The notes beneath the pieces were generated by a model. The model did not search any database and was not told the DNA's origin. It worked only from the letters and a program-made list of their open reading frames with translations. The translations under genes were made by a program, and so were the position numbers. Positions 1 to 64,000 of a stretch of 64,000 nucleotides of DNA are shown here, in pieces. The first letter of the stretch is position 1. Each line of letters begins with the position of its first letter. The stretch comes from Thermanaeromonas toyohensis ToBE (GTDB lineage Bacteria; Bacillota; DSM-521; Neomoorellales; Neomoorellaceae), in contig NZ_LT838272.1 of the NCBI RefSeq assembly GCF_900176005.1, positions 1,941,587-2,005,586 of the forward strand, written 5' to 3'.

Positions 1-1661
1 GCTTCTTTCTGAACAACTTCTCCGATGGTAGTAATGTCCCGGAGGACATTCATTATCTGCTCCTGGATACCTTTTACCATTTCTTTAATCTGTTCAGCGT
101 TACGGGCACTCTCTTGGGCAAGGTTGCGGATATCTGAGGCCACCACGGCAAACCCTTTACCGTACTCTCCTGCCCTCGCCGCTTCTATAGCTCCGCTTAC
201 AGCCAGCATGTTGGTCTGGATACTTACGCTGGCAATTGTATCCACTATTTTATCTATCATCCGGGCGTTTCGCTCAAGTTGGTTGACCTTCTGTACGTTC
301 TCAAGGTTAGTCGATGCCGCCCGTCTTATGCCTTCAATAAGCTCATTCACCCTTACTTTATTAGCAGCCAGCAGGTCATTAAGCTCCTGTGTTGCTACTT
401 TAGACTCTTCTGCTTCCTTGGCAATTACCCCCATGGATCTTTCTATTTGTTTGATAGCACTAGAGGCTTCTTCGGAAGCCGAAGCCTGTTGCTCTGCCGA
501 CTTCGCTATTTGATTTAGAGCTGCGTTGATCTCTTCTGCTGAACGGCTGGCCTCTTCAATTGCTGAGGATAATTCTTCCGCTGCTGCTGCAAGAGACTCG
601 GCTGATTTAACGATATCAGTTGAATGCTTAAGCGTATCAGCTAGATCTGCTAAATTATTGGTACTAGCACTTATCTCGGCCAGCGCATGGGCCTGCTGCT
701 CAACCCCTTGTAAAGCTTGCTCAGTTGCGCTGGCTTGCTCTTCAGCAGTAGCTGCTATTTGCTCGCTTCCCTTTTGGAATTCAGCCACTGCCTTTTCTAC
801 TTCAGTAATTAGCTGTTCGATCCTAGTTGCACTCTCTACTACGTTGACTACGGAGCTAGCTATCTTCTTAAGCTCATCAGTTATAACTTTGCCCTTTTCT
901 GTTTCACCTCTAGCTACCTCGGCTGCTTTATTAATAGCTTCCGCCACTATCCGTACATCTTCTTGCACGCTATCCACTATCTTCCGTATATCACTGGCTG
1001 CTTTCTCGGAAGTTTCTGCCAGGGTCCTTACTTCGTCGGCTACTACGGCAAAACCACGGCCGTGTTCCCCAGCCCGTGCGGCCTCAATCGCAGCATTTAG
1101 AGCCAAAAGGTTAGTTTGGTCAGCGATCCTTACGACAGTCCTAACAATCTCACCAATCTTGGCCGCTTCTTCTTCCAGCCTTGCCACCAGTCTGGCCGAT
1201 TCTTCGCTTCTAGCAGCGCTATCGTCTACACCTTGGATCAGTTCTTCGATGTCTTGAGATGTGCGGTTTACTAAATCCCTTATGGCTTCACAACGGGACA
1301 GCGACTCCCGTGCCTGCTTTACAGAGATTTTCGCCGCCTCGCCAATAACCTGTATGGCAGCCAAAGACTGCTCGGTAGCACTGCTAGCCTCCTGAGCTCC
1401 GCTGGCTATTTGTTCCATAGCGCTGCGCAATTCTTCTACAGCACTTGAAGCCTGTTCAACTCCAGAAGAAAGTTGTTCTGTTGCACTAGCTATCCGCTCA
1501 GCTATCTGTTGCTGCTTGGCAAAGGTTCGAGCCTGCCTCCTGCGCGCTTCTATCTCTTTCTTATCTCCCTCCTTTACTAGTTCAGTCTTAGAAGTATCCC
1601 TATATACCCCTCGGCTGCCCGTAGGTAAAGGTTCTAATGTTTTGGTAGAGGTAATAGCCAT
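1..1661 (-). CDS. Soluble methyl-accepting chemotaxis protein with two tandem signalling domains (3' end outside window)
   Basis: Chemoreceptor signalling protein expected to control a CheA/CheW array. Read in the minus strand, the frame is open from ATG at 1661 (AAGGAGG about 10 nt upstream) to the window edge, about 553 residues. There is no transmembrane segment, so it should be cytosolic. Two MCP hairpin tips are visible: the first near residues 170-210 ([20 protein letters not shown], then [12 protein letters not shown]) and the second near residues 480-520 ([20 protein letters not shown], then [12 protein letters not shown]). The rest is Ala/Ser/Glu/Gln-rich heptad coiled coil. No sensor domain is visible in the N-terminal 60 residues. 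The gene lies behind a c-di-GMP riboswitch and terminator, so its transcription is probably set by c-di-GMP. A ligand domain could follow beyond the edge. Family call is firm; the signal is unknown. Confidence 0.93.
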
Positions 1662-1744
1662 AGGTGTTGCCTCCTTCTTAATTTTTGGTAGTTATGACTT
1701 ATCTTGCTTTAAGTTAAATAAACTTAAATCTAAAATTAGGCTTA

Positions 1745-1784
1745 AAATAAGCTTAAAATAAAAGGGAGCACGTTTCTGCTCCCT
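1745..1784 (-). terminator. Intrinsic terminator in the MCP leader (riboswitch expression platform)
   Basis: On the minus strand GGGAGCA and TGCTCCC form a 7-bp stem around a 6-nt loop, followed by TTTTATTTTAAG. It lies between the aptamer and the receptor start codon, as in a transcription-terminating riboswitch. No obvious competing antiterminator with the P1 strand was found for this copy. Confidence 0.75.
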
Positions 1785-1789
1785 CCTAC

Positions 1790-1890
1790 CTCGATGCACC
1801 GGCAGCCTGGCAGCCTTAGCTTAGATCCCGCCTTAGGCCCATGACTTTGCGCCCCGCCCTTTCGAACGGTTTGCCCTTCTCGGTGCAGAT
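1790..1890 (-). promoter_or_regulatory. c-di-GMP-I (GEMM) riboswitch aptamer upstream of the MCP gene
   Basis: The minus strand carries the GEMM signature in order: AGGGCAAACC, a GAAA tetraloop helix, GGGCGCAAAG, GGGCCTAAGG, then the GCC...GGCTGCCGG receptor helix. The outer P1 helix is explicit: TGCACCG near 1881-1887 pairs with CGGTGCA near 1795-1801. This copy is diverged from the other two aptamers in the window. Known ligand of the family is c-di-GMP (some members bind cGAMP). Confidence 0.88.
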
Positions 1891-1959
1891 AACGTACCTT
1901 TCCTGTAGCCTTCTAACTTACTCAGCCCTTATCTCTTATTTTATTTTGCTGTTATTTTA

Positions 1960-2041
1960 TTCGACATTATGTCTAAAAATCCTCTTTTTAAGTTAAAATT
2001 ATCCCTTGCATTGTTTGAAGATCAAGGAGAAATTTGTCGAA
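1960..2041. promoter_or_regulatory. Two candidate Spo0A boxes upstream of the MCP riboswitch
   Basis: TTCGACA at 1960-1966 is the reverse complement of the 0A box TGTCGAA, and TGTCGAA itself is at 2035-2041. Both are in the intergenic region between the fapA-like stop and the MCP riboswitch. A 7-mer this short occurs by chance several times in 64 kb, so support comes only from intergenic clustering. Confidence 0.3.
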
Positions 2042-2080
2042 AAACCGCAGGTATTTTGGCCGCCCTGAATCCAAGCTCTT

Positions 2081-3853
2081 TTACCTCCAAGGTATAACAT
2101 CTATTTCACCTTCCGCGTTAAGGCGAAGCCTTATTTTTCTTTCTTCCCTGGTGAAGGGATAGATTCGGACACCTATTTTTACAAAACTATTTTCATAGGC
2201 ATGTTCGATAGTGACTACGCCTTTTTCCTGTACCGTGACTGTACTTTTGGCTCCGCCCCGGGTGCCCAGTTCCCTTACGTACACATCCTCTCCTGCCTTT
2301 ATTTCCCCGCCTCTAAAGGCGCCATGGATTATAACCTTTTTTCCTGCTTCGATATAAGAATTGTCACAACCTATACGGCTTACAGTTACGCTTCCTGAGG
2401 CGATAATTTTGGAGTTAAGCACATAGCCCACAGTCACGTTGCCGTTTTCTGTTTTGTCCTGGATTTGAATATGGCCTAGCAATTCCATAGCCTCATTGTA
2501 CAGTTCCTCTATCTCTTCGATGCTGACTATGGCAAGGGGTAGGCGTACTAACTTATACTCCATGTTATTTAAAAACCGGGTGAGGGGAGGATACTCAAAG
2601 GGGAGCTTCTTGACGTACTCTCTAAGGACCTGAATAGATGCTGGAATACCAGGATACTTCCGTTCAAGCAACAATTTGACTAAAGGGCCGATGGTGCTTC
2701 CTGTGTACTTCTCTTTAAGCTGGTTGAGGGCCAGAAATAGCTCTTCTATCTGAGATGATATCCTCTTTAGGAGGGGAAGACCGTTCCTTAGGAGAGCGAA
2801 CTTCTCTCCAGCGATTATAGTTGAAGCGTGGACGTTGCCCTTGATCACTACAGAATCCTGGGCTTTGATACTGGCTCCAGAAACCGTGCCCTCTATGACG
2901 GCGCTTTCTCCCGCTTCGACCCGCATCCCCTCTAGTACATTACCCTTGACTATAATATCGCCTGCAAATATGATGTGACCAGAGGACTTATCGACGTCTT
3001 CATCGTGATGCAATACATTAATGATCTTTATCTCCATTCCTCTAGGTATATGGATGGCTACCGGCCTACCTGGTTTGGCAGCTACAACTTCTAATCCTTC
3101 CTTTGTTAATGTAGTGCCCTCCCCAGCTTTCAAGGCTACATCTTGGGGTTCGGGGGGAAGGATTATATTTCCTTTTAGATCCCGGCCAGGTTTTCCAGGT
3201 TGAGCAGGATGCTTGCGGGCGAGAACCTGGCCTGGTACGGCAGAAGTATAAACAAAACGCTGGAGCAAGTCTACTTTCTCTTCCGTAGAGCCCTCTATCT
3301 TTATTTTTTCCTCTAAACTGAAAAGGAGTTCAATTTTGGCATCTTGACCAGGTTCTGGAGGGGTACCTCTAGCTATAATTACTTCTTTCTCTTCTGGGTT
3401 GACAAACAGGCTCCTTATAGTTTCCCAATCGATACCATGTACGACACCTAGTTGTCTCAGTTTATCGGTTAATTCACCCAACGTTACCGGTGATAGAACT
3501 TCCTCAATAGGTATTCCTTCTAACCTTAAGATTCGGGCCGGAGGGGAATCTTTAAGAACATATCTGATACGGCGATAGGGTTTTAATTTTAATATCGCCA
3601 CCATGTTATCCGGAGTTACTTCTAGAGACCAGCTCCCTTCACTCTCTTCTGTCAAGGTAGTAACCACCACATGGTCGTGGACAGTAACAGGGATGGGCTG
3701 GTTAATCTCGAGATATTCCCGCTCGTTTACTTGTAGTTTTACTCCCGGCCCCAGGACAACAACAGGATAAGGGCCGTCAGGGGGATGGTGTACTAGAAGC
3801 TTTCCCCCTTGCAAAGCCGCATATACCGAAAGATTATCATAATAAGTGTTCAT
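2081..3853 (-). CDS. FapA / DUF342 family protein
   Basis: DUF342 (flagellar assembly protein A-like) protein, 590 residues. The family is built of a variable N-terminal region and a long polymerising-type beta-helix; its biochemical role is not settled, but it is linked to motility and surface signalling in Gram-positives. Visible here: N-terminal domain to about residue 200, then the conserved proline/glycine-rich PGKPGRDLKG stretch, then alternating valine/glycine repeats of a right-handed beta-helix (for example AGDIIVKGNVLEG, IEGTVSGASIKAQDSVVIKG), a helical insertion near 360-450 and further beta-helix to the end. No signal peptide, so cytosolic. A c-di-GMP riboswitch with terminator precedes it, making it a c-di-GMP-controlled gene. 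Downstream lies the MCP transcription unit in the same direction. Confidence 0.9.
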   Translation of the reverse strand: MNTYYDNLSVYAALQGGKLLVHHPPDGPYPVVVLGPGVKLQVNEREYLEINQPIPVTVHDHVVVTTLTEESEGSWSLEVTPDNMVAILKLKPYRRIRYVLKDSPPARILRLEGIPIEEVLSPVTLGELTDKLRQLGVVHGIDWETIRSLFVNPEEKEVIIARGTPPEPGQDAKIELLFSLEEKIKIEGSTEEKVDLLQRFVYTSAVPGQVLARKHPAQPGKPGRDLKGNIILPPEPQDVALKAGEGTTLTKEGLEVVAAKPGRPVAIHIPRGMEIKIINVLHHDEDVDKSSGHIIFAGDIIVKGNVLEGMRVEAGESAVIEGTVSGASIKAQDSVVIKGNVHASTIIAGEKFALLRNGLPLLKRISSQIEELFLALNQLKEKYTGSTIGPLVKLLLERKYPGIPASIQVLREYVKKLPFEYPPLTRFLNNMEYKLVRLPLAIVSIEEIEELYNEAMELLGHIQIQDKTENGNVTVGYVLNSKIIASGSVTVSRIGCDNSYIEAGKKVIIHGAFRGGEIKAGEDVYVRELGTRGGAKSTVTVQEKGVVTIEHAYENSFVKIGVRIYPFTREERKIRLRLNAEGEIDVIPWR

Positions 3854-3895
3854 AGAATCTTTTACCCCTCCTGGCCGTCTTTAGCCGGCTGGGCC

Positions 3896-3935
3896 AAAAA
3901 CAAAACACCAGGAGCACCCGCCTTGCACCTGGTGT
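3896..3935 (-). terminator. Terminator of the fapA-like riboswitch
   Basis: On the minus strand ACACCAGG (3935-3928) pairs with CCTGGTGT (3912-3905), followed by TTTGTTTTT. It follows the aptamer by about 10 nt, between aptamer and start codon. The sequence preceding it (CCACACC) can pair with the aptamer's GGTGGGG strand at six of seven positions, which would be an antiterminator. Confidence 0.8.
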
Positions 3936-3944
3936 GGTCGCTTT

Positions 3945-4042
3945 AAGGCCCCCACCGGCAACCCGGCTGCCATAGCCCTTAAAAGCCTTAGGCCCGTGGC
4001 TTTGCGCCCCCGCCTTTCGGCGGGTTTGCCCTTAAACGGTAG
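3945..4042 (-). promoter_or_regulatory. c-di-GMP-I (GEMM) riboswitch aptamer upstream of the fapA-like gene
   Basis: Full GEMM signature on the minus strand: AAGGGCAAACC, CCGCC-GAAA-GGCGG helix, GGCGCAAAGCCACGGGCCTAA, then the GGCTATGGCAGCC and GTTGCCGGTGGGG receptor part. Positions 3950-4035 are identical over 86 nt to the aptamer at 9091-9176 on the other strand. Confidence 0.93.
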
Positions 4043-4070
4043 GTTATAAGACCCCATGATGTTTAAGTAA
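4043..4070 (-). promoter_or_regulatory. Predicted sigma-A promoter for the fapA-like riboswitch transcript
   Basis: Minus strand: -35 TTACTT (4070-4065), 16-nt spacer, -10 TATAAC (4048-4043). Transcription would start a few bases before the aptamer. Confidence 0.5.
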
Positions 4071-4189
4071 GCTCTCGACAGGCTCTTCTATTTAGAAGAT
4101 AGCATAGTTATTGCTTGCTAATCAAGCATAATTCTACCTTAGAGTAAAGCTCCCTCTAGGATCGTCAGGCTATTTAGGGATTGGCGTCT

Positions 4190-5878
4190 CTAGCAGATAA
4201 TCTCTGGAGAAGGCTTTCCAAAATAGTATCCCTGGCAAAGGTTTACTCCGAATCTCTTGAGTATATTACAGGCTTCTCCTGTCTCCACCCATTCAGCAAT
4301 GGGTTCTATAGCTAGGCTACGCAAAAGCGCTGCAATATGTTCGACTATCAATTTACATCTGGCACTCCGTGTAATATCTCTTATCAAGGAGCCTTCTATC
4401 TTTACAAAGTAACAGTCAAACTGACGTAGGTAGAGGAAGGAAGAAAAGCCGCTGCCAAAATCGTCTAAAGCGAGCCTCATGCCTGCATTCTGCAAATGGG
4501 TAGCAAATATGTGCACCCTGCTGACATCCCTTATAGCCTGTCTTTCGGTTAACTCAGCCACTAGCCTGTCTGGTCTGATTTTATGAGACTTAAGCAGGGA
4601 TAACAGTTTAGGTACAAGGTCTTCGCGCTCAACCTCCTGCAGGGCAAAGTTGACAAAGATCAAATATTCGGTATCTGTCTGGGTAACTTTCCAAAGGGCT
4701 TTTTCTAAGCACCTCTCCGTGAGGCTGTGTATAATATTTATGTCTTCGGCAAGTTCCGCAAAGGCTGCTGCCGGGAATATGCGGCCTTGATACTGGATTC
4801 TGGCTAGCACCTCGTAGCCTATGATATTTCCAGTTTCTATATCCACAATGGGTTGAAAATAAGGGATTACTCCTTCCGGTTTCTGGATAGCTTCCCTTAA
4901 GATAAGGCTTTTTTCGTGAAGCAACGTCAGATCTGTTGTTCCTGCATTTACATCTAGTATTACCGTCCGATTCTTTCCTAAGCGCTTAGCTTTTAGAGTA
5001 GCCATCTCCGCAGCGGCTAAGAGGTCGTTGGCAGCCGTCCCATGTAGAGGGTAGCAAGATATACCGATGCTCACCGTGACCCCAAACTCTTCCTCGATAG
5101 GTCGTTGCTGCTCTACAATTTGCCGAAAACTTTCAGCCATAGATAGAATCTCAGGGGTGTCTCTGCCTAGGACTATTACTCCAAAAGAATTACTCCCTGT
5201 CCTTGCCAATATACTCCCAACAGGAGCAAAGACTTCCTTCAAAACCTCAGCTACTACTCGTAGAACAGCATCACCTACTGCATATCCATAAAGATCATTG
5301 ATTACCTTCAAGTCATCTACATCAGCCCAAATAAGAATGAGATTTTCTTTGTGATGTTTGGCGTATTCTAGGGCCGTATCCAATTCTCTTTGAAAGTGTT
5401 CGCGGCTTAGAAGGCCGGTCAAGGGGTCTGTTTCGGAAAAGATTTTTAACATCTTTAGCGCCTCATCGTGATATCCTAAAGATACACATCCTAGTTCTAG
5501 CATGGCCCCTACAAGGAGGTCCTTTATGTCCTGCCCGTTTCCTAACGAACGATGAGTACGAATATAGTCGTTAATAAAGGTATCGGCTAAAGCTATCAAT
5601 TCCCGCAATACTTGCTCATTGGGTATCTCCTGGGTATACAAGAGACGTCCAATGTCTACAGCCTGTTGACAGGCATCCAGAAAGCAGGAAATATCACGTA
5701 CGGACTGGTGGATTTTCTCAAGCAAAACCCTGAGGTTCGAACTCAATTCGGGATTTAAAGGGGTACCTTCATATTTTCCTTGAATTATACCTAAAAGTTC
5801 AGCGAGGAAATTCTTAGAAAGCATAAATTTGTACCTACAAACCTCACTTTCCACCTTCAAGTTTATTTTCATCGGCAC
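4190..5878 (-). CDS. GGDEF-EAL protein, probable c-di-GMP phosphodiesterase
   Basis: 562-residue cytosolic protein with an N-terminal helical region (about 1-145), a GGDEF domain (about 150-310) and an EAL domain (about 325-560). The GGDEF active-site signature is replaced by GSNSF (228-232), so cyclase activity is unlikely; such domains often sense GTP. The EAL domain keeps its catalytic set: EVL (356-358), N410, E442, DDFGSG (472-477), K493, E532 and QGYYFGKP. It should hydrolyse c-di-GMP to pGpG. Last gene of the stressosome operon, overlapping the preceding cyclase gene by 35 nt; an ATG at 5824, 20 nt after the cyclase stop, is an alternative start that removes the overlap. Context pairs one cyclase with one phosphodiesterase under a single stress sensor. 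Confidence 0.9.
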   Translation of the reverse strand: MPMKINLKVESEVCRYKFMLSKNFLAELLGIIQGKYEGTPLNPELSSNLRVLLEKIHQSVRDISCFLDACQQAVDIGRLLYTQEIPNEQVLRELIALADTFINDYIRTHRSLGNGQDIKDLLVGAMLELGCVSLGYHDEALKMLKIFSETDPLTGLLSREHFQRELDTALEYAKHHKENLILIWADVDDLKVINDLYGYAVGDAVLRVVAEVLKEVFAPVGSILARTGSNSFGVIVLGRDTPEILSMAESFRQIVEQQRPIEEEFGVTVSIGISCYPLHGTAANDLLAAAEMATLKAKRLGKNRTVILDVNAGTTDLTLLHEKSLILREAIQKPEGVIPYFQPIVDIETGNIIGYEVLARIQYQGRIFPAAAFAELAEDINIIHSLTERCLEKALWKVTQTDTEYLIFVNFALQEVEREDLVPKLLSLLKSHKIRPDRLVAELTERQAIRDVSRVHIFATHLQNAGMRLALDDFGSGFSSFLYLRQFDCYFVKIEGSLIRDITRSARCKLIVEHIAALLRSLAIEPIAEWVETGEACNILKRFGVNLCQGYYFGKPSPEIIC

Positions 5879-6665
5879 AAACTACTTTATTTTTACCCTC
5901 CCTTTTAGCCCTGTACATAGCTTCGTCAGCACGGGCGATAAGCTCGTTTACAGATATAGCCCCTTTACCCTGGTATTCTACTGCACCTATACTTACAGTT
6001 ATGGTAGTCTCAACCTCTGGGACTAAGGCGGTAGTGGCGATCTGGGTTCGTATCCTTTCTAAAGCGATCTGGGCTTTGTCTAGGTTTGTTCCTGGCAAAA
6101 TAACCAGGAATTCTTCTCCACCGTAGCGGATGACTTTATCGCCGCCCCGCAAGCTTTTCTTTATAATTTTTGCTGCCGTACGCAGAGCTTCGTCGCCTAC
6201 GTAGTGACCGTATCTATCATTTAATGCTTTAAAGTTGTCTAAATCTACCATGGCTATTACTAGAGGGGTATTTTTTTCTTGAGATTCCTTTAGTAGCTGA
6301 TTGAGTAATGGATAAAGCGCTAGCCGGTTGTAAAGCCCTGTTAAGGGATCATGCTCAATACGGTCTTTAAGCTGGAGAAGAAATGTATCTATGACTACAA
6401 GGATCTGAGCCAGAAATTCCGTAGCCCTGTCGATGTAGATCCATTGGATAGAATCGCTATCCCGGCGGATACCCATAATCTCGCGCAAGGCTCTAGTGTG
6501 AATATCTAGGATATTCGCTGCTTGTACATGATTATCGTCGAGCTCGTGGGTAAGATCCTGGTAGGCTTCCAGAAGGACCCCTTCTGTCCCTCCTTCACAA
6601 ACATACCGCTCTAAGTAGTTTTTATAGGTGTTATAAAAATCTTGTGATATCAAGATTGTCCCCAC
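5844..6665 (-). CDS. Stressosome-output diguanylate cyclase (RsbU-N-like domain + GGDEF)
   Basis: Makes c-di-GMP from two GTP. 273 residues. Residues 1-95 are all-helical and resemble the N-terminal RsbT-binding domain of the RsbU phosphatase (pattern around LTHELDDNHVQAANILDIHT). Residues about 105-265 form an intact GGDEF domain: DPLTGLYNR, DLDNFKALND, GGEEF at 182-186, and the product-inhibition I-site RGGD at 173-176, five residues before GGEEF. Published Moorella thermoacetica work describes the same arrangement, in which the RsbT-like kinase activates a cyclase instead of RsbU. It overlaps rsbX upstream by 16 nt and the EAL gene downstream, so the genes are tightly coupled. Function assignment is strong; direct RsbT binding here is inferred. 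Confidence 0.92.
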   Translation of the reverse strand: MGTILISQDFYNTYKNYLERYVCEGGTEGVLLEAYQDLTHELDDNHVQAANILDIHTRALREIMGIRRDSDSIQWIYIDRATEFLAQILVVIDTFLLQLKDRIEHDPLTGLYNRLALYPLLNQLLKESQEKNTPLVIAMVDLDNFKALNDRYGHYVGDEALRTAAKIIKKSLRGGDKVIRYGGEEFLVILPGTNLDKAQIALERIRTQIATTALVPEVETTITVSIGAVEYQGKGAISVNELIARADEAMYRAKREGKNKVVCADENKLEGGK

Positions 6666-7264
6666 CTCCTCCCAATAAGGATACTGGCGTCATCTTCCTC
6701 AATACCGTAATCTTTTAGGATACCCTTAGCTAATTCCATTCCTTCGTTAGAGATGAGCAGGTGTTCCTTCGAAGGAACAAAGCTTCGCCTTATTCCATCC
6801 GAACATATCCAAAGGGTAGAATTAGGCCGCACTCTTATTTCCCGGGTTATCGGCAAAAGCTTTCGAGCTCCCACGACACCTGGCTGGGCATATAATACTT
6901 CTATTTTTCCTGGTTCTTGGAAAACCCAGCCGCGCATGTTTCCTACCATAATATAAGTTACCACTGGACCTGAAAAAGAGCCAAGAAAAAGAGCACAGCC
7001 CCTGTGGCGGGCTGCAGTAGTTTCTAACTTTGCAAATAGTATCCTTAAGTTTTCCTCATGTTTGCGCATCACATTTAAAAGCTCGAGGGCACATCGGTGA
7101 GCTTCCTCCCCGTGGCCGAGGACATCTATAACCGAGGTAATAAGAGTATTTTGCGCTGCAAACATATAGCAGAGGTCGCCCCCGACTTTATAACCTGCCT
7201 TTGGTCTCCAAGAGCTCCATAAGCTCCATCCATGGGCGTGCAGATCTTGGGAAGATAATTTCAA
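6650..7264 (-). CDS. rsbX: RsbX-like PP2C phosphatase of the stressosome
   Basis: 204-residue SpoIIE/PP2C-type serine/threonine phosphatase. Metal-binding motifs are visible: VGGDLCYMF near residue 28, VIDVLGHG near 46, CSDGI near 153 and DDASILIG near 191. In the family RsbX resets the stressosome by dephosphorylating RsbS and RsbR. It starts with an ATGA overlap on the rsbT stop and its end overlaps the cyclase start, giving translational coupling. At about 200 residues it is a bare catalytic domain, as expected for RsbX rather than RsbU. Confidence 0.88.
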   Translation of the reverse strand: MKLSSQDLHAHGWSLWSSWRPKAGYKVGGDLCYMFAAQNTLITSVIDVLGHGEEAHRCALELLNVMRKHEENLRILFAKLETTAARHRGCALFLGSFSGPVVTYIMVGNMRGWVFQEPGKIEVLYAQPGVVGARKLLPITREIRVRPNSTLWICSDGIRRSFVPSKEHLLISNEGMELAKGILKDYGIEEDDASILIGRRWGQS

Positions 7265-7722
7265 AACTTGCGCCTCCTTTTTGCTGTGATAACTACTGTG
7301 CCCTTGCCCACTTTAGAATAGATAGTAAAGGAATCCATGAGGCGCTTTACACCTGAAAGTCCTATGCCTAGGCTGCGCTCATAGGTAGTGTATTCTCGGG
7401 TAAGAACTACCTCCACATCAGGGATGCCCGGGCCGCGATCAGCAGCGATGACTTCTATGCAGGGGCCCTCCTTCTCTTCTTTTTTCCTTATCATTATTCG
7501 TCCTTGGCTAGCGTAGCGATATATATTGCGGGCCAGCTCGGAGACAGCGGTAGCGATTTTAGTAACATCAGCTAGCGAAAATCCCGTTTCCTGGGCTAGT
7601 TGTTTTGCCATCTGCCTGGCTATCGCTATATCCTCTTCGCGGGTTATACGGACCACCACATCAAATTCATGTCCAGGATTATCCAGGATGGCTTCTATTT
7701 TGTCTACCTTATCTGAAGCCAC
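7261..7722 (-). CDS. rsbT: RsbT-like switch serine kinase
   Basis: GHKL-fold serine/threonine kinase, 153 residues. N-box AVSELARNIYRYA (about 59-71), G1 box ADRGPGIP (about 93-100) and G2 box GIGLSGVKRLMD (about 117-128) are all present. In stressosomes RsbT is held by RsbR/RsbS, phosphorylates them on stress, and is released to activate its target. No sigma-B, RsbV or RsbW gene is nearby; the next genes encode the phosphatase and a cyclase with an RsbT-binding-type domain, so the likely target is that cyclase. Confidence 0.93.
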   Translation of the reverse strand: MASDKVDKIEAILDNPGHEFDVVVRITREEDIAIARQMAKQLAQETGFSLADVTKIATAVSELARNIYRYASQGRIMIRKKEEKEGPCIEVIAADRGPGIPDVEVVLTREYTTYERSLGIGLSGVKRLMDSFTIYSKVGKGTVVITAKRRRKF

Positions 7723-7735
7723 TTCTTATCCACTC

Positions 7736-8089
7736 CTATAGGGAACTAGCCAACACTAAAGCATGTTCCAGATCTCGAGCTACTGTGAGCTCCTCCAATA
7801 CTATACCCATTTGGGCTAGGGTTAGGGCTACTGGAGGCTGGATGCCGCACAAGATGGTGCGGCATCCCATAAGTCTAGCCATGGCAGCGGTCTCAGAGAG
7901 GGTATAGGAAATATAACTATCTATCACTTCAACCATACGGACATCAAGAATTATAGCTTTGGCCCTGGTGCGCTCAATTTCATCCATGAGCTGCTGCTGT
8001 AGTTTCCCTACTGTCCGGTCATCTAGATCTATCTGGATAGGCACTAATAAGAAATCAGCTATTCTAAGGACGGGTACTACTTTTTCCAA
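7736..8089 (-). CDS. rsbS: RsbS-like STAS scaffold protein
   Basis: Single STAS-domain stressosome core protein, 117 residues from a TTG start at 8089. An upstream in-frame ATG at 8119 would overlap rsbR by 29 nt. TTG is preferred because AGGAGG lies about 10 nt upstream, the rsbR stop is directly upstream, and the product then starts like other RsbS proteins. Ser58 in VIDSYISYTL matches the RsbT phosphorylation site (Ser59 of Bacillus subtilis RsbS). Fourteen nt separate it from rsbT. Confidence 0.9.
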   Translation of the reverse strand: MEKVVPVLRIADFLLVPIQIDLDDRTVGKLQQQLMDEIERTRAKAIILDVRMVEVIDSYISYTLSETAAMARLMGCRTILCGIQPPVALTLAQMGIVLEELTVARDLEHALVLASSL

Positions 8090-8090
8090 G

Positions 8091-8843
8091 CTAGGAGACC
8101 TCCTCCTCGCTATTCTCATAGACCTTACTTCCAGCCAAGGTTAAAGCGAGGTGGCGTCGTTTTCTAGCTTCTTCCATGGTAATGGCAATACCACGCCGTA
8201 GGGCATCCTCTAGGTCACGAGCGATAGAGACCATCCGGAAATCGACGCCTAGCTTGACCAGGGTATGAGCAACCTCCGGCTTAATACCGGTAAGTATCAC
8301 TTCTGCCCCCAGTAGTCTTATGGCATTAAACATTTCTATTAAGAATCCACCTACTACTGTATCGATCATGGGTACACCAGTAACATCTACTATAACAACT
8401 TTAGCACGAGCCGAGCTTACTCGATTTAACAATTTTTCCGCTATATCTTGGGCCCTCTGGCTATCGATGTTCCCAATCATGGCTACCAGCAGCATATCTG
8501 TCCATATCCGGATTATGGGGGTGGCGAGTTCAGAAAGCATCTGTCTTAACTGGGAGAGTGTTTCTCTTTGTTCCTGGCGTAAGCTTGCTGAAACTTTGAT
8601 AGCCTGCTGCATTACCTCAAGCACAGGATATTCTGGTATCTCTTGGGTTATATGTATAAGCTTTTCGGTTACCTGCTCTTCGCCTAATTCCTCTATCAAC
8701 TCCCGGAGTGCTCGCGAGAGACTAGTTTCCTTTTCTTTTTCCTTTAAATTAGAAAGGGGTATCTCTACTAATTGTCTCCATAGTGCCACGTCACCTGTAT
8801 TGGCGAGTTTCTTAATTAGTTCTTCGGCCTTATTCATACCCAT
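8091..8843 (-). CDS. rsbR: RsbR-like stressosome sensor/co-antagonist
   Basis: 250 residues: N-terminal helical sensor region (about 1-105) without a recognisable globin or PAS fold, then a STAS domain (about 108-225) and a charged C-terminal tail. Thr162 (in GVPMIDTVV) and Thr194 (in EVAHTLVKLG) align with the two RsbT-phosphorylated threonines of RsbR (Thr171 and Thr205). First gene of the six-gene operon. The input signal cannot be read from sequence; the N-terminal domain should be the sensor. Confidence 0.92.
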   Translation of the reverse strand: MGMNKAEELIKKLANTGDVALWRQLVEIPLSNLKEKEKETSLSRALRELIEELGEEQVTEKLIHITQEIPEYPVLEVMQQAIKVSASLRQEQRETLSQLRQMLSELATPIIRIWTDMLLVAMIGNIDSQRAQDIAEKLLNRVSSARAKVVIVDVTGVPMIDTVVGGFLIEMFNAIRLLGAEVILTGIKPEVAHTLVKLGVDFRMVSIARDLEDALRRGIAITMEEARKRRHLALTLAGSKVYENSEEEVS

Positions 8844-9014
8844 TTTTTTCTTCCCTCCATATTAAGCAAGGTCATCATAAAAAATTAAAAAAATGTTTGG
8901 AGACCAATTTTAGACTTAATTCTACACCAAACTCTTTATTCCTCCTCAAGTTATTGCCTTGAAACCCGTTTGCTTTTAGGCCCGACTAGGCTTTCGCTAG
9001 GAAAAACTAGGGAT

Positions 9015-9043
9015 TTGTTAGGAGGAAAGGTTATTGCTATACA
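9015..9043 (+). promoter_or_regulatory. Predicted sigma-A promoter for the HD-sensor riboswitch transcript
   Basis: TTGTTA (9015-9020), exactly 17 nt, TATACA (9038-9043). It lies about 40 nt before the aptamer, in the divergent region between rsbR and the HD gene. Confidence 0.55.
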
Positions 9044-9074
9044 GTGGATTGTATGATATGTTAAAGATGAACCT

Positions 9075-9182
9075 AAATACCGCCCCTCTGTTAAGGGCAA
9101 ACCCGCCGAAAGGCGGGGGCGCAAAGCCACGGGCCTAAGGCTTTTAAGGGCTATGGCAGCCGGGTTGCCGGTGGGGAGGAGT
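9075..9182 (+). promoter_or_regulatory. c-di-GMP-I (GEMM) riboswitch aptamer upstream of the CBS-PAS-HD gene
   Basis: Same GEMM signature as at 3945-4042, with 86 identical bases (9091-9176). A P1 helix can be drawn between CCGCCCC at about 9080-9086 and GGGGAGG at 9173-9179 with one mismatch. The 3' P1 strand GGTGGGGAG (9170-9178) is perfectly complementary to CTCCCCACC (9252-9260), which overlaps the terminator. This predicts that ligand binding favours termination (an OFF switch). Confidence 0.93.
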
Positions 9183-9251
9183 TTATACTTTTACTAAAGC
9201 TTCTAGTAAGTTAGGCTGTTAAGTTAAATATATTAAATATATTCGTTCTGG

Positions 9252-9292
9252 CTCCCCACCAGGGTTGGTATTTATGCCTGGTGTATTTTTTT
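9252..9292 (+). terminator. Terminator/antiterminator platform of the HD-sensor riboswitch
   Basis: CACCAGG (9257-9263) pairs with CCTGGTG (9277-9283), followed by TATTTTTTT. The competing partner CTCCCCACC (9252-9260) shares bases with the 5' arm and matches the aptamer 3' strand over 9 bp. Confidence 0.82.
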
Positions 9293-9338
9293 CATTAACC
9301 TAAACTATTTTAGGGTTTGGGGTGATAGGAGTAAATTT

Positions 9339-10691
9339 ATGGAAAGAAGGAAATATGTGCCCATGCCTAAAGTTAAAGAGGAGAGCCTCCTATCCGAAAT
9401 AGCGAACATAATGATCAGCACAGGAAGCTATATAGTTCAAGTAGAAACCCAAACGGGGGAGCCGATAGGATGGATCGACGTCTTAGATCTGCTTAGAAGT
9501 TATGTTGATATTCCTCAACGTGAGGGTCTGAAAGCCAGGGACATCTGTAGACCCATAGAGGCCTCCGACCATTTAGATGTAGAAACTGCTGGTGAAGAAT
9601 TGAGCCAATGGCTTATACGAGATGGCCGTGTTCTCCCTTACTTTATCTCTCCAGATAAAAGTACAAGCGGCCTGCTTCTTGCCAGTGAAATTATGGCTGA
9701 GTTATTGGGCTTAAAGGAGCAAGAAACCCAAAAACGCCAAGCAGCAGAAAGGGCGTATCAAGAACTGGGTGAGCAAGTACCTCTAGGGATAGCCTTAGTA
9801 GATAGCGAAGGACATCTTTTCTATGCTAATGCTTTAGCCCAAAGGGTTATAAATGGTGCAGGAATGGTACCCCAGGATCTGCGCGAGTTAGCCTCTTCAG
9901 GTAGATCCAAGATAGTTAAATTAGATAATCGCCATTACCGCATAGGTACCCGTAAAATGAAAATGGAACCCACCAGGGCTCCAGAAGATTACTCTTTCTT
10001 GGTCATTTTTACAGACGTTACCACAGAATATAATCTGGTAGAACAGTTAAGGAGTGCCAGAGAGGAAGCGGAACTAGCCCTAGCTGTGATGTTACCAGAC
10101 CAGCGCATCACCTTAAGACTCCAGTCTATTGTGGAATATACAGATACATATGATCCTCAGACGGGTAAAATCAAAATCACAGGTGTAATTTCTCAAGGGG
10201 TATACCGGCACGTCATAAACATATTGAGACTCATTGCTGATACCTTTCGGCAAGGGTTAATGGAGTTACCTGGGATGGAAAAGAATACCCTGGTCACCGC
10301 AGCTATATTCCATGATCTCGCCAAGGTGCAGCCAGAGCTTAAAATAGGAGATTTGGTTGTCCCTCAGGAAACCTTTGAACAAGGATATCTCCATGCTTTT
10401 AGGGGGGCAGCTTTAGCAGAAGGAATCTATCGCTTGAGCCCAGAAATAGTGGAGATAATAAAATATCACCATCATAATGAAGAAGATTTGCCTTCAACTT
10501 TTCCAAATCATCTTCTGCCTATGTACCGCTTTTTTAGGCTTATCGATGGACTCTCTGCCGCCATAACCCGGCGAAACGCTACAGTAAAGATAACTGTAAA
10601 CGGGAGCAGGCTTTCAGTGATTGAGAATAATCCTGTGCCTTGTTACAATCGCTCTTTTGTTTTTGACCTTTATAGTGGAAAGACATACTAG
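9339..10691 (+). CDS. CBS-PAS-HD domain signalling protein
   Basis: 450-residue soluble signalling protein. Residues 1-125 look like a CBS-domain pair (SLLSEIANIMI...GWIDVLDLLRSY and a second, weaker copy). Residues about 140-245 form a PAS domain (VPLGIALVDSEGHLFYANA...FTDVTTEYNLVEQL). Residues about 310-415 hold an HD phosphohydrolase domain: AIFHDLAKVQ supplies the HD pair and IIKYHHHNEED a later His cluster. It is not an HD-GYP, so c-di-GMP hydrolysis is not predicted; the substrate is unknown. TAGGAG about 8 nt before the ATG supports the start. Transcription is under the upstream c-di-GMP riboswitch. It is divergent from the stressosome operon. Confidence 0.85.
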   Translation: MERRKYVPMPKVKEESLLSEIANIMISTGSYIVQVETQTGEPIGWIDVLDLLRSYVDIPQREGLKARDICRPIEASDHLDVETAGEELSQWLIRDGRVLPYFISPDKSTSGLLLASEIMAELLGLKEQETQKRQAAERAYQELGEQVPLGIALVDSEGHLFYANALAQRVINGAGMVPQDLRELASSGRSKIVKLDNRHYRIGTRKMKMEPTRAPEDYSFLVIFTDVTTEYNLVEQLRSAREEAELALAVMLPDQRITLRLQSIVEYTDTYDPQTGKIKITGVISQGVYRHVINILRLIADTFRQGLMELPGMEKNTLVTAAIFHDLAKVQPELKIGDLVVPQETFEQGYLHAFRGAALAEGIYRLSPEIVEIIKYHHHNEEDLPSTFPNHLLPMYRFFRLIDGLSAAITRRNATVKITVNGSRLSVIENNPVPCYNRSFVFDLYSGKTY

Positions 10692-11174
10692 AAAAACCGC
10701 TAAGGTAAGGCTAGAAGCTTAAGCCCAAGGACCAGTTACCAGTGGTATATGCTCCCTTCAGCTACTCCTCCACGTTCGCCTCCTACCTAGTTACCTGCCT
10801 TTCCTTTCTCCTTCTCTTATCCCTAACACCATCCCTAACCATCGAAGAGGAGAAGCAGAAAAGTTACTGCCTTTGAAACTCGAGCTAGGCCATAAAAATG
10901 ATTGCCCAAGGAGGAAAAGACTGTTATTTCAGGTAATGTTCTAAAAGGGGAGGCATCGAATTTAAGGTTCCTAGGTGCCCTGCTCGTTTTTTTATAATGT
11001 GAGGTACATAAGCCATTTCCCCTTATCGATAGTAACTACTTCCGCTAATCCCTGTCAAGGGCAGAAAAAGGGGGATTAAGGGAAGTTTAAGTGTTTATTT
11101 TGGCATTTTAGACATAATTTCTATTTATTACAAACTAAAACGACAAAAAATATAACAGGAGGTTTATAATCATT
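10692..11174. other. Long intergenic region without a recognised gene
   Basis: No ORF with a credible start and ribosome site was found on either strand. The region holds a pyrimidine-rich block near 10790-10850, a weak hairpin followed by TTTTTTT near 10990, an inverted TAATCCC/GGGATTA pair near 11046-11077, and an AT-rich promoter-like stretch from 11100 that includes TTTTAGACATAAT at 11106-11118. The latter 13-mer recurs on the minus strand at 1966-1978. Confidence 0.5.
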
Positions 11175-11537
11175 ATGATAGGTAAGCGTTTGCGGTTTTA
11201 TCGACAAAAAAAGCGATTAACTTTGAAGGATGTAGAAGAGATAACTGGATTGCATGCCACTACCATCTCTGGATACGAACGTGGGATACGTGAACCCTCG
11301 TATAAAGTTTTGCGCACTTTGGCTAAGGTCTATGACATCCCGGTAGCTTATTTGCTTTTAGAGGAAGAAGAAATAATGGAAGTAATACCTTCGGAGATAA
11401 AAGAGCTTGTAGCTCTTATAGAGAAGCGGCCCGAGATTGGAGAGTTTATAGAGGAAATAAAAAATTACCCCCAGTCTCTGGTCAGGGAGCTGCGGCATGT
11501 TCTCCAGAGGATAAGGCGCCTTTCCTTACCTAAATAA
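11175..11537 (+). CDS. Xre-family transcriptional regulator
   Basis: 120-residue DNA-binding protein with an N-terminal HTH (about 4-58: LRFYRQKKRLTLKDVEEITG, then HATTISGYERGIREPS) of the SinR/Xre type and a C-terminal helical region (about 70-115) that may mediate dimerisation. AGGAGG lies upstream of the ATG. SinR-type regulators often govern the motile-to-sessile choice; its position between the c-di-GMP island and motAB fits that but does not prove it. Confidence 0.85.
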   Translation: MIGKRLRFYRQKKRLTLKDVEEITGLHATTISGYERGIREPSYKVLRTLAKVYDIPVAYLLLEEEEIMEVIPSEIKELVALIEKRPEIGEFIEEIKNYPQSLVRELRHVLQRIRRLSLPK

Positions 11538-11622
11538 AAATTGCTTCGTTAATGCCTGGTTTTTTTGGTTATTGAGTTTCCGATAAAGTTCCTTCCTTTT
11601 GTGCAGGAAGTGTGAGGCAAAA

Positions 11623-11629
11623 TGTCGAA
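11623..11629 (+). promoter_or_regulatory. Candidate Spo0A box upstream of motA
   Basis: TGTCGAA exact core, within AAAATGTCGAAAAA, about 57 nt before the motA start. Single short motif, so weak. Confidence 0.3.
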
Positions 11630-11685
11630 AAAGATGGCCTAAAACATTTAATTAAAGGATTTTAAGTAAGGGGGTAGGTTTTGCC

Positions 11686-12486
11686 TTGGACATTCTGGTT
11701 CCAGTCGGTATGCTCATAGGCTTTGGTTCGTTGCTTATGGCTTTCCTCCTGGAGGGAGGGCACTTAACTTCCCTAGTGGGTGTCTCCCCTTTTCTTATTG
11801 TGTTTGGAGGGACCATCGGGGCCACCCTTATAGGTTTGGGGTTAGAGGAAGTACGTTCTCTTCCTGGGCTCCTCAAGGCCGTCCTAGCCAATAAAAAATA
11901 TGATCTCATGGAGACCATTGAACGCTTAGCAGAGTATGCAGTTATAGCCCGTAGGGAAGGATTCCCAGGGTTAGAGAAGCAACTGGAGGACACAACCGAG
12001 CCTTTTTTGCGCACGGCTTTACAGCTTGTGGTGGACGGCACGGATCCCGAATATACTAGAGCCATATTAGAGCAGTACATATACACTACCTCGGAACGCC
12101 ACGCTAAAGGGGTAAAAATATTTGAAGCCGCTGGCGGATATGCCCCTACTATGGGGATCATAGGTACGGTGATGGGGCTGATACACGTGCTTAGCAATAT
12201 CAGCACTCCTGACAAACTCGGGCCTTCGATAGCTTTAGCTTTTGTGGCCACCCTTTACGGTGTTTCTACTGCCAACCTTATATGGTTGCCTATAGCAGCT
12301 AAGCTTAAGGCCAAGTCTGACAAAGAAAGGATTTACCAAGAGTTGGTAGTTGAGGGTGTACTGGCCATCCAGGCCGGGAAGAGCCCCACTGCTCTGCGAA
12401 CTGCATTGTTAGCCTTCCTGTCTCCTGGCAAGCAGCAACAGATGCAAAGGCAGCCTGTAAAGGAGGCTCAGATGGGTGAGGTATAA
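11686..12486 (+). CDS. motA: Flagellar stator protein MotA
   Basis: 266-residue membrane stator subunit that forms the proton or sodium channel with MotB. Four hydrophobic segments are visible (about 4-22, 30-50, 147-170, 180-200). The conserved start (MDILVPVGMLIGFGSLLMAF), FGGTIGATLIGLG and GYAPTMGIIGTVMGLIHVL are typical of MotA. The frame opens with TTG at 11686, preceded by AAGGGGG. It overlaps motB by 11 nt. Confidence 0.95.
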   Translation: MDILVPVGMLIGFGSLLMAFLLEGGHLTSLVGVSPFLIVFGGTIGATLIGLGLEEVRSLPGLLKAVLANKKYDLMETIERLAEYAVIARREGFPGLEKQLEDTTEPFLRTALQLVVDGTDPEYTRAILEQYIYTTSERHAKGVKIFEAAGGYAPTMGIIGTVMGLIHVLSNISTPDKLGPSIALAFVATLYGVSTANLIWLPIAAKLKAKSDKERIYQELVVEGVLAIQAGKSPTALRTALLAFLSPGKQQQMQRQPVKEAQMGEV

Positions 12487-13264
12487 GAGGGCAACAGAAG
12501 AAGGCCACGACAATAAAGAGAGATGGCTTCTGACCTATTCAGATCTTATAACCTTGCTTATGATCTTCTTTGTGGTGATGTACGCCATAAGCGACACTAA
12601 TACCAAGAAACTTGCTGCCCTCGCCCATTCTTTAACCCGAGCTTTGATAGGAACACAGGCTTCAGGGATCTTCCAGGGAGAAGGTGCCAGTGTGGTCCCT
12701 GGGATCCCGGAGATCGGCCCAGCCCAGGGTTCTACAGAGGCAGCTCCAAATGAAGGAGAGAAGGGGGCTGCTTCCCCCAGTTTGGACCAAGTAGCCCAAG
12801 ATTTGGGGAAATTGGTGAGCGCTTCTGGACTGGGCCAGCAGATCACCATCACTCAGGAGGAGCGGGGCGTAATTGTGAGGATGGCCGAGACTGTACTGTT
12901 TCCTAAAGGTTCTGCCGAGCTTACTCCCCAAGCGCGGGAACTTATAAGTAAGGTAGGGAAAATGCTCGCACCGTTACCTAATTACTTGCGTATAGAGGGT
13001 CACACAGATAATCTCCCCATTTATAACGTTAATTTTAGAACCAATTGGGAGCTGGCTGCTGCCCGAGCCCTGACTGTGTTGCATGTGCTAGTCAACGAGA
13101 GTGGTATCAGTCCTGAGCGGCTTTCTGCTACAAGCTATGGTGAGTTCCGCCCTTTGGTACCTAACGATAGCGAAGAGAATATGGCCAGGAATCGGCGGGT
13201 GGATATAGTAATACTTAAAGAGAACTTCAACGCTGTAGAACCTCACCAAGAGGCTAAACAGTGA
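12476..13264 (+). CDS. motB: Flagellar stator protein MotB
   Basis: 262 residues. N-terminal single membrane helix (about 18-40) contains the proton-binding aspartate context LLTYSDLITLLMIFF. A linker rich in Gly/Ala/Glu is followed by an OmpA-like peptidoglycan-binding domain (about 125-250: RIEGHTDNLPI, NRRVDIVI). GTG start at 12476 with AAGGAGG 9 nt upstream inside motA, so translation is coupled. Other flagellar genes are not in the window. Confidence 0.95.
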   Translation: MRYKRATEEGHDNKERWLLTYSDLITLLMIFFVVMYAISDTNTKKLAALAHSLTRALIGTQASGIFQGEGASVVPGIPEIGPAQGSTEAAPNEGEKGAASPSLDQVAQDLGKLVSASGLGQQITITQEERGVIVRMAETVLFPKGSAELTPQARELISKVGKMLAPLPNYLRIEGHTDNLPIYNVNFRTNWELAAARALTVLHVLVNESGISPERLSATSYGEFRPLVPNDSEENMARNRRVDIVILKENFNAVEPHQEAKQ

Positions 13265-13306
13265 GTATAACTCAGGAAAGGCCTTCTAGGGAGGGAAAAT
13301 CCCTAA

Positions 13307-13936
13307 ATGCCGCTTAAGAAGGATGAAGTCAATGTGGGGCTAAAGCCTTGGGAGCAAGCTCCCTTAGGCTATGATTTCTTCGCCCGCGACACCCGAAAGG
13401 TAGCCCTTGAGCTTTTGGGTACCTATATGGTCCATTTTTCTCCGGAAGGGGTTACTGCCGGCAGGGTTGTGGAGACGGAAGCTTATCTTGGACCCTCTGA
13501 TCCGGCCTGCCATTCGGCCCGCGGGCGGACGGAACGGAATGCTGTTATGTTCGGTCCAGCAGGTTTCGTCTATGTATACTTGATTTACGGTGTCCATTAC
13601 TGTATTAATATAACTACAGATAAGCCAGAAATCCCTGCCGCGGTACTTATAAGGGCCCTTGAGCCTGTGGCTGGTCTTGAGCTTATGCAGCGCCGGCGGG
13701 GAACCCATAAACTTAAAGAGCTGTGCCGGGGGCCGGGGAGGTTGGCTCAAGCCATGGGGATTACCCGCGACCTTAACGGGACCAGCGCCATAGAAGGTCC
13801 TATACGTTTTTACCCTCCCCTACCAGGGGACCCCCGAGCTGATATAGTTGTAGCTCCCAGGATAGGTATCCGTGAAGCTACAGATTGGCTCTTAAGGTAT
13901 TACGTCCGTGGGAGTCCTTTCGTATCTTATAAGTAA
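13307..13936 (+). CDS. 3-methyladenine DNA glycosylase (AAG/MPG family)
   Basis: 209-residue base-excision repair enzyme that removes alkylated purines. Family signatures are clear: LARELLG-like ALELLGTYMVH, VVETEAYLGPSDPACHSARG with the catalytic Glu, FGPAGFVYVYLIYGVHYCIN, and GPGRLAQAMGIT. Full family length. Its Shine-Dalgarno GGGAGGGA sits in a small hairpin (AGGGA...TCCCT) just before the ATG, which could dampen translation. It follows motB by 42 nt. Confidence 0.93.
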   Translation: MPLKKDEVNVGLKPWEQAPLGYDFFARDTRKVALELLGTYMVHFSPEGVTAGRVVETEAYLGPSDPACHSARGRTERNAVMFGPAGFVYVYLIYGVHYCINITTDKPEIPAAVLIRALEPVAGLELMQRRRGTHKLKELCRGPGRLAQAMGITRDLNGTSAIEGPIRFYPPLPGDPRADIVVAPRIGIREATDWLLRYYVRGSPFVSYK

Positions 13937-13970
13937 AAAACCCTTCTTTTCTTTAAGGGGGAAGGCCTTA

Positions 13971-14750
13971 ATGGAGCCGCAAGACCTTGATTTTTTGGTA
14001 CGCGCGGTGGTTGATAAAAGGAACGACCATGAAAAAGTTAAAGAAATAATCCGGGATAAAGAAGACTTTATTGAAATCATGCTAGAAGATCCTAAACTGT
14101 TCCGCAAGCTTTGGGAAAAACAAGAGGAGCTGATTTTTATTTCCCCTTACTTTCTTTTTAATATTCTCCTCCGTCAGGTACGCCGCGACTTAAAAAATAT
14201 AACTTATATGTATGAAGGCCATGGCCACATGCGGCTTCCAGTTTTTGATGCCCCAAAGGTAAAGAAAATTTTGGATGATGATTCTATCCTCTCCTATCTT
14301 GCTGAGCTTTTAAGTTCTTTTACCCGTACGCAAACTTTTACTTTAATTTATCGCCTAGGCCCTAAGTTATATCGCCGGGCCTTAAGCAGTATAGACTTAG
14401 ACGATCTTATTTTTCTTGCGGGAATAGTGGACGAAAGATACCGCTTTGAGTTGAACCGGCGCGTAGGTGACCTGGCTTTATTTATAGCAGGCATGTTTCC
14501 AGAATATATAAAAGAGGCCGGGCGGCCAGTGCCCTGGTCAAAGAAGATACCGCGGAGCCTAGAAAATTACCTGGAAGTAGGCCGGTATTACTATACCCTA
14601 GCCAGTGAACATCCGTATGCCTCGGAATTGGGCTTGCGCGATGTCTTAAGCGTTTTAGCGGAAAACGTATCTTCTGTCCAAAAAGCTTTGAGTTGGCTAT
14701 CAGAGAAATACATCGGACCCAAGCGGTCCCTCTGGTTTAATACATTTTAG
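13971..14750 (+). CDS. Conserved protein of unknown function
   Basis: About 259 residues from ATG 13971 (AAGGGGGAAGG upstream). The longer frame from 13908 would overlap the glycosylase gene, so the internal start is preferred. Mostly helical, acidic/basic alternating, no membrane segment, no recognised motif. The last 14 nt overlap the 3' end of the convergent rmuC gene. I do not recognise the family. Confidence 0.7.
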   Translation: MEPQDLDFLVRAVVDKRNDHEKVKEIIRDKEDFIEIMLEDPKLFRKLWEKQEELIFISPYFLFNILLRQVRRDLKNITYMYEGHGHMRLPVFDAPKVKKILDDDSILSYLAELLSSFTRTQTFTLIYRLGPKLYRRALSSIDLDDLIFLAGIVDERYRFELNRRVGDLALFIAGMFPEYIKEAGRPVPWSKKIPRSLENYLEVGRYYYTLASEHPYASELGLRDVLSVLAENVSSVQKALSWLSEKYIGPKRSLWFNTF

Positions 14751-15951
14751 GCAGGTCGCGGGGAACGGTATCTACTTCGGTTAATTCCTTTATCTCCCGC
14801 TGGAGACGGGCTAGGCCCAATTCCTTTAACCGACGGGCGCTGGGGAGTAGTCTACTCTGCCAGGAACCTACTGCCGCATTATATGCATTTACTGCCAGCT
14901 TAAGGCCGCGGTGGATTTCTTCCAAATGTTCAGCAAAGGCAGAGGCGCGCTCGAAGAGCTCCTGGCCAGTCTGGATCACCTTCTCCGCGTTTTCTGTAGC
15001 CTGGCGTTGTTGCCATCCTAAAGCCACAGCCTTAAGAAGGGCTACCAGGGTTATAGGTGTGGCCATTAACACACGTTTTTGTAGGGCTTCTTCAATAAGC
15101 CCTGGTACCTGTTCTACCGCAGCCGCAAAATACGATTCTCCCGGTAAAAATAGAATTACAAAATCTAGACTATTGAACTGGCTTTGATATTCTTTAGAGC
15201 TTAACTGGGAGATAGAAGATTTTACTGCTTGAGCGTAGCGAGCTAAGGCCTCCTTCCGGCTACTTTCCTCTTCGGCTTCTATAGCCTCTAAGTACGCATC
15301 GAGGGGAGTCTTAGCATCGACTATTATTACGCGGTTATTTGGTAGATAAATTATCAGATCGGGCCTAAGCCGGGAATCATTTGATGTGGTCTGGACAGCA
15401 AAATCGCAGTAAGGAGATAACCCGGCCAGCTCTATTACGCGCTGCAAGGTTATTTCTCCCCAGCGGCCCCGCACCTTGGGAGTGCGGAGAGCGCTTACTA
15501 GCCGCTGGGTTTCCTTTTGCAACGCTTCTTGAGCTTTCCCCAGCTCTTCGAGCTGCCGGCTTAAGTTCCCATAAGCCTGTTGACGGGCGTTCTCTAATTC
15601 TTGAAGTCCTTTTTGATAGCGTTCCAAGGTTTCCCGTAAGGGGGTGAGCAGAGCCTCTATGGCTTGTTGGCGATGGGAAAGCTCCCCTTGGGCGGCAAGG
15701 ATCTCTTTATCGAGGATTTGCTTAGCTAGGGTTATAAAAGATTCACTATTGTTCTTTAAGGCTTCAGCGGCTAGGGATTTAAAGTAAGCAGTAAACCTTT
15801 CTTCTAATTTTTGCGTCTGGGCAAGTAAAGTTTCCGCCTGCACCCGTGCTACCCGTTCCTTTTCTAGCCTCTTAAGGCTAGTAATAAGAGCGAACAATCC
15901 TCCTACTAGGAAACCTAGTACAAAGCTCAGCCCAAACTCGCCGATTTCCAT
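14737..15951 (-). CDS. rmuC: DNA recombination protein RmuC
   Basis: 404 residues. N-terminal membrane anchor (about 5-25), a long coiled coil (about 30-150, Glu/Gln/Leu-rich), then the RmuC nuclease-like core (about 155-350: VRGRWGEITLQRVIELAGL, RPDLIIYLPNN, IIVDAKTPLDAYL). RmuC limits recombination between inverted repeats, and the core is a PD-(D/E)XK fold (Asp and the DAK motif visible). Thirteen nt downstream of the CBS-GGDEF gene in the same direction. Confidence 0.93.
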   Translation of the reverse strand: MEIGEFGLSFVLGFLVGGLFALITSLKRLEKERVARVQAETLLAQTQKLEERFTAYFKSLAAEALKNNSESFITLAKQILDKEILAAQGELSHRQQAIEALLTPLRETLERYQKGLQELENARQQAYGNLSRQLEELGKAQEALQKETQRLVSALRTPKVRGRWGEITLQRVIELAGLSPYCDFAVQTTSNDSRLRPDLIIYLPNNRVIIVDAKTPLDAYLEAIEAEEESSRKEALARYAQAVKSSISQLSSKEYQSQFNSLDFVILFLPGESYFAAAVEQVPGLIEEALQKRVLMATPITLVALLKAVALGWQQRQATENAEKVIQTGQELFERASAFAEHLEEIHRGLKLAVNAYNAAVGSWQSRLLPSARRLKELGLARLQREIKELTEVDTVPRDLPKMY

Positions 15952-15964
15952 ACACTATTATCCT

Positions 15965-16858
15965 TTACCCCAATATTCGTTCACAACAATTAAAGGGTGT
16001 TGCCCTAAGTTCAATGGTGTCAGCCACAAAAATCGGCGTGTTAAGTTTTTTGGCTTTAGCTGAGGCCAGGCTGGCCATGTTGACCAGATGCTTGATAATA
16101 TATCCCGGATTTTCGGTAAGGTTACGTAGGCCGGAACGCCGGCCTCCTGAAATTCCAGCTGAAAGAGTAATGGTCACCGGGCAGGGCCATTTTTCCTGGG
16201 CTACTGCGCTTATTATTGTTTCCGCTAATTCTTTGGCTTTGGCCAAGGAGCGGGTCGTAACGATAGCAAACTCATCCCCCGCGTAACGGCATAGTGTATC
16301 TTGCTTAATATCGATTACAGTGTTTAAAATTTCTGCTGTACGGCGGAGTATAATGTCACCGTAGACATGGCCGTATTCTTTATTTATTAGGCCGAAGTTG
16401 TCAATGTCTAAGAAGATTATGGCTATCTCATAGCCGCCTTCTAAAAGTTCCACTGCCTTTTGGTAAAATATTTCTGCTTTGTATAGAGTAGTAAGAGGAT
16501 CTACATATTTTCCGACTTCTCCCATCACTTGGGCTTTAGTGATGACCCCTAGAACAGTTTTTCCATCAGTCACTACTAGTCGCTCGATTTGATGCTGCAG
16601 AAGAAGATTATAAGCCTCCCACAGGGAGGCAGATGGCCGGATAGTGATTACTTTTTTAGTCATAGCATCGGCCACAAGCCTATTGGGGTGGGAGCGCCGG
16701 ATATCCCGGGAAGTGATGATCCCGACCAGTTTACCTTCATCTACTACAGGAAGGCAACCAATATGATGTTGCTCCATAATGGCAGCAGCCAAACGGACAC
16801 TGGCCGAAGAAGGGATAGTGTAGAGCTTTTCGCTGAGGAGGTGCCTTATGGATAGCAC
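15965..16858 (-). CDS. CBS-pair diguanylate cyclase
   Basis: 297 residues: two CBS motifs (about 8-115: MEQHHIGCLPVVDEGKLVGI and HQIERLVVTDGKTVLGVI) followed by a GGDEF domain (about 120-285). The active site is AGDEF in LCRYAGDEFAIV, a variant seen in active cyclases. The I-site position reads IKQD instead of RxxD, so feedback inhibition is probably absent. CBS pairs usually bind adenine nucleotides, so c-di-GMP synthesis may respond to energy state. Starts with GTG overlapping the preceding stop (TAGTG), so translation is coupled to the upstream gene. Confidence 0.88.
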   Translation of the reverse strand: MLSIRHLLSEKLYTIPSSASVRLAAAIMEQHHIGCLPVVDEGKLVGIITSRDIRRSHPNRLVADAMTKKVITIRPSASLWEAYNLLLQHQIERLVVTDGKTVLGVITKAQVMGEVGKYVDPLTTLYKAEIFYQKAVELLEGGYEIAIIFLDIDNFGLINKEYGHVYGDIILRRTAEILNTVIDIKQDTLCRYAGDEFAIVTTRSLAKAKELAETIISAVAQEKWPCPVTITLSAGISGGRRSGLRNLTENPGYIIKHLVNMASLASAKAKKLNTPIFVADTIELRATPFNCCERILG

Positions 16859-17223
16859 TAAAAGGTCACCGCCCTCCGGACATGAATAGAGATTTTTACC
16901 TGGGCCTTCATTACCATCTGTTCATCGGCTATACGGCTACCTTCCTCCATAATCAGGGGGAGGAGTTTTTCCTTAGGGATAAGCTTTAGGAGAGACTTTT
17001 TTATTACTATGGCTTCGAAGATGTCGTCCTCTACCTCTACTACTTCATATTGCTCCGGAGATACAGCATCCACCATGCGCCTTACAGCTTCCGGTCCTAC
17101 AGGAGCCTTTTTTCCTACCAGGAGCACATCTTGGACTGGTGGTATTTCGAATTCCGAGATCTTGATAATGATTTCAGCCCTACGGTCGAAGTCGAGGGAG
17201 CCACTGTTTTCTCGCGGAAGCAA
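16858..17223 (-). CDS. Unknown protein coupled to the CBS-GGDEF gene
   Basis: 121 residues, mixed alpha/beta pattern, no membrane segment, rich in Val/Ile/Glu/Lys. Its stop overlaps the start of the CBS-cyclase gene, so both are probably made together. No family recognised; a regulator or partner of the cyclase is only a guess. Confidence 0.7.
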   Translation of the reverse strand: MLPRENSGSLDFDRRAEIIIKISEFEIPPVQDVLLVGKKAPVGPEAVRRMVDAVSPEQYEVVEVEDDIFEAIVIKKSLLKLIPKEKLLPLIMEEGSRIADEQMVMKAQVKISIHVRRAVTF

Positions 17224-17329
17224 TTACGAAAGCCCCTTTCCCTAATCTTTCCCTTGTAGAATAGTTTGACACAAATTTACTAGCTCGACAAGTTATTTTT
17301 CCTCTATAGATTATGCTTTATTATGCTTT

Positions 17330-20300
17330 TTATGGGCAACGTACAGCGATTCCTCCCTCAAAGAAGTAAAGGTATTTATCTTTGACCTTCTGGCCATAAA
17401 TTGCTTCCACTGCTAACGCATAGAACTCAAGCTGCTTTTTATATTTGGTTACTGCTATTTCAATGGGAGCACCTTCTAGCCTTTCTGCCTTATAATCGAT
17501 AAGAAGCCACCCCTCGTCTTCATAAGCCAGGCAGTCTATTATCCCTTGAAGCACAACTTTTTCTTTAAAACCTTCTTCCCCCAGTTCTGGGTAAAGCTTA
17601 TTAGCTGGCAACCCCAAGGTAAAGGGGACCTCGCGCTCAATTATTTTGGCGGCCAAGACGCGCTTACCCAGCTGGCTTTGGAAGAATTTAGCTATACTTT
17701 CTAAGGAGACAGAGGCAGCCTGCTCAGGGGTTAGGATTTCACGTTCTACCATGGCTTGTATCTGTTTAGATAATCCTAAAGGGGTAAGGTCACCCCGCAA
17801 ATCCAGGTGCTGCATTACAAGGTGGAAGGCGCTACCTACTTCTAAAGGAGAAAGGTCTTTGCTTTGAGAGATAAATCGAGGCTTACGTTTTACAAAAGGA
17901 CGCGGAAAGGGTTCTTCAGGCAATTTTTTTAGGTCGCTCACTGTCACCTTAGAAGGTAGGCTACAGGCTTTATAGTAGGGATATACCCAACTTAACGCCC
18001 CGGCAACCTCCTCCTTACAGGATGAAGACGTAGGGATAGGCGTAAGGTTCTGTAAGGAGGTAAGGAGAATGGAGTTGGAATTAGAATATGTTTCTTGTTC
18101 TAGAGATCTGGTAAGATCCTGGGGACACCATATCGATATTTGCCAGGAAGAAGGATCTTTCGCCAAGGGAGAAGAGGCTAAACTTATTCCTCCTGCTTCT
18201 TTCCTTAAAGGTTCCCCGTCTCGGTGGCGGGCCACGGCAGGTACTATCCAGTCAAGATAGTTCTTAGCTTCGAGAAGCATGGTGCCGGGGAACCGGATAT
18301 CACTAAAAGTAGCCCAGCGGCACCAGGTACGGATCTTTCCTTCCCACCCGCGTACAGAACCCACCAGGATAAGCTTTTCTTTGGCGCGGGTAAGGGCTAC
18401 ATAAAGTATCCGGAGCTCTTCGGCCAGGGCTTCTCTATGTAGCCGGTTGCGCGTAGCTAAATACATTAAAGTAGGATAAACTAGGCGTTTTTCCGGTTCA
18501 ACGATCTCGATACCTACTCCTAAGTCCTTATGGATAAGGATATTTCGATACAAGTCTTTAAAATTAAATTGGCTCCCCAGTCCCGCTACTATAACCACCG
18601 GGAATTCCAAACCTTTACTTTTATGGATGCTCATTAGACGTACCACGTTTTCTTTTTCACTTAAAGGCTGAGCCTCAACCATATCTTCCCCTTTTTCTTG
18701 TAAACGCTCTACAAAGCGTAGAAACCCTCCAAGGCCTCGCCAGGAAGTTTTTTCATATTGCTCGGCCCTAATTATCAAGGCTTGAAGGTTGGCTTGCCGC
18801 TCTTCACCCCCGGGTAACGCACCTACGAAGTCGTAATAGCCCGTCTCGCGAAAGACCCTCCAGAGAAGGTCCGCAAGTCTTCCACGTCTAGCCAGGGTGC
18901 GCCAGTGTTCTAGTTTATGCCAAAACTCGGTTAAGCGCCGGGCCAGTTCATCCTGTCCAGAATGTATCATGGTAAGTACTGCGCTGACAAAGTCGCCATT
19001 TGGCTTTAAGAGCCGGATACGGGCTAGATCCTTAGCATTTAAGCCCACTATAGGGGAGCGCAGGACAGAAGCTAAAGGGATATCTTGAAGGGGGTTATCT
19101 ATTAGTTTTAGGAGGGAAAGTATGGTGGCTACCTCTGGGGTAGAAAAATACCCTTCCCCTGTGTCAGTATGAACTGGAATGCCCGCCAGCATTAGTTCCT
19201 CAAGAAAAATATTGCTTTTCCCTTGGGGGGAGCGCAAAAGAAGGGCTATATCCCGGTAACTTAAAGGCCGGAAGGTGCAAGTTTTTTCGTCCCACACCCA
19301 AGAATCTTTTATAAGCTCCTTTATGCGCTGCGCAATAAGTCTGGCCTCACCTTGGAGATGGTCGATTTCTTCTTCCGCTTCTTGAGAACTTTCGCCTTTT
19401 ATAAGGTGTAACTCTACTGGTCCAGCCAGGCAGCCTCGGCTTTGGGGGTAGCTTGCCCCAGGCCTTAATTCGGCTGAAGCGTCATACTCGATCTCTCCTA
19501 AGGGTTGTGTCATAATCTGGCGGAAAAGAAAGTTAATAGCGTGAAGGATCTCTGGCCTGCTCCGGAAGTTGGTGGTTAGGTTTACCTTATGGTTAGGAGA
19601 ACCAGGATCAGTAGAGTAGGTCAAAAGCTTCTCCCCGAATAGGGCCGGTTCTGCCCACCGGAAGCGATAGATGCTTTGCTTAATATCACCTATGAGTACA
19701 AGATTTCCGTGGCCGCTACCCTGGCGGGAAACTAACTGTAAGATGATCTCTTGTAAAGGATTAATATCTTGATATTCGTCTACCAATACTTCCACGAAGT
19801 TTTCCTTAAGCTCCCAAGCCAGGGTAGAAGGTATGAGGTTTTTGGGGGTAGATGAAGGAGCTAAGAGAAGATTTAAGGTATAATGTTCCAGGTCTTGGAA
19901 ATCAACCAGACCTTGAGTTTCCTTGGCTTCTTGATAAGCTTTTCCAAAGGTTCGTACTAAGTGTACTAGTGTTTCTACCAAGGGCTTAAGCTGGTGGAGA
20001 GCTCTTAAGGTAAAGGACGTATTATGATTAAAGTAGCTTTTCTGCCAGCGCTTAAATTTTTCTCGGTATTCCTGGCGGAGCCAAAGGATCGTTTCTTTGC
20101 TTTCTTTAGAGCCCTTTTTAGGAGAATGCCTTAGCTGGGGAAAGCAGATTTTTTGGCCTGTAAGGCAAAACTCCTCCCAGGAACATTGGCTTGCGCGGAG
20201 CAACCTGTTTAACTCGTTTAAATCTTGTTCTAAGGTTTCTATGTAGGAACTTAAGCCTGGGGAGGTACATGCGAGATTCAAGGCTTCTTCGGCCATCCTG

Positions 20301-20995
20301 ATTAGATCCTTTATCTCCTGGGCAAGGGTTTCTTTTAAGGAACGCACCCAGGGGAGTTCATCAAGCTTTTGGGTTTGCTCGTTTACAGTGAAACTGGACA
20401 AGAGTTCCTCCAGCCAATGATCTGGCCAGGGATGGGTACGGGAGAAGATATACAGCCTAAGGATTAAGTCTTGGAGGAGGGAATCGTCCTTTTCCCCTCC
20501 AAAGTCATCTACTAGCTCTGCGAAGATATCAGCTCCTTCTCCTACTTGTGCATACTCTTTTTCCAGCACCCGTTCTAATATCTCCTGCCGGAACAAGGAA
20601 GCTTCTGCCTCCCCCATTACCCGGAAGGAAGGGGGTAACGGGAGAAGATAAAAATACTGGCGTAGAAGATCAAGACAAAAAGAGTGAAGGGTGGTGATGT
20701 TAGCCTTTTCTAATAAAAATAGCTGGCGGCGCAAGTGCCTAGAGGAAGGATTTTGAGTTAAAGCTTGGCTTAGGGCCTGAGCGAGCCGCTCACGCATTTC
20801 CGATGCGGCCGCCTGGGTAAAGGTGACTACTAGAAGCCGGTCAATATCTACTTTCTCTCCAGGGTTTAACAGGCGATTAATTATTCGTTGTATCAGTACA
20901 GAGGTTTTTCCAGTTCCTGCTGCAGCGGATATGAGAAGATTACAGCCCTTTATATGGATCGCTTCTAGTTGTTCTTTAGTCCAGCGGCTGTTCAT
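17330..20995 (-). CDS. addA: AddA, helicase-nuclease subunit A
   Basis: 1221-residue UvrD-type helicase and nuclease that processes double-strand breaks with AddB. Walker A SAAAGTGKTSVLI (about 23-35), Walker B LVDEYQDINPLQ (about 408), MSIHKSKGLEFPVV (motif V region, about 795) and YVALTRAKEKL (motif VI) are visible. The C-terminal RecB-type nuclease has the catalytic WLLIDYKAERLE. Full length for Firmicute AddA. Six nt downstream of addB. Confidence 0.96.
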   Translation of the reverse strand: MNSRWTKEQLEAIHIKGCNLLISAAAGTGKTSVLIQRIINRLLNPGEKVDIDRLLVVTFTQAAASEMRERLAQALSQALTQNPSSRHLRRQLFLLEKANITTLHSFCLDLLRQYFYLLPLPPSFRVMGEAEASLFRQEILERVLEKEYAQVGEGADIFAELVDDFGGEKDDSLLQDLILRLYIFSRTHPWPDHWLEELLSSFTVNEQTQKLDELPWVRSLKETLAQEIKDLIRMAEEALNLACTSPGLSSYIETLEQDLNELNRLLRASQCSWEEFCLTGQKICFPQLRHSPKKGSKESKETILWLRQEYREKFKRWQKSYFNHNTSFTLRALHQLKPLVETLVHLVRTFGKAYQEAKETQGLVDFQDLEHYTLNLLLAPSSTPKNLIPSTLAWELKENFVEVLVDEYQDINPLQEIILQLVSRQGSGHGNLVLIGDIKQSIYRFRWAEPALFGEKLLTYSTDPGSPNHKVNLTTNFRSRPEILHAINFLFRQIMTQPLGEIEYDASAELRPGASYPQSRGCLAGPVELHLIKGESSQEAEEEIDHLQGEARLIAQRIKELIKDSWVWDEKTCTFRPLSYRDIALLLRSPQGKSNIFLEELMLAGIPVHTDTGEGYFSTPEVATILSLLKLIDNPLQDIPLASVLRSPIVGLNAKDLARIRLLKPNGDFVSAVLTMIHSGQDELARRLTEFWHKLEHWRTLARRGRLADLLWRVFRETGYYDFVGALPGGEERQANLQALIIRAEQYEKTSWRGLGGFLRFVERLQEKGEDMVEAQPLSEKENVVRLMSIHKSKGLEFPVVIVAGLGSQFNFKDLYRNILIHKDLGVGIEIVEPEKRLVYPTLMYLATRNRLHREALAEELRILYVALTRAKEKLILVGSVRGWEGKIRTWCRWATFSDIRFPGTMLLEAKNYLDWIVPAVARHRDGEPLRKEAGGISLASSPLAKDPSSWQISIWCPQDLTRSLEQETYSNSNSILLTSLQNLTPIPTSSSCKEEVAGALSWVYPYYKACSLPSKVTVSDLKKLPEEPFPRPFVKRKPRFISQSKDLSPLEVGSAFHLVMQHLDLRGDLTPLGLSKQIQAMVEREILTPEQAASVSLESIAKFFQSQLGKRVLAAKIIEREVPFTLGLPANKLYPELGEEGFKEKVVLQGIIDCLAYEDEGWLLIDYKAERLEGAPIEIAVTKYKKQLEFYALAVEAIYGQKVKDKYLYFFEGGIAVRCP

Positions 20996-21001
20996 ACAAT
21001 C

Positions 21002-24000
21002 TCACCTTTTTAAGGCCTTATCACTTTCAAGGTGATAAGAGATGGCCTCCCAGAGTTCTGGAATCTTTAGCTCGGGTAAAAAGCGATACCTATTCCCTGG
21101 TAACAAAGGGTCAAAGCCACAAACGGGCTGATAAGGGCAGTACTTACATGGTATATAGCTTCCCTTGCGGTAAGGGGAGAGCTCTATATTACCTTCTAAA
21201 ATTTCTTGGGCAATCTCCCCTAAAAGTTTCCGTAAGTATTGGCGCAGCAAGGTAAATTGTTCTAAAGAAAGGACCGGGGAACGGGAATTGAAAGAGCCAT
21301 CTTTATTAAAGGCAACAGGCAAAAAAGGGGAAGGACCTGGAAGATGGTGATCCATAAGTTTTAGGGCCTTAAGGTCTGCCACTAGTAACCCTTTCATTTT
21401 AAACTTTTTTATAAGCTCTTCTTCTAATTCTGCCACCACTTCTTCCTTCCCTTCCCATGTTGTTGGTGGTTCATCGAGTTTAATGAGGGGATTAATTACT
21501 GGGAAATATAAAACCGCTGCCGGTAGGCAAGGACCGCCCAGCAAGAGATGGCCATAGGTTAATACTACCTCCAGATAGGTCAGAAGCTGGAGTTCTAGCC
21601 CCCAGTAAAAATCGACTAGCTTAAAATTAACAGGTCTGGACTTATAATCTATAATCCGTATCCAGAAATTATCTCCTTCCTGGACTGCATCTAGGCGGTC
21701 TATGCGCCCGTAGATTTCTAAAAGCTCTCCCTGGGGTAAGACCAGTCGAAGACCGGGTAAGGTCTCTCCAGAACCGAAGGTTACTTCACTACCGACTGTG
21801 CGGAAGGAAGTCCACTTGGCCTGCTCCACCAAGACCGCTGCGGTCCTTTGGATTATCCCTATAAGTTTATGGGTTAAATAGCGGTAGCGCGCGGTGCTAA
21901 AGAATATTTCGTTTTGAAACTTAGGTAGCAGTTTTTCTACTACATCCTGGCAGAGCTTTTGGCAGGAGGCAAGCTCCAAATCTTTCCAGTCTTTGTGTTG
22001 CTTCCTTAGGGCAACGGCTAATTCTTTAAGGGCGGTGTGAAAAAATTCCCCTAGATCTGGAGGTAGAAGTTGGTAGCGCTGGCGTTCTTTAAGCTTTAAG
22101 CCATACTTTAAGAAATGGGAGAAAGGACATTTTTTAAACTCCTCCAAACGGGATACAGTAGTCTTAAGGGGGTCCCCATATAAGGCATAGGCTATATCCT
22201 TTGGTAAAGGGGGTTCCTGGTTAGAATAAAAGAGTCCCCTAATGATCTTGGCCAGGATTTCCTTATATAGGGGATGCGATCTTGCCCAGTTGTATACCTC
22301 TAGCCATACAGGTTCTAGGTCAGCACCTGATTTAAGTTTGCTTAAGTTTATAGCAAGTTGAGATAATAACGGCCTGGGATGGGTAATAGGCTCGGGGATA
22401 GAGGGAATCTCTTTTAACTGCGGCAGTAAAGCCTTTAAGCGGGCAATTATAGGTGAAGGTCTTAAAGCGTTGCCTTCTTCATCAGCCAGGGCGTAACTTA
22501 TCCCTAAAAACTCACGTGAACGGGTAAGGGCAAGATAAACTAAGTGTTGCTCCTCCAGTAAACGCCTGCGGCTACTAGGCCCCACTTCCCATCCTTTCTC
22601 CAAAAGGTATTCCCTTTCCTCATCCTTTAGAAAGCCTAAGGCTAAAGGCCTGGCAGGGAAAATACCTTCGTTCACTCCCAGAAGGAAGGCAGCCCGCACT
22701 TCAGGCAGCCGCGAGCGGTCAAGGGATATTACCAATACTTGGTCTAGCCCTTGGGGTATAAGGCCCAGGAGCTCTCCTTCCAGAGCAGCCATTATAATTT
22801 GCTGGTATTCTTGGAGGTCTATCCTTTCCTCTCCCAAAATGTCCACTAATTGCTCAAGGATTTCTATTATCGTTTCCCAGATCTGGGCATGTTCTTGAGC
22901 TTCTTCCCACTGGCCATTTTCCATAGCTTTAAGGCGCCATTCCTCAAGCTTTTCCGGTACCTTAAGCTTAAGGAGAAGTTCGTAGAGGGCTAAAGTAATC
23001 TCCTGCACGGATTGGGCTTGGCGTAACGCCCTATGGAAATCCCCTAGTAGAGCTACGACTTTGTTTTTTAAGAGATTGATCTCCAGGGTCTCCTTTTCGT
23101 TCTCCAAGGCCCAGCGTGGCTGATAGGTCCAGGGCTGGCTATCTAACCATCGGGAACCCTGTATGCCGCAAGCAAGTACATAATTTTCAAGGACATCTAC
23201 TTCTTCCCGGGAAAGGGGTAGAAGATCGGTCTTCAATAGCCGAAAGAGGGGCTCATAGGCCCAGTTTTGGCTTACAGTTTCCAAGGCGGTACATATCAGT
23301 TTTACGAGGGGATGATGGGTTATAGGGCGTTTAACATCTAGAAAAAAAGGAATTTCATAATCCCTTAACACGTTAACCAAGAGGCTCTGGTATAGTTCTA
23401 AGTTACGAACCATTATGGCTATATCCCGCCAGCGGTAGCCTTTCGTCCGGGAAAGATAAAGGATCTCCCGGGCTACCGTTTCTACTTCTGCTCGGCGATT
23501 CGAAGAACTAAAGATTTTTAAATTGACTACTTCTTGGGGCCAAGGGGAAGCAAAAGGAGTAAAAAAATTCTTTTCTACCCAGGCAAGAATAGGAACTTCC
23601 GCAAACCGCGGGGGTATTCCTTGATCTAAAACAGTCATCGGTTCTACAGGCACATTTAAGCGGACCGCTAGGTTTTGAAGCTTTTTAAAGGTTTCCTTGG
23701 GGGGATAGAAGGGATCTCCTTCCGACAAGGAAGCTTCCAAATCTTGAGCGTTCATACAAAGGGTTATATGTACCCGCCGGGCGGCTTTAAGTAATCCTTC
23801 TAATACTTTATATTCTTGGGGAGTAAAACTGCTAAAGCCATCTAGCCAAATTTCAGCTTCCTTAAGGCTGGGGGCTTTAAGGAGATTAGAGGCTAATATT
23901 TCCAAGTAATCTTCCGCAAAATGGGTATTCCCTTCTAAAGTTTTCTCCATATCTTCCCAAATAAGGGCAAGATCATGTAGTTTAACCGCCAGGAGTTCAT

Positions 24001-24460
24001 GAGTGCCTTTTAAATCAAGGGAGGCGGCTGCCTCCCGGAGTTTAGAGGGGCTAAGGCAGTAATATTTAAACTCTTTGAGGGTGGAAGCAAGTTCGTGTAT
24101 AAAGCCGGGCTGGTGCCAGGCTCCCAGGTGCAGGATCTTTAGATGCTTTGCCCGGCGTTTAAGCAGGCGGCGCAAGAGCATATGCTTAGCTAGGTCACTT
24201 AAGGAAGGCCGGGCCGCTCCCCCAACTTCTTGGCTTACCCGCCAGGCTAGGCGCTGAAAACTTAAAACTTGGCAGCGTATAGAGCCCTGCAAGCCTGGTA
24301 AGTTCACCAGGGCCTTTTCCATTTGAAAAGTGGCCTGTTCGGGAACGAGTAAGATTATGGCAGGCCCTTGGGGAGCGGCCAACAATTCCTTACGTATCTC
24401 TTGTAGGCAATACCGTGTTTTTCCACTACCTGCCCGGCCAAGAATAAAGTGTAAACTCAT
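21002..24460 (-). CDS. addB: AddB, helicase-nuclease subunit B
   Basis: 1152 residues. N-terminal Walker A LGRAGSGKTRYCL; degenerate helicase core; C-terminal nuclease with RIIDYKSRPVN. The Fe-S cluster cysteines are present: one in FKKCPFSHFLKYG and three in CKYCPYQPVCGFD near the end. Starts with an ATGA-type 4-nt overlap on the EF-G-like gene, then addA follows, so the three form one operon. Confidence 0.96.
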   Translation of the reverse strand: MSLHFILGRAGSGKTRYCLQEIRKELLAAPQGPAIILLVPEQATFQMEKALVNLPGLQGSIRCQVLSFQRLAWRVSQEVGGAARPSLSDLAKHMLLRRLLKRRAKHLKILHLGAWHQPGFIHELASTLKEFKYYCLSPSKLREAAASLDLKGTHELLAVKLHDLALIWEDMEKTLEGNTHFAEDYLEILASNLLKAPSLKEAEIWLDGFSSFTPQEYKVLEGLLKAARRVHITLCMNAQDLEASLSEGDPFYPPKETFKKLQNLAVRLNVPVEPMTVLDQGIPPRFAEVPILAWVEKNFFTPFASPWPQEVVNLKIFSSSNRRAEVETVAREILYLSRTKGYRWRDIAIMVRNLELYQSLLVNVLRDYEIPFFLDVKRPITHHPLVKLICTALETVSQNWAYEPLFRLLKTDLLPLSREEVDVLENYVLACGIQGSRWLDSQPWTYQPRWALENEKETLEINLLKNKVVALLGDFHRALRQAQSVQEITLALYELLLKLKVPEKLEEWRLKAMENGQWEEAQEHAQIWETIIEILEQLVDILGEERIDLQEYQQIIMAALEGELLGLIPQGLDQVLVISLDRSRLPEVRAAFLLGVNEGIFPARPLALGFLKDEEREYLLEKGWEVGPSSRRRLLEEQHLVYLALTRSREFLGISYALADEEGNALRPSPIIARLKALLPQLKEIPSIPEPITHPRPLLSQLAINLSKLKSGADLEPVWLEVYNWARSHPLYKEILAKIIRGLFYSNQEPPLPKDIAYALYGDPLKTTVSRLEEFKKCPFSHFLKYGLKLKERQRYQLLPPDLGEFFHTALKELAVALRKQHKDWKDLELASCQKLCQDVVEKLLPKFQNEIFFSTARYRYLTHKLIGIIQRTAAVLVEQAKWTSFRTVGSEVTFGSGETLPGLRLVLPQGELLEIYGRIDRLDAVQEGDNFWIRIIDYKSRPVNFKLVDFYWGLELQLLTYLEVVLTYGHLLLGGPCLPAAVLYFPVINPLIKLDEPPTTWEGKEEVVAELEEELIKKFKMKGLLVADLKALKLMDHHLPGPSPFLPVAFNKDGSFNSRSPVLSLEQFTLLRQYLRKLLGEIAQEILEGNIELSPYRKGSYIPCKYCPYQPVCGFDPLLPGNRYRFLPELKIPELWEAISYHLESDKALKR

Positions 24461-26499
24461 TCTTGCTTAGCTTGTCTAGCCTCCTGGATGATTTTTTCGG
24501 CCAGGTTAGCCGGTACTTCCTCGTACTGAGCGAATTCCATGCGGAAGTGGCCGCGGCCTTGGGTTAAGGATTTAAGATCGATAGCGTAACGGTACATTTC
24601 AGCTAAGGGCACCTGGGCCCGGATTATCTGGTTTTTGCCTTCAGCTTCCATACCCAAGATCCGGCCTCTTCTCCCGTTGAGATCGCCTATGATATCGCCC
24701 ATAAACTGTTCGGGGACGGTGATCTCTACATTCATGATGGGTTCCAGGAGCACAGGCTTAGCCTGTTCCATGGCCTTCCGGAAGGCCATGCCCGCGGCGA
24801 TTTTGAAGGCCAACTCGGAGGAATCCACCGTATGGTAGGATCCATCGGCCAGGTTCACTTTAATATTGGTTACCGGATACCCCGCCAAGATACCCTCCTG
24901 CATGGCCTCACGGATACCCTTTTCAACTGCTGGAATGTATTGCCTGGGGACCGCTCCACCGAAGATGGTTTCTGTAAACTCGAATTCCTTATCCGGGAGG
25001 GGAGACATATCGATAAACACATGCCCATACTGGCCGCGCCCGCCGGTCTGTTTTTTGTACTTGCCCTCGACCCTGGTGACCGAAGCCCGTATGGTTTCCC
25101 GGTAGGGTACCTTCGGGGTGGACATCTCTACCTCTACCCCGAACTTAGAATGGAGGCGTTCCAGGGTAATATCCAGGTGCAGTTCCCCCATACCGGTCAA
25201 AATGGTCTCCCGGGTTTCGGTATTCTTACTAAGGCGTAGAGTAGGATCTTCTTCTAATAGGCGGGCCAGGGCGTTGCTGAGTTTATCTTCATCGCCCTTG
25301 CTTTTAGGTCTTATGGCCACGGGCAAAGTGGGCTCAGGGAAGTTTATACCCGGTAATTGCTTAGGGTTAGTCTTGGTAGTCAGGGTGTCCCCGGTACCGG
25401 ATACGGTAAGCTTGGTTACCGCTCCTATATCCCCGGGTTTAAGCTCAGTTACTGGTATTTGAGTTTTTCCCTGGAGGGTAAACAGCCCACTTATTTTTTC
25501 TTCTGTTTCTTTATTGGCGTTATACACGGTTATATCAGGTCTTAAATTCCCGGAGTACACCTTAAAAAGACTGATCTTACCCACATAGGGATCGGCTAAA
25601 GTTTTAAAGATAAGCGTGGCCAAGGGTTCCTTTTCTAGTTCTACACCGGGCTTGCCTATCCTGTCTGCTGGTGAAGGTAGAAAGTCTACAAGATAATGGA
25701 GAAGCTCTTCCACGCCCATATTCTTTAAGGCTGAACCACAAAGGACAGGGATAACTTTGCTGGTAGCTACCGCTTGCTTTAAGCCTTGACGTATTTCTTC
25801 TGGCGCAAGTTTCCCCCCTTCTAAGTATTTCATAAGGAGTTCATCATCGCCTTCAGCAGCTGCTTCCACAAGAAGCTCCCGGAAGCTTTCGGCTTCTGCC
25901 CTATACTCTTCTGGTATGGGTATCTCCTTACGCTGGCCGTTCTGATAGGAATATGCTTTAAATTCCAGCAGGTCTATTATCCCGCTAAAGGTTTCGGCGG
26001 CTCCTATAGGAAGCTCTACGGGTACTATATTACCGCTTAAAAGCTTTTTCATGGACTCTAAAGCCCGCTGGAAGTTAGCGTTTTCACGGTCCATTTTATT
26101 AATAAAGGCTAAGCGAGGCAAGCTAAATTTGTCGGCTTGTTCCCATATGATCTCGGTTTGCACTTCTACTCCTGCTACAGCGCTTATGACCACAACTAAA
26201 CCATCAGCTACGCGTAGGGCAGCCACTACATCCCCAAAAAAGTCGGCATAGCCGGGCGTATCTAACAGATTTATCTTGTGACCTGCCCATTCGCAGAAGG
26301 CTAAGGAAGTATTGATACTTACCTTCCTCTTGATTTCTTCAGGATGGAAATCGGTTACTGTGTTGCCTTCCTCTACCCGGCCTAGGCGTTTTGTGGCTCC
26401 AGCCTGGAAAAGCATCGCTTCCGTCAGGCTGGTCTTTCCTGCCCCCCCGTGAGCTACGAGGGCTACGTTGCGAAGGCTTTCTGTAGGATAAACTTTCAT
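24457..26499 (-). CDS. EF-G-like translation factor (EF-G paralogue)
   Basis: 680-residue translational GTPase. G1 AHGGAGKTSL, G3 DTPGYADFFGD and G4 NKMDREN are intact; domains II-V follow (GRGQYGHVFI, GDIIGDLNGRRGRILGME). The sequence ends with an acidic/Lys tail. The family matches the EF-G-like proteins that coexist with canonical EF-G rather than the fusA of the str operon, because no ribosomal protein genes are nearby and the G1 loop reads GGAGKTS. Role: alternative elongation or recycling factor, not proven. First gene of an operon with addBA. Confidence 0.88.
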   Translation of the reverse strand: MKVYPTESLRNVALVAHGGAGKTSLTEAMLFQAGATKRLGRVEEGNTVTDFHPEEIKRKVSINTSLAFCEWAGHKINLLDTPGYADFFGDVVAALRVADGLVVVISAVAGVEVQTEIIWEQADKFSLPRLAFINKMDRENANFQRALESMKKLLSGNIVPVELPIGAAETFSGIIDLLEFKAYSYQNGQRKEIPIPEEYRAEAESFRELLVEAAAEGDDELLMKYLEGGKLAPEEIRQGLKQAVATSKVIPVLCGSALKNMGVEELLHYLVDFLPSPADRIGKPGVELEKEPLATLIFKTLADPYVGKISLFKVYSGNLRPDITVYNANKETEEKISGLFTLQGKTQIPVTELKPGDIGAVTKLTVSGTGDTLTTKTNPKQLPGINFPEPTLPVAIRPKSKGDEDKLSNALARLLEEDPTLRLSKNTETRETILTGMGELHLDITLERLHSKFGVEVEMSTPKVPYRETIRASVTRVEGKYKKQTGGRGQYGHVFIDMSPLPDKEFEFTETIFGGAVPRQYIPAVEKGIREAMQEGILAGYPVTNIKVNLADGSYHTVDSSELAFKIAAGMAFRKAMEQAKPVLLEPIMNVEITVPEQFMGDIIGDLNGRRGRILGMEAEGKNQIIRAQVPLAEMYRYAIDLKSLTQGRGHFRMEFAQYEEVPANLAEKIIQEARQAKQE

Positions 26500-26630
26500 T
26501 AAGTTAAGACCTCCCCGCAGTTCCTTTGAGAATAACCTTCTAAAGAATATAATTGGCTTTCATTTAAAAAAAATCCTTTTTCGCAAACAAGATTTTTTGC
26601 TGGGATAAACTTTAGGAGGTGAGCATAAGG

Positions 26631-28172
26631 ATGGGAAATAGAGGTGAAGGGCTAATGCTAGGGACGAGCCTTTGGCAGGGGGCGGCTATCCTCACCCTGG
26701 CCAATTTTTTAAATAAAATTTTAAGCTTTGTCTACCGTATTCTGATTATACGCCTTATCGGACCGGAAAGCATGGGGCTTTACGAGATGGTCTTTCCTTT
26801 TTATACTTTTGTTCTAGTCGTGGCTACTGCCGGCCTTCCAGTGGCCTTGGCTAAACTTGTTGCCGAGCGTGCAGCCCGGGGAGAATGGGGGCTAGTACGT
26901 AATATCTTTCATCTATCCTTGATTTTCCTCATAATAAGCGGTCTAGTCTTCACCGTTATCCTCTACTTCGGAGCTCCCTTCTTAGGCCGTCTCTTTGCTG
27001 ATAGCCGCGTATACCCTGCCTTTATGGTTATGCTGGTAGCTTTGCCTCTGGTGTGTACTTGTTCCGCCTTCCGGGGGTATTTTCAAGGATTAAAACTAAT
27101 GGGCCCCTTGGCCCTGGCCCAGGTGGTAGAGCAGGTAATCAGGGTAACCAGCGGTTTAAGTTTGGCCCTTTATTTTTTACCAAGGGGTATAGAATGGGCT
27201 GCGGCAGGCCTAGCTTGGGGTATGGTTTTGGGCGAAGGGGTAGGGTTAATAATAAGCCTTTTGATTTTCCGCCAGGCTAGCCCTTACTATCTAGCGGGAG
27301 AGGCACACCCTCTTTTTTTAAAGGATTTTTTAACCCTTGCCCGCTTGGCCATTCCGGCCACCTTAGCCCGGGCTGCTACTGGCTTTACTCTTACCTTGGA
27401 AGCCCTTTTAATACCTCATAGGCTTCAGGCTTGGGGGGCCAGCCTACGGGAAGCCACAGCTTTGTACGGCCAGTACTCGGGGATAGCCTTAACCCTGGTT
27501 TACCTCCCTATGACCATTACAGTAGCTGTGGCCATGGCCATGGTACCAGGTATGGCAGAGGCCCAAGCTTTAGAGAACTACAGCCTCCTCCAAAGGCGTT
27601 CCTTCCAAGCCCTGCGGATCACAGTCTTAAGCGGGCTACCCTTTGCTATTTCCTTTCTTTTTCTGGCCACGGAAATATCTGACATAATATTTAGGACGCC
27701 GGAAGCCGGCGTCCCTCTTAAGGTTTTAGCCTGGGGCTGCCTTTTCTTATACTTGCAACAAACTACTAGCGGTATTTTACAGGGTTTAGGGGCCATGAAA
27801 ACTGCCCTTTATACCACCCTGGTGGATGGTGCTGTGGACCTACTGGTGATATACTTTTTAACCCCCTTATGGGGTATAAAGGGGGCAGCTTGGGGAGTGA
27901 ATTTAGGAGCTTTACTAAGTACTTCTTTAAATTTGAAGGCCATCAACCGCTTGATCAATCTACGTTTTAATCTTCTCGAGCTATTCGGACGACCCTGCCT
28001 GGCTGCCCTCATGATGGGCTTAAGCATTAAACTGTTACAAAAGATAACCTGGGGTATAGGATGGAGGGAACTAACCGGGCTACTCCTTATGGGAGGTATG
28101 ATCTATATGGTCACCCTCCTCTTGACTCGGGCCCTCCCCTCCCGCCTCCTGGTGTTTTGGAAAAGGATTTAG
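26631..28172 (+). CDS. SpoVB/MurJ-like polysaccharide flippase
   Basis: About 513-residue MOP-superfamily membrane protein with 12-14 hydrophobic helices (start ILTLANFLNKILSFVYRILI). SpoVB-like members act in spore cortex or lipid-linked precursor export. ATG 26631 is preferred to an upstream GTG at 26619, because AGGAGG occupies 26614-26619 and would have no spacing to the GTG. Its 3' end overlaps the convergent surE gene by 93 nt. Confidence 0.88.
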   Translation: MGNRGEGLMLGTSLWQGAAILTLANFLNKILSFVYRILIIRLIGPESMGLYEMVFPFYTFVLVVATAGLPVALAKLVAERAARGEWGLVRNIFHLSLIFLIISGLVFTVILYFGAPFLGRLFADSRVYPAFMVMLVALPLVCTCSAFRGYFQGLKLMGPLALAQVVEQVIRVTSGLSLALYFLPRGIEWAAAGLAWGMVLGEGVGLIISLLIFRQASPYYLAGEAHPLFLKDFLTLARLAIPATLARAATGFTLTLEALLIPHRLQAWGASLREATALYGQYSGIALTLVYLPMTITVAVAMAMVPGMAEAQALENYSLLQRRSFQALRITVLSGLPFAISFLFLATEISDIIFRTPEAGVPLKVLAWGCLFLYLQQTTSGILQGLGAMKTALYTTLVDGAVDLLVIYFLTPLWGIKGAAWGVNLGALLSTSLNLKAINRLINLRFNLLELFGRPCLAALMMGLSIKLLQKITWGIGWRELTGLLLMGGMIYMVTLLLTRALPSRLLVFWKRI

Positions 28173-28934
28173 ACCTTGGAGCAAAGGGAACTCGCCCCGC
28201 AGTTGCTCAAGGAAGCGGTGATCAGTTAAGTCCAGGTGCAAAGGGGTGATGGAGATAAACTTACGGAGGAGAGCCCCTATGTCCGTATCCGGATCTGCAT
28301 CTAGATCCTTTACTTCACCAGCTAACCAGAAGTAGGCCTTTCCCCGGGGATCGATGCGCCTTTCGATAGTATTAATGTAGCGCCTCTGGCCTAGACGGGT
28401 TAGGGCGATACCACTTATGTCTTCGGGGGGTAAATTAGGAATGTTCACGTTTAAAAAGGTCCCCGGGGGTAGCCCCCGCTGGGCTATATATTGGCAGAGG
28501 GAAGCAGTAAAAGCGGCCGCGAAACTATAATCAGATTCCTTTTCACCTGCTAGGGAGACGGCGAGGGAAGGAATACCATTAATACACCCTTCTATAGCTC
28601 CAGAAACAGTCCCCGAGTACAGGACATCGGTTCCTAAATTTTCTCCCCGATTAATCCCAGAGACTACTACATCAGGAGGCTGAGGTAGAAGAGCTTCCAA
28701 GGCCAGTTTAACACAATCTGCTGGCGTCCCGTTAACAGCAAACCCTTTAAGATCAGGGGCGAGTTCCACTTCAGTAACACGTAAAGGTTTATGCATAGTA
28801 ATACCATGACCTATGGCGCTTCTTTCTCTTTCCGGAGCGACAATGAACACCTGTCCCCGGGAAGCTAGCTTACGGCCGAGAACTCGTAATCCTTCAGCAG
28901 CAATACCATCATCGTTGGTTAATAAGAAAAGCAA
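28080..28934 (-). CDS. surE: 5'/3'-nucleotidase SurE
   Basis: 284-residue survival protein E, a metal-dependent nucleoside-monophosphate phosphatase. Active-site TNDDGIAAEG at the N-terminus and SGINRGENLGTDVLYSGTVS are textbook. It is about 30 residues longer than typical SurE; the polar tail is encoded inside the overlap with the opposing flippase gene. Fourteen nt after the TPR gene. Confidence 0.95.
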   Translation of the reverse strand: MLFLLTNDDGIAAEGLRVLGRKLASRGQVFIVAPERERSAIGHGITMHKPLRVTEVELAPDLKGFAVNGTPADCVKLALEALLPQPPDVVVSGINRGENLGTDVLYSGTVSGAIEGCINGIPSLAVSLAGEKESDYSFAAAFTASLCQYIAQRGLPPGTFLNVNIPNLPPEDISGIALTRLGQRRYINTIERRIDPRGKAYFWLAGEVKDLDADPDTDIGALLRKFISITPLHLDLTDHRFLEQLRGEFPLLQGLNPFPKHQEAGGEGPSQEEGDHIDHTSHKE

Positions 28935-28947
28935 AGTAAATTACACC

Positions 28948-29835
28948 TCATGGTGATTTTATACTTAGAGTTTGAGGTAACCCCAGAGCTTTATTATAAC
29001 AGTAAACGGCTACCTCCTCTAGGTTTAATTTAGCATAAATATCTCCTTTTATCTCCCAAGCCCGGCTACTTTGGGGGAAGCGCTCGAGGAATTTTTCCAG
29101 GAATAGGAGAGCCTCCTCGTAACGTCCTAGCCGGGCTAAAGAATGGGCGTAGGCTAGGGAAGCTTCCTCATCATGGGGAGCAAGACTAATAGCCTTCTCC
29201 CAGTAAACTAGGGCTAAGGCTTCCTTACCTAGCTTCATAAGGAACTGAGCTACTCCCTGCAAACAGAAGGGATCCTGGGGACGAAGGCGCAAGGCCTGTT
29301 CATAACAGGATACAGCTTCTAACCAGCTATTGGTAACAGCTAGGGTTTGTCCTAGGTTAAGCCAGAATTCCACTTCTTGGGGTTCTAAGGTTAAAGCCTG
29401 GCGGTAGCATTGTATAGCTTCTTCCCGCTTTCCTAAATGGAATAGGCATACCCCCAGATTATTCCAAAGGCAGGCATCGTTTTCACCATAACGGAGGGCG
29501 CGGGCAAAGTAGGTATAAGCTTCCGACCACTGATTTAACCGCTGGGCCGCTACACCTGCATTGAAAGCCACAGCCGGGTCCCGGGGACAAAGCCGTAAAG
29601 CCTGCCGGTAAGCACTCAAGGCTTCCTTATTATATCCAAGCTTAAGGTAACAATAACCGAGATCATGCCAGGCAGCAGCATCCCGGGGCTTAAGCTTTAA
29701 ATACTCTTGATAGCAGGCGGCTGCCTCTAAATAAAGTTCCCTTTGCAAGTATTCTTTAGCCCTTTCCTTAAGATGTTTATCTTGGCTAACCGCCCAAGGT
29801 TTGTCTAAAGAATACCGCGAGGCAGGAACAGGCAT
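28948..29835 (-). CDS. TPR-repeat protein
   Basis: 295 residues, about seven tandem tetratricopeptide repeats (for example AAWHDLGYCYLKLGYNKEAL, CLWNNLGVCLFHLGKREEAI). No signal peptide, so cytosolic. AAAGGAGA precedes the ATG. TPR arrays bind protein partners; the partner is unknown. In an operon with surE and the Fur-family gene. Confidence 0.9.
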   Translation of the reverse strand: MPVPASRYSLDKPWAVSQDKHLKERAKEYLQRELYLEAAACYQEYLKLKPRDAAAWHDLGYCYLKLGYNKEALSAYRQALRLCPRDPAVAFNAGVAAQRLNQWSEAYTYFARALRYGENDACLWNNLGVCLFHLGKREEAIQCYRQALTLEPQEVEFWLNLGQTLAVTNSWLEAVSCYEQALRLRPQDPFCLQGVAQFLMKLGKEALALVYWEKAISLAPHDEEASLAYAHSLARLGRYEEALLFLEKFLERFPQSSRAWEIKGDIYAKLNLEEVAVYCYNKALGLPQTLSIKSP

Positions 29836-29944
29836 GCTTCATCTCTCCTTTATCCGGTTTCCTATTCCTGCCTCTAATTTTTCTCTCCTTCATATGTTAA
29901 TTCCTACCACATATGCCAAGAAATTTCCGTCAAAATACAAGCCT

Positions 29945-30397
29945 TTAAGGCTTTTCCTGCCCTTTTTCCCTACATTCTCGACAATAACCGAAGAATTTTA
30001 GTTGGTGATCTGTGATCTGGAAATCCGTCTTTTTCGTAATAAAGTTTTCTAGGGATTCTAATAAATCATGGTCAAACTCCAGTACTTTTCCGCAAGCAAG
30101 ACAAATAAGGTGATGATGGTGGTGTTCCGCGCGGGAGCTGAACTCATACCTTGCCCGGCCATCCCCAAAATTTATCCGTTGGAGTATATCTAAATCTACT
30201 AGGAGGTCTAAAGTGCGATATACAGTGGCCAGGCCTATGTCAGGGTACTGCCCCTTAACAATGTTGTACACTTCTTCTGCGCTCAAATGTTCTTTAGCGT
30301 TGTTTAAAAAAGCCTTAAGTATCACTTGGCGCTGGGGGGTTATTTTATAATCTTGTTCATGGAGCTTTTTATAGATTTCCTCTAGCTGGTTTTCCAT
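29945..30397 (-). CDS. Fur-family metalloregulator (Fur/PerR/Zur type)
   Basis: 150 residues: winged helix (about 10-85, ITPQRQVILKAFLN) and a metal-binding dimer domain with the HHHHHLICLACGKV cluster and a C-terminal CRECREKG pair. The two CxxC motifs form the structural zinc site. Which metal or peroxide it senses cannot be settled by eye. Six nt after the lipocalin-like gene. Confidence 0.92.
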   Translation of the reverse strand: MENQLEEIYKKLHEQDYKITPQRQVILKAFLNNAKEHLSAEEVYNIVKGQYPDIGLATVYRTLDLLVDLDILQRINFGDGRARYEFSSRAEHHHHHLICLACGKVLEFDHDLLESLENFITKKTDFQITDHQLKFFGYCRECREKGQEKP

Positions 30398-30403
30398 GTT
30401 TCC

Positions 30404-31357
30404 TCACCCTATAATGAAGGTTTCTAGTACGCCCCATCCTTGACTTTCTTCTTCCGGGGTTGTAGCTAGCCGAAGGAATCCTGAGCCGCGCTCTACCCGG
30501 AAGGAACCTTTTTCCCCTAGGAGGTGGGTGGTATTAAGTTTAAAAGTTACCATAGGGTCTGTACCAGTTCGGAGTTCAAGGGAAGAAGAACCTTGTGTAT
30601 CGACCAGATTGCTTTCTACCTTAGAAGTACTAAGCTTCATTTCTGAACCTTTAGCCAGATAGAGAGCTTGAATATGACGTCGGCTATATAGTAGGTTGCC
30701 CCAAAAATCGGCAGCTAAAAGGGTGTATTCGTCGGTATAGAAACGAATTATGCGCGCACCTTCCAGGGCTTCCGGAAGGGGGAAGTTGCACCGGCGGTGG
30801 TCGTGGTAACCGATACCTTCAATCTTATACCTTTTCCCTTCTAGACTTACCTCGCCTTGGACACTAGCCCGGGGAACGGGGACCTGCCAGTAGATATAGC
30901 GCAAACCTTGATCACCGTAAGCCACTCGGCCTATACCTGGCTGCCAGCCAGCAAGAAGCGGGAAAAATTCTAGCTCTCCTGTAACTCTGGTGCTTTCCAG
31001 ATAAAGGGAATACTTATTCCCCGTATATTCGGCCCTGCTCGGTCCAATCTTTAATTGGCATCGCTCGGTAGAAGCAGTAAAATCTTGGGGACCCACCTCT
31101 ATACTTTCGGTGTTTTTTTCACCCCCTACCCACCAGGCAAGCTTATGGTATGCTGGCGGGCTGGATGACATATTGCTTAGGGTAAAGGCAACGCGGAAAT
31201 AAAGGTGGTCAGGAGTTAAAATTTCGAAAAGCCAGCTTTCCTCCAGGGTTTCCCCCTCCCGGGGCGGGTGATAAGCATCATCTTCTACAGTCAAAGGTTT
31301 ATCGATTAGGGCGTTAAACTCGGCATCCTGCCAGAAGGAGAAGGTGCTCTCCCGCAA
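30404..31357 (-). CDS. AttH/CrtC-like lipocalin-family protein
   Basis: 317 residues, almost all beta-strand, no signal peptide. The stretch IEGIGYHDHRRCNFPL around residue 185 followed by TLLAADFWGN matches the central GxGYxDH signature of the AttH/CrtC (hydroxyneurosporene synthase, tocopherol-cyclase-like) lipocalin superfamily. Those enzymes act on hydrophobic isoprenoids, but here the Asn-Trp-Gly that usually follows the DH is replaced, so catalysis is uncertain. It is the first gene of an operon with the Fur-family regulator. Function unknown. Confidence 0.55.
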   Translation of the reverse strand: MRESTFSFWQDAEFNALIDKPLTVEDDAYHPPREGETLEESWLFEILTPDHLYFRVAFTLSNMSSSPPAYHKLAWWVGGEKNTESIEVGPQDFTASTERCQLKIGPSRAEYTGNKYSLYLESTRVTGELEFFPLLAGWQPGIGRVAYGDQGLRYIYWQVPVPRASVQGEVSLEGKRYKIEGIGYHDHRRCNFPLPEALEGARIIRFYTDEYTLLAADFWGNLLYSRRHIQALYLAKGSEMKLSTSKVESNLVDTQGSSSLELRTGTDPMVTFKLNTTHLLGEKGSFRVERGSGFLRLATTPEEESQGWGVLETFIIG

Positions 31358-31409
31358 CCGGATTTCACCCCTTTTTAAGGCTTATGCTCTTAACCTTACC
31401 CGCTTTAAA

Positions 31410-31416
31410 TTCGACA
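31410..31416 (-). promoter_or_regulatory. Candidate Spo0A box between divergent genes
   Basis: TTCGACA, reverse complement of the 0A core TGTCGAA, in the divergent region between the lipocalin-like gene (minus) and the small membrane-protein gene (plus). Confidence 0.25.
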
Positions 31417-31519
31417 TGGGCAATAAAAAACCTCCTAATCTCCTTGGTTCTTTTATCTTTAACGGTTGCATAAGGTTAGAATAAAAAACTTCCCATAAAT
31501 TTTCAAGGAGGGAGGAGGC

Positions 31520-31870
31520 ATGATCCGTCCCCTTTTGTTAGGGCTGCTCCATACTTTAATGGCGGCTTTAATCCAAGCAGCCATTCTCGGTGTGCTCTTC
31601 TACGCCACTCCTCTATCCGAAGCTTGGTTGCCCCTTCTGGCTATGGTGGTTCTTGCTTTGGCGATTTTCTGGGGCGCCTTACAGGCTGCTCGCCTAGCTG
31701 GTTCCCGGGGACTTTTCCAAGGCTTAGGAGTGGCTCTCCTTTTTATTTTAGTCCTTGTAGCCTTAAGCTGGACAGGCGGCACCTTAACTGTTAAAGCATT
31801 AGCTCAAAAATTGGGGCTCTCTCTTTTGGCCGGTGCTATGGGTGGTATCGCTGGCGTGACCGGGCGCTAA
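31520..31870 (+). CDS. TIGR04086-like small membrane protein
   Basis: 116 residues with four hydrophobic helices separated by short loops; resembles the TIGR04086/DUF3792 family of Firmicute membrane proteins, function unknown. GGAGGGAGGAGG lies just before the ATG. Confidence 0.75.
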   Translation: MIRPLLLGLLHTLMAALIQAAILGVLFYATPLSEAWLPLLAMVVLALAIFWGALQAARLAGSRGLFQGLGVALLFILVLVALSWTGGTLTVKALAQKLGLSLLAGAMGGIAGVTGR

Positions 31871-31872
31871 GA

Positions 31873-32691
31873 CTATTTTCTAATTTCCCAGTGGCCAGCG
31901 ATATGGGTGATAATCCAGCCTTTACGCGTCTTGCGGAGGCTTAAAGTGGCGGGTGTTTCAAAGCTTTTTGTGGTCAAGGGATGCCATATTACATCGCCCT
32001 GGACCCAGGCTGTATCCTTGTCTACGAGCCCATAATCGTTAATATAGAAAACCAAGTAAACGCCGGCTGAACTCGCCTGGCGATCTTTTTTTAAAGCAGA
32101 AATGATACCAGCAGAACTGAGGCGCCTCCAGTAATCCGGGTCCACCAGGGAACGGACGCGATTCCAATCCCCCCGCTGGATGGCCCTATAGAATTCATCA
32201 GCTGTATATACCGGGGATTCGCTTTCGATAGCAGCTATCTTCCATGTATTTCCGAACCGTAGAAGCCTTATAGTTTCTTCTGAAGAGATTATACCCTTTC
32301 GCGGGGAATCCCATTCGGCTTGTCCCCGGGCCCATGCTCGCCCGGCTTCTTCATCTACGTTTTGTTCCGCAACCAGGAAAAGGACAAAGCGCAGGCCAGG
32401 CTCCATATTTTTTCTAGCCTGCCATTGCTGTAAGAAACCTTCTTCCTTAAGATGGGACCATAGTTCAGGAGTCACCAGCTCCCTTACTTTTTCTTCATTT
32501 CCCTCCTCTACAGCTTTATAGAAATAATATATGGTATCAAAAGGCGAAGGTGAAGTAGAAGTAATGGGGGATAAAGCCGGCAGAGCTGGAGAAACTATGA
32601 AATCCCTGTCATTCCCTTTTACATAACCCCATAAATGGGATAAAAGCCAACCCACCAAGATACCTATAAGGATATGCACGGCCGGCCGCAT
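31873..32691 (-). CDS. Membrane-anchored protein with two NTF2-like repeats
   Basis: 272 residues. N-terminal hydrophobic segment (about 6-24) is a signal anchor; a Ser/Pro linker follows. Two homologous units: about 50-160 (FYKAVEEGNEEKVRELVTPE) and about 168-270 (FYRAIQRGDWNRVRSLVDPD), each a cone-shaped NTF2/SnoaL-like fold by pattern. No catalytic residues evident; probably an extracytoplasmic binding protein. Function unknown. Confidence 0.75.
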   Translation of the reverse strand: MRPAVHILIGILVGWLLSHLWGYVKGNDRDFIVSPALPALSPITSTSPSPFDTIYYFYKAVEEGNEEKVRELVTPELWSHLKEEGFLQQWQARKNMEPGLRFVLFLVAEQNVDEEAGRAWARGQAEWDSPRKGIISSEETIRLLRFGNTWKIAAIESESPVYTADEFYRAIQRGDWNRVRSLVDPDYWRRLSSAGIISALKKDRQASSAGVYLVFYINDYGLVDKDTAWVQGDVIWHPLTTKSFETPATLSLRKTRKGWIITHIAGHWEIRK

Positions 32692-32890
32692 GTACCACCG
32701 CCCCTTTCTATTTAATTCTTAAGGGGCGGAGGTAGGGATTTATGCTATTATTGGTGGAGTATTTTTTTTAAGAGCCGTTTTAAGAATAAAGGTAAAGGGA
32801 TAAAATAAACCCGCATTTTTCCACCTCGCTCCCCGGGGCGCCCCCATTTCCCTTGCTATATATACTATTAATCCCTCCTAAGGTAAGTGA

Positions 32891-35659
32891 TTAAAAAGAA
32901 AACCAAAACTTAAGCTGGGAGAGTATATCCTTTACAGGGTTAGATGTAAAATTTACCTCTGGTAAGGAGGCCAGAAAATAGGAACCGTAACGCTTTGAGG
33001 TTAGCCGGCAGTCTAAAATTACAACTGCCCCCCTATCAGTAGAACGGCGGATTAGGCGACCAAAGCCCTGCCGGAAACGGATGATAGCTAAGGGCAAGCT
33101 TAAGTTCATAAAGGGATCTTGACCCTGCTCAGCTAAACTTTCTAAGCGTGCGGCTAGGACCGGGACGTTAGGAGAAGGGAAGGGCAACCGGGGAATTATA
33201 AGACAACGCAATAAGTCACCGGGCAGATCTATTCCTTCCCAAAAGGTACCGGTTCCCAGCAGGATGGCTTGAGGGTAACGGCAGAATTCTTCTATTAATT
33301 GAAAACGGTGGCCGTCTATACCTTGCCCTAATAGTACTTCTGTAGGTGAAAGGGAGCTTAAACTTTCGTATATGGCGCGGAGGAACCGATGAGAGTTACA
33401 AAGGACTAAGGTGCGTCCTCCCGCGGCGCGGGAGATGTCTAATATAGCTTTTGCTGTGGCCTTAGCGTATTCCTCATCACTTAGATGGCTAGGATTAGGC
33501 AGGTCAGTGGCAATCAAAAGCTTAGCTTGGGTAGAGTAATCAAAGGGTGCTTCTACCGAACAAGTAATGACCCGCTCCCCAGGTAGTAGCTCCAGGCCAG
33601 TACGACGGCAGAAGAAAGAAAAACTCTTATTTACCTGTAAGGTGGCCGAAGTAAAAACTATACATTCTTTAGTTTGAAAAAGCATGTCCATAAGCCAAGG
33701 CCCTACTTCCAGAGGTGCACTATATAGAGTAAACCACCCGTTAGGGCCCCTTTCCATCCAGGCCACTTCTTTATCCTCGTCGCTATCCAAAATCTGTTGT
33801 AGACTATTTAAATAAAACTTGAGAGCGGCGGCCATCCTTTCGGCTTCCCGGGCCTGAAGGGTGGCCCCCATATCCTCAAGTAAAGGAACCAGCTTCTCTA
33901 ACTCGTCCCTTAACCTTTCCCAAGTTTCTTCTAGAACACCGGCAGTCTCCAATACAAGTTCCCAGGCGGGCAGTTCCTTGACTTTACCGGCCAGGCGTAA
34001 AGCGAAATCTTGACGGTTATTTTTTTCGCTTGCTTCCCATAAAGACTTAAGGGCTGCAAAAAAGCTATCCGTAGCCTCTTCTGCTTTAGCTAAAGCTAGA
34101 AGGCTTTTTTCTACCTGGGAAAGGAAAAAGGCTTGATTAGGAGGAGGCAATTTCTCGGCCAAGGAGCTGAGGTTAGGTAGATATCCCAGGAGGCGAGGCT
34201 TTGCTTGTAAGCGATGAAAGAAATAATGGAGGGTACTCTGGCTTAAAGAGATGGCTAGATGCTCCGTAGCTGTATCCTCCAGATGATGGGCTTCATCGAC
34301 GATAAGGTAAGAGAAAGGAGGCAGTACCTGATTCCCCCACCGGAGGTCGCTAAGAAGCAAGGAGTGATTGATAATAAAGATATCAGCTTCTTCTGCCCGG
34401 CGCCGGGCGGCGGTAACAAAGCAGCCTGCAGTGTGGAAGGGGCAATGGGAACCGAGGCAAGTTTCGTTATCGGAGGAAAGGAGGCTTTTCCATCCTTCCT
34501 CTTCAGGTAAGGTTTTAAATTCGCTCCAATCGCCAGTCAAAGTGAAAGCTAGCCAACGCCAGATCCGCAGAGTGAAAATTCTTTCCGGGGTGTCATGGGA
34601 AGGTAGGCTCTCTTCCCATTCTAACAGCCTTCGTCTACAGATATAATTAGAGCGCCCTTTGAGTAAAGCGGCTCGAAAAGGGAAAGGCAAAGACCTTTGC
34701 AACAAGGGTATATCTTTATACCAAAGCTGTTCCTGCAAGCTTATGGTATGGGTAGCAATGGCTACCCGGCATCCCTTCTTACAGGCCCAGAATATAGCGG
34801 GAAGAAGATAAGCCAGGGATTTGCCAGTACCTGTACCTGCTTCCACTAGAGCGTGTTTGCTTTCTTCCAAGGCCTGGGATATAACTCTTAAGACTTGTTC
34901 CTGTTGGGGGCGATATTCATATCCGGGTAAGGCTTGGGCCAGTACACCTCCAGGTTTTAAAAGCTCAACTATAGCTTCCGGGGAAAATGCTCCCTCTTCT
35001 TCCGGAACTTTTTCTTCCCTTTCCGGAAACTTAATTTCCCCGGAAGCAGCTACTTCAGCGAAGGAGCTGGGTGGGTGTGCAGAAAGGGCTGTAGCAAACC
35101 ATAAGGTTAACCGGGAGGGGACGAGCTCCTTAAAACGCTTAAGGAGGGTGGGATTTAGTTTTAAGGTTTCCTTCCAGAGGATTTCTAAAAGTTGAGCCGT
35201 AGCTTTGGCATCCGATAAGGCACGATGTTGTTCCGCTAGATCTATATTAAAGTGGCGGGCTAAAACGTGGAGTTTGTGGGAAGGAAACCAAGGGAATAGA
35301 ATACGGCTTAATTCTAAAGTGTCTAAGATAGGCCCCTCCCATAGAGAACCTGAGGCTTTAGCGAGGAAGGCCATGTCAAAAGGAGCGTTATGGGCGATTA
35401 CAGTAGCCCCTTGGAGCAAAGATAGAAAATTTGGTAAAACTTCTTCTAAAAAAGGAGCCTCACTTACCATATCCTCCTTAATACCGGTGAGGCGCTGGAT
35501 ATGGGGCGGGATAGGTTTTCTTGGATTTACTAGGGTACTGAATTGCTGTACCAGGCGGCCTTCCTCGAAACGAAGGGCTGCCATTTCCAGGATAGTGTCC
35601 TGTGAAGGATCAAGACCGGTGGTTTCTAGATCCACCACCACATAGGGGTTATTTAACAT
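32891..35659 (-). CDS. dinG: DinG-type helicase with N-terminal DnaQ-like exonuclease
   Basis: 922 residues. Residues 1-170 are a DEDD exonuclease (VVDLETTGLDPSQ, AHNAPFDMAFL, HRALSDAKAT). The helicase follows: Walker A EAGTGTGKSLAYLLP (about 272), DEAH in LIVDEAHHLED, and a C-terminal motif LGTGTFWEGIDLPG. Four cysteines between them (YICRRR, ETCLGSHC, AGC) could hold an XPD-like Fe-S cluster. This fusion is common in Firmicutes and acts in DNA repair or replication conflict. Located 27 nt after thiL. Confidence 0.93.
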   Translation of the reverse strand: MLNNPYVVVDLETTGLDPSQDTILEMAALRFEEGRLVQQFSTLVNPRKPIPPHIQRLTGIKEDMVSEAPFLEEVLPNFLSLLQGATVIAHNAPFDMAFLAKASGSLWEGPILDTLELSRILFPWFPSHKLHVLARHFNIDLAEQHRALSDAKATAQLLEILWKETLKLNPTLLKRFKELVPSRLTLWFATALSAHPPSSFAEVAASGEIKFPEREEKVPEEEGAFSPEAIVELLKPGGVLAQALPGYEYRPQQEQVLRVISQALEESKHALVEAGTGTGKSLAYLLPAIFWACKKGCRVAIATHTISLQEQLWYKDIPLLQRSLPFPFRAALLKGRSNYICRRRLLEWEESLPSHDTPERIFTLRIWRWLAFTLTGDWSEFKTLPEEEGWKSLLSSDNETCLGSHCPFHTAGCFVTAARRRAEEADIFIINHSLLLSDLRWGNQVLPPFSYLIVDEAHHLEDTATEHLAISLSQSTLHYFFHRLQAKPRLLGYLPNLSSLAEKLPPPNQAFFLSQVEKSLLALAKAEEATDSFFAALKSLWEASEKNNRQDFALRLAGKVKELPAWELVLETAGVLEETWERLRDELEKLVPLLEDMGATLQAREAERMAAALKFYLNSLQQILDSDEDKEVAWMERGPNGWFTLYSAPLEVGPWLMDMLFQTKECIVFTSATLQVNKSFSFFCRRTGLELLPGERVITCSVEAPFDYSTQAKLLIATDLPNPSHLSDEEYAKATAKAILDISRAAGGRTLVLCNSHRFLRAIYESLSSLSPTEVLLGQGIDGHRFQLIEEFCRYPQAILLGTGTFWEGIDLPGDLLRCLIIPRLPFPSPNVPVLAARLESLAEQGQDPFMNLSLPLAIIRFRQGFGRLIRRSTDRGAVVILDCRLTSKRYGSYFLASLPEVNFTSNPVKDILSQLKFWFSF

Positions 35660-35686
35660 TAGGTATCACCAAGTAGGTTTTAATTT

Positions 35687-36700
35687 TTAGGGTTTAAAAT
35701 GGTTATAACCCCCTGCAGGCAAGGGTATTTTTTGTCCTTGATATAAAAGCTTTAGCCCTTCCTCAGGAGGGACTATTTCCCCTATCACAGTAACTGGGGT
35801 ACCGCAGACCCTTTTTACTTCCTGGCTTATCCTTTCAGCAGCTTCGGGTCGGCAGGTCCAGAGGAGCTCAAAATCTTCACCTCCGAAGAGGGCATAGTCC
35901 AAAGGGGATTTTCCATAAACTTCGGCTACTTCCTTAAGACCAGGAGAGAGGGGTATTCTTTCGGCATATATGAGGGCTCCCACATTGGAGGCCTTAGCCA
36001 CTTCCCTTATCTCGGTGGCTAGGCCGTCGCTTATATCGTCGGCAGCCGTTAACCCTGGGATTTCTGTGGCTACTCTAGCCTCTTTAACGCGAGGTAGGGG
36101 CCTAAGGTGTCTCTTCTTTAGTTGGTTGGCCAGCTCAGCATTCAGGGGGCGCGGATCTAGGAGCAAGTCAAGGCCGGCTGCTGAACCTCCTAGATCACCG
36201 GTAACCAGGAGGAGATCCCCTGGACGGGCGGTGGAACGATACAGAACTTTTTCGGTTTCTACTTTACCTAGGATGGTGATATTGATAACTATAGCTTTCG
36301 GGGAGGCCACCGTGTCCCCTCCGATGATATTGATACCAAAGCTGCGGCAGCATTCTTTTATCCCCTGGTAAAGCTCATCTACAAATTCTACTTTCGCCTG
36401 AGGAGGAAGCCCTATAGATATCACAATTTCTCCGGGTACTCCAGCCATGGCCGCGATATCGCTTACATTCACTGCCACTGCCTTATACCCTATTTCCCAA
36501 GGGGTCGCGGTTTCACAGGTAAAATGTATATTTTCTACGAGCATATCGGTGGAGACGAGGAGGAGATACCCAGGATGGTAAGGGAGGACTGCAGCATCAT
36601 CACCTATACCCTTGATCACCCTTTTTGGCTCTACTAAACAGCCTTCCTGTATCCGCTCAATAAGCCCGAATTCCCCTAATTCTGTTATATACAAGGACAA
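35687..36700 (-). CDS. thiL: Thiamine-monophosphate kinase ThiL
   Basis: 337 residues, AIR-synthase fold. Phosphorylates thiamine phosphate to the coenzyme diphosphate. GIGDDAAVL near residue 31, VSTDMLVENIHF near 49, NVSDIAAMAG near 78 and GGDTVASP near 126 are the metal/ATP motifs; TAADDISDGLATE near 214 completes the site. No other thiamine genes are adjacent. Confidence 0.95.
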   Translation of the reverse strand: MSLYITELGEFGLIERIQEGCLVEPKRVIKGIGDDAAVLPYHPGYLLLVSTDMLVENIHFTCETATPWEIGYKAVAVNVSDIAAMAGVPGEIVISIGLPPQAKVEFVDELYQGIKECCRSFGINIIGGDTVASPKAIVINITILGKVETEKVLYRSTARPGDLLLVTGDLGGSAAGLDLLLDPRPLNAELANQLKKRHLRPLPRVKEARVATEIPGLTAADDISDGLATEIREVAKASNVGALIYAERIPLSPGLKEVAEVYGKSPLDYALFGGEDFELLWTCRPEAAERISQEVKRVCGTPVTVIGEIVPPEEGLKLLYQGQKIPLPAGGYNHFKP

Positions 36701-36760
36701 AAAACCCCTTCCATATTAATTAAGTTTCTACTTTCCTGCTTGTCTTAAATAAATATTGCC

Positions 36761-36799
36761 ATAATAAAAAGGCTGGAGCAAGATTTTCCTGCCCAGCCT
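36761..36799 (-). terminator. Terminator after the small TPR gene
   Basis: Minus strand: AGGCTGG (36799-36793) pairs with CCAGCCT (36776-36770), then TTTTTATTAT. The stem begins on the stop codon of the TPR gene. Confidence 0.8.
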
Positions 36800-37073
36800 A
36801 AAGGAGCTTGCCAGGAAGGGATTGGGAAAGGAGGCTTAGCAATTCCCTAAGACGTTGTTGTATATATTCATCATGGGGATCTAGCTGATAGGCAGACCAA
36901 TAGTAGCCTATAGCTTGGGCTGGTTGTCCCCTGTACTCATGGATAACACCTAGAGCCAGATGGGCTTCTAGATCATAAGGGTTGCATCTAACCCGCCGCA
37001 AGTAGGCTAGAAAGTTTGCTTCATCCTCTAAGAACTTCTGTTCAAAGAATACCTCCCCTATTTTAACCTTCAT
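36798..37073 (-). CDS. Small TPR-like protein
   Basis: 91 residues with one to two TPR-like helix pairs (YDLEAHLALGVIHEYRGQPA). AGGGGAAGAA upstream of the ATG. Transcribed alone and closed by a terminator. Function unknown. Confidence 0.75.
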   Translation of the reverse strand: MKVKIGEVFFEQKFLEDEANFLAYLRRVRCNPYDLEAHLALGVIHEYRGQPAQAIGYYWSAYQLDPHDEYIQQRLRELLSLLSQSLPGKLL

Positions 37074-37132
37074 TTTTTCTTCCCCTCCCGTCCTAAGTTA
37101 TTTTATGGACGAGAAAGGGAGAAAATTCCTTA

Positions 37133-38059
37133 TCAATATCCCTCAATTAATCGTGGGAGCCATTTTAGCTCCTGGGCCAAGCTCATATAGGTACTAAGAT
37201 CCCCCTTTCCTGCGCCTAAAGCTACCAGGGCTGCCTCCACTGCGTTGGCAGACGGACAGCCTACTTTCCAAAGGGGCGTGGTACTTACTACCCACTTAAT
37301 ACCTTGCTGCTTTAAAAAGCGGAGGTCTTCCCCATTGGTTCCGCTGGTGATGAGGATCTTATCTTTAGAAAGACAAGGTAGAAGGTAACGGCGGATAAAA
37401 TGCCAATTTCCTGCAATAATGTCTACATGGCGGGCGAAGGAATTCCAGGTCCGGCCAGCTTTTTCCTGGGCAGGGCCTAAAGGGTAAAGGAAACTTAAAG
37501 GGAGATGAGACAACGCGGGCATGGTCCAACGGGCTATCCTGGCAAATAGAGATAAAGGCAAAACGAGGGGCAATTTAAGGCCGAAGAGCGGATCCCCGGC
37601 TAAAACTTTACATCCTGCACGGGAAAGGGCTTCGGCTAGCCAATAGCGGTCCAGGACAGATACCACCAAGGCTGTTTTTCCAGCAAGAGTTATACCCTGG
37701 TTTTGAAGCACTTCTACTGCTAAGGGTTCTACAGCTTGTTTCCAACCGGAGCCATCCACTAGGGGTGTCTTTAAAACCTGGGAAGCCAGGCGCCTTCCAG
37801 CCGGGCAGGGGATACGGTGGTCTCCTATGTAATAATCTAGATTAGCTCCTGCTAACCCTAAGGCTGCTACCTTGCCGTCGAGGGAACTTAAAACTTGTGC
37901 TGCCCGGGTAAAACTGCCATGGCAACCCACACGCTCCACAACGACCTTACCTAAGGGAAGCTCTAATTCCTCCTGGAAGTCGCGCCGGGTAGTCCCTAAA
38001 CTTACACTTACCACTCGAAGCATTACCGTGGGGCTTCTTCTTACCCCCCTATCTTTCAT
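37133..38059 (-). CDS. Conserved protein, annotated elsewhere as quinate 5-dehydrogenase-like
   Basis: 308 residues. Begins MLRVVSVSLGTTRRDF after a short extension (a start at the internal Met13 is possible). A central Rossmann-like stretch LAGKTALVVSVLDRYWLAEA supports nucleotide binding. It resembles a Firmicute family commonly labelled quinate 5-dehydrogenase, but I see no proof of that activity, and no shikimate genes are nearby. Confidence 0.6.
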   Translation of the reverse strand: MKDRGVRRSPTVMLRVVSVSLGTTRRDFQEELELPLGKVVVERVGCHGSFTRAAQVLSSLDGKVAALGLAGANLDYYIGDHRIPCPAGRRLASQVLKTPLVDGSGWKQAVEPLAVEVLQNQGITLAGKTALVVSVLDRYWLAEALSRAGCKVLAGDPLFGLKLPLVLPLSLFARIARWTMPALSHLPLSFLYPLGPAQEKAGRTWNSFARHVDIIAGNWHFIRRYLLPCLSKDKILITSGTNGEDLRFLKQQGIKWVVSTTPLWKVGCPSANAVEAALVALGAGKGDLSTYMSLAQELKWLPRLIEGY

Positions 38060-38148
38060 TCGCCTTACCAGGGCCTTAAAGCTTATCTAAACTTTTGCTT
38101 TTGCTTTTCCTTAAGGCTCATGTATCCAACTCCAAGTGTCTTGCTTCG

Positions 38149-38769
38149 TTATTCCTTTAAGCTTAAAGCCAATTTTAACCGACGAACTAAGTATTCGGCC
38201 AGCACTGCGCAATCTTCAGTGGATAAATGCTCAGGAACAGAGGCATCAAAAAGAATAGTGCCTCCCGAAGGCACTTCTTCATCTCCTGCCCATAAACTTA
38301 AGCATACAGGGACCAAAGGGAAGGGATACAGGATAATGCTAGCGTGGCCTATTTTAGTCCTCTCCCCTCCCAGGGAACTCCCTGCTAAAATTAGGCTATC
38401 CAGGTGGGGGGTAAAGGTGCGGATTAAGGGTAAAATGGCGCGGTAATAAAAGGGTGTTGAATAAAGCATTCCTCCAGGCAGTTCTTTAAAAGTAATCCAT
38501 TGGCCGTGTAGGGAAGATCCTGGGCTAGTTAGATAATGGAGGAATAGAATCTTAAGATGCGGGTCTATTTCTTCTTCTTTTTCACCATGGATCTCTCCAG
38601 AAGGGTAGCTGATCCGATAAACTTGGCTTAGAAAGGGGCAAAAAAACTGGCTACTTTCCTTATCCCAGCCCACCCTTTTCTTCTGGGCTATATTTGCTGG
38701 GGAGGCAGCTTTAAGCTTGTCCCTGGCAAGTTTTAAGGGAACGTTCAGATTATAGGGTAGTCCTTTCAT
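38149..38769 (-). CDS. DUF3786 family protein
   Basis: 206 residues. The C-terminal half carries the family pattern: ITFKELPGG, a basic middle, then CLSLWAGDEEVPSGGTILFD and LSTEDCAVLAEYLV. In anaerobes the family often sits near corrinoid or C1 metabolism genes, not visible here. Function unknown. Confidence 0.75.
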   Translation of the reverse strand: MKGLPYNLNVPLKLARDKLKAASPANIAQKKRVGWDKESSQFFCPFLSQVYRISYPSGEIHGEKEEEIDPHLKILFLHYLTSPGSSLHGQWITFKELPGGMLYSTPFYYRAILPLIRTFTPHLDSLILAGSSLGGERTKIGHASIILYPFPLVPVCLSLWAGDEEVPSGGTILFDASVPEHLSTEDCAVLAEYLVRRLKLALSLKE

Positions 38770-38782
38770 GATATCACCTACG

Positions 38783-38806
38783 AAAAAAGCCAGCTCCTAA
38801 GCTGGC
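38783..38806 (-). terminator. Terminator between small ORF and DUF3786 gene
   Basis: Minus strand GCCAGCTTAGGAGCTGGC perfect hairpin (stem 7 bp) then TTTTTT, 6 nt after the stop of the small ORF at 38812. Confidence 0.8.
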
Positions 38807-38811
38807 CTATT

Positions 38812-38937
38812 TTACGCTAAAGGAACAGTTATACAATGTTTTTCTACTTCTTCCTCTAGTAATACCGGCAGCTCCTCTTCCTGGAGGATACGGTATCCAA
38901 CCTCTTCCCCTTCGATCCAGGTTAGCAGGTATTCCAC
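38812..38937 (-). CDS. Possible 41-residue acidic protein
   Basis: Short frame from GTG 38937 with CAGGGGG about 9 nt upstream; product starts MEYLLTWIEGEEVGYRILQE and is rich in Glu. A strong terminator directly follows the stop, which supports a transcript ending here. Upstream, ATTCTA-CATA-TAGAAT at 38968-38983 is an inverted repeat that could be an operator. No family recognised. Confidence 0.4.
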   Translation of the reverse strand: MEYLLTWIEGEEVGYRILQEEELPVLLEEEVEKHCITVPLA

Positions 38938-39001
38938 CGGGCTCGCCCCCTGAATTTTGTATACACTATTCTACATATAGAATACCACGGAGTAAGGGCA
39001 G

Positions 39002-39010
39002 ATTTCAAGC
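39002..39010. repeat. Left direct repeat of the ISL3 insertion
   Basis: ATTTCAAGC, repeated exactly at 40404-40412 on the other side of the element: target-site duplication (ISL3 elements usually make 8 bp; one extra base may match by chance). Confidence 0.85.
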
Positions 39011-40403
39011 GGCTCTATAATAAAAAGTGTGGGATAGGGGTAGATGGGATTAAGCGAGTGGGAAGGTAGATTTTGGTTGTAGGAGGAAAAGGACGGGGGC
39101 ACATCCAAATTGAATGTTAGCAAACACAAACCCCTTCAAGAAAGGAGTGCCCCCATGCACAAGATTAACACGTTCACCCTCGAAGAGCAAGAGAATTTTG
39201 AGAAAATACTACAGCCCATTTTAGAAGAACCCCAAGACCCAGGAGATATTGTGTTAAAGGTAACCGTAGACCCTCCAGAGGTATGTCCTGTATGCAACGA
39301 AGGCAAATTACACAGGCATGGCTTCTTAAAGGAAAACCAGAAGCCAAAAGAAAGAAGAATTCATCATGCTTTCTTATATGGGAGATGGGTTATTCTGTCC
39401 TGGGTTCCCGTACGGTATAAGTGTTACCGTTGTGGTAAGACTTATACCCTTCGTCCTCCGGGTACCAACCCCTGGGCCAGATTTACAAAATTAGGGGTGC
39501 AGACAGTAGTTTATTATGCCCAGAGGATGAGCTTTACTTATGCGGCTCAAATGTTAAACCTTACCCCCACTAGGGTTATAAGATTAGTGGACAAGTATGT
39601 CCAGCCTAATCTTCCTTTTGATGATACTCAAGAACCTATAGTGTTAACCTTAGATGAGCTATCCTTTACTGGGAACGATTTTGTATGCATGGTAGGGAGG
39701 TTGGAACCGGACAAGAGGCCTTTGACTATTTTAGAGGATGTGAGGACGGCAACTATAAAGGCTTACCTAGAAGAGCTCAAGAAAGCTGGGGTCAAAGTAG
39801 AGGCGGTAGTAATTGACATGAAAGACTCTTGGCGTAAGTTAATCAAAGCAATATTTCCTTCAGCCAAGATAATAGTAGACCCTTTTCATGTGATCCAGGA
39901 TGCTAACCGTCGTTTAGATGAGGCAAGAAGGATAGAGCAAGAAGCGAGCAAAGAGAAGATACCCCGGTTTCCTTTGATTAAAGCTAAAGAGAGACTTACT
40001 CCCAGACAGCAAGAGGCATTAGAAAAAATTAAAGATAAATACCCGTCCCTCTATGAATTATACCAGCTAAAGGAAGACTTAAGGCAAATTCTAAGGATGG
40101 ACCGGGTAGAAGAGGCAAAAGCTGCTTTGAGCCGTTGGTTTATAAATGCAGAATGCGCTGAAAATGCAGAGGGACGGATATGGGCCCGTACTATCAAGTC
40201 TTGGAGGTCAGAAATATTAAACCTGGTAAGATATACCCAGCAAGGTCGCCGGTACACTAATGGCTATATAGAAGGTAAAAATACCTTAAGCAAAATGCTT
40301 AAACGCTTAAGTTTCGGCTTCAGAAATCGCATTCATTTCATCAAAAAAATCTTCCTAGGATGTTGCCCCCAAAATCTGATCCCACAACTATTGACATAGA
40401 GCC
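39011..40403 (+). mobile_element. Complete ISL3-family insertion sequence
   Basis: 1393 bp. The ends are imperfect inverted repeats: the left end starts GGCTCTAT and has TGTGGGAT at about 39028-39035; the right end, read inward, starts GGCTCTAT and has TGTGGGAT at a similar distance. One intact transposase gene fills the element. Exact 9-bp flanking repeats suggest a recent insertion. Confidence 0.92.
39155..40399 (+). CDS. ISL3-family transposase
   Basis: 414 residues from ATG 39155 with AAAGGAG 8 nt upstream (an earlier in-frame ATG at 39110 lacks a ribosome site). N-terminal zinc ribbon with four cysteines (CPVCNEG and YKCYRCGKTY), then the ISL3 DDE core: Asp in VLTLDELSF, Asp in AVVIDMKDSW and IIVDPFHVIQD, Glu in YIEGKNTLSKMLKRLSFGFR. 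Intact, so possibly active. Confidence 0.95.
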   Translation: MHKINTFTLEEQENFEKILQPILEEPQDPGDIVLKVTVDPPEVCPVCNEGKLHRHGFLKENQKPKERRIHHAFLYGRWVILSWVPVRYKCYRCGKTYTLRPPGTNPWARFTKLGVQTVVYYAQRMSFTYAAQMLNLTPTRVIRLVDKYVQPNLPFDDTQEPIVLTLDELSFTGNDFVCMVGRLEPDKRPLTILEDVRTATIKAYLEELKKAGVKVEAVVIDMKDSWRKLIKAIFPSAKIIVDPFHVIQDANRRLDEARRIEQEASKEKIPRFPLIKAKERLTPRQQEALEKIKDKYPSLYELYQLKEDLRQILRMDRVEEAKAALSRWFINAECAENAEGRIWARTIKSWRSEILNLVRYTQQGRRYTNGYIEGKNTLSKMLKRLSFGFRNRIHFIKKIFLGCCPQNLIPQLLT

Positions 40404-40412
40404 ATTTCAAGC
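40404..40412. repeat. Right direct repeat of the ISL3 insertion
   Basis: ATTTCAAGC, identical to 39002-39010. The next base starts the -35 box of the tRNA promoter. Confidence 0.85.
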
Positions 40413-40441
40413 TTGACTCTCAAAAATTATTCAGATATAAT
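40413..40441 (+). promoter_or_regulatory. Promoter of the tRNA-Arg/tRNA-Lys operon
   Basis: TTGACT, exactly 17 nt, TATAAT; about 18 nt before tRNA-Arg. Near-consensus sigma-A promoter. Confidence 0.85.
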
Positions 40442-40459
40442 CTTTAATGCGTTGAAGGA

Positions 40460-40536
<77 letters not shown>

Positions 40537-40546
40537 CGTTTTACGT

Positions 40547-40622
40547 GCGCCAGTAGCTCAGCTGGTAGAGCAGCTGACTCTTAATCAGTTGGTCGTGGGT
40601 TCGAATCCTACCTGGCGCACCA
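40547..40622 (+). tRNA. tRNA-Lys (anticodon CTT)
   Basis: Acceptor GCGCCAG pairs with CTGGCGC, then A and CCA. Anticodon loop CTCTTAA gives CTT, reading AAG. D arm TAGCTCAGCTGGTAGAG and T loop GTTCGAATC are standard. Ten nt after tRNA-Arg. The prophage begins just downstream, so its 3' end is a candidate attachment site. Confidence 0.95.
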
Positions 40623-40626
40623 AGAA

Positions 40627-40665
40627 AACTAGGAGTCGCAAGAGTTTGCGGCTCCTAGTTTTTTA
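40627..40665 (+). terminator. Terminator of the tRNA operon
   Basis: AACTAGGAG(T)CGCAA pairs with TTGCG(G)CTCCTAGTT over about 14 bp, then TTTTTTATTG. Confidence 0.9.
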
Positions 40666-40734
40666 TTGCCGTGGTCCTATCAGGGAAAACCGTTGCCCAA
40701 TCGTTGCCTAAATCCATAGTACACAAACAGATAA

Positions 40735-40761
40735 AGCAAAAAGCCCAGCGACGAGCCGGGC
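40735..40761 (-). terminator. Possible terminator at prophage edge
   Basis: Minus strand GCCCGGC and GCTGGGC form a 7-bp stem with one G-U pair, followed by TTTTTGCTTT. No gene ends directly upstream. Confidence 0.5.
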
Positions 40762-40878
40762 AGCTAGTGGATAATGTGGACGGTGGTTATATTCGACGGC
40801 TAATTAAATATTCCTGCTACCCAAAATAGAACCCGCAACATAACACCTAATCAAGCACCACAACATTCTTCCGAAAAC

Positions 40879-40913
40879 TATACCCCGCATTGGTCGGCAC
40901 AATGCGGGGTATA
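40879..40913 (-). terminator. Strong hairpin after the 44-residue gene
   Basis: TATACCCCGCATT (40879-40891) and AATGCGGGGTATA (40901-40913) form a perfect 13-bp stem with a 9-nt loop. On the minus strand it begins 23 nt after the stop at 40936 and is followed by GTTTTC. Tail is short of T, so efficiency is uncertain. Confidence 0.5.
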
Positions 40914-40935
40914 TCTTCTCATTTAGCGGGTTAAA

Positions 40936-41070
40936 CTAATTAATGGGAATTTTAATTGGCCACGCCTTGTACCCGTAATCGTGCGCCCAGATTTTTCGCC
41001 CATTTACGGTAATCCAAGCGCGAAAAATAATGTAGTACTTGGCGTAAGCCCCATTTTTGCCTTTTGGCAT
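40936..41070 (-). CDS. Small phage protein, 44 residues
   Basis: ATG at 41070 with AAGGGGGG about 9 nt upstream. Basic, aromatic-rich product (MPKGKNGAYAKYYIIFRAWI at its start; Trp/Tyr-rich to the end). No coding overlap and a strong hairpin after it. It looks like a real small gene; no function is recognised. Confidence 0.55.
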   Translation of the reverse strand: MPKGKNGAYAKYYIIFRAWITVNGRKIWAHDYGYKAWPIKIPIN

Positions 41071-41230
41071 GGCGGAATTACCCCCCTTCAGGGGTTTTAC
41101 CACCTTGCCAAAGGCGCCAACAACGTGTTATGATACTCGTGGTAGGTTGTCTTCTTTCTCCGAGTACCATAGCCGACACACGATGTTAGCTGCCTTTGAG
41201 GCCACCCCTAGGCCTCCTAGGGCAAAGCGG

Positions 41231-41262
41231 CCAGGCATTTTAAGTGCCTGGTAATTTTTTGC
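41231..41262 (+). terminator. Plus-strand intrinsic terminator without an upstream plus gene
   Basis: CCAGGCA and TGCCTGG (7 bp) around an 7-nt loop, then TAATTTTTTG. It faces plus-strand transcripts, perhaps readthrough from the tRNA operon; the gene to its right (DUF5343) is on the minus strand. Confidence 0.65.
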
Positions 41263-41291
41263 CCGCCCTAAACATGGATATCTGCCTCCCT

Positions 41292-42062
41292 TCAGAACAT
41301 AGTGTTTTTACTAAACTGGCTCATTTGCTGCTGCTCTGGCTCTGCAGTTAGCTTCCTTTCATATTCCTGTAATTTATCGATTAGGCTAAAAACAAACTCT
41401 CTGTCTTCTTTTGTCATCTCAAAAACATTCAAAGAAGCTATTAAGGTTAACTTGCCTCCACTTTTTAGTTCAATGGTTTTAGAAGTACCTTGTCCGAATA
41501 CTTCGTCGTTAGCGATTTGGTAGCTTTTCATGCTCTTATCCGAAATAACCACGTCCGAATTTGATATATTCTCACGAACCTTAAACGTTTTCTTGCGCCG
41601 AGAACTACTGCTAATTGAACGTGTTTTGTTATTGAGTAACGGGCCAAGCGCTATTCCAGAATACTGGCAAGCTTGCAATAGGAAGCTAATTGCTTTTTGA
41701 AGGGTAGAACCCTTGACGCCATATTTCCGAATAGTCTCCTCTAGTTGCATAGGTGATACTTTCATCAAGTCAATTGCTTTAAGAACTTCCGAATAAGAAT
41801 TCATAAGCAATTCCTTTAAAATAGTTTTTCTGTTTTCTTTATCTTCCACGAGTTTTTCAAGAATAGGTTGAGTATAACCGTCTTTGTCGATTAGTCCCAG
41901 GAATCTAAAGGCATGCAAAAGCTGATTCTGAGTAGCTCCGGAAAAGCTAGGCCATACAGAACGGTCAATTCTACTAGGTAAGCCTTGTTCAAGACTTTCA
42001 ATTGCAGTTAGAAAGGTTCGGAAGGGAACATAAGGTACTGTAATTTGTTCGTCATGCTTCAT
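41292..42062 (-). CDS. DUF5343 family protein (prophage accessory gene)
   Basis: 256 residues. The N-terminal part (VPYVPFRTFLTAIESLEQGL, then PSRIDRSVWPSFSG and LLHAFRFLGLID) matches the DUF5343 helix-turn pattern; the C-terminal 90 residues are Ser/Lys-rich linker and a short beta/alpha tail. Function unknown; the family occurs in variable and defence-like loci. It has its own promoter overlapped by a palindrome and is divergent from the 42236 gene. Lower GC than the neighbouring late genes suggests separate acquisition. Confidence 0.75.
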   Translation of the reverse strand: MKHDEQITVPYVPFRTFLTAIESLEQGLPSRIDRSVWPSFSGATQNQLLHAFRFLGLIDKDGYTQPILEKLVEDKENRKTILKELLMNSYSEVLKAIDLMKVSPMQLEETIRKYGVKGSTLQKAISFLLQACQYSGIALGPLLNNKTRSISSSSRRKKTFKVRENISNSDVVISDKSMKSYQIANDEVFGQGTSKTIELKSGGKLTLIASLNVFEMTKEDREFVFSLIDKLQEYERKLTAEPEQQQMSQFSKNTMF

Positions 42063-42084
42063 TAGTATTCACCTCCCCATAACT

Positions 42085-42156
42085 ATAGCATCAATGCTAT
42101 TATTTTCTTGCTTTGGTTACAGTATAAGGCATCGAACCGTATTTTGTCAATACGGT
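42085..42156. promoter_or_regulatory. Divergent operator/promoter region of the DUF5343 gene
   Basis: Minus promoter TTGACA (42150-42145), 18-nt spacer, TATACT (42126-42121). The inverted repeat ACCGTATT-TTGTC-AATACGGT (42136-42156) covers the -35 box. A second perfect repeat ATAGCAT-CA-ATGCTAT (42085-42100) lies between the -10 and the ribosome site. Both look like repressor sites. Confidence 0.6.
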
Positions 42157-42235
42157 ATGCGATACTCTCGGATTGTTTGAGACTATTTTTTGTAAATGCG
42201 TTTGCCGTAGATAAAATATGGTTGGAGGTGATACA

Positions 42236-42442
42236 ATGCAGCCAGGAGATTTTGTTTTAGTCCGGGTTTTTGGTAACAAAGAATTAATACGCCGTGTTGT
42301 AGCACTAAAAAAAGATTGTGTCCTTATATGTACAAATGAAGAATATGAACGAGCTATTAGTGAAGGACGTGAACCCATTTCAGTTGGTTTTAAATATGAA
42401 GATATATTAGGGAAAATGCAGCCTAAAACTCAAGAAAAGTAG
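42236..42442 (+). CDS. Small unknown protein, plus strand
   Basis: 68 residues from ATG 42236 with GGAGGTGAT just upstream (the frame is open further 5' but lacks a ribosome site). N-terminal beta-rich start MQPGDFVLVRVFG resembles SH3-like barrels; the rest is charged. It is the only plus-strand gene in the prophage part, divergent from DUF5343 with shared operators, so the two could form a regulatory pair. Unknown function. Confidence 0.6.
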   Translation: MQPGDFVLVRVFGNKELIRRVVALKKDCVLICTNEEYERAISEGREPISVGFKYEDILGKMQPKTQEK

Positions 42443-42464
42443 ATTGTTAGTATTATAAAACACC

Positions 42465-42506
42465 AAAGCCCCCGGACCCGCGGTCAACCCGCAGGCCAGG
42501 GGCTTT
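42465..42506. terminator. Bidirectional hairpin between convergent genes
   Basis: AAAGCCCC and GGGGCTTT arms flank a GC-rich inner hairpin. Minus side ends GGTGTTTTATAATA, closing the zinc-ribbon gene and lysis operon; it also faces the 42236 gene. Confidence 0.7.
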
Positions 42507-42508
42507 GT

Positions 42509-42703
42509 CTACTTCCAACGCCGCAACCCGCACTCTGGACAATACACCGCGCACCCCGCATCCTCCAGCTGGCCGCCGCACTCTTCGCACCTGGCTGGCT
42601 CGGCCAGGCCGACAGAGTTCCACTCCTGGGCGGTGTTCTCATCCACGGTGACGAGCTCGCCGGCATAATAGAGGTCGCGGCTAACCTTCATCCGCACTAG
42701 CAC
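42509..42703 (-). CDS. Small zinc-ribbon phage protein
   Basis: 64 residues. N-terminal MKVSRDLYYAGELVTVDENT (a start at the internal Met5 is possible) followed by a CEECGG...CPECG zinc ribbon. Common type of small late phage protein; no known role. Last gene of the lysis region, followed by a terminator. Confidence 0.7.
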   Translation of the reverse strand: MLVRMKVSRDLYYAGELVTVDENTAQEWNSVGLAEPARCEECGGQLEDAGCAVYCPECGLRRWK

Positions 42704-42801
42704 CTACCGCCACCTCCGCTAGGGCCTGGTCTAGCAGGCAGTCTAGACAGGCCCCTTCCCCTTCCCACTCCGATAAGCATACCGGGCATACCCCATTTAG
42801 C

Positions 42802-43437
42802 TCATCCTTTCAGCTTTTGGTATAGATTGAGCAAGGCCGCCGCCAACTCTGCCCTGGTAGCGGGCTGGTCGGGGCGAAAACTTCCATCCGGGTAGCCGTG
42901 TATGAGGCCGAGTTCTAGCACTTTTTTGATTGTTGCCTCCGCCCAATGCCCTTCATAGTCCTTCGGGAACTTCCCTTGCGCTATAGTGCTACGTATGGTC
43001 GCTACATCCAAGCACCCAGGGCAGGCAGTGGCATTCACTTCGTTATGGCCTAATATCCGTTCCGGCGTGATAGGGTACTGCCGCATTAGAGACTTTATCA
43101 AGCCGTACAAAGAGAGAATCTGTGCAGAAGTGGGCTTGGTCTTAGTAAAGTCACCCACGAGGCAGATACCTACACTATCCTGATTTCTACCAGGAGCATG
43201 AGCACCTGTTTTGAGAATATCCCGCCCCGTTTGTACTTCTCCATCTGCCCCACCACGCCCATTGCAGATTACAAAATGGTACCCTATGTCGGCCCAACCG
43301 TTTACTTCAACGTGCTCTCGGCGGAAGATCTCAACATTGCCCTCTTCGGTAGCAGAATGGTGCAATACGATATAGCGTATGCTCTCTGGAGTGCGGGAGG
43401 CCATAGCTACGGGTTCAGGCCCCAGTGCTACCGTCAT
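42802..43437 (-). CDS. Endolysin: N-acetylmuramoyl-L-alanine amidase with SLH domain
   Basis: About 211 residues from ATG 43437 (AGGGGGGTG upstream; a GTG at 43449 extends it by 4). Amidase_2/PGRP fold: zinc His in IVLHHSATEEG, His in GHNEVNATACPGC with the final Cys, DIGYHFVI. The C-terminal 50 residues are an S-layer homology domain (GHWAEATIKKVLELGLIHGY, then PDGSF) that should bind secondary cell-wall polymer. It cleaves the stem peptide from glycan for host lysis. Overlaps the holin gene. Confidence 0.93.
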   Translation of the reverse strand: MTVALGPEPVAMASRTPESIRYIVLHHSATEEGNVEIFRREHVEVNGWADIGYHFVICNGRGGADGEVQTGRDILKTGAHAPGRNQDSVGICLVGDFTKTKPTSAQILSLYGLIKSLMRQYPITPERILGHNEVNATACPGCLDVATIRSTIAQGKFPKDYEGHWAEATIKKVLELGLIHGYPDGSFRPDQPATRAELAAALLNLYQKLKG

Positions 43438-43843
43438 CTTGGGCGGCACCCCCCTGCTTTTCCTTTAGCTGCTCCAAGGCTGCCTTTAGGGGGGCAGGGA
43501 CAGCCACTCCAGCCCTAGAGAGGTTTTCTAATATTGAGAGTCCTTCGTTAGCGATATAGAAGAAAATGGCTAGACTTCGGAGCACTTCTGTCCCCAAAGC
43601 AATATCCAGCCAGTAACCTACAGCCACCGGCACAAAAAGGAGTATTTTCTTCGCAATGCCCTTCAAGCCTACGTCGGAGTTTAGCCTTTTCTCATACCAG
43701 GCCGCCGTCAGGCCGGTAATGTAGTCCAGCACAACGAAAAGTACCAGCACCTTTAATGCCACGTCCCAGCCCCCCAGCAGACCCGTGAGCAGGCCGCCTA
43801 TTGTTGCAATAGTCCATTTAACGTAACTCCCTATGTTCTCCAT
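43415..43843 (-). CDS. Phage holin (phi29/toxin-secretion holin family)
   Basis: 142 residues with three hydrophobic segments (about 10-40, 65-85, 88-108) and the motif VVLDYITGLTAAWYEKRLNS of the Phage_holin_4_1 family. Forms membrane pores that let the amidase reach the wall. C-terminal tail is polar. Directly before the amidase, as usual. Confidence 0.93.
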   Translation of the reverse strand: MENIGSYVKWTIATIGGLLTGLLGGWDVALKVLVLFVVLDYITGLTAAWYEKRLNSDVGLKGIAKKILLFVPVAVGYWLDIALGTEVLRSLAIFFYIANEGLSILENLSRAGVAVPAPLKAALEQLKEKQGGAAQDDGSTGA

Positions 43844-43859
43844 TTCTGCTACCTCCTTC

Positions 43860-44585
43860 TCATCGAATTTTATCTGCTACACGTGCCAAGAAATCTTTTA
43901 CGACTTGCAGTTTGATGGCATAACCCAGCCCCTCAAAAGCTTCTCCTACGATTTTAGCTACTGCAATGCCGACTATTTCTCCACGCTCGTTTATCACCGG
44001 GCCTCCACTGTTGCCGGGGTTTATGGGGGCATCTAATTGCAGCCACTTTCCTCCCTGGCGACTTAGGTTGCTTATTATCCCTACGGTTACGCTCTCTATC
44101 AGGCCAGCAGGAGCACCGATAACAGCTACAGGCTCACCCAAGGCCGGGTCTTGTTCTGCCAGCTTCAGCGGAGGCAAGGTTTTGGCAGTTTTGATGAGGG
44201 CTAAATCATTATGCTGGTCAGCGACGACTATCTCCCCAGGAAAGTTCTCGCTATTTTCTTTCATAAGGGTAAACGTGGTATTCAGTCCTACTACATGGTT
44301 ATTGGTGATGATATAGCTTCCCTCTTGGTCATTAGCGATACAGGCCCCACTGCCTAAGTTGGTTCCGGTGTGCACCATTACTATGGAAGGCATTACGGCA
44401 GGAAGAATATCATCAAAAAGGCCATTGCGAAACATCCAGCGATGAAGAATGGAAGCCATTTCCTCTCGGGTGAGGGGCTTCTCTGGTTGAAAAGTGCCGT
44501 CAGGGTAGCCGGACATTAAGCCCGCCTTGCTCACGGCTTCGATGCTCACTCGACTCCAGCGGTCGGGGGTTACGTCTTTATACAT
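43860..44585 (-). CDS. SLH-domain trypsin-like (HtrA-type) serine protease
   Basis: About 241 residues from ATG 44585, where AAGGAGG has correct spacing; a TTG start at 44603 would add six residues. Residues about 1-50 are an SLH domain (SKAGLMSGYPDGTFQPEKPL). Residues about 60-235 are a trypsin-fold protease with a complete triad: His in ITNNHVVG, Asp in DQHNDLALIKT, Ser in NPGNSGGPVI. No signal peptide and no PDZ domain. Located between the structured RNA region and the holin gene. Unusual cargo for a lysis cassette. Confidence 0.9.
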   Translation of the reverse strand: MYKDVTPDRWSRVSIEAVSKAGLMSGYPDGTFQPEKPLTREEMASILHRWMFRNGLFDDILPAVMPSIVMVHTGTNLGSGACIANDQEGSYIITNNHVVGLNTTFTLMKENSENFPGEIVVADQHNDLALIKTAKTLPPLKLAEQDPALGEPVAVIGAPAGLIESVTVGIISNLSRQGGKWLQLDAPINPGNSGGPVINERGEIVGIAVAKIVGEAFEGLGYAIKLQVVKDFLARVADKIR

Positions 44586-44624
44586 GTGGCATTCCTCCTT
44601 CAAAAATAATAAAGCCGCTCACCG

Positions 44625-45005
44625 GCGGCAAATGAAGCCCGTTAGTTATTCTGCAATATAAACAATAACGAGCAGCAGTTGCTGCTCGCCGTATCTGTGG
44701 CAATTCTGCCGAGTGGGGGTGCCACAAGCCCCATCGCCCCTTTACCCCTGTTTAAGCCAGATGCATAAGTGAGGCTCGGCCCTCACTAAATAGGCCGTCT
44801 GGCACCGCCGTTGGCTCATTTTTCGCTTTGCACCACAACGCTCTTGGGGCGCTGTACTCTCAATTTATTAAGCGCGGCCGGGTCGGCGGTGGTTCATAAG
44901 GAGCTTGCCTAAGAGCTCCACTTTGACCACCTCCTGAGGGCTTCTAGCAAATTTATACTTTACCCTTCCAGCGGTTGTCAATCCTCTTATTAGTAGAGGT
45001 GGCCT
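44625..45005 (-). ncRNA. Candidate structured phage RNA between tail fibre and lysis genes
   Basis: A 430-nt gap in an otherwise packed operon. Nested helices can be drawn: GGTGGT/ACCACC (44888-44893 with 44926-44931) enclosing GGAGCT/AGCTCC (44900-44905 with 44914-44919); GCCAGA/TCTGGC (44756-44761 with 44798-44803) enclosing GTGAGG/CCTCAC (44769-44774 with 44781-44786); GTGGCA/TGCCAC (44697-44702 with 44720-44725). It ends at a terminator. No convincing ORF. The strand is inferred from context. Confidence 0.45.
44655..44688 (-). terminator. Terminator-like hairpin ending the structured region
   Basis: Minus strand CGAGCAGC-AACT-GCTGCTCG (44688-44669) then TTATTGTTTATATTG. Perfect 8-bp stem. 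Confidence 0.65.
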
Positions 45006-45024
45006 TGCTGCGCTTTAAGTCTAC

Positions 45025-45567
45025 CTATACAAGAGTTACTACTTCCCACGCAAAATCGTAAGCATTAGTTGAGTCGCTTCTAGAAATGAGGAGGTTTGTG
45101 CTACTAGTAAGGTAAGCGTAACCCATATATTGTGAACCATAATAAGAACTGCCAGCATAAACTAGTTTACCTGATAGTGTCACGAAGGATTTAGTAGGAT
45201 CTACAGCTGCTATCGCAATGTTTGCAGACGTAGCACCGGCCGGAATCTGTCCAGTACCCCTTTGGACACTGATACCGCTAGCGAACTCTAGAATATATAC
45301 ATAAGCTGATTGATAAGAGAAACCTTCATATACTAAAGTAGTTGAATTGCTTAAATATACTCTTATGCCATAGTATCCTTCCGAAGCCACCTTAAGGTAT
45401 GGATGAATAACTAAAAATGTTTTTCCTAAATCGACGGCAGTAATGGATGCAGTATAACTTCCCGACGACGTAATTTGAACGTTTACTCGTTGTATAGATT
45501 TAATCTGTGCCCCGCCTAAAAGGTCAAACCCAGCCACTCCCTGTGTATCCTTTAAACTTACCCTCAC
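45025..45567 (-). CDS. Tail appendage protein with two tandem beta repeats
   Basis: Up to 180 residues; GTG 45567 lies in another frame inside the preceding fibre gene, and GTG 45537 is an alternative start. Two homologous units of about 75 residues: one around ASITAVDLGKTFLVIHPYLK, the next around ANIAIAAVDPTKSFVTLSGK; both contain EGYYG/SSYYG and end in an aromatic strand. Likely a receptor-binding or fibre-tip module. Distal end of the tail operon, where host-range determinants sit. Confidence 0.7.
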   Translation of the reverse strand: MRVSLKDTQGVAGFDLLGGAQIKSIQRVNVQITSSGSYTASITAVDLGKTFLVIHPYLKVASEGYYGIRVYLSNSTTLVYEGFSYQSAYVYILEFASGISVQRGTGQIPAGATSANIAIAAVDPTKSFVTLSGKLVYAGSSYYGSQYMGYAYLTSSTNLLISRSDSTNAYDFAWEVVTLV

Positions 45568-46357
45568 CAGTATGGAAGATTATTCTCCCTTGGTAACCAG
45601 TCGGGTAAGCCGATACTACCTCCACCCTTAGCTCCTTGGTAGTATCAGTACGTATAGCAGTTGCGCTCATATTATCAACTTGATCCAGCCCAACATCGGC
45701 TTTGGTAAGGACTACGTTACCCGTCTTACCGGCTACGCTAAGAACATTCGCACTCAACACACCATTGGAATCTATATTTACTCCATCACCCTGCTTCACG
45801 TGCCCAAGTACCGTAGATGACGCTTTTTCGGCCAAATGCGCATCATGCTCCGCTACCAGATTCCGGCCACGGAGCAGATCCGCATTTACTTTTCCTATTC
45901 CTGGCACCAAGGGCCTTTTATCGGCCACCGTGGCAATATTGCCAGCCGAATCGGTAGTAACCTCCGCAATGGGTAGGTAACCCGTTTGGGTAGAGTGAGC
46001 CGTGCCCCAGGAATAGGTACCGTCCGGCTGGAAGTCAAGATAATAAGTCGTACTGGCGAGAGAAGTGGTGAAGCTCGCCGCTGCCGGGGTGAAGCGCCGT
46101 AAGCCGCCATCAGGCTGCTGGACGTAGCAGGCCCCAGCGGTCACATCCAATTGGTTTGCTACGGTGGCGTTCTTGGAGGGCACCATGCCGCTTACAACGA
46201 AGCCGGAGGCGAAAATATCCTGCGCTAGAACCTCTGGCTCCTTGCGGGTGGCAGCGTTAGCGTCGATGGTGTCGTAGATGGTGTTAAACGCCGCTCGGCT
46301 TACCGTTTCGTTGCCCAGCGGTTTGGGGATATTAAGTCTTGGGGAATAAGTAGGCAT
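45524..46357 (-). CDS. Phage tail fibre protein
   Basis: 277 residues. N-terminal RLNIPKPLGNETVSRAAFNT is the usual baseplate-attachment start; a collagen-poor middle, then SVAGKTGNVVLTKADVGLDQ, a motif common in fibres, and an end GYTGSGWV. The stop overlaps the next gene. Binds to the wedge/gp53-like baseplate side and points to the receptor. Confidence 0.85.
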   Translation of the reverse strand: MPTYSPRLNIPKPLGNETVSRAAFNTIYDTIDANAATRKEPEVLAQDIFASGFVVSGMVPSKNATVANQLDVTAGACYVQQPDGGLRRFTPAAASFTTSLASTTYYLDFQPDGTYSWGTAHSTQTGYLPIAEVTTDSAGNIATVADKRPLVPGIGKVNADLLRGRNLVAEHDAHLAEKASSTVLGHVKQGDGVNIDSNGVLSANVLSVAGKTGNVVLTKADVGLDQVDNMSATAIRTDTTKELRVEVVSAYPTGYQGRIIFHTGEGKFKGYTGSGWV

Positions 46358-46933
46358 TTACGACCTCACCTCCAATTGATCCCAAGTGAGAGCAAGGCTA
46401 TCGAACGCGTCCCAGGTCTCGTTCTTGGCATCCCACTCGTCCCAAATAAAGTAGTTGAACTCGTATTTCAAATCCAGGTGTGCCGGGACCACTGCCCGTA
46501 CCGCTGCCTTCAAATCCTCCAGGTTAGGCGGCACTCCCGTAGTATCCACGAAACGAATCGTTACGGTATAACCCTCAAAGTCTTCAATTACATCAACAGC
46601 TCCCTTGTCATAGCTTTCTGCCACTTTTTTGACCACGTAAATAGTAGCCGTACCGTACCCGCGTAGCCTGGAGATAATTCTATCCCGCCGCTCGGACTCA
46701 GGTTGGTCTTCCGCAGGAGGCAAGCCTAGCTCCTTTTCCCACCTTTCTAGCCCCCACGTGGCAGTGCTAACGAAAAACTGGTTGAGAACTTCGTCTAAGG
46801 CCTGCCTTAACTTGTCGAACTCACTACCCTGGGCCTGTAGGATGGCTTTCATTACTCGGCTTGTTTCGTAATATCGGGGAAGGTACGTCAGCATTTCTTT
46901 GCCTCGCGTGCTGGTTATTTCATAATCTGCCAT
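46358..46933 (-). CDS. YmfQ-type (DUF2313) tail protein
   Basis: 191 residues. LTYLPRYYETSRVMKAILQA, WGLERWEKELGLP and RRDRIISRLRGYGTATI match DUF2313 of PBSX/Mu-like tails. Baseplate wedge component. Directly after the gp47 gene. Confidence 0.9.
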   Translation of the reverse strand: MADYEITSTRGKEMLTYLPRYYETSRVMKAILQAQGSEFDKLRQALDEVLNQFFVSTATWGLERWEKELGLPPAEDQPESERRDRIISRLRGYGTATIYVVKKVAESYDKGAVDVIEDFEGYTVTIRFVDTTGVPPNLEDLKAAVRAVVPAHLDLKYEFNYFIWDEWDAKNETWDAFDSLALTWDQLEVRS

Positions 46934-46945
46934 TTAATCATCCTC

Positions 46946-48520
46946 CTACGTCAGGGTCACAGTTCCGAGAACAGCCACTTCCTGCGGGCCAATAGCTATG
47001 TTGGACGTACCGCCGTTCACGAGTAAGTTTGAGTAGTCTAATACGCCAGGAGTGTCGAGGATTACCGTTCCTATCCTGGCATAGCGCACGTCGTTATCAT
47101 CTGCAAAAGCCAGACTGCGGATATATGATTTCAGGTTTTCCACCACTGCACTCTTAACGCTGTCGGCATTATAGCCTGGAGCTATCGTAAGCGTAGCCGA
47201 AATGTTTATCAGTACCGCCGTGGCTGGTTCTACAGTCACTCTTGCCCCAATAGGAGCCTTACCCTCGCCGGTGTCCTTAGAAAAAGTACTGCGGTAAACC
47301 GCTCGATCCACCCAAACTATTGTCGTGGTATCCGTGGTAAGGCGGGTTATTCGCAGTTCTAATTGATCTTGGCCGTTCCAGTAGAACTCTACAATTTTGT
47401 CATCGAAGGCAGTAGCTAAGTCACTGGCCTTAAGAGTTATCACGGCGTCTATTGTTCCACCTGGTCTGGTCTTCGCCCAGGCCGCTGCTGAGACGTTCCA
47501 TATTCCCACCTGAAGGAGATCCGCTGTTCCAGCATTATTGTCCACCTTTATTCGTACCCGGGCCTGCCAGATGCCGGGCTGTTGGAGGAGAGTGTGCAAA
47601 CTAGAGTGCGTAATAGTCCCGGGCCCGGAAGCGTCATAGACCATTTTTACGCTGTCGCCGGTGTCGTCGGTCAGCGTAGTATCTATGCTGGTACCGTAGC
47701 CGCCCAGGGTCATGTTTTCTGCTTCGATTTCGTTCACCCAGGGCGGGGCTATATAATTCTGGACTGCGTCCACCAAGGCCTGGTCGGCCGGTTCTTTATT
47801 CGTGTTTATAACCGCTATGCTCACTGTACCAGGGCCGTCCCGTACCGGTACTACTGAAACACCTCCCACTCCTGTTACCTCCATAGCCCAGTTCACGTAA
47901 TCGGCCTTATTTCCTCCAGCTGATGGAGACCGCACCCGCTGCAGAAAGCGAGCCAGGAGTGAAGCATCATCCTCCTGGTCTAAGCCTCCTGAGGTAGCGG
48001 AAGGGTTAGTTACTGCCGAAACCCCGCTTACTGGTGTGACCAAAATGCTAATAGCGCCAGCTGCTACGTTGCCAGAAGCGCCAGCTTTTACTGCCTCTAT
48101 AGGCGCATATCCCGTTCCAGTACTGTCCAGTGTAACTGAGGCCGTGGTGACAAATTCTATCGAAGGAGTTCCAGTAGTCGGATCTGCCGGTGTAGCTACT
48201 CTAGTTCCAGCCGGAACCACTGTTCCCGCCAGGCCAGTAAACTTTACTTGCCCGGTGGCCTTTACCGCTGGCTTCCGTGTAATCCCATGTTCTTCACAGC
48301 GCAAGTCTAGGTACTGGCCGAAGGTAGTAGAAGCAAAACCCCGCCGCAAAACCTCCTGGGCCCAGATAGCTGCTTGAGCTAACTCCATAGCAGCCGGAGC
48401 TAATGCATCCCAGAGGTAAGATCCTTCTGCCTTGTCCAGATCCGCCGGGAGACTATCCAGCATCCGCTTGAGGATATTTTCCTCCGTTTGCTCTGTAAGG
48501 TACTCTGGCAAGGTAGCCAT
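46946..48520 (-). CDS. Baseplate J (gp47-like) protein with beta-domain insertion
   Basis: 524 residues, baseplate wedge protein that triggers sheath contraction. Conserved frame: GQYLDLRCEEHGITRKPA, FLQRVRSPSAGGNKADYV, GVSVVPVRDGPGTVSIAVIN, and ISATLTIAPGYNADSV. The family is usually about 350 residues. The extra about 160 residues (roughly 258-420) lie between NYIAPP and APIGARVTV, are beta-rich and read like a carbohydrate-binding jelly roll. Overlaps the next upstream gene by 1 nt. Confidence 0.9.
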   Translation of the reverse strand: MATLPEYLTEQTEENILKRMLDSLPADLDKAEGSYLWDALAPAAMELAQAAIWAQEVLRRGFASTTFGQYLDLRCEEHGITRKPAVKATGQVKFTGLAGTVVPAGTRVATPADPTTGTPSIEFVTTASVTLDSTGTGYAPIEAVKAGASGNVAAGAISILVTPVSGVSAVTNPSATSGGLDQEDDASLLARFLQRVRSPSAGGNKADYVNWAMEVTGVGGVSVVPVRDGPGTVSIAVINTNKEPADQALVDAVQNYIAPPWVNEIEAENMTLGGYGTSIDTTLTDDTGDSVKMVYDASGPGTITHSSLHTLLQQPGIWQARVRIKVDNNAGTADLLQVGIWNVSAAAWAKTRPGGTIDAVITLKASDLATAFDDKIVEFYWNGQDQLELRITRLTTDTTTIVWVDRAVYRSTFSKDTGEGKAPIGARVTVEPATAVLINISATLTIAPGYNADSVKSAVVENLKSYIRSLAFADDNDVRYARIGTVILDTPGVLDYSNLLVNGGTSNIAIGPQEVAVLGTVTLT

Positions 48521-48978
48521 CAGCCTATCACCACGCTTCCGCTAATCTGTCCTATTTCTCCTCTCACGTTCGATACTTCACAGGTAAAATAGACTGCACC
48601 ATTGTCCCAGGTAAATGTAAAATTTTTAACCCCAGCTGTTCTGGGGTCTACCTTGAGCGTTTCCTCGGTTATCCTTTTTATCTCGCTCTCAATCGCTGCC
48701 CGTGTTAGACCCTTGCCTATAAGCTCCTCATATTCTTGACCGTAATTGCGGCTGTAAACTAAATACTTATAACGAGCCGTCCTTAATGCCTTGCTGCACC
48801 ACTCCAGCCAGGCCTCTACATCCTGGGTTTCTGTCACTTTACCATTGGGAGTAAGGACAAATTCGCCAGCCTCGAAATCAAATTTAAACGAGCGGCCAAA
48901 CCGCACGGCAGTTTTATCTCTGCTCAAAAGCGGATCTGGCGTTGATTCTAACTGTTGTGTAGGGAAAAGATTAGGCAC
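48520..48978 (-). CDS. XkdS-like (DUF2634) baseplate protein
   Basis: 152 residues. FKFDFEAGEFVLTPNGKVTE and RTARYKYLVYSRNYGQEYEE are the family pattern (gp25-like wedge). Position between DUF2577 and Baseplate J matches PBSX order. Confidence 0.9.
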   Translation of the reverse strand: MPNLFPTQQLESTPDPLLSRDKTAVRFGRSFKFDFEAGEFVLTPNGKVTETQDVEAWLEWCSKALRTARYKYLVYSRNYGQEYEELIGKGLTRAAIESEIKRITEETLKVDPRTAGVKNFTFTWDNGAVYFTCEVSNVRGEIGQISGSVVIG

Positions 48979-49387
48979 CAGCCATCACCCTCGCTATAAC
49001 TATTGCCTCTTGGCCCCTGTTTATAGGGACTACTAATACCCGCTCACCAGGCTTAAGACCGGCTTTAAGATTGACCCGCACATCCTTTATTTGAGCTGCC
49101 CGGAAGTCGTACCTGGTAAGCTGGGACGTAGAAGCCCCGGCTAATGGGTTGCCCTGCTCGTCGACAGGGCTGGTAGCTGTTCCTATGAGCGAGAATGCTG
49201 GCAAATGTAACTGCACCAACCAATCTGCCACGTAATAATGCTGGATTTCATGCTTGAAATTATCCAGCTTCAACCCGGTAGCCGTAATTGTGCCGAGTTC
49301 GCAGGGTAGCCCGGAAATAACCCTAGCTGTACGCTCAGATATGCGCATATCAATAAGGGAGGCCAGTTGCTTAAAGGGGTCAGTCAT
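48971..49387 (-). CDS. XkdR-like (DUF2577) phage protein
   Basis: About 138 residues from ATG 49387 (GGAGGCGG upstream; a frame from 49423 is longer but lacks a site). TITATGLKLDNFKHEIQHYY and LKPGERVLVVPINRGQEAIV are the recognisable OB-like spike hub motif. Confidence 0.85.
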   Translation of the reverse strand: MTDPFKQLASLIDMRISERTARVISGLPCELGTITATGLKLDNFKHEIQHYYVADWLVQLHLPAFSLIGTATSPVDEQGNPLAGASTSQLTRYDFRAAQIKDVRVNLKAGLKPGERVLVVPINRGQEAIVIARVMAGA

Positions 49388-50450
49388 AATAGTACCGCCT
49401 CCGAACGTAATCTTCGCTGGCAAGTTCTAAAGTCATGTGCCCTGGAGAGCCCAAGTCATGTTTAACGCTTGTGACTAATAACTCCCACCCATCTAAGCTT
49501 ACCTTATCCCCTGCTCGAATGGTATTTATATCAATTGCAGTAACAGTTAGCGTTTCTTGCATACCAGTTAGTGCTTTTCTGGCCGCTTCTATGGCTTGAG
49601 CTACTGTTTCTATTTTGCTGTCCTGGATTACCTTCTGCAGAGTACCGTATTTATCATTTTCCCCGTACTCTATAGCCAGCACTGGAGACGGGAGATCTTC
49701 TCTATCCTCTTCACTCCCGTACAATCGGCCTATCTCTTCTAGGGTCATACCGCTAGTATCTATTTCCGTTCTCGCCTTTTTTGCTGTCCCCAAAACCTTA
49801 ACTGCGGTTACTGTTCCCTCCAGTGTCCGTCGTTGTACTAGACTTTCCACATTCTGACCACTCTCCAGCACCCATACCGTCTCATTGCTACCAAGCTGCA
49901 CCAGTTCCAGTCCGTAAGGCGTCATACGTGGCCGATAAAGGCCTCCCCCTTTGGTGGCTGTTTCTTTGAGATCAGCCATCATCATCGAGTAAATTGACTG
50001 CGCCCGGTAAACGGCCCTTACTAAGGGTATCCCAGTATCCGCAATATTCCCAAGCGGTATGTTCCAGTCCGCAGCGTAACGCTCAATCCGCTGGCTTGCC
50101 GTCTGGCCTGCCGGGAGAATATATTCGTCTTCACTTTTTGCCAGGTATATCGTTTTATCGTAAATCGTTACCGTAATATGTTTTTGACCATGGCTTTCGC
50201 TTTCTACTTCCCATACCACACCCGGATGCAGAAGATATACCATCTCAGTACCACCAAATGGGATACCGGACACTCTTATCTCCTGGCCTGGTGTTATCCC
50301 AGGGAAGTCGGGTGTTACTACCAGCCTGACCGTTGCCCGGTATGCTATTTCGTCCAAGCTTTCCTCCAGCGTTATGCTCTCTACCAGGTCCCGAAGAAAA
50401 TACTTGTTGTCAAGTACCACCTCATACCGGCTTAGCCCGGGATTAATCAT
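49380..50450 (-). CDS. XkdQ-like tail hub protein (gpD-like)
   Basis: 356 residues. [20 protein letters not shown] start, a middle [20 protein letters not shown] region, and [20 protein letters not shown] end match the XkdQ/YqbQ hub. Forms the central hub of the baseplate under the tube. Overlaps the LysM gene by 4 nt and the next gene by 8 nt. Confidence 0.9.
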
Positions 50451-51090
50451 ACTGGCATCACCAGCTTCATGCCTGGATAAATCAAATTGGGATCCGGGCC
50501 TATCGTCTCCTTGTTGGCCTCATATATTTCCCTCCACCTGGCCCCGCTGCCTAGCTCCAGCTTGGCTATCTTCCAGAGACTGTCGCCAGGTCTGACTTCG
50601 TACACTTTGGGTACTGGCTTCAGATCCGGTCTGACCTCCATTGCAAAACTAGCCGCTGGAGTAGTGACTTCAGCCGCCGTCCTTACCTTCACTTCACGCC
50701 AGGTTCTCAAGGTCAGGTCAAAGTAAACATCTCCGGGTTCACCGCCCTTAAATGTGGTAACATGAGCCGTTACCAATACTGGCACGTTGATAATGGTATC
50801 GGTTATAAGAAAACGCACTGGCTTTCTACTCATAGTCCAGGCCGTGAGCTGATTCATGGCCTCTTGTGGATCTGGCAAGTCAGGGTAACGGCAGTATCCT
50901 GGGTCGTAGTGCTTGGGGAAAAAAGAAGAGAAGCTGATTTCTTTCAGCTTCTCTCCTGTAGGAAAATCCACTTCTCCGAGGTTCATGATGTTCACTGTTT
51001 CGTACTGTTTTTCCCTACGGATAGTAACTTCGCTAGGGTTAACCGGTAAGTGTAATACTGGCCCAGCTGGGTCAATTAAAAAAAATCCAT
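50447..51090 (-). CDS. XkdP-like LysM tail protein with a frameshifted N-terminus
   Basis: The open frame from GTG 50995 gives 182 residues ending in a LysM domain ([20 protein letters not shown]). Family members begin about 30 residues earlier. Those residues are present upstream ([20 protein letters not shown], then REKQYETVN) in the same frame, but the natural ATG at 51090 (GGTGATC upstream) is one base out of frame across a run of eight T (51078-51085). Nine T would restore it. So it is a lesion, sequencing slip, or slippage-expressed gene. Confidence 0.85.
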
Positions 51091-51109
51091 AAGATCACCA
51101 GCCTCGTGT

Positions 51110-51748
51110 TTAATCGGGGTTTAACTCCATAGCCAAAGGCAGCCCATTTTTATCATCCACTTCTGCCCTATATAACTTAACCTTATCGTTTGACAAAATC
51201 ACTCTAGCTATAAAAACGGCTAGTCTCTTTCCTTCTTCATCGTGATAAATAGGCGTTTTAACAACTGCCCATCGCTGTTTCCCATCAGAGTATACCTGGA
51301 CATCGGATATCAAATCATACCAGGAAGTCTTATACTTTGGATTGCCATTGCCGCCAAAGTTTTCATAAAGATACTGCTTTAGCGCCTCGGTACTTTCCTT
51401 GTCTGCTGTTACACTCCCTCGCACATTTTCCAGGCTTTGTCTTTGTTGCTCTAGAGAGCCTGAGTTAACTCTTGTCTCTTGGCTTCCATTCGATATAGCG
51501 CTCTCGCTAGCTTGTTGCGGTGATGCTATATTACCAGATTTTGCAGCTTGGCTCTTTTGGGACTGTCCTGCAACTATCAACATCAGGCCTATTAATCCTA
51601 AAGCTAATAGCCCATAATATGTTTTTCTCCTTTCTTCTTCAGTAACACGTTTTGTTCTTATCTTTAGCCAGCCACGTCCTTCCGCAAAAATGTACGCCCC
51701 GAAACACATCGCAAAAAGGATAAGCCATATACCCCACCAAGTTGCCAT
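51110..51748 (-). CDS. Unknown membrane protein inserted between tape measure and LysM genes
   Basis: 212 residues. Two hydrophobic helices (about 4-22 and 45-62), a Ser/Gln/Asn-rich linker, then a soluble C-terminal domain (about 115-212). PBSX-like clusters have no such gene here. Lower GC than flanking genes. Possibly a cargo gene for membrane or immunity function; not recognised. Confidence 0.7.
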   Translation of the reverse strand: MATWWGIWLILFAMCFGAYIFAEGRGWLKIRTKRVTEEERRKTYYGLLALGLIGLMLIVAGQSQKSQAAKSGNIASPQQASESAISNGSQETRVNSGSLEQQRQSLENVRGSVTADKESTEALKQYLYENFGGNGNPKYKTSWYDLISDVQVYSDGKQRWAVVKTPIYHDEEGKRLAVFIARVILSNDKVKLYRAEVDDKNGLPLAMELNPD

Positions 51749-51815
51749 ATAGAAGCCCCCTCTAAATTTAGATTACAGAGGGAAACTTCTATGAGCCTTC
51801 CCAAAATCCTGCTAC

Positions 51816-53651
51816 TTACCCACTATTTTCTAATACCCTCTTTATTCTAGCTACAATTTGTCTACCAATCTGTAGAGCCAATTCATCGGTATTAATCTCG
51901 GCACTAGTCAAATTAACTGTTATTCCGCCCACCGATACATTAACATTGCTACCTGCACTAACTACCCCTGGTAAACCCACGATCCCACCATAAGCGTAAG
52001 GTTTGACCCCTAAAAATCTCCCTGCTTCTTCCCATAAAGCTAGCGCCCTTCTTCGATGTCGTCCAGAGAGAGGAATGATAACTTCTGGACCTTCTTCCCC
52101 TACAACGGCTATATGTGGCGTACGCACAAGTGCACCCTTTGCATATCCTGCGGGCCATTCAGCTTCTGGATATAAAACTTCAGGAGGCTCCCCAAACAAC
52201 TTGGAGGCAAAATACGTTAAAATTCCGGCTCCACCGCCAATAAGCCCTCCCAATCCAGTACCTATACCAGGAACTATACTGCCTATAGCAGCCCCGCCCA
52301 GCGCTCCCATAATCAACGCACCAAAGGGACTACTTTTAAGCCTATTCCCGAACTCGGCTAATATACCAGTAGCTATCTTACTTCCTATCTTAACTGCCGC
52401 CTCACTAATACGCGGTGCCATTATTTCTAAGCCCCTAGCAATAATTTCCACCATCATTTGTCCGGCAGTACTCAACAGCTGGCCACCTGGGCCCGCCAAC
52501 CACTCATTAAGCTTGGCTGTGGCCTCATCCAAAACAAACTTGAGCTTGCCCCAAAAATCGAGCTGCCTAAAAGTTTCATCACTTGCCAGTCGTTCAAGCC
52601 AAGAATAGAAGTTACTAAAGCTATTGATAATCCAATTGCCAAGAGTAGTGCCTACTTGCATAAGAGCCCCCTGCACTCTCTTGAGCCCGCTTTCATTCTG
52701 CGTTAGCATATCGACGAACCGCTGCATTGCTGGCACTACTGCTTGGCGTAAACCCTCTCCAAAGGCCCAGAAAAATTTTAGGTTCGCGTAATCTTTCAGG
52801 GTGGACAGCAGTCCGAAAAGTGAGCGCGACTGCTTCTCCATCATGTTAGGGAACCGCTCTTCCATTCCTTTAACTAGCGCTTCTATAGCCTGTTCTGCGG
52901 GGATCAGCCCTTTTTCCGACAGCTTCATAGCTTGGGCAGTAGTAACGCCCATAGCTTTCGCCAGAATATCCCAAGCCGGAACTCCTGCTTCTGTAAGCTG
53001 CATCATTTCTTCAGCGGATACTTTAGCCTTGGCCTTCATCTGCCCTAAAGCGATAATAATCCTGTTAATCCCTTCAGCCCCAAGTCCCAGCCCAGCAGCA
53101 GCATTACCTGCTGCATTAAGCATCGGAATTATCTTCTCTGCACCAAAACCGAAGGCCAGCAATCTTCGGGAAGCTTCTAAAAGCTGAGGCATTTCAAAGG
53201 GAGTTTTTGCAGCAAAATCTGCTAGGTTCCCGATAAACTCCTGGGCTTTCTCACTGCTGCCGAGCAAGGTTTCCATAGCAATATTAGCCTGTTCTATCTC
53301 GCCAGCAAGCTTTAAAGGGTATCCAATAAGACCGGCAAAACCGGCTCCAGCTCCTAGTAGGGCCAGCGGCGAAGTGAGCAAGTCTACAGTCTTTTTAACT
53401 GGGGCCATTACCCGGTCAACTGCACGAAACATTATGGTGTGAACTCCGCTGAGCCTATTGAGCTTATCCCCTATCGTCCTTAATGGACCGCTTACCCTAT
53501 CTACCAGCTTAGCGGTCATTACGATGTTTTTGTGCCGCTCCATCTGCTGGACTACCTGGTCTACCCTCTTTTTAGTAGCCGCCATCGCATTTCTTAACTG
53601 CTCATCGTCCGCCCTGATGACTACTACGACCTCTCCTGCTTGTTCAGCCAT
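51816..53651 (-). CDS. Tail tape measure protein
   Basis: 611 residues. Tape_measure domain near 115-310 (TLLGSSEKAQEFIGNLADFA, KTPFEMPQLLEASRRLLAFG, EEMMQLTEAGVPAWDILAKA), then Gly/Ala-rich hydrophobic helices (440-480) and the ARTPHIAVVGEEGPEVIIPL end typical of Firmicute tape measures. Sets tail length. Begins 8 nt after the frameshift product stop. Confidence 0.93.
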   Translation of the reverse strand: MAEQAGEVVVVIRADDEQLRNAMAATKKRVDQVVQQMERHKNIVMTAKLVDRVSGPLRTIGDKLNRLSGVHTIMFRAVDRVMAPVKKTVDLLTSPLALLGAGAGFAGLIGYPLKLAGEIEQANIAMETLLGSSEKAQEFIGNLADFAAKTPFEMPQLLEASRRLLAFGFGAEKIIPMLNAAGNAAAGLGLGAEGINRIIIALGQMKAKAKVSAEEMMQLTEAGVPAWDILAKAMGVTTAQAMKLSEKGLIPAEQAIEALVKGMEERFPNMMEKQSRSLFGLLSTLKDYANLKFFWAFGEGLRQAVVPAMQRFVDMLTQNESGLKRVQGALMQVGTTLGNWIINSFSNFYSWLERLASDETFRQLDFWGKLKFVLDEATAKLNEWLAGPGGQLLSTAGQMMVEIIARGLEIMAPRISEAAVKIGSKIATGILAEFGNRLKSSPFGALIMGALGGAAIGSIVPGIGTGLGGLIGGGAGILTYFASKLFGEPPEVLYPEAEWPAGYAKGALVRTPHIAVVGEEGPEVIIPLSGRHRRRALALWEEAGRFLGVKPYAYGGIVGLPGVVSAGSNVNVSVGGITVNLTSAEINTDELALQIGRQIVARIKRVLENSG

Positions 53652-53658
53652 TAGGTTA

Positions 53659-54218
53659 TCACCCTCTTTCCAGGCTCTTCCTAATCTTCTCCTCTTGCTC
53701 TAATTCCAATTCGACAGCCGCTAGTAGAAACAACTGTTCTATTCTTGACAGATTACTAAAGTCCGAAGGCTTTACTCCGTGCCTAACGAAAAGGTGGTAT
53801 AGCAGGGCGGCAAAACCGCCGCCCTTAATCAGTTTTTTACATCTTCAAGCGACGTGTTAAAGCCGCTGAGATCCAGAACTACATCTGCTAAAGCCGAGAG
53901 TTCTCCTGCCAGCAATATGCGCTTTAAGACCTCCTCGGGGCCGGACGCTTTATACTTAGCTAGCAACCTCGGATCTGCCCAGTTGGGTGTAACTGTAGCC
54001 GCAGCTATAAGGGAGCAATAGAACTTCTCATTATCCAGTTCAGTGACTACCTGGCCCCGCTGAACATACCTTTCCGTACATTGCTCACGTATCATCGATA
54101 CCTGCTTGCTAGTAAGACCTCGCAAGGTAACCGGTATGCCCAGCCTAGCTAGCTTTACTGTCTTTTCTGGTACCACATCAGCATTAAGCAGGCGCTGGAG
54201 GATTTCTTCTTCTGTCAT
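53659..54218 (-). CDS. Tail assembly chaperone with programmed -1 frameshift (gpG/gpGT type)
   Basis: Frame 0 (53829-54218) gives 129 residues of XkdN-like chaperone (LQRLLNADVVPEKTVKLARL). It ends GTA AAA AAC TGA. The slippery heptamer A AAA AAC (53838-53832) is followed 7 nt later by a perfect stem GGGCGGC/GCCGCCC (53824-53818 with 53811-53805). A -1 shift opens 57 more residues (GGGFAALLYHLFVRHGVKPS onward) to 53659. The extended form recruits tape measure in lambda-like tails. The frame junction is read from sequence; efficiency unknown. Confidence 0.92.
53805..53838 (-). promoter_or_regulatory. Ribosomal -1 frameshift signal
   Basis: Slippery site AAAAAAC (minus strand 53838-53832), 7-nt spacer, then a 7-bp GC stem with loop GGTTTT. 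The zero-frame stop TGA lies at 53831-53829, inside the spacer. Confidence 0.9.
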
Positions 54219-54235
54219 GCCTTGTTAAACCTCCT

Positions 54236-54664
54236 TTACGGCGCCACTATCGGGTCTAGAAGTTCCGGCTCACCGTCATAGACAAATTCCCATTCTTCTT
54301 CCACCACTTCGCCGGTCCTCCAGTTAGCGAGCTGGTTGCGGTTAAATTTAACCTGGGGTACTCGTATGCGCTCCATCCCATAGCTTTCCGGGTCGGCCAG
54401 CTTGCTTATTATCTCAAAGGTTCGGGTTGGATTGTCCAGCAAGGCTTTTATCAAATCACTGGTAACCTTAAATCCTGCTATCGTGCCGCTACCTTTAACG
54501 CCTACCATCTTATGCTTTGTTCTCCTGTCGCCGGAAAGTTTCAGCTCGGCGAAGTCATACTCGTCCCTTATTTCGCACCTAGTGAAGTTAGTAAGCCACC
54601 TACCGTCAAGGTATACGGCACCGTACGTGCCGTTAATAACCCTGCTAGCATCTATTCCGGCCAT
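54236..54664 (-). CDS. Tail tube protein (XkdM-like)
   Basis: 142 residues. RVINGTYGAVYLDGRWLTNF start, ELKLSGDRRTKHKMVGVKGS middle: DUF2001/XkdM tube protein that stacks into the rigid inner tube. Between sheath and chaperone genes as expected. Confidence 0.92.
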   Translation of the reverse strand: MAGIDASRVINGTYGAVYLDGRWLTNFTRCEIRDEYDFAELKLSGDRRTKHKMVGVKGSGTIAGFKVTSDLIKALLDNPTRTFEIISKLADPESYGMERIRVPQVKFNRNQLANWRTGEVVEEEWEFVYDGEPELLDPIVAP

Positions 54665-54679
54665 CTAGCCACCCCTCCC

Positions 54680-56149
54680 TCACTTAACAATAAACGTACC
54701 GAGAATAATCTCCATGGCATCAGTGAGCCTAGCCTGCCACTTTAGGTAGACCTGGTCCGGAGCAGGCGTATAAATCGCGTTTGGCCCGTAGTAGTCCGGA
54801 TCCAAGTAAACATCCCAGCCAGTCGGTTCTATCACTCCACCCTGCGCCAGCGTCTGCATATATTGCTTACACGCACCCACCAGGGCCAGCCTGCCCTCTT
54901 CAGTATTGTTTACCTTTCCAATATAGGCATCTTCGGCAGTGCGGACCAGATCCATATTAATAGCGTCCATAACCCTTATGGCTCGAATCTTCTTCCATAC
55001 TTCACTCTGCCCCTGGCGTAGAGTAACTAGGCTGTTTATCCCTCGTAAGGCCTTTACCTGGCGGCCATCATGGAAGAGTAAAAATACGCCGTTCTTTACC
55101 GCAGTTTCCATCTCTGACTTAGTCCAGCGCCTGGTAACATCATCGAAGGGAGTTACCACATACGTAGGCGATTCGCTTAACTTCTGCCCTGCGATAAGCC
55201 CAGCTACGTAAGCCGCTATTTGAGCTGAACTATAGCTTACTCCATCGAGAACGGCTCCCACACCTACGTTTACAACTCCCTCATGGTTCCAACTGGCGCT
55301 CCTGTTGACAGCTCTACTTACCGCATCCGAGGCCGTATCGTCGGCGTTGGAACCGCCCATTACTGCAATTATTCCCTTGCCCTCGCTCCTCACCCTGGAG
55401 ACCCAGGAAACAACACTGGATTGAATACTGGCATCGGTAAGACCGTCAAGCGTAAGCAGATTAAATTCCTGAGTTTCAAAAGCCGTTAAAGCGTTGGTAT
55501 AGTCTGCCGCTGCAATGGCCGCAATTCCTGAGTTACCTCCGGCCATCGCCACGCCGGAGACATCAGCTAGAGTACCGTTGCCATCAGCTAGCTTGGTAGC
55601 TACAATCCACTTATTGCCAGTATCGTTGTTGATTGCGTTTACTGCCGCATCAATGGTACCGCTGGTAAAAGTAAAGGTTCTAAGGAGCGTAGTCCCTTCG
55701 TAAAGCAGGATATCCTTCTTAGTGCTGTCTACGGGGTTGACCCGCACGGTCACCTTGAAGTTGTTGCCCCTGGCACCGGGATATTTTGCATCAAGCCGCA
55801 GTACTGCTACAGGAGTGGCCGAGGTATCGTTCAGAGTTACAGTAGCTGCCGCAGCGTTAGCGTCCGCTATGCGATAGGCCAGAACCTTCTTTGCTCCACC
55901 TAAGAGTGCCAGGCGTAGGGTGGTATAAGCAGTAGCTCCGCCTGATTCATCTGCAGTGTAAACATCAATTATACCTGCTTCACTTGTTATCTCCACGAAT
56001 TGCCGCACTGGGCCCCAATGCGCCTTAACCGGAGCTATAACTACTCCTCGTGCCCCGGCTCGTATAGAAGCCAAAGCCGCCGAGACAAAGTTGATGTACA
56101 ACCCTGGAAGCACGGGTACTTCAGTAGGGCTCCAAGTACCTCCTGCCAT
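54680..56149 (-). CDS. Tail sheath protein (XkdK-like)
   Basis: 489 residues. GGTWSPTEVPVLPGLYINFV start, RAGARGVVIAPVKAHWGPVR, GGSNADDTASDAVSRAVNRS and QVYLKWQARLTDAMEIILGT end are the sheath pattern. Proves a contractile tail. Overlaps the small YqzN-like gene by 1 nt. Confidence 0.95.
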   Translation of the reverse strand: MAGGTWSPTEVPVLPGLYINFVSAALASIRAGARGVVIAPVKAHWGPVRQFVEITSEAGIIDVYTADESGGATAYTTLRLALLGGAKKVLAYRIADANAAAATVTLNDTSATPVAVLRLDAKYPGARGNNFKVTVRVNPVDSTKKDILLYEGTTLLRTFTFTSGTIDAAVNAINNDTGNKWIVATKLADGNGTLADVSGVAMAGGNSGIAAIAAADYTNALTAFETQEFNLLTLDGLTDASIQSSVVSWVSRVRSEGKGIIAVMGGSNADDTASDAVSRAVNRSASWNHEGVVNVGVGAVLDGVSYSSAQIAAYVAGLIAGQKLSESPTYVVTPFDDVTRRWTKSEMETAVKNGVFLLFHDGRQVKALRGINSLVTLRQGQSEVWKKIRAIRVMDAINMDLVRTAEDAYIGKVNNTEEGRLALVGACKQYMQTLAQGGVIEPTGWDVYLDPDYYGPNAIYTPAPDQVYLKWQARLTDAMEIILGTFIVK

Positions 56150-56337
56150 TAGCTAACCCTCCTTTCAAGGAAAGCCTTTATAAGCTGCCTCATTTCGTCT
56201 ATAGTAAACTCTTTCCGGTCATTCCCATATAGGGCTCCCGCTAAGACCTCCGGTTTCACGCCAAAGAGGACTTCAGCGTTAGATATTAACTCCTCTCGGG
56301 AATATTTGGGATTAGTTTCTGTTGCCTTAGGCATCAC
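56149..56337 (-). CDS. YqzN/YkzM-like small phage protein
   Basis: 62 residues: KYSREELISNAEVLFGVKPE then VLAGALYGNDRKEFTIDEM. Small helix-loop protein placed before the sheath gene in PBSX-like clusters. Function unknown. Confidence 0.8.
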   Translation of the reverse strand: MMPKATETNPKYSREELISNAEVLFGVKPEVLAGALYGNDRKEFTIDEMRQLIKAFLERRVS

Positions 56338-56350
56338 CGTTCACTCTCCC

Positions 56351-56839
56351 CTACTCAAGCGTTCCAGTAGTATGCACACCGGCAATCAGCGGCTCTGCCT
56401 GGCTCAATTTAGTAGCCAACACATTGATAGCGCCAACTTTCCATACCGATATGTTTAGCGTGTGTCCGATGTACTGAATATCTCCGGTAGAAATAACGGG
56501 CTCCCCAGCTTCTACCGCTAGCCCGTGGCAGAGCCCTCCCAAGTCAGCCTTATTCCGTAACGCCGCTAAAATAGAAGGGACCAGACTTTTCATCTGGTCC
56601 CACGATCTCTGCACAGTCTTTGTGTCCAGCGGCCAGACCACTGTGGCCTTCCACTTGAGCGTTATCCTGCCAATTTCGTTGTTTAGTAGCCGCTGGTCGA
56701 ACCCATCATACACAAGAAAAACCGCTGGCAGATCCCGGCCCACTTCGTTAACGGGGTAATTCACCACTCTCTTGATCCCCGTTACCCCGGCCAAGATCTG
56801 CGCCAATGCACCTTCTATCTCCTGAATCATGGTAGCCAC
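56351..56839 (-). CDS. Tail completion/terminator-like protein
   Basis: 162 residues, alpha/beta. VKNYPxNE-like KRVVNYPVNEVGRDLPAVFL and ISVWKVGAINVL. Position between the gp10-like protein and sheath matches the tail terminator slot. The family assignment is by context. Confidence 0.65.
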   Translation of the reverse strand: MATMIQEIEGALAQILAGVTGIKRVVNYPVNEVGRDLPAVFLVYDGFDQRLLNNEIGRITLKWKATVVWPLDTKTVQRSWDQMKSLVPSILAALRNKADLGGLCHGLAVEAGEPVISTGDIQYIGHTLNISVWKVGAINVLATKLSQAEPLIAGVHTTGTLE

Positions 56840-57346
56840 CTACTTTTTCAGTTCAGCCCGCCTAACATAATACGCCAGCACCTTCGCTATCCTCGGTTTC
56901 ACTTCTTCTAGGGCATCACGCAAGTACCTGCGCGGGGCCGTACCCCTCTTGGCAATCTTCGCTCGTACCAGAAAAGTTACCCGGTCGACCTCTTTGTTTG
57001 CCTTCTTCCCCCGGCCAGTGATGCCAAACTTACCCCTGTTCCTCCATACCCATTCCCGGATGGGCTCTACAGGCGGCCAGTGAGGTCTGGTACCAAATTC
57101 GACATAAGGAGCATAATGCAAATTGCTACCGACCTTTTCTGTAAGGCCTTCCCTTTGCGCCGTTATGCTGCGCCTTAATGCTCCTGTATCCGTTGGGGCT
57201 TTCCGCTTGGCCCTTCTCTCTATCTGCCCGCCTATGTCTTCCAAACCTTTCTCCAACTGCTCCGTAATGGCATCTACCATAGCCTTAAACATTTCTTCCG
57301 GGTTTACCTGGACCAAGACCCTGATATTCATACCGCGCTCACCCAC
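56840..57346 (-). CDS. HK97 gp10-like head-tail connector
   Basis: 168 residues. AKRKAPTDTGALRRSITAQR and HYAPYVEFGTRPHWPPVEPI are the gp10 family signature. Met6 at 57331 may be the true start. Joins head and tail. Confidence 0.9.
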   Translation of the reverse strand: MGERGMNIRVLVQVNPEEMFKAMVDAITEQLEKGLEDIGGQIERRAKRKAPTDTGALRRSITAQREGLTEKVGSNLHYAPYVEFGTRPHWPPVEPIREWVWRNRGKFGITGRGKKANKEVDRVTFLVRAKIAKRGTAPRRYLRDALEEVKPRIAKVLAYYVRRAELKK

Positions 57347-57918
57347 ACCTTTTTATATTTCTCCAGCAGCGCCTTGACTTGGGCCGGTATATCTTCAGGC
57401 CTTACCCAGTAGCCACGCTCCAGAAGAAGATTAGTCAGGTTAGCTGGGCCAGTATTCCATACCGCATCGCACCAGAGCAGGGCTGCCTGCTTGATATCCC
57501 ACGGTACAGCATCAACCGTTCCAGCATACCCAGCCTTATAGGTAATGCTGACCCCCTGTGGCTTGCTGGAAAACCGGCCATACGCCTTACGGATATACCC
57601 CTCCTGGGGATAAAGGTAATAGTCCACATCCTGCGCTAAGGTCCTACCTTCTTCCAACAGCTGGACAACTTCAACTACCGGCCTATAGCGCAGAAAAATG
57701 ATTTCCTCCCCGCCGTCAAGTTTTTCCGCAACCTCTTTGATAATCACCGGCCCGCCGATATAGGTTTCTATCGCACTGCTGACGCCGTTAATTATTCGGC
57801 ATAGAACGTCTAACTCCTCGTCGGTGTGGGCCCCGGTAGAAGTATCTTTGAAGACAAATTGCTGGGCCTCAATCTCTGTAACCACAGCATTAGGCGCTGG
57901 CGTAACAGTACGGGCCAT
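57328..57918 (-). CDS. Head-tail connector (gp6-like)
   Basis: 196 residues, helical. EELDVLCRIINGVSSAIETY, RPVVEVVQLLEEGRTL, VSITYKAGYAGTVDAVPWDI are typical of HK97 gp6-like adaptors. Overlaps the next gene by 19 nt. Confidence 0.85.
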   Translation of the reverse strand: MARTVTPAPNAVVTEIEAQQFVFKDTSTGAHTDEELDVLCRIINGVSSAIETYIGGPVIIKEVAEKLDGGEEIIFLRYRPVVEVVQLLEEGRTLAQDVDYYLYPQEGYIRKAYGRFSSKPQGVSITYKAGYAGTVDAVPWDIKQAALLWCDAVWNTGPANLTNLLLERGYWVRPEDIPAQVKALLEKYKKVWVSAV

Positions 57919-57925
57919 GGTCTAT

Positions 57926-58123
57926 CTACCTGCCCCTCTTTGCCTTCGCTTCCTTTACCGCCCTGTCCTGGGGCGGTTCCTTCACCGCTTCTGCCAATAC
58001 CTCCGGCTTATAAAGTTCGGCAGTACCCTTACGTATAAGGTCATTGGCAACTTCATCGTCAAATCCAGCTACTTCTCCGGCGTTGTATGGTGGGTATCCG
58101 CGTAAAAATCTTATAACCACCAA
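57926..58123 (-). CDS. Small phage protein
   Basis: 65 residues: MVVIRFLRGYPPYNAGEVAG then FDDEVANDLIRKGTAELYKP and a Lys/Glu tail. Similar small proteins occur between capsid and connector genes; role unknown. Confidence 0.7.
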   Translation of the reverse strand: MVVIRFLRGYPPYNAGEVAGFDDEVANDLIRKGTAELYKPEVLAEAVKEPPQDRAVKEAKAKRGR

Positions 58124-58139
58124 GCTATTTCACCGTCCT

Positions 58140-58538
58140 TTATACCGGCTGCTTCACTGCATCGCCCAGAATCCAAGTGGCACCTATCTCCACCGTGGGA
58201 CTTGTACCACCAGTAAAAGCAACCGCGGCTACGCACCTGGTATACCTTGCTCGGTTTATTAGCGGGAGATTGTATTCCGCTCTAGAATCATTTGCTAGGT
58301 TAGCGATATGCGGCCCTCCAGGTACATCAACCCAGGTAGTGCCATCAGCAGACTCTTGCACCGTTATATCCACGTCAACAGCCGTAGGAGCTCCTGCAGC
58401 AGCTCCGGTTTCCACCACTAACACTGCATAGTTATAGCCGTCACGATTTACCGTCAATCCAGTTATCGTACCCGCTGCTGCTGCCTGCGGGGCTATGGCC
58501 TTTTCCGTCTTAATAGCTTCACCGAGCACTCCAGGCAT
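58140..58538 (-). CDS. Probable head decoration-like beta protein
   Basis: 132 residues, beta-rich: ATGATGCTG-free, hydrophobic strands around DGYNYAVLVVETGAAAGAPT and ITVQESADGTTWVDVPGG. Directly after the capsid gene, where decoration proteins sit. Not firmly identified. Confidence 0.55.
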   Translation of the reverse strand: MPGVLGEAIKTEKAIAPQAAAAGTITGLTVNRDGYNYAVLVVETGAAAGAPTAVDVDITVQESADGTTWVDVPGGPHIANLANDSRAEYNLPLINRARYTRCVAAVAFTGGTSPTVEIGATWILGDAVKQPV

Positions 58539-58572
58539 TTCAGCTCCTCCTTTCGACTAATTGAGTAAGCAG

Positions 58573-58600
58573 GAGGGGCCGGGACTCATGCCGACCCCTC
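58573..58600 (-). terminator. Attenuator-like hairpin after the capsid gene
   Basis: GAGGGG...CCCCTC arms with an inner CCGG/CCG pair between the major capsid and downstream gene; no T-run, so a partial terminator or mRNA stabiliser. Confidence 0.4.
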
Positions 58601-58612
58601 TAATCAATCAGA

Positions 58613-59773
58613 CTACGCGCCCCAAGTGACTGCCTGGATCACCGCAAAGCTCTTCTCGTGCCGCAAAGCAAAGTCATGCCGTGCGATAGCCCGTATCACG
58701 GTCTGGTCCGTCGAGAAGGCAGATACCAGGTTGGTGCCATCGAAGTAAGCAGCCTCGGTGGAAACGTCAATGAGAAGCTCTTCGTTTTCACCAATCACTG
58801 CATCCATGAAGTCACCGAAGTAAATCTCAGTTTCGTTCCCGTTTACGCCCAGGTTCTCCGGTATCTGCGTAGTTACGAAGTACGGATATCCGAGGACCTT
58901 GCCCTGGATCATTTCATCACGGAACACAAACTTGCCAGCGCTATCGCGCAGCGTCATCAAGTAGTACTCCGTCCTAGGTGAGAAGACCCAGGCGCAGCGC
59001 ACCATACGGGAGTTAGAGGCACGCACCAACCGCACGGCCTTGCCAAGATCAGCAATAGGATCGGTACCAGCATTAAACTTATTCGCCGCATCGGTCCAGT
59101 AGAGAATGCCCTTCGGCTTGTTGTTGGTACCGTCATCCCGCAGGAAGGCCAGGTCTTCCCGTAGGGCCATGGCATTTACCAAGTCATCCCGGACAACTGC
59201 ATCAGCCTTGGGGTTGGAATCCCGGATTAAGTCGTTGCTGATGGGCACCAGCGCTGCCAGCTTCTTAGCAGTAAGAGTGAGCTGGGCAAAGCTGGGCTGG
59301 GTTGCCGGAATGTTGGTGTTCTCACCGATATAGTTTGCCTGAGCACCGCTCGCCAGCTTGGGCACGTTGAGCACGTTGCTGGTCATGGGCAGCACCCTGG
59401 CCCCGGCCTTCCTTACCACAGCTTGTGCGTAGAGGAGTTCAATTATCTCCCGGCTAAACTCCGGCGGCACCAGGTAGCCACCGCTAGAGCCAGTGCCCTC
59501 CGAAAGAGCTTTTGCTACTACGGAATCCTTGTAGACGTTCTCGGCGATATAAGCAGCCTGGCGAGGATCGCCTTTAGCAGCGGCTAAAGCCCGCACCGCA
59601 CGGGCCAAACGGATACCCTTCTCAGGCTTGATAGGCTGCTCGTCTTCATAAGAAAATACTCGCAACACTCGCCGTTCGGTAACCTCTTTAAGCGGGGCAA
59701 CAGCCTTTTCTACGGCTTCCTTCACAGCAACCTCAATGGTCTCCTTTATTTCAGGGGTCAAAACAGTGCTCAT
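58613..59773 (-). CDS. Major capsid protein (HK97 fold)
   Basis: 386 residues. Residues 1-95 are the charged helical delta/scaffold region to be cleaved by the protease; then SSGGYLVPPEFSREIIELLY, KLAALVPISNDLIRDSNPKA, and ITRAIARHDFALRHEKSF-like end VIRAIARHDFALRHEKSFAV. AGGAGGG precedes ATG. Confidence 0.95.
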   Translation of the reverse strand: MSTVLTPEIKETIEVAVKEAVEKAVAPLKEVTERRVLRVFSYEDEQPIKPEKGIRLARAVRALAAAKGDPRQAAYIAENVYKDSVVAKALSEGTGSSGGYLVPPEFSREIIELLYAQAVVRKAGARVLPMTSNVLNVPKLASGAQANYIGENTNIPATQPSFAQLTLTAKKLAALVPISNDLIRDSNPKADAVVRDDLVNAMALREDLAFLRDDGTNNKPKGILYWTDAANKFNAGTDPIADLGKAVRLVRASNSRMVRCAWVFSPRTEYYLMTLRDSAGKFVFRDEMIQGKVLGYPYFVTTQIPENLGVNGNETEIYFGDFMDAVIGENEELLIDVSTEAAYFDGTNLVSAFSTDQTVIRAIARHDFALRHEKSFAVIQAVTWGA

Positions 59774-59797
59774 TCTACTCCACCCTCCTCCAAAGTC

Positions 59798-61264
59798 TTA
59801 GTGTTTATAAAACCTACCCAGAAGCCTCTCTACTTCGGCCATTGCAACTTGGGCAGCGTATTCAGCTATGGCTTGCTGCAATTCTTTTGTTTCGGCTAGG
59901 TTCGGCTTTTGCTCCGTGTTGGATTCTGGCGCAGGCATAGAAGAAGCCGCCTCGTTTGAAGCGGCTTTCCCTTCTTCGTTTTCTTGTGCAGGCTCGGCAC
60001 TGTCCAGAACCTCCTGGATCAGGTCCCGGGCCTGAGTAAGCTTCTCCTTGTTCCTGCGGTTCAGCACCGCTCCTGCTTTTTGCTCAAGTCCTCCAAAGAA
60101 CCACTCTTTGAACCCCTCATTCACTGTCACTTTGCCCAGCGGTTTCAAATCGGGTGTAGCTACCGTTATTGTCTGATTTCGCCTGTCAATAATCAGAGCA
60201 AATTCCCTTTCTGCTTTCTCTGCTGACACCAATTCACCAGAAACATAAGCCCATATCACATCATCAACAGAATTGAACTGAACATTTCCTGTTGGCACTA
60301 GCTTGCCAACTGCCAATTCAAACAAGATTTCTTCCACCGACTTGTACTCCGGCGGCTCCTTATCGAACTGCTCATAGTGCTTAACCAAGTGATTGTACAT
60401 GGCCTTCTTAGCGCTAGCCCATACCGGCTCCCTATCGTAAGTCTTGAGCAGGTAGGCCATCGCCGCCCGCACGCCGTTCCACACCACACAGAACTGGCCG
60501 TCAACTATATCGTGGTGCGGGAAGTAGTAGGCTCCGAAGTTCTCCTTGTCACTGGTGTCCACAAAGAGGAAGCCCCTGGCATACTTACCCCAGTCGATGG
60601 TCTCTTTTTCACCGGAACCGTCCTTGCTGGCCCACTTGCGGAGCCTTTGCTCGGCGGCGTCACCATCCCAGGGCCTATCCTCCGGAGCCTTCGGGGTAGC
60701 CTCAAATTTGACTGCCCCTTTTTCTACCACGTCCAGCCACTCCATGCCAGTTTCACCTCCTTCCTCAAGCAACCTGTAGAATTCTCCCAGGTCTGCAGCC
60801 TTCGTCAAAGCCATCTGCAAAGCATCTGGATTGGCCGGGACCGGCACGGCAGAAAGTTCCAGTAACTCCCACTTCTTGTAAATGCGGCCCCTGCCCTGGC
60901 TATCCTCAAAGTCCTGCCACTCTAACGGAATAAAACCTATGGACGTGGCCCGGAGAAAACCGTCCTTGTATTTGCGGTAGACTTGCTGAGCAAAAGGGTC
61001 CGCCAAGTCGAATTTGATGTCGAACTCTATTCCCTGCGGCGTAACCCTCTCGGCCAAGCTCTTGCCTATAGGGAGCACCTGGTAGTTGTGCGCCCACAGA
61101 AAAACCGGGTTCTTGCGATAGTTGTCCAGCACCACACCCTGCGGATCTACTATCTCACCCCATCTATCACGGGTTGGCGTAGTGCCCAAAAAAGTTATGA
61201 CGCCGTTCTCGGCGTCAACCCCTTTCACTGCTACCTCCATGATCTTGCGCACAAGCTTGCCCAT
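59798..61264 (-). CDS. HK97-family prohead protease with long C-terminal extension
   Basis: 488 residues. Residues about 10-165 are the U35 protease: catalytic His in FLWAHNYQVLPIGK, Ser in LRATSIGFIPLEW. Residues about 200-330 (WDGDAAEQRLRKWAS, NFGAYYFPHHDIVDGQFCVV, YNHLVKHYEQFDKEPPEY) are a domain often fused to such proteases, with His residues of unknown role. The rest is acidic, helical. Matures the capsid. Confidence 0.93.
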   Translation of the reverse strand: MGKLVRKIMEVAVKGVDAENGVITFLGTTPTRDRWGEIVDPQGVVLDNYRKNPVFLWAHNYQVLPIGKSLAERVTPQGIEFDIKFDLADPFAQQVYRKYKDGFLRATSIGFIPLEWQDFEDSQGRGRIYKKWELLELSAVPVPANPDALQMALTKAADLGEFYRLLEEGGETGMEWLDVVEKGAVKFEATPKAPEDRPWDGDAAEQRLRKWASKDGSGEKETIDWGKYARGFLFVDTSDKENFGAYYFPHHDIVDGQFCVVWNGVRAAMAYLLKTYDREPVWASAKKAMYNHLVKHYEQFDKEPPEYKSVEEILFELAVGKLVPTGNVQFNSVDDVIWAYVSGELVSAEKAEREFALIIDRRNQTITVATPDLKPLGKVTVNEGFKEWFFGGLEQKAGAVLNRRNKEKLTQARDLIQEVLDSAEPAQENEEGKAASNEAASSMPAPESNTEQKPNLAETKELQQAIAEYAAQVAMAEVERLLGRFYKH

Positions 61265-61268
61265 TGGC

Positions 61269-63275
61269 TTACTCCTCCTCCGTCTCCGTAATCGGAGCTA
61301 CTGTACATCGGCAGTTTATAACGTTGCCAGCGCTGCCCATCGGATCCCCGGGGAAGCGCAGCATCTCACCGCCTACCTTAAACTTGCTCCCCAGCGGTAC
61401 CCTCTGCCCGTCCGCTGCCGCGTGTGCTGGCCTCGTCCTCTCGTCTAGTGCAGCCACCCATTCCAGTTCCCTTACTACCCCGCTCTGGTGGTAGGCCTCC
61501 ACCGCACCTAGGGAGGCTGCTCCGTTGGTCTCCGTCCGGGCTATCGTTTGCGCTCTATAACCTTTCGCCTCAGCAAAGACCTTACTTACCCGCTCAGCCA
61601 GCTGAGCTATTCCCTCCCCGGCTTCCAAGCCAGCTAGCAGTTCTTCCCGCAAGGCCTCCCGCGTGGTGTCATCTATACCCTTAATGCGCTGCAGCTGTTC
61701 CTTTAAGCCCCTCCTTACCGCTGGGTGGTTAACGTCAAAACTTATACCTACGTCCAGCTCGGATAAAACGCTTTGGCCCGCTTTTTTCGCTATCTCCAGC
61801 AATAGCGGCTCTATTAATTCCTCCAGCTTCTGCTTAAACTCATCTTCGTCCCACAGAAAGATATCCACGTCTATAGCCTTTTTCTTGGCTAGCAAGTGAA
61901 AGGCCCCGAGTTCTTCCGGGGCCAGCTGCTTTAGCCTTTTCATCACTTCATCCTGCTGTTTTTGAAAATATTTCTTAAGGGACGTGACCATGCGCCTCTC
62001 AAGTGGCTCCGTCATGGTCACCCAGGCCTTCCACTTCACTTCTTTTTCTGTTTCGCTCAAAGCCTTCCGCTTAACCTGCTTCTTTTCTTCTTGCGCTGGC
62101 TTGCCTGCCGGGAATAGGTTGCCTGGCAGCCAGGGCACGTCAAAATCGCTCCCCAAAGGCTCAAGCCCTATCTCCTGCCTCGCCTCGTTTATCGTAAGCC
62201 AGCCGTTTTTGACACCAGCCTCAATTTCCTTTATCTTGCGCTCCCAATCCTCGGGCACGGGATTGTCAAATTCCAGCACCAAATCCGGCTCAAACTGCGG
62301 AAGCAGGAATTCGTTTAACTGCTGCTCAAGCCGCTTAAGCCTCGGGAGTATAACTCGCTTGGCAAAGGTATATTCGGCGGCTTCGGCGTTGGCCCGGTTT
62401 ACATCTTCTGTGATCCCTAGGATATGCTTCGGTACACCGTATATCGCCAGGATGTCGTCACGCAACAACCGTAATTCTTCCGTAAACTGAAGCTCTTTAA
62501 GGCTCCTCTGGATTTCCTGGAACTTAAGTCCTGCCCCCAAGACTGCTATCCGGTGTGCCTTAGCAACTCCCTTATGTCCAGCCTCCCACTGCGCTCTTAA
62601 CCTGTTTGCGTCACTTTCCTCAATAGGTTGATCCGTAGTGAGTATCCCTGCCGGAGTAGCATCATTGAAGAAGAAATTCCGCACCCATTCCTGCGCATAC
62701 TGGTGTATATCCAGCGGCAAAGCAGCGGCTCTGGTAGCCGACCAGCCGCGGTAGTAATCGTAAGGATGAGTGCAGCGTAGCCTTATCACGTCTTCGGGAG
62801 GAAACCGCACTATACTTCCTCCAGGCGGCCTGTACTCGACATAGCTCAAAAACTTTTCTGGGTCCTTCTGCAGGTACACCCACGCCGGGACCAGCGGCCA
62901 GATCTCTGCCGGTTGCCCCAAGCGGTTTCTCTCCAGTACCCACCACGCCTCGCCCACAAGCTCAAGGTGGATCTGCGTCAGTTCCCGCAGTTCAAATTCC
63001 GTCATCCAGGGGTTAACCTGACCAAGCAAATCCAAAACCGGATGTTGCTCAACTGGTTCCCAATCCCCATTCTTCGTTTTACGGTAAAGCCTGTACGGAA
63101 CGCTAGCCACGTTTTCCGCTATCACCCGGACGCAGGCATAAGTCCAGTAGGTATAAGCACGGAGAAAGTCTATAGTCTTCTTCTCAGGAGGTAAAAACTT
63201 CTGCCACGTCCAGGTGACGAAACGCCCTATGGATCTGGCTATGATTTTATCCATGAAGCGGCTTAACACCGACAC
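61269..63275 (-). CDS. Portal protein fused to MuF-type minor head protein
   Basis: 668 residues. Residues 1-410 are an HK97-type portal (YWTYACVRVIAENVASVPYR, ELVGEAWWVLERNRLGQPAE, VNRANAEAAEYTFAKRVILP). Residues about 540-660 are a MuF/SPP1 gp7 domain (ARTETNGAASLGAVEAYHQS, ALDERTRPAHAAADGQRVPL, FPGDPMGSAGNVINCRCTV). A helical linker joins them. The fusion delivers the minor head protein into the capsid with the portal. Confidence 0.94.
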   Translation of the reverse strand: MSVLSRFMDKIIARSIGRFVTWTWQKFLPPEKKTIDFLRAYTYWTYACVRVIAENVASVPYRLYRKTKNGDWEPVEQHPVLDLLGQVNPWMTEFELRELTQIHLELVGEAWWVLERNRLGQPAEIWPLVPAWVYLQKDPEKFLSYVEYRPPGGSIVRFPPEDVIRLRCTHPYDYYRGWSATRAAALPLDIHQYAQEWVRNFFFNDATPAGILTTDQPIEESDANRLRAQWEAGHKGVAKAHRIAVLGAGLKFQEIQRSLKELQFTEELRLLRDDILAIYGVPKHILGITEDVNRANAEAAEYTFAKRVILPRLKRLEQQLNEFLLPQFEPDLVLEFDNPVPEDWERKIKEIEAGVKNGWLTINEARQEIGLEPLGSDFDVPWLPGNLFPAGKPAQEEKKQVKRKALSETEKEVKWKAWVTMTEPLERRMVTSLKKYFQKQQDEVMKRLKQLAPEELGAFHLLAKKKAIDVDIFLWDEDEFKQKLEELIEPLLLEIAKKAGQSVLSELDVGISFDVNHPAVRRGLKEQLQRIKGIDDTTREALREELLAGLEAGEGIAQLAERVSKVFAEAKGYRAQTIARTETNGAASLGAVEAYHQSGVVRELEWVAALDERTRPAHAAADGQRVPLGSKFKVGGEMLRFPGDPMGSAGNVINCRCTVAPITETEEE

Positions 63276-63287
63276 TCGTACCAGCTC

Positions 63288-64000
63288 CTAAAGCCAGAAA
63301 ATTTGGGGTTGTTTAGTAGCCTTTACCGCCCAACATGCCAGGGCTAAGCTCATTACACAGTCATCATGTCTTCCCTCGGGTGCCTCTGCTTTAACTGTTG
63401 TTCCTCTCCGCACCCTCTGAAAGCACCGGAGTTCGTCACGCAACATCGTATTACCCGCTGGGAGGAGAAGTTTTTTCTGTTCCACCTGTACCACCAAGTT
63501 AGAAATCAACTCTTCCCTGCTCCGGACAGTAAACACGAACGGTTCGCAGTTCCTTACCTGCTCTGCTACCGGGTCGCCTACGCCCGTGGCATCAAGATAT
63601 ACCTTAGCACTATACTTCGCCTGCAACTCGTTCACGTGGGCCACTATATCCCCGTAAAGCCTCCCCCGGTAACGGTACCATTCAGCTATTTTGTAGGGTG
63701 GCTCGCTGATATCAAGCACGGTTATAACCGTGTAGTCCTGGTATTTTGCTAAATCAACACCAATGGAATAGCGGTGGCCTGGCTCTGGTTTTCCCAAGGG
63801 AGTATAATCCTCAAAAACATCCTGTAGTACCGCCCAAGGGAAAACCGCCGTATCATCATCAACGAATTCAGCTAAGTATTCTATCCTGAAAGCCACCTCT
63901 GGTATCTCACGTCTTATGCGCTCTATTTCATCCCTTGGTATCCGGGGGTTGTCATATATCGTAGCGTGAAAACTTTTGTAGTACCCGCTTTCATCTCTGA
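63288..64000 (-). CDS. Terminase large subunit, C-terminal nuclease part (5' end outside window)
   Basis: The frame is open to the right window edge (an internal GTG at 63896 is not the start; upstream codons read RIPRDEIERIRREIPEVAFR). Nuclease motifs: YSIGVDLAKYQDYTVITVLD, KVYLDATGVGDPVAEQV, GRHDDCVMSLALACW supply the acidic triad. The ATPase half lies outside. Cuts concatemeric DNA at packaging. Confidence 0.92.
   Translation of the reverse strand, partial: RDESGYYKSFHATIYDNPRIPRDEIERIRREIPEVAFRIEYLAEFVDDDTAVFPWAVLQDVFEDYTPLGKPEPGHRYSIGVDLAKYQDYTVITVLDISEPPYKIAEWYRYRGRLYGDIVAHVNELQAKYSAKVYLDATGVGDPVAEQVRNCEPFVFTVRSREELISNLVVQVEQKKLLLPAGNTMLRDELRCFQRVRRGTTVKAEAPEGRHDDCVMSLALACWAVKATKQPQIFWL

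Follow-up and report, generated by a model that had tools for sequence, protein, structure and literature searches.

Organization of the locus

The window (the whole stretch of DNA that was analysed, 64,000 nucleotides from the thermophilic anaerobe Thermanaeromonas toyohensis ToBE) begins with an island in which stressosome genes, genes for the turnover of c-di-GMP and three c-di-GMP-I riboswitch aptamers lie side by side. The features of the island, given with their coordinates in the window, are:

1-1661, minus: soluble chemoreceptor (MCP), truncated at its 3' end by the window edge; MCPsignal, 224 bits
1755-1792, minus: intrinsic terminator of the MCP leader, GAGGUAGGAGGGAGCA...UGCUCCCUUUUAUUUU
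1797-1884, minus: c-di-GMP-I aptamer, leader of the MCP and chemosensory operon; RF01051 73.3 bits, RF03167 64.3 bits
2081-3853, minus: FapA-family protein, FapA_N plus beta-solenoid; 132 and 90.6 bits
3905-3935, minus: intrinsic terminator of the FapA leader, ACACCAGG...CCUGGUGU
3954-4040, minus: c-di-GMP-I aptamer, fapA leader; cmscan RF01051, 90.1 bits
4190-5878, minus: GGDEF(degenerate)-EAL protein; EAL 184.5 bits; overlaps the cyclase gene by 35 nt
5844-6665, minus: diguanylate cyclase of 273 aa, helical N-domain distantly RsbU_N-like, then GGDEF; GGEEF, RxxD I-site
6650-7264, minus: RsbX-like PP2C phosphatase; SpoIIE 26.9 bits; PDB 3zt9, RsbX 3w40
7261-7722, minus: RsbT-like switch kinase; HATPase_c_2 46.3 bits; orthologues in conserved operons
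7736-8119, minus: RsbS-like STAS scaffold protein; PDB RsbS chains, E down to 3.5e-25
8091-8843, minus: RsbR-like STAS-domain protein, short N-terminal sensory region
9083-9090, plus: P1 5' strand CCCCUCUG, pairing with 9169-9176 (CGGUGGGG)
9086-9172, plus: c-di-GMP-I aptamer, HD gene leader; cmscan RF01051, 92.4 bits
9170-9178, plus: anti-terminator 5' strand GGUGGGGAG, overlapping the P1 3' strand and pairing with 9252-9260 (CUCCCCACC)
9257-9291, plus: intrinsic terminator of the HD leader, CACCAGG...CCUGGUG and U-tract, mutually exclusive with the anti-terminator
9339-10691, plus: CBS-PAS-HD protein, aptamer-led, divergent from rsbR; conserved partner of the rsb-cyclase operon
11175-11537, plus: HTH protein of the Cro/cI type

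Between the aptamers, the minus strand carries an operon in the order rsbR-S-T-X-cyclase-GGDEF/EAL. An earlier note on this DNA had placed all of the parts within a single 9-kb interval; this holds for most of them, but the chemoreceptor gene runs leftwards from position 1661 and off the window. Its full reading frame (L044:9305-11248:-) encodes no hydrophobic transmembrane segment and is the first gene of an operon (MCP-CheW(x3)-CheB-HEAT-CheR-CheY-CheA core-Hpt/P2) that continues leftwards beyond the window, so that the aptamer in the MCP leader heads an entire chemosensory operon lying outside it.

The stressosome genes and their cyclase

The stressosome that the earlier note had recognised is present, as genes for two STAS proteins (RsbR- and RsbS-like), a HATPase (RsbT-like) and a SpoIIE/PP2C phosphatase (RsbX-like) that occur in that order within a single operon. 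RsbS contains the motif VIDSYIS, and RsbR contains MIDTVVG and ILTGI; we take the serine of the first and the threonines of the other two to be the phospho-acceptor sites known from the Bacillus subtilis proteins. In the sigma-B stressosome of that organism the same RsbR, RsbS, RsbT and RsbX proteins are likewise followed by a target. In contrast, the gene calls around the island include no recognisable sigma factor, RsbV or RsbW (the earlier note had also stated that sigma-B, RsbV and RsbW are absent nearby) and no RsbU phosphatase, and the output here would instead be a cyclase.

The cyclase retains its GGEEF active site, RxxD I-site and NDxxGHxxGD motif, with both active site and I-site intact, and its GGDEF domain is by these motifs predicted to be catalytically competent. 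The possibility of a Hypr-type (cGAMP) enzyme was ruled out by the aspartate kept in the motif NDRYGHYVGD, at a position that presumably corresponds to S347 of GacA. The latter serves as the Hypr reference residue (PMC6456294).

The nature of the cyclase's N-terminal domain is less clear-cut, and the RsbU-like, RsbT-binding domain that had been ascribed to it appears only below threshold (14.7 bits, against an RsbU_N cut-off of 25.5). RsbU_N is nevertheless the sole N-terminal Pfam match, is found in eight of 12 orthologues (best E 0.0046), and when a profile of the domain was compared with the PDB, RsbU N-domains aligned in register, although with E values of only 0.24-0.74. A Foldseek search with the cyclase model matched the GGDEF half to cyclases only and left the N-domain unmatched to RsbU. 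The neighbouring GGDEF-EAL protein had been described simply as an EAL phosphodiesterase. Its EAL motifs (EVL, N, E, DDFG, K, E, Q) are indeed all present, but a GGDEF domain with a degenerate motif (TGSNSF) is also fused to them; the protein is probably a c-di-GMP phosphodiesterase.

Comparison with published stressosome-cyclase systems

A stressosome that acts through a cyclase, the MtG system of Moorella thermoacetica, was reportedly described by Quin et al. in Structure in 2012. In this system, as cited in PMC12143880 and PMC4976288, the stressosome controls the cyclase, and the gene order of rsbR-S-T-X followed by a GGDEF cyclase is the same as that found here. The published type is carried by the family genome G014, whose RsbX matches PDB 3zt9 over 193 of 193 residues (418 bits). 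The stressosome-cyclase link that the earlier note drew from this system holds by homology, but the equation of the two cyclases is inexact: the MtG-type cyclase is an RsbU_N (68 bits)-GAF-GGDEF protein of about 439 aa, whereas the 273-aa cyclase has no GAF domain (proteins of L042 and L043 do) and has a divergent N-domain, for which hhalign gave no convincing match to the MtG-type N-domain (7.7% probability). The setting differs as well, since in G014 the nearest aptamer lies 13.4 kb from rsbT, whereas here three leaders each carry one, and a GGDEF-EAL gene, an HD gene and a chemosensory operon adjoin the module. In proteobacteria, too, signalling proteins with GGDEF, EAL or HDc domains come after RSTX modules (PMC9237108); these modules belong to another phylum, have a haem-globin RsbR and, in the accessible text of that paper, are described with no mention of riboswitch readers.

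Our literature search found no paper that joins a stressosome to a c-di-GMP riboswitch (Quin et al. 2012 may mention one), and none that joins Moorella and a riboswitch with chemotaxis. What appears new at the present locus is the combination of a stressosome-cyclase with local riboswitch readers, the stressosome-cyclase itself being already known.

The aptamers and their expression platforms

The three c-di-GMP-I riboswitches that had been noted on the chemoreceptor, FapA and HD genes were all recovered, each over the full length of the RF01051 model and far above its curated cut-off of 35 bits. Model position 10, which we take to be the equivalent of nucleotide 20, is a G in all three; the CGCAAAG core is likewise intact in each and the closing C is present, the core A and this C being, on our assumption, ligand contacts. 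The G and the intact core together mark the three as aptamers of the canonical c-di-GMP type, which would be expected to bind c-di-GMP, and specificity for cGAMP was rejected on the basis of the G (for the role of nucleotide 20 in ligand type, see PMC6456294). The label that cmscan gave to positions 1797-1884 on the minus strand was RF03167, the GGC variant class, even though RF01051 scores higher there; this assignment was rejected on the basis of that score and the CGCAAAG core.

Chemoreceptor, FapA and motility genes are typical targets of c-di-GMP-I riboswitches. The genome contains eight such aptamers, of which five lie elsewhere, with neighbours that include a flagellar flgB-type operon, another chemoreceptor, an HD-GYP-like gene and a PilC-like operon. 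The presence of three of the eight within 7.4 kb has a probability of about 8e-4 under uniform placement, a figure to be read with caution, since one of the three duplicates another: positions 3950-4035, at the fapA aptamer, are a perfect inverted copy (86 nt) of positions 9091-9176, at the HD aptamer, and this identity indicates recent copying. The arrangement thus departs from that of typical c-di-GMP-I riboswitches in that a single locus holds three, two of them identical and inverted, beside a stressosome-linked cyclase and phosphodiesterase.

In the HD leader, the predicted anti-terminator excludes both P1 and the terminator, an arrangement that predicts an OFF switch. The FapA and chemosensory platforms each contain a terminator, but a search for leader helices identified no clear competing anti-terminator in either; the fapA pattern is weaker than that of HD, and its leader probably switches in the same direction.

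Recurrence in relatives

In a survey of the family of the kind that the earlier note had proposed, six of 10 genomes have a c-di-GMP-I aptamer no more than 10 kb from rsbT, where 0.53 would be expected; the association becomes weak (p ~0.03) if each clade is represented by its least favourable genome. The remaining four (G010, G012, G013 and G014) have no aptamer above the cut-off within that distance. An aptamer and HD gene divergent from rsbR are also found in two other Moorellaceae, G005 (L034) and G006 (L036), so that this position is shared by three genomes of two genera, and in G006 an aptamer is also present on the orthologous chemoreceptor (84% identical).

Outside the Moorellaceae, most relatives with an rsb-cyclase module have no aptamers near it. 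Homologous loci of this kind had been named beforehand as evidence against the idea, and they are indeed the rule there. They identify the riboswitches as a lineage-specific addition, and show that an older protein module acquired or retained these elements, not that the elements are spurious. Across the phylum, rsb-cyclase modules are often joined to HD and chemosensory genes without aptamers; one or both adjoin the module in Desulfovirgula, Fervidicola, Thermovorax, Caldanaerobacter and G054, in differing genomic settings, and this link is apparently older than the riboswitches. The HD family itself is restricted to genomes with the present rsb subtype (five of 22 class genomes), apart from fragments in G017.

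A proposed circuit and its alternatives

We consider it somewhat better than an even bet (a probability of roughly 0.55) that in this island the stressosome controls a c-di-GMP module, and that the Moorellaceae have added c-di-GMP-I riboswitches which serve this module as local readers at the level of transcription. RsbR and RsbS would hold RsbT until stress induced their phosphorylation; the freed RsbT would, by analogy, contact the helical N-domain of the cyclase, thereby raising c-di-GMP, which the co-transcribed GGDEF-EAL protein would degrade while RsbX reset the stressosome. The messenger would then bind all three aptamer-bearing leaders; in that of the HD gene, and probably in that of fapA, it would lock P1 and free the terminator, turning the gene off. 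If the riboswitches do report stressosome output on their neighbours, they would provide a built-in transcriptional readout without a sigma factor, which would bear on what stressosomes do where sigma-B is lacking.

This reading supposes that the stressosome cyclase is the major source of the c-di-GMP that reaches the island RNAs, as we infer. The genome encodes about 18 GGDEF domains and two EAL domains; with so many GGDEF domains, and with five further aptamers elsewhere, the local readers would also see c-di-GMP from other cyclases unless it were spatially confined, and the description of the island as a 'closed' signal-to-response module could not be upheld. The same numbers lend substance to a quite possible alternative, in which the aptamers are part of an ordinary genome-wide regulon reporting the global c-di-GMP level, and owe their proximity to gene clustering and local copying. 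The motility-related and other targets of the distant aptamers fit this explanation, as do the copied 86-nt sequence and the FapA genes of G004 and G017, which have an aptamer but no adjoining rsb genes. It accounts less readily for the aptamers near rsbT in the family, or for an aptamer-HD position kept in three genomes even though the HD aptamers of G005 and G006 are only 77% like the present one.

The HD protein raises a different question. Alignment of seven orthologues identified HDLAK and HHHNEE, a metal site of the HDIG type, and it is almost as possible as the shared regulon that the protein acts back on the stressosome or on c-di-GMP, perhaps as a phosphodiesterase or a modulator, with its riboswitch serving feedback and not output. 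Such homeostasis would suit its CBS and PAS sensory parts, its place beside the cyclase or the rsb genes in a wide range of lineages, even where an aptamer is lacking, and the weak aptamer directly ahead of rsbR in Desulfovirgula/Desulfofundulus (36.4 and 28.3 bits), which would itself amount to feedback. Against it, the same alignment contains no GYP motif of HD-GYP phosphodiesterases, and searches found no close relative of known structure for the HD domain, Foldseek matching only the CBS pairs and PAS/histidine-kinase sensors. That the cyclase is merely co-transcribed, with RsbT directed at some other protein, for instance the HD protein, would agree with the sub-threshold RsbU_N match, with the HD fragment directly after rsbT in L020 and with downstream proteins elsewhere that have no RsbU_N and may be phosphorylated instead (PMC9237108), but is unlikely given that almost all of the loci found have a cyclase gene after rsbX and that the N-domain's matches, where they occur, are to RsbU.

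A more ambitious version of the preferred circuit of local readers can be offered only tentatively: stressosome, cyclase, phosphodiesterase, CBS-PAS-HD effector and a dedicated soluble chemosensory array would form a self-referential whole, in which riboswitches on the output genes read the circuit's own messenger and the aptamers are homogenised by copying within the island. If true, this would be a stress response free of sigma factors, running from sensor to transcript through c-di-GMP and RNA alone. The CBS-PAS-HD protein and the soluble chemosensory operon are in any event two uncharacterised partners of stressosome-cyclase modules, and the HTH gene beyond the HD gene is a further recurrent neighbour of the cluster (in L012, L073 and L085).

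An island with local c-di-GMP riboswitches

The features named for this island in the earlier note are all present, including three c-di-GMP-I aptamers that match the Rfam model. These lie ahead of a chemoreceptor (MCP) gene, fapA, and the HD gene (which encodes a CBS-PAS-HD protein and diverges from rsbR):

1797-1884, minus strand, c-di-GMP-I aptamer, chemoreceptor leader
3954-4040, minus strand, c-di-GMP-I aptamer, fapA leader
9086-9172, plus strand, c-di-GMP-I aptamer, HD leader

The protein families are also as named, with two exceptions. The phosphodiesterase is of the GGDEF-EAL type and its GGDEF motif is degenerate, and the RsbU-like match on the cyclase N-domain falls below threshold; that domain would be at best a distant relative of RsbU_N. 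In the cyclase, the sequence motifs of the active site (GGEEF) and the inhibitory site (RxxD) are intact. We infer RsbT control of this enzyme by analogy with Moorella thermoacetica, for which it is cited as demonstrated (PMC12143880, PMC4976288). The M. thermoacetica cyclase (RsbU_N-GAF-GGDEF) is of the type found in G014, a compared genome whose RsbX matches PDB 3zt9 over its whole length; the nearest relatives of the genome under study (G000) in our searches were Moorella-like.

The chemoreceptor extends past the window edge and is the first gene of an operon to the left (locus L044:2415-11248; genome 1934414-1943247), with the following content (CheB assigned by eye from its translation):

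MCP, triple CheW, CheB, HEAT-repeat protein, CheR, CheY, CheA core, Hpt-P2

Since the CheA kinase core and Hpt-P2 are separate genes, the third aptamer heads a split-CheA chemosensory operon rather than a lone gene, and the island extends past the interval first assigned to it. The chemoreceptor has no strongly hydrophobic segment and, judged by its sequence, is soluble, as is the chemosensory system of its operon.

Clustering and origin of the aptamers

The 3.33-Mb single-contig genome, in which the window covers C1:1941587-2005586, contains eight c-di-GMP-I aptamers by the Rfam model. Three of eight fall within 7.4 kb in 0.084% of random placements, a figure that treats them as more independent than they are, since those of HD and fapA form an 86-nt perfect inverted repeat (3950-4035 versus 9091-9176, 5 kb apart). 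This repeat is the aptamer core of both riboswitches; their flanks and terminators, unlike the core, differ. The HD aptamers of relatives G005 and G006 are 89% alike, each only 77% like that of G000, whose fapA aptamer is 91% like its G017 counterpart. Together these identities point to a recent copying event, a duplication or a gene conversion, between the HD and fapA aptamers of G000.

While the island itself is confirmed, its description as a closed signal-to-response module was overstated, because the genome carries some 18 GGDEF domains, and five aptamers besides the island's three. Four of these five precede a flgB-type flagellar operon (L053, genome 992654), a PilC/type IV pilin-like operon (L055, 2387996), an HD-GYP-like gene (L056, 15014) and a chemoreceptor (L052, 963390). 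Another (L054:4801-4890; genome 2326800-2326889, minus strand) lies on a chemoreceptor that shares 56% identity with the one in the island, and has A replacing G at the equivalent of nucleotide 20, a residue associated with cGAMP preference in Geobacter (PMC6456294).

The HD leader as a predicted switch

In the HD leader, P1 (CCCCUCUG paired with CGGUGGGG) and an anti-terminator (GGUGGGGAG paired with CUCCCCACC) have the P1 3' strand in common, and the anti-terminator overlaps the terminator stem CACCAGG/CCUGGUG. Without ligand, the anti-terminator fold is computed at -80.3 kcal/mol, versus -67.6 for P1 plus terminator. Given the shared strand and these energies, ligand would push the leader toward termination, and it should act as an OFF switch for c-di-GMP. 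By inspection, the G005 and G006 leaders offer a similar pairing, of the P1 3' strand GGUA with the opening bases of the terminator stem (UACC, UGCC). The switching direction of the fapA and chemoreceptor leaders is less evident than that of the HD leader.

Protein module and riboswitches in relatives

Orthologues of rsbR-S-T-X-cyclase occur in Desulfofundulus, Desulfovirgula, Moorella sulfitireducens, Fervidicola, Thermovorax, Thermoanaerobacter, Caldanaerobacter and others. They are adjoined by the HD protein in L012, L013, L015, L017, L018, L021, L022 and L073, and by the chemosensory operon in L012, L017, L021, L022, L034/L085 and L073. Across the 22 class genomes, HD-family proteins are found only in G000, G005, G006 and G013, each of which has this rsb subtype; G017 has fragments. 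The recurrence of the same partners in differing genomic settings suggests that this supercluster of proteins functions as a genuine unit. G006 has two convergent HD-family genes (L036:12907-14019 and 11648-12910), one of them behind that genome's aptamer-bearing chemoreceptor and a truncated CheW.

An aptamer above cut-off lies within 10 kb of rsbT in six of ten Moorellaceae genomes (0.53 expected, p ~3e-6; with clades collapsed, p 6e-5 to 0.03, depending on the representative chosen), versus none of the 15 rsbT genomes outside the family. By this distribution, the aptamers appear to be a layer that this lineage added to an older protein module. G005 and G006 have an aptamer at the same site as G000, between rsbR and the HD gene and driving the HD side; the G005 HD frame contains one stop, and G006 has, between aptamer and HD gene, a short ORF similar to the N-terminus of FapA (E 4.5e-4), and an orthologous chemoreceptor (84%) with an aptamer of its own. 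The rsbR and HD genes of G013 are separated by a transposase-like gene, judged by eye to be of IS110 type, and a search of that locus found no aptamer. In G009 and G011, which have a cyclase of the published GAF type, the aptamer stands upstream of rsbR in the same orientation (cyclase type tested for G009; G011 counted as its close homologue):

L042:12568-12655 and L041:2634-2721, aptamer preceding a secreted protein with a Cu_amine_oxidN1 domain, on the upstream side of the stressosome operon with the GAF-type cyclase

The island is best described as a stressosome-cyclase system of a variant form, in which c-di-GMP riboswitches serve as local readers and which some members of a single family share. 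The system was already known and the local readers would be its new element; no paper linking a stressosome with a c-di-GMP riboswitch was found in the literature searched, which did not extend to the 2012 M. thermoacetica original.

A Desulfovirgula MAG has a weak aptamer (36.4 bits) directly ahead of rsbR (L009:9742-9834), possibly providing c-di-GMP feedback on the stressosome operon. The scores recorded for this weak pre-rsbR aptamer are 36.4 and 28.3 bits, and a terminator-like hairpin comes after it; degenerate forms occur in L011 and at G280:C14:42181-42273. In G054, an 83-bit aptamer (L084:7126-7213) lies on another chemoreceptor about 16 kb from rsbT, just past the chemosensory operon that follows rsb-cyclase-HD.

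Follow-up and report, generated by a model that had tools for sequence, protein, structure and literature searches.

A predicted class I c-di-GMP OFF switch upstream of an HD-domain gene in Thermanaeromonas toyohensis

Within a 64,000-nucleotide stretch of the single-contig genome (3,334,024 bases) of the heat-loving bacterium Thermanaeromonas toyohensis (family Neomoorellaceae), hereafter the window, a gene for an HD-domain protein is preceded by a leader (the HD leader) that is very likely a class I c-di-GMP riboswitch working as an OFF switch by transcription termination, with the ligand response predicted from modelled folds. OFF is the best prediction because the strand logic of the leader matches that of the studied Cd1 OFF switch of Clostridioides difficile. 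The HD leader contains an aptamer, an intrinsic terminator and mutually exclusive pairings with computed energies (Table 1), to which we add, as what we infer, ligand binding, the direction and size of the response and use of the switch in vivo. Our searches of the openly licensed literature found no experiments on this RNA, no paper on c-di-GMP riboswitches in Moorella or on any riboswitch in Thermanaeromonas, and no paper joining a c-di-GMP riboswitch, a phosphodiesterase gene and positive feedback. The switch is clearly a fresh example of an already known type.

The HD leader and its competing helices

The aptamer matches RF01051 with 92.4 bits (gathering score 35, E 3.8e-17, model positions 1-87), which identifies it by sequence as a c-di-GMP-I riboswitch predicted to bind its ligand. 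The c-di-GMP-preferring G is present as G9095, at model position 10 of the RF01051 alignment (the lower-case a before GGC); we take this base to be the counterpart of Vc2 G20, where a G presumably confers preference for c-di-GMP over c-GAMP. Searching the whole genome returned eight c-di-GMP-I aptamers, three of them in the window. Transcription from the candidate promoter would start near 9067-9069, and a promoter scan of 8850-9350 reported no promoter on the + strand, the candidate lying below the scan threshold.

Table 1 Features of the HD leader and of the two other aptamer copies in the window
Feature	Position	Strand	Details
Candidate promoter	9034..9062	+	TTGCTA - 17 nt - TATGTT; by eye, 8/12 consensus matches, weak
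P1 5' strand (P)	9080..9090	+	pairs with 9169-9179; mismatches U9087/U9172 and G9082/A9177
c-di-GMP-I riboswitch aptamer, RF01051 (HD leader)	9086..9172	+	cmscan
Aptamer 3' strand (A)	9168..9178	+	common to aptamer/P1 and antiterminator
Spacer, P1 to antiterminator 3' strand	9180..9251	+	72 nt; time window for ligand binding
Switching strand (T)	9252..9263	+	pairs with 9168-9178, A9261 bulged
Intrinsic terminator	9257..9292	+	CACCAGG 9257-9263, 13-nt loop, CCTGGTG 9277-9283, then TATTTTTTT 9284-9292
Shine-Dalgarno-like AGGAG	9327..9331	+	by eye; 7 nt before the start codon
HD gene	9339..10691	+	450-aa protein: CBS-like N-terminus, PAS-like middle, C-terminal HD without GYP motif
c-di-GMP-I aptamer of the fapA (2081-3853) leader	3954..4040	-	second in the window; 4035-3950 identical to 9091-9176
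Third c-di-GMP-I aptamer, upstream of MCP gene	1797..1884	-	RF03167 64.3 bits, RF01051 73.3 bits; different platform

A first-pass annotation of this DNA had proposed perfect complementarity between the aptamer 3' strand GGTGGGGAG (9170-9178) and CTCCCCACC (9252-9260), with the latter sharing bases with the terminator 5' arm. The two segments are indeed exact reverse complements, and positions 9257-9260 are common to 9252-9260 and the arm at 9257-9263. RNAduplex lengthens the helix by C9168-G9263 and C9169-G9262 around a bulged A9261 (-22.6 kcal/mol), so that it takes in all seven bases of the 5' arm, more than was originally described. As computed, the antiterminator shares bases with the P1 3' strand as well as with the terminator 5' arm. 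The terminator hairpin itself (-10.5 kcal/mol) sits between the aptamer and the HD gene and was missed by our terminator scan, which allows loops of 3-8 nt only, shorter than the loop found here. A local hairpin at 9248-9262 (CTGG/CCAG; region 9245-9268, + strand) extends across the switching strand and may be in competition with the two folds.

The free ensemble of 9069-9290 has an antiterminator probability of 0.982 and a terminator probability of 0.001, and forcing P1 brings the terminator to 0.894. At 55, 65 and 70 C the terminator probability is 0.003, 0.007 and 0.013 when free and 0.876, 0.862 and 0.839 with P1 forced, and the P1-plus-terminator and antiterminator folds are mutually exclusive as computed at 37-70 C. 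Compensatory mutations of the two strands, which had been suggested as a check, were made in silico only and worked from the T side: changing the five T bases outside the terminator (9252-9256) gave a terminator probability of 0.958, and changing both strands returned it to 0.076 with the antiterminator at 0.914. They did not work cleanly from the A side, where changing 9174-9178 alone raised the terminator to just 0.239. The exclusive folds, this pattern of T-strand loss and restoration and the Cd1-like wiring all back the original proposal that ligand-stabilised P1 would free the terminator and turn the gene off.

In the predicted mechanism, strand T of ligand-free RNA would invade P1 and pair with strand A once about 9255-9260 had been transcribed, which would remove the terminator 5' arm and let RNA polymerase read through into the HD gene. 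If c-di-GMP were bound within the window of about 80 nt before T appears, P1 would be held closed, T would be left to pair with 9277-9283, and RNA polymerase would stop at the U run 9284-9292.

Ligand timing and alternative readings

In computations on the growing transcript, P1 occupancy is 0.38-0.56 for 3' ends at 9180-9250, and the antiterminator rises from 0.04 at end 9256 to 0.98 at end 9260. Without ligand, the antiterminator is more stable than the P1-locked ensemble by about 10 kcal/mol (6 in the timing model), and therefore the ligand must win by timing. We modelled this with three co-transcriptional states (apo P1, ligand-bound and antiterminator), assuming the rates and the Kd and ignoring the RNA polymerase footprint. 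Under these assumptions the HD leader has a binding window of 80 nt, and ligand at 100 uM lifts its terminator-permissive fraction from 0 to 0.991-0.999, at 37 C as at 60 C.

The same energy gap would also suit a dead or decayed switch, in which the aptamer binds c-di-GMP, the terminator or antiterminator dominates and expression of the HD gene is independent of the ligand. There is precedent in Bc1 of Bacillus thuringiensis, which is reported to bind c-di-GMP while its downstream genes are unresponsive (PMC11218506), and the leader of G012, a related genome of the same family, lacks a computed contrast. The HD locus does decay, because the HD gene is broken in G014 and in G013 the leader is detached, next to remnants of fapA and the end of the HD gene. 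Against decay in T. toyohensis, the HD gene of the window is intact, P1, T and terminator are all in place, a 9-bp match that served no use should drift, and Cd1 functions in a similar manner. We consider a dead switch improbable.

Chance complementarity, with the aptamer acting instead on translation or RNA stability, is a very remote prospect. Dinucleotide shuffling of 9181-9300 (5000 rounds) produced a Watson-Crick run of at least 9 against 9168-9180 three times, and nine times in 5000 with 9257-9300 kept. The observed duplex energy (-21.2 for the strands of the shuffle test) was equalled in 4 of 5000, a figure that rises to 30 of 5000 with the terminator region 9257-9300 kept, which is the best case for chance; CTCCCCACC itself occurs twice over both strands of the 64 kb. 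Against this reading, the Shine-Dalgarno-like site lies beyond the terminator with its U run, and T overlaps the entire terminator 5' arm. We give still less credence to an ON switch, in which ligand-bound RNA would favour readthrough. Similar aptamers act both ways, and pilM, which responds to c-GAMP, is described as an ON switch (PMC9262584); in the HD leader, however, P1 and terminator are mutually compatible, and we set the ON reading aside since the pairing of the terminator 3' arm with the aptamer 3' strand does not stand out (-6.5, with 28 of 50 others as good). An OFF switch by termination is thus the reading that we carry forward.

Other leaders in the window and in related genomes

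Blastn aligns 9091-9176 with 4035-3950 as 86 identical bases and finds nothing longer; on this sequence evidence the HD and fapA aptamer cores arose by duplication or gene conversion in the recent past. The fapA leader shares with the HD leader this core, the terminator arms CACCAGG/CCTGGTG and a CCGGTG x CACC-A-GG pairing core, and differs in its aptamer-to-terminator distance of 18 nt, against 84 nt in the HD leader. It had been annotated as a weaker version of the same design, which agrees with an antiterminator of six core pairs that 17 of 50 other regions match or beat. In the three-state model with the correct P1 register, the fapA leader is 0.85-0.97 terminator-permissive already without ligand and should therefore switch little, so that the model makes it a weak switch at best. 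Within 64 kb, one aptamer core thus comes with two platforms, long and strong in the HD leader, short and weak in the fapA leader.

The MCP gene starts at 1661 (- strand; MCPsignal E 3.4e-60), and its leader had been thought to lack an antiterminator pairing. That is true of the 3' P1 strand (-4.2, with 49 of 50 others as good) and may not be true of the 5' P1 strand, which matches the terminator: from 1896 down it forms 10 pairs (-15.7 kcal/mol) with a stretch of terminator arm and loop that runs down from 1779, a match equalled in 24 of 2000 mononucleotide shuffles. For the leader at 1730-1915 (- strand), the P1-plus-terminator ensemble is about 5 kcal/mol better than the 5'-strand antiterminator fold. 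As modelled, the MCP leader could be an OFF switch of other wiring, its antiterminator coming from the other P1 strand, or the match could be due to chance.

For comparison we gathered 68 leaders, eight from T. toyohensis itself and 60 picked among the matches listed (three from outside the family). A census of cognate pairing took in 51 of these, leaving out 17 for which no terminator was found, the hairpin was weaker than -9 kcal/mol or the distance exceeded 100 nt; for some of those kept, such as leader L007, the automatic choice of terminator was wrong. None of 50 non-cognate terminator 5'-arm regions from other c-di-GMP-I leaders pairs with the HD-leader aptamer strand as well as its own does. 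The own region beats all 50 others in 3 of the 51 leaders, and 11 of 51 have at most five non-cognate partners as good as their own, where about six would be expected by chance. With so slight an excess, strong pairing is a property of the HD leader and a few others and the design is not general; we accordingly dropped the A x T pairing as a family-wide rule. When free and P1-locked computations were compared over 66 leaders, the terminator rose by at least 0.3 in 21 and fell in one, a comparison that leans to OFF for any leader because forcing P1 mostly frees downstream strands.

The riboswitch and HD gene, divergent from an RsbR-like gene, are kept in G012, where the gene is intact, and in G014, where it is decayed (a match only from residue 119, with TAG in frame). 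Seven leaders, hand-chosen for their similar terminators and offered only spacer plus 5' arm as partner, all had their 3' P1 strand placed by RNAduplex on the terminator 5' arm, in a partly different register for G003. The pair beside the GGU x ACC/GCC core is G-C in the window HD and fapA leaders and in G001, A-U in G014 and G012, and broken (A, C) in G013. Terminator probabilities, free and P1-locked, are 0.96 and 0.99 for G012, the intact ortholog, which shows no computed switching contrast; 0.23 and 0.58 for G014; 0.92 and 0.92 for G013; 0.97 and 0.97 for G001; and 0.93 and 0.98 for G003. The window HD leader has 0.00 and 0.85 in this comparison, whose P1 register assumes no indels and is wrong for the fapA copy. 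Of 50 non-cognate regions, those that pair as well as the leader's own number 26 for G012, 7 for G014, 30 for G013, 3 for G001, 8 for G003, 17 for window fapA and 0 for window HD.

With fold contrasts and cognate counts so poor in the relatives, the strong antiterminator belongs to the window HD leader and not to the group. The G012 leader resembles it in riboswitch, terminator, HD gene and divergence from the RsbR-like gene, and differs in an antiterminator of -8.1 kcal/mol (against -22.6), a distance of 18 nt and a gene that begins about 430 nt past the aptamer. The two orthologous leaders, G012 and G014 with its decayed gene, have weak pairings and are too few for a covariation claim, and a MAFFT alignment of the leaders left the T strands unaligned. 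Sequence comparison with the relatives lends the OFF reading little support.

Two further arrangements were seen in these genomes. G013 has, on a different contig from its HD gene, a leader with 89% identity to that of the G014 HD gene (L120, 1248-1869); behind it come a broken fapA-like stretch and the final 51 bases of the HD gene. In G012, a second, convergent gene of the CBS-HD kind adjoins the first (L122, 6407-7519), and next comes an MCP gene with a c-di-GMP-I riboswitch of its own.

The HD protein and comparison with known systems

The HD protein matches PF01966 at residues 292-382 (E 3.1e-9, 37.6 bits against 22), and the HD metal-ligand positions H291, H325, D326, K329, H352, H377-H379 and D403 are invariant in all eight aligned proteins. 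It is, by these matches, a member of the HD metal-dependent phosphohydrolase superfamily. A CBS match at 8-55 (17.3 bits) falls below the cut-off of 24, and the PAS-like label was assigned by eye, without a Pfam match. The HD-GYP motif is HHExxDGxGYP; the alignment has YHHHNEEDLP in its place, and none of the 17 matches to PF13487 (HD_5) in the genome lies at the HD gene. On these two grounds we rejected the label of a plain HD-GYP phosphodiesterase. An AlphaFold2 model built from three sequences had a mean pLDDT of 66.2 and a pTM of 0.45, with the HD part too uncertain for use, and the best Foldseek matches were CBS proteins (5iip_A, E 4.5e-5). Matches to the protein at E up to 0.001 occur in 15 of 61 genomes (own included), several over part of the length.

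The HD gene is divergent from genes for STAS (RsbR-like, 8091-8843), STAS, HATPase, SpoIIE-like, GGDEF and GGDEF-EAL proteins, followed by fapA. In the window at 4190-8843 (- strand), the STAS, STAS, HATPase and SpoIIE-like genes, a set that we label stressosome-like, run into the GGDEF and GGDEF-EAL genes. An IS110-type transposase lies between the RsbR-like and HD genes in G013, and the HD gene comes after a GGDEF gene in G055 and after a GGDEF-EAL gene in Desulfovirgula thermocuniculi. Elsewhere in the T. toyohensis genome, the riboswitch of L007 (1501-2341) precedes a 211-aa stand-alone HD-GYP gene (PF13487, E 4e-36), and thus c-di-GMP riboswitches before HD-GYP genes do occur there. Behind the riboswitch of L078 in G007 there is, judged by eye, an HD-like N-terminus.

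Stressosome regulation of a diguanylate cyclase is reported for Moorella thermoacetica (PMC4976288). Speculatively, and with rather low confidence, the HD protein might lower c-di-GMP or a related dinucleotide; a protein that lowers c-di-GMP and is shut off by c-di-GMP would close a positive-feedback loop next to a cyclase under stressosome control and form a latch on c-di-GMP, and within the same-aptamer HD/fapA pair the platform alone might set the ligand response. The HD-leader switch adjoins genes predicted to make and break down c-di-GMP, and it would point to RNA-level feedback in stressosome-linked c-di-GMP signalling. It can be tested easily, as the competing helices are separable by mutations outside the terminator, and the identical aptamer on another platform 5 kb away offers a clean test of spacer length and antiterminator strength against sensitivity.

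In a review, c-di-GMP riboswitches are said to lie often upstream of target genes and not of c-di-GMP metabolic genes, and the class I c-di-GMP switches of C. difficile are described as OFF (PMC11477304). Cd1 of the C. difficile flgB operon, as described in PMC9262584 and PMC11477304, and the HD leader, as predicted, are alike in having a class I aptamer and OFF direction. PMC9262584 further describes a Cd1 aptamer 3' strand for which P1 competes with a downstream switching strand doubling as a terminator arm, and an antiterminator that opens the ligand pocket, the logic predicted for the HD leader. The binding window of Cd1 given there is 61 nt, compared with about 80 nt modelled for the HD leader. 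Cd1 controls flagellar genes, whereas the HD leader precedes an HD-domain gene beside a stressosome-like operon with diguanylate-cyclase genes.
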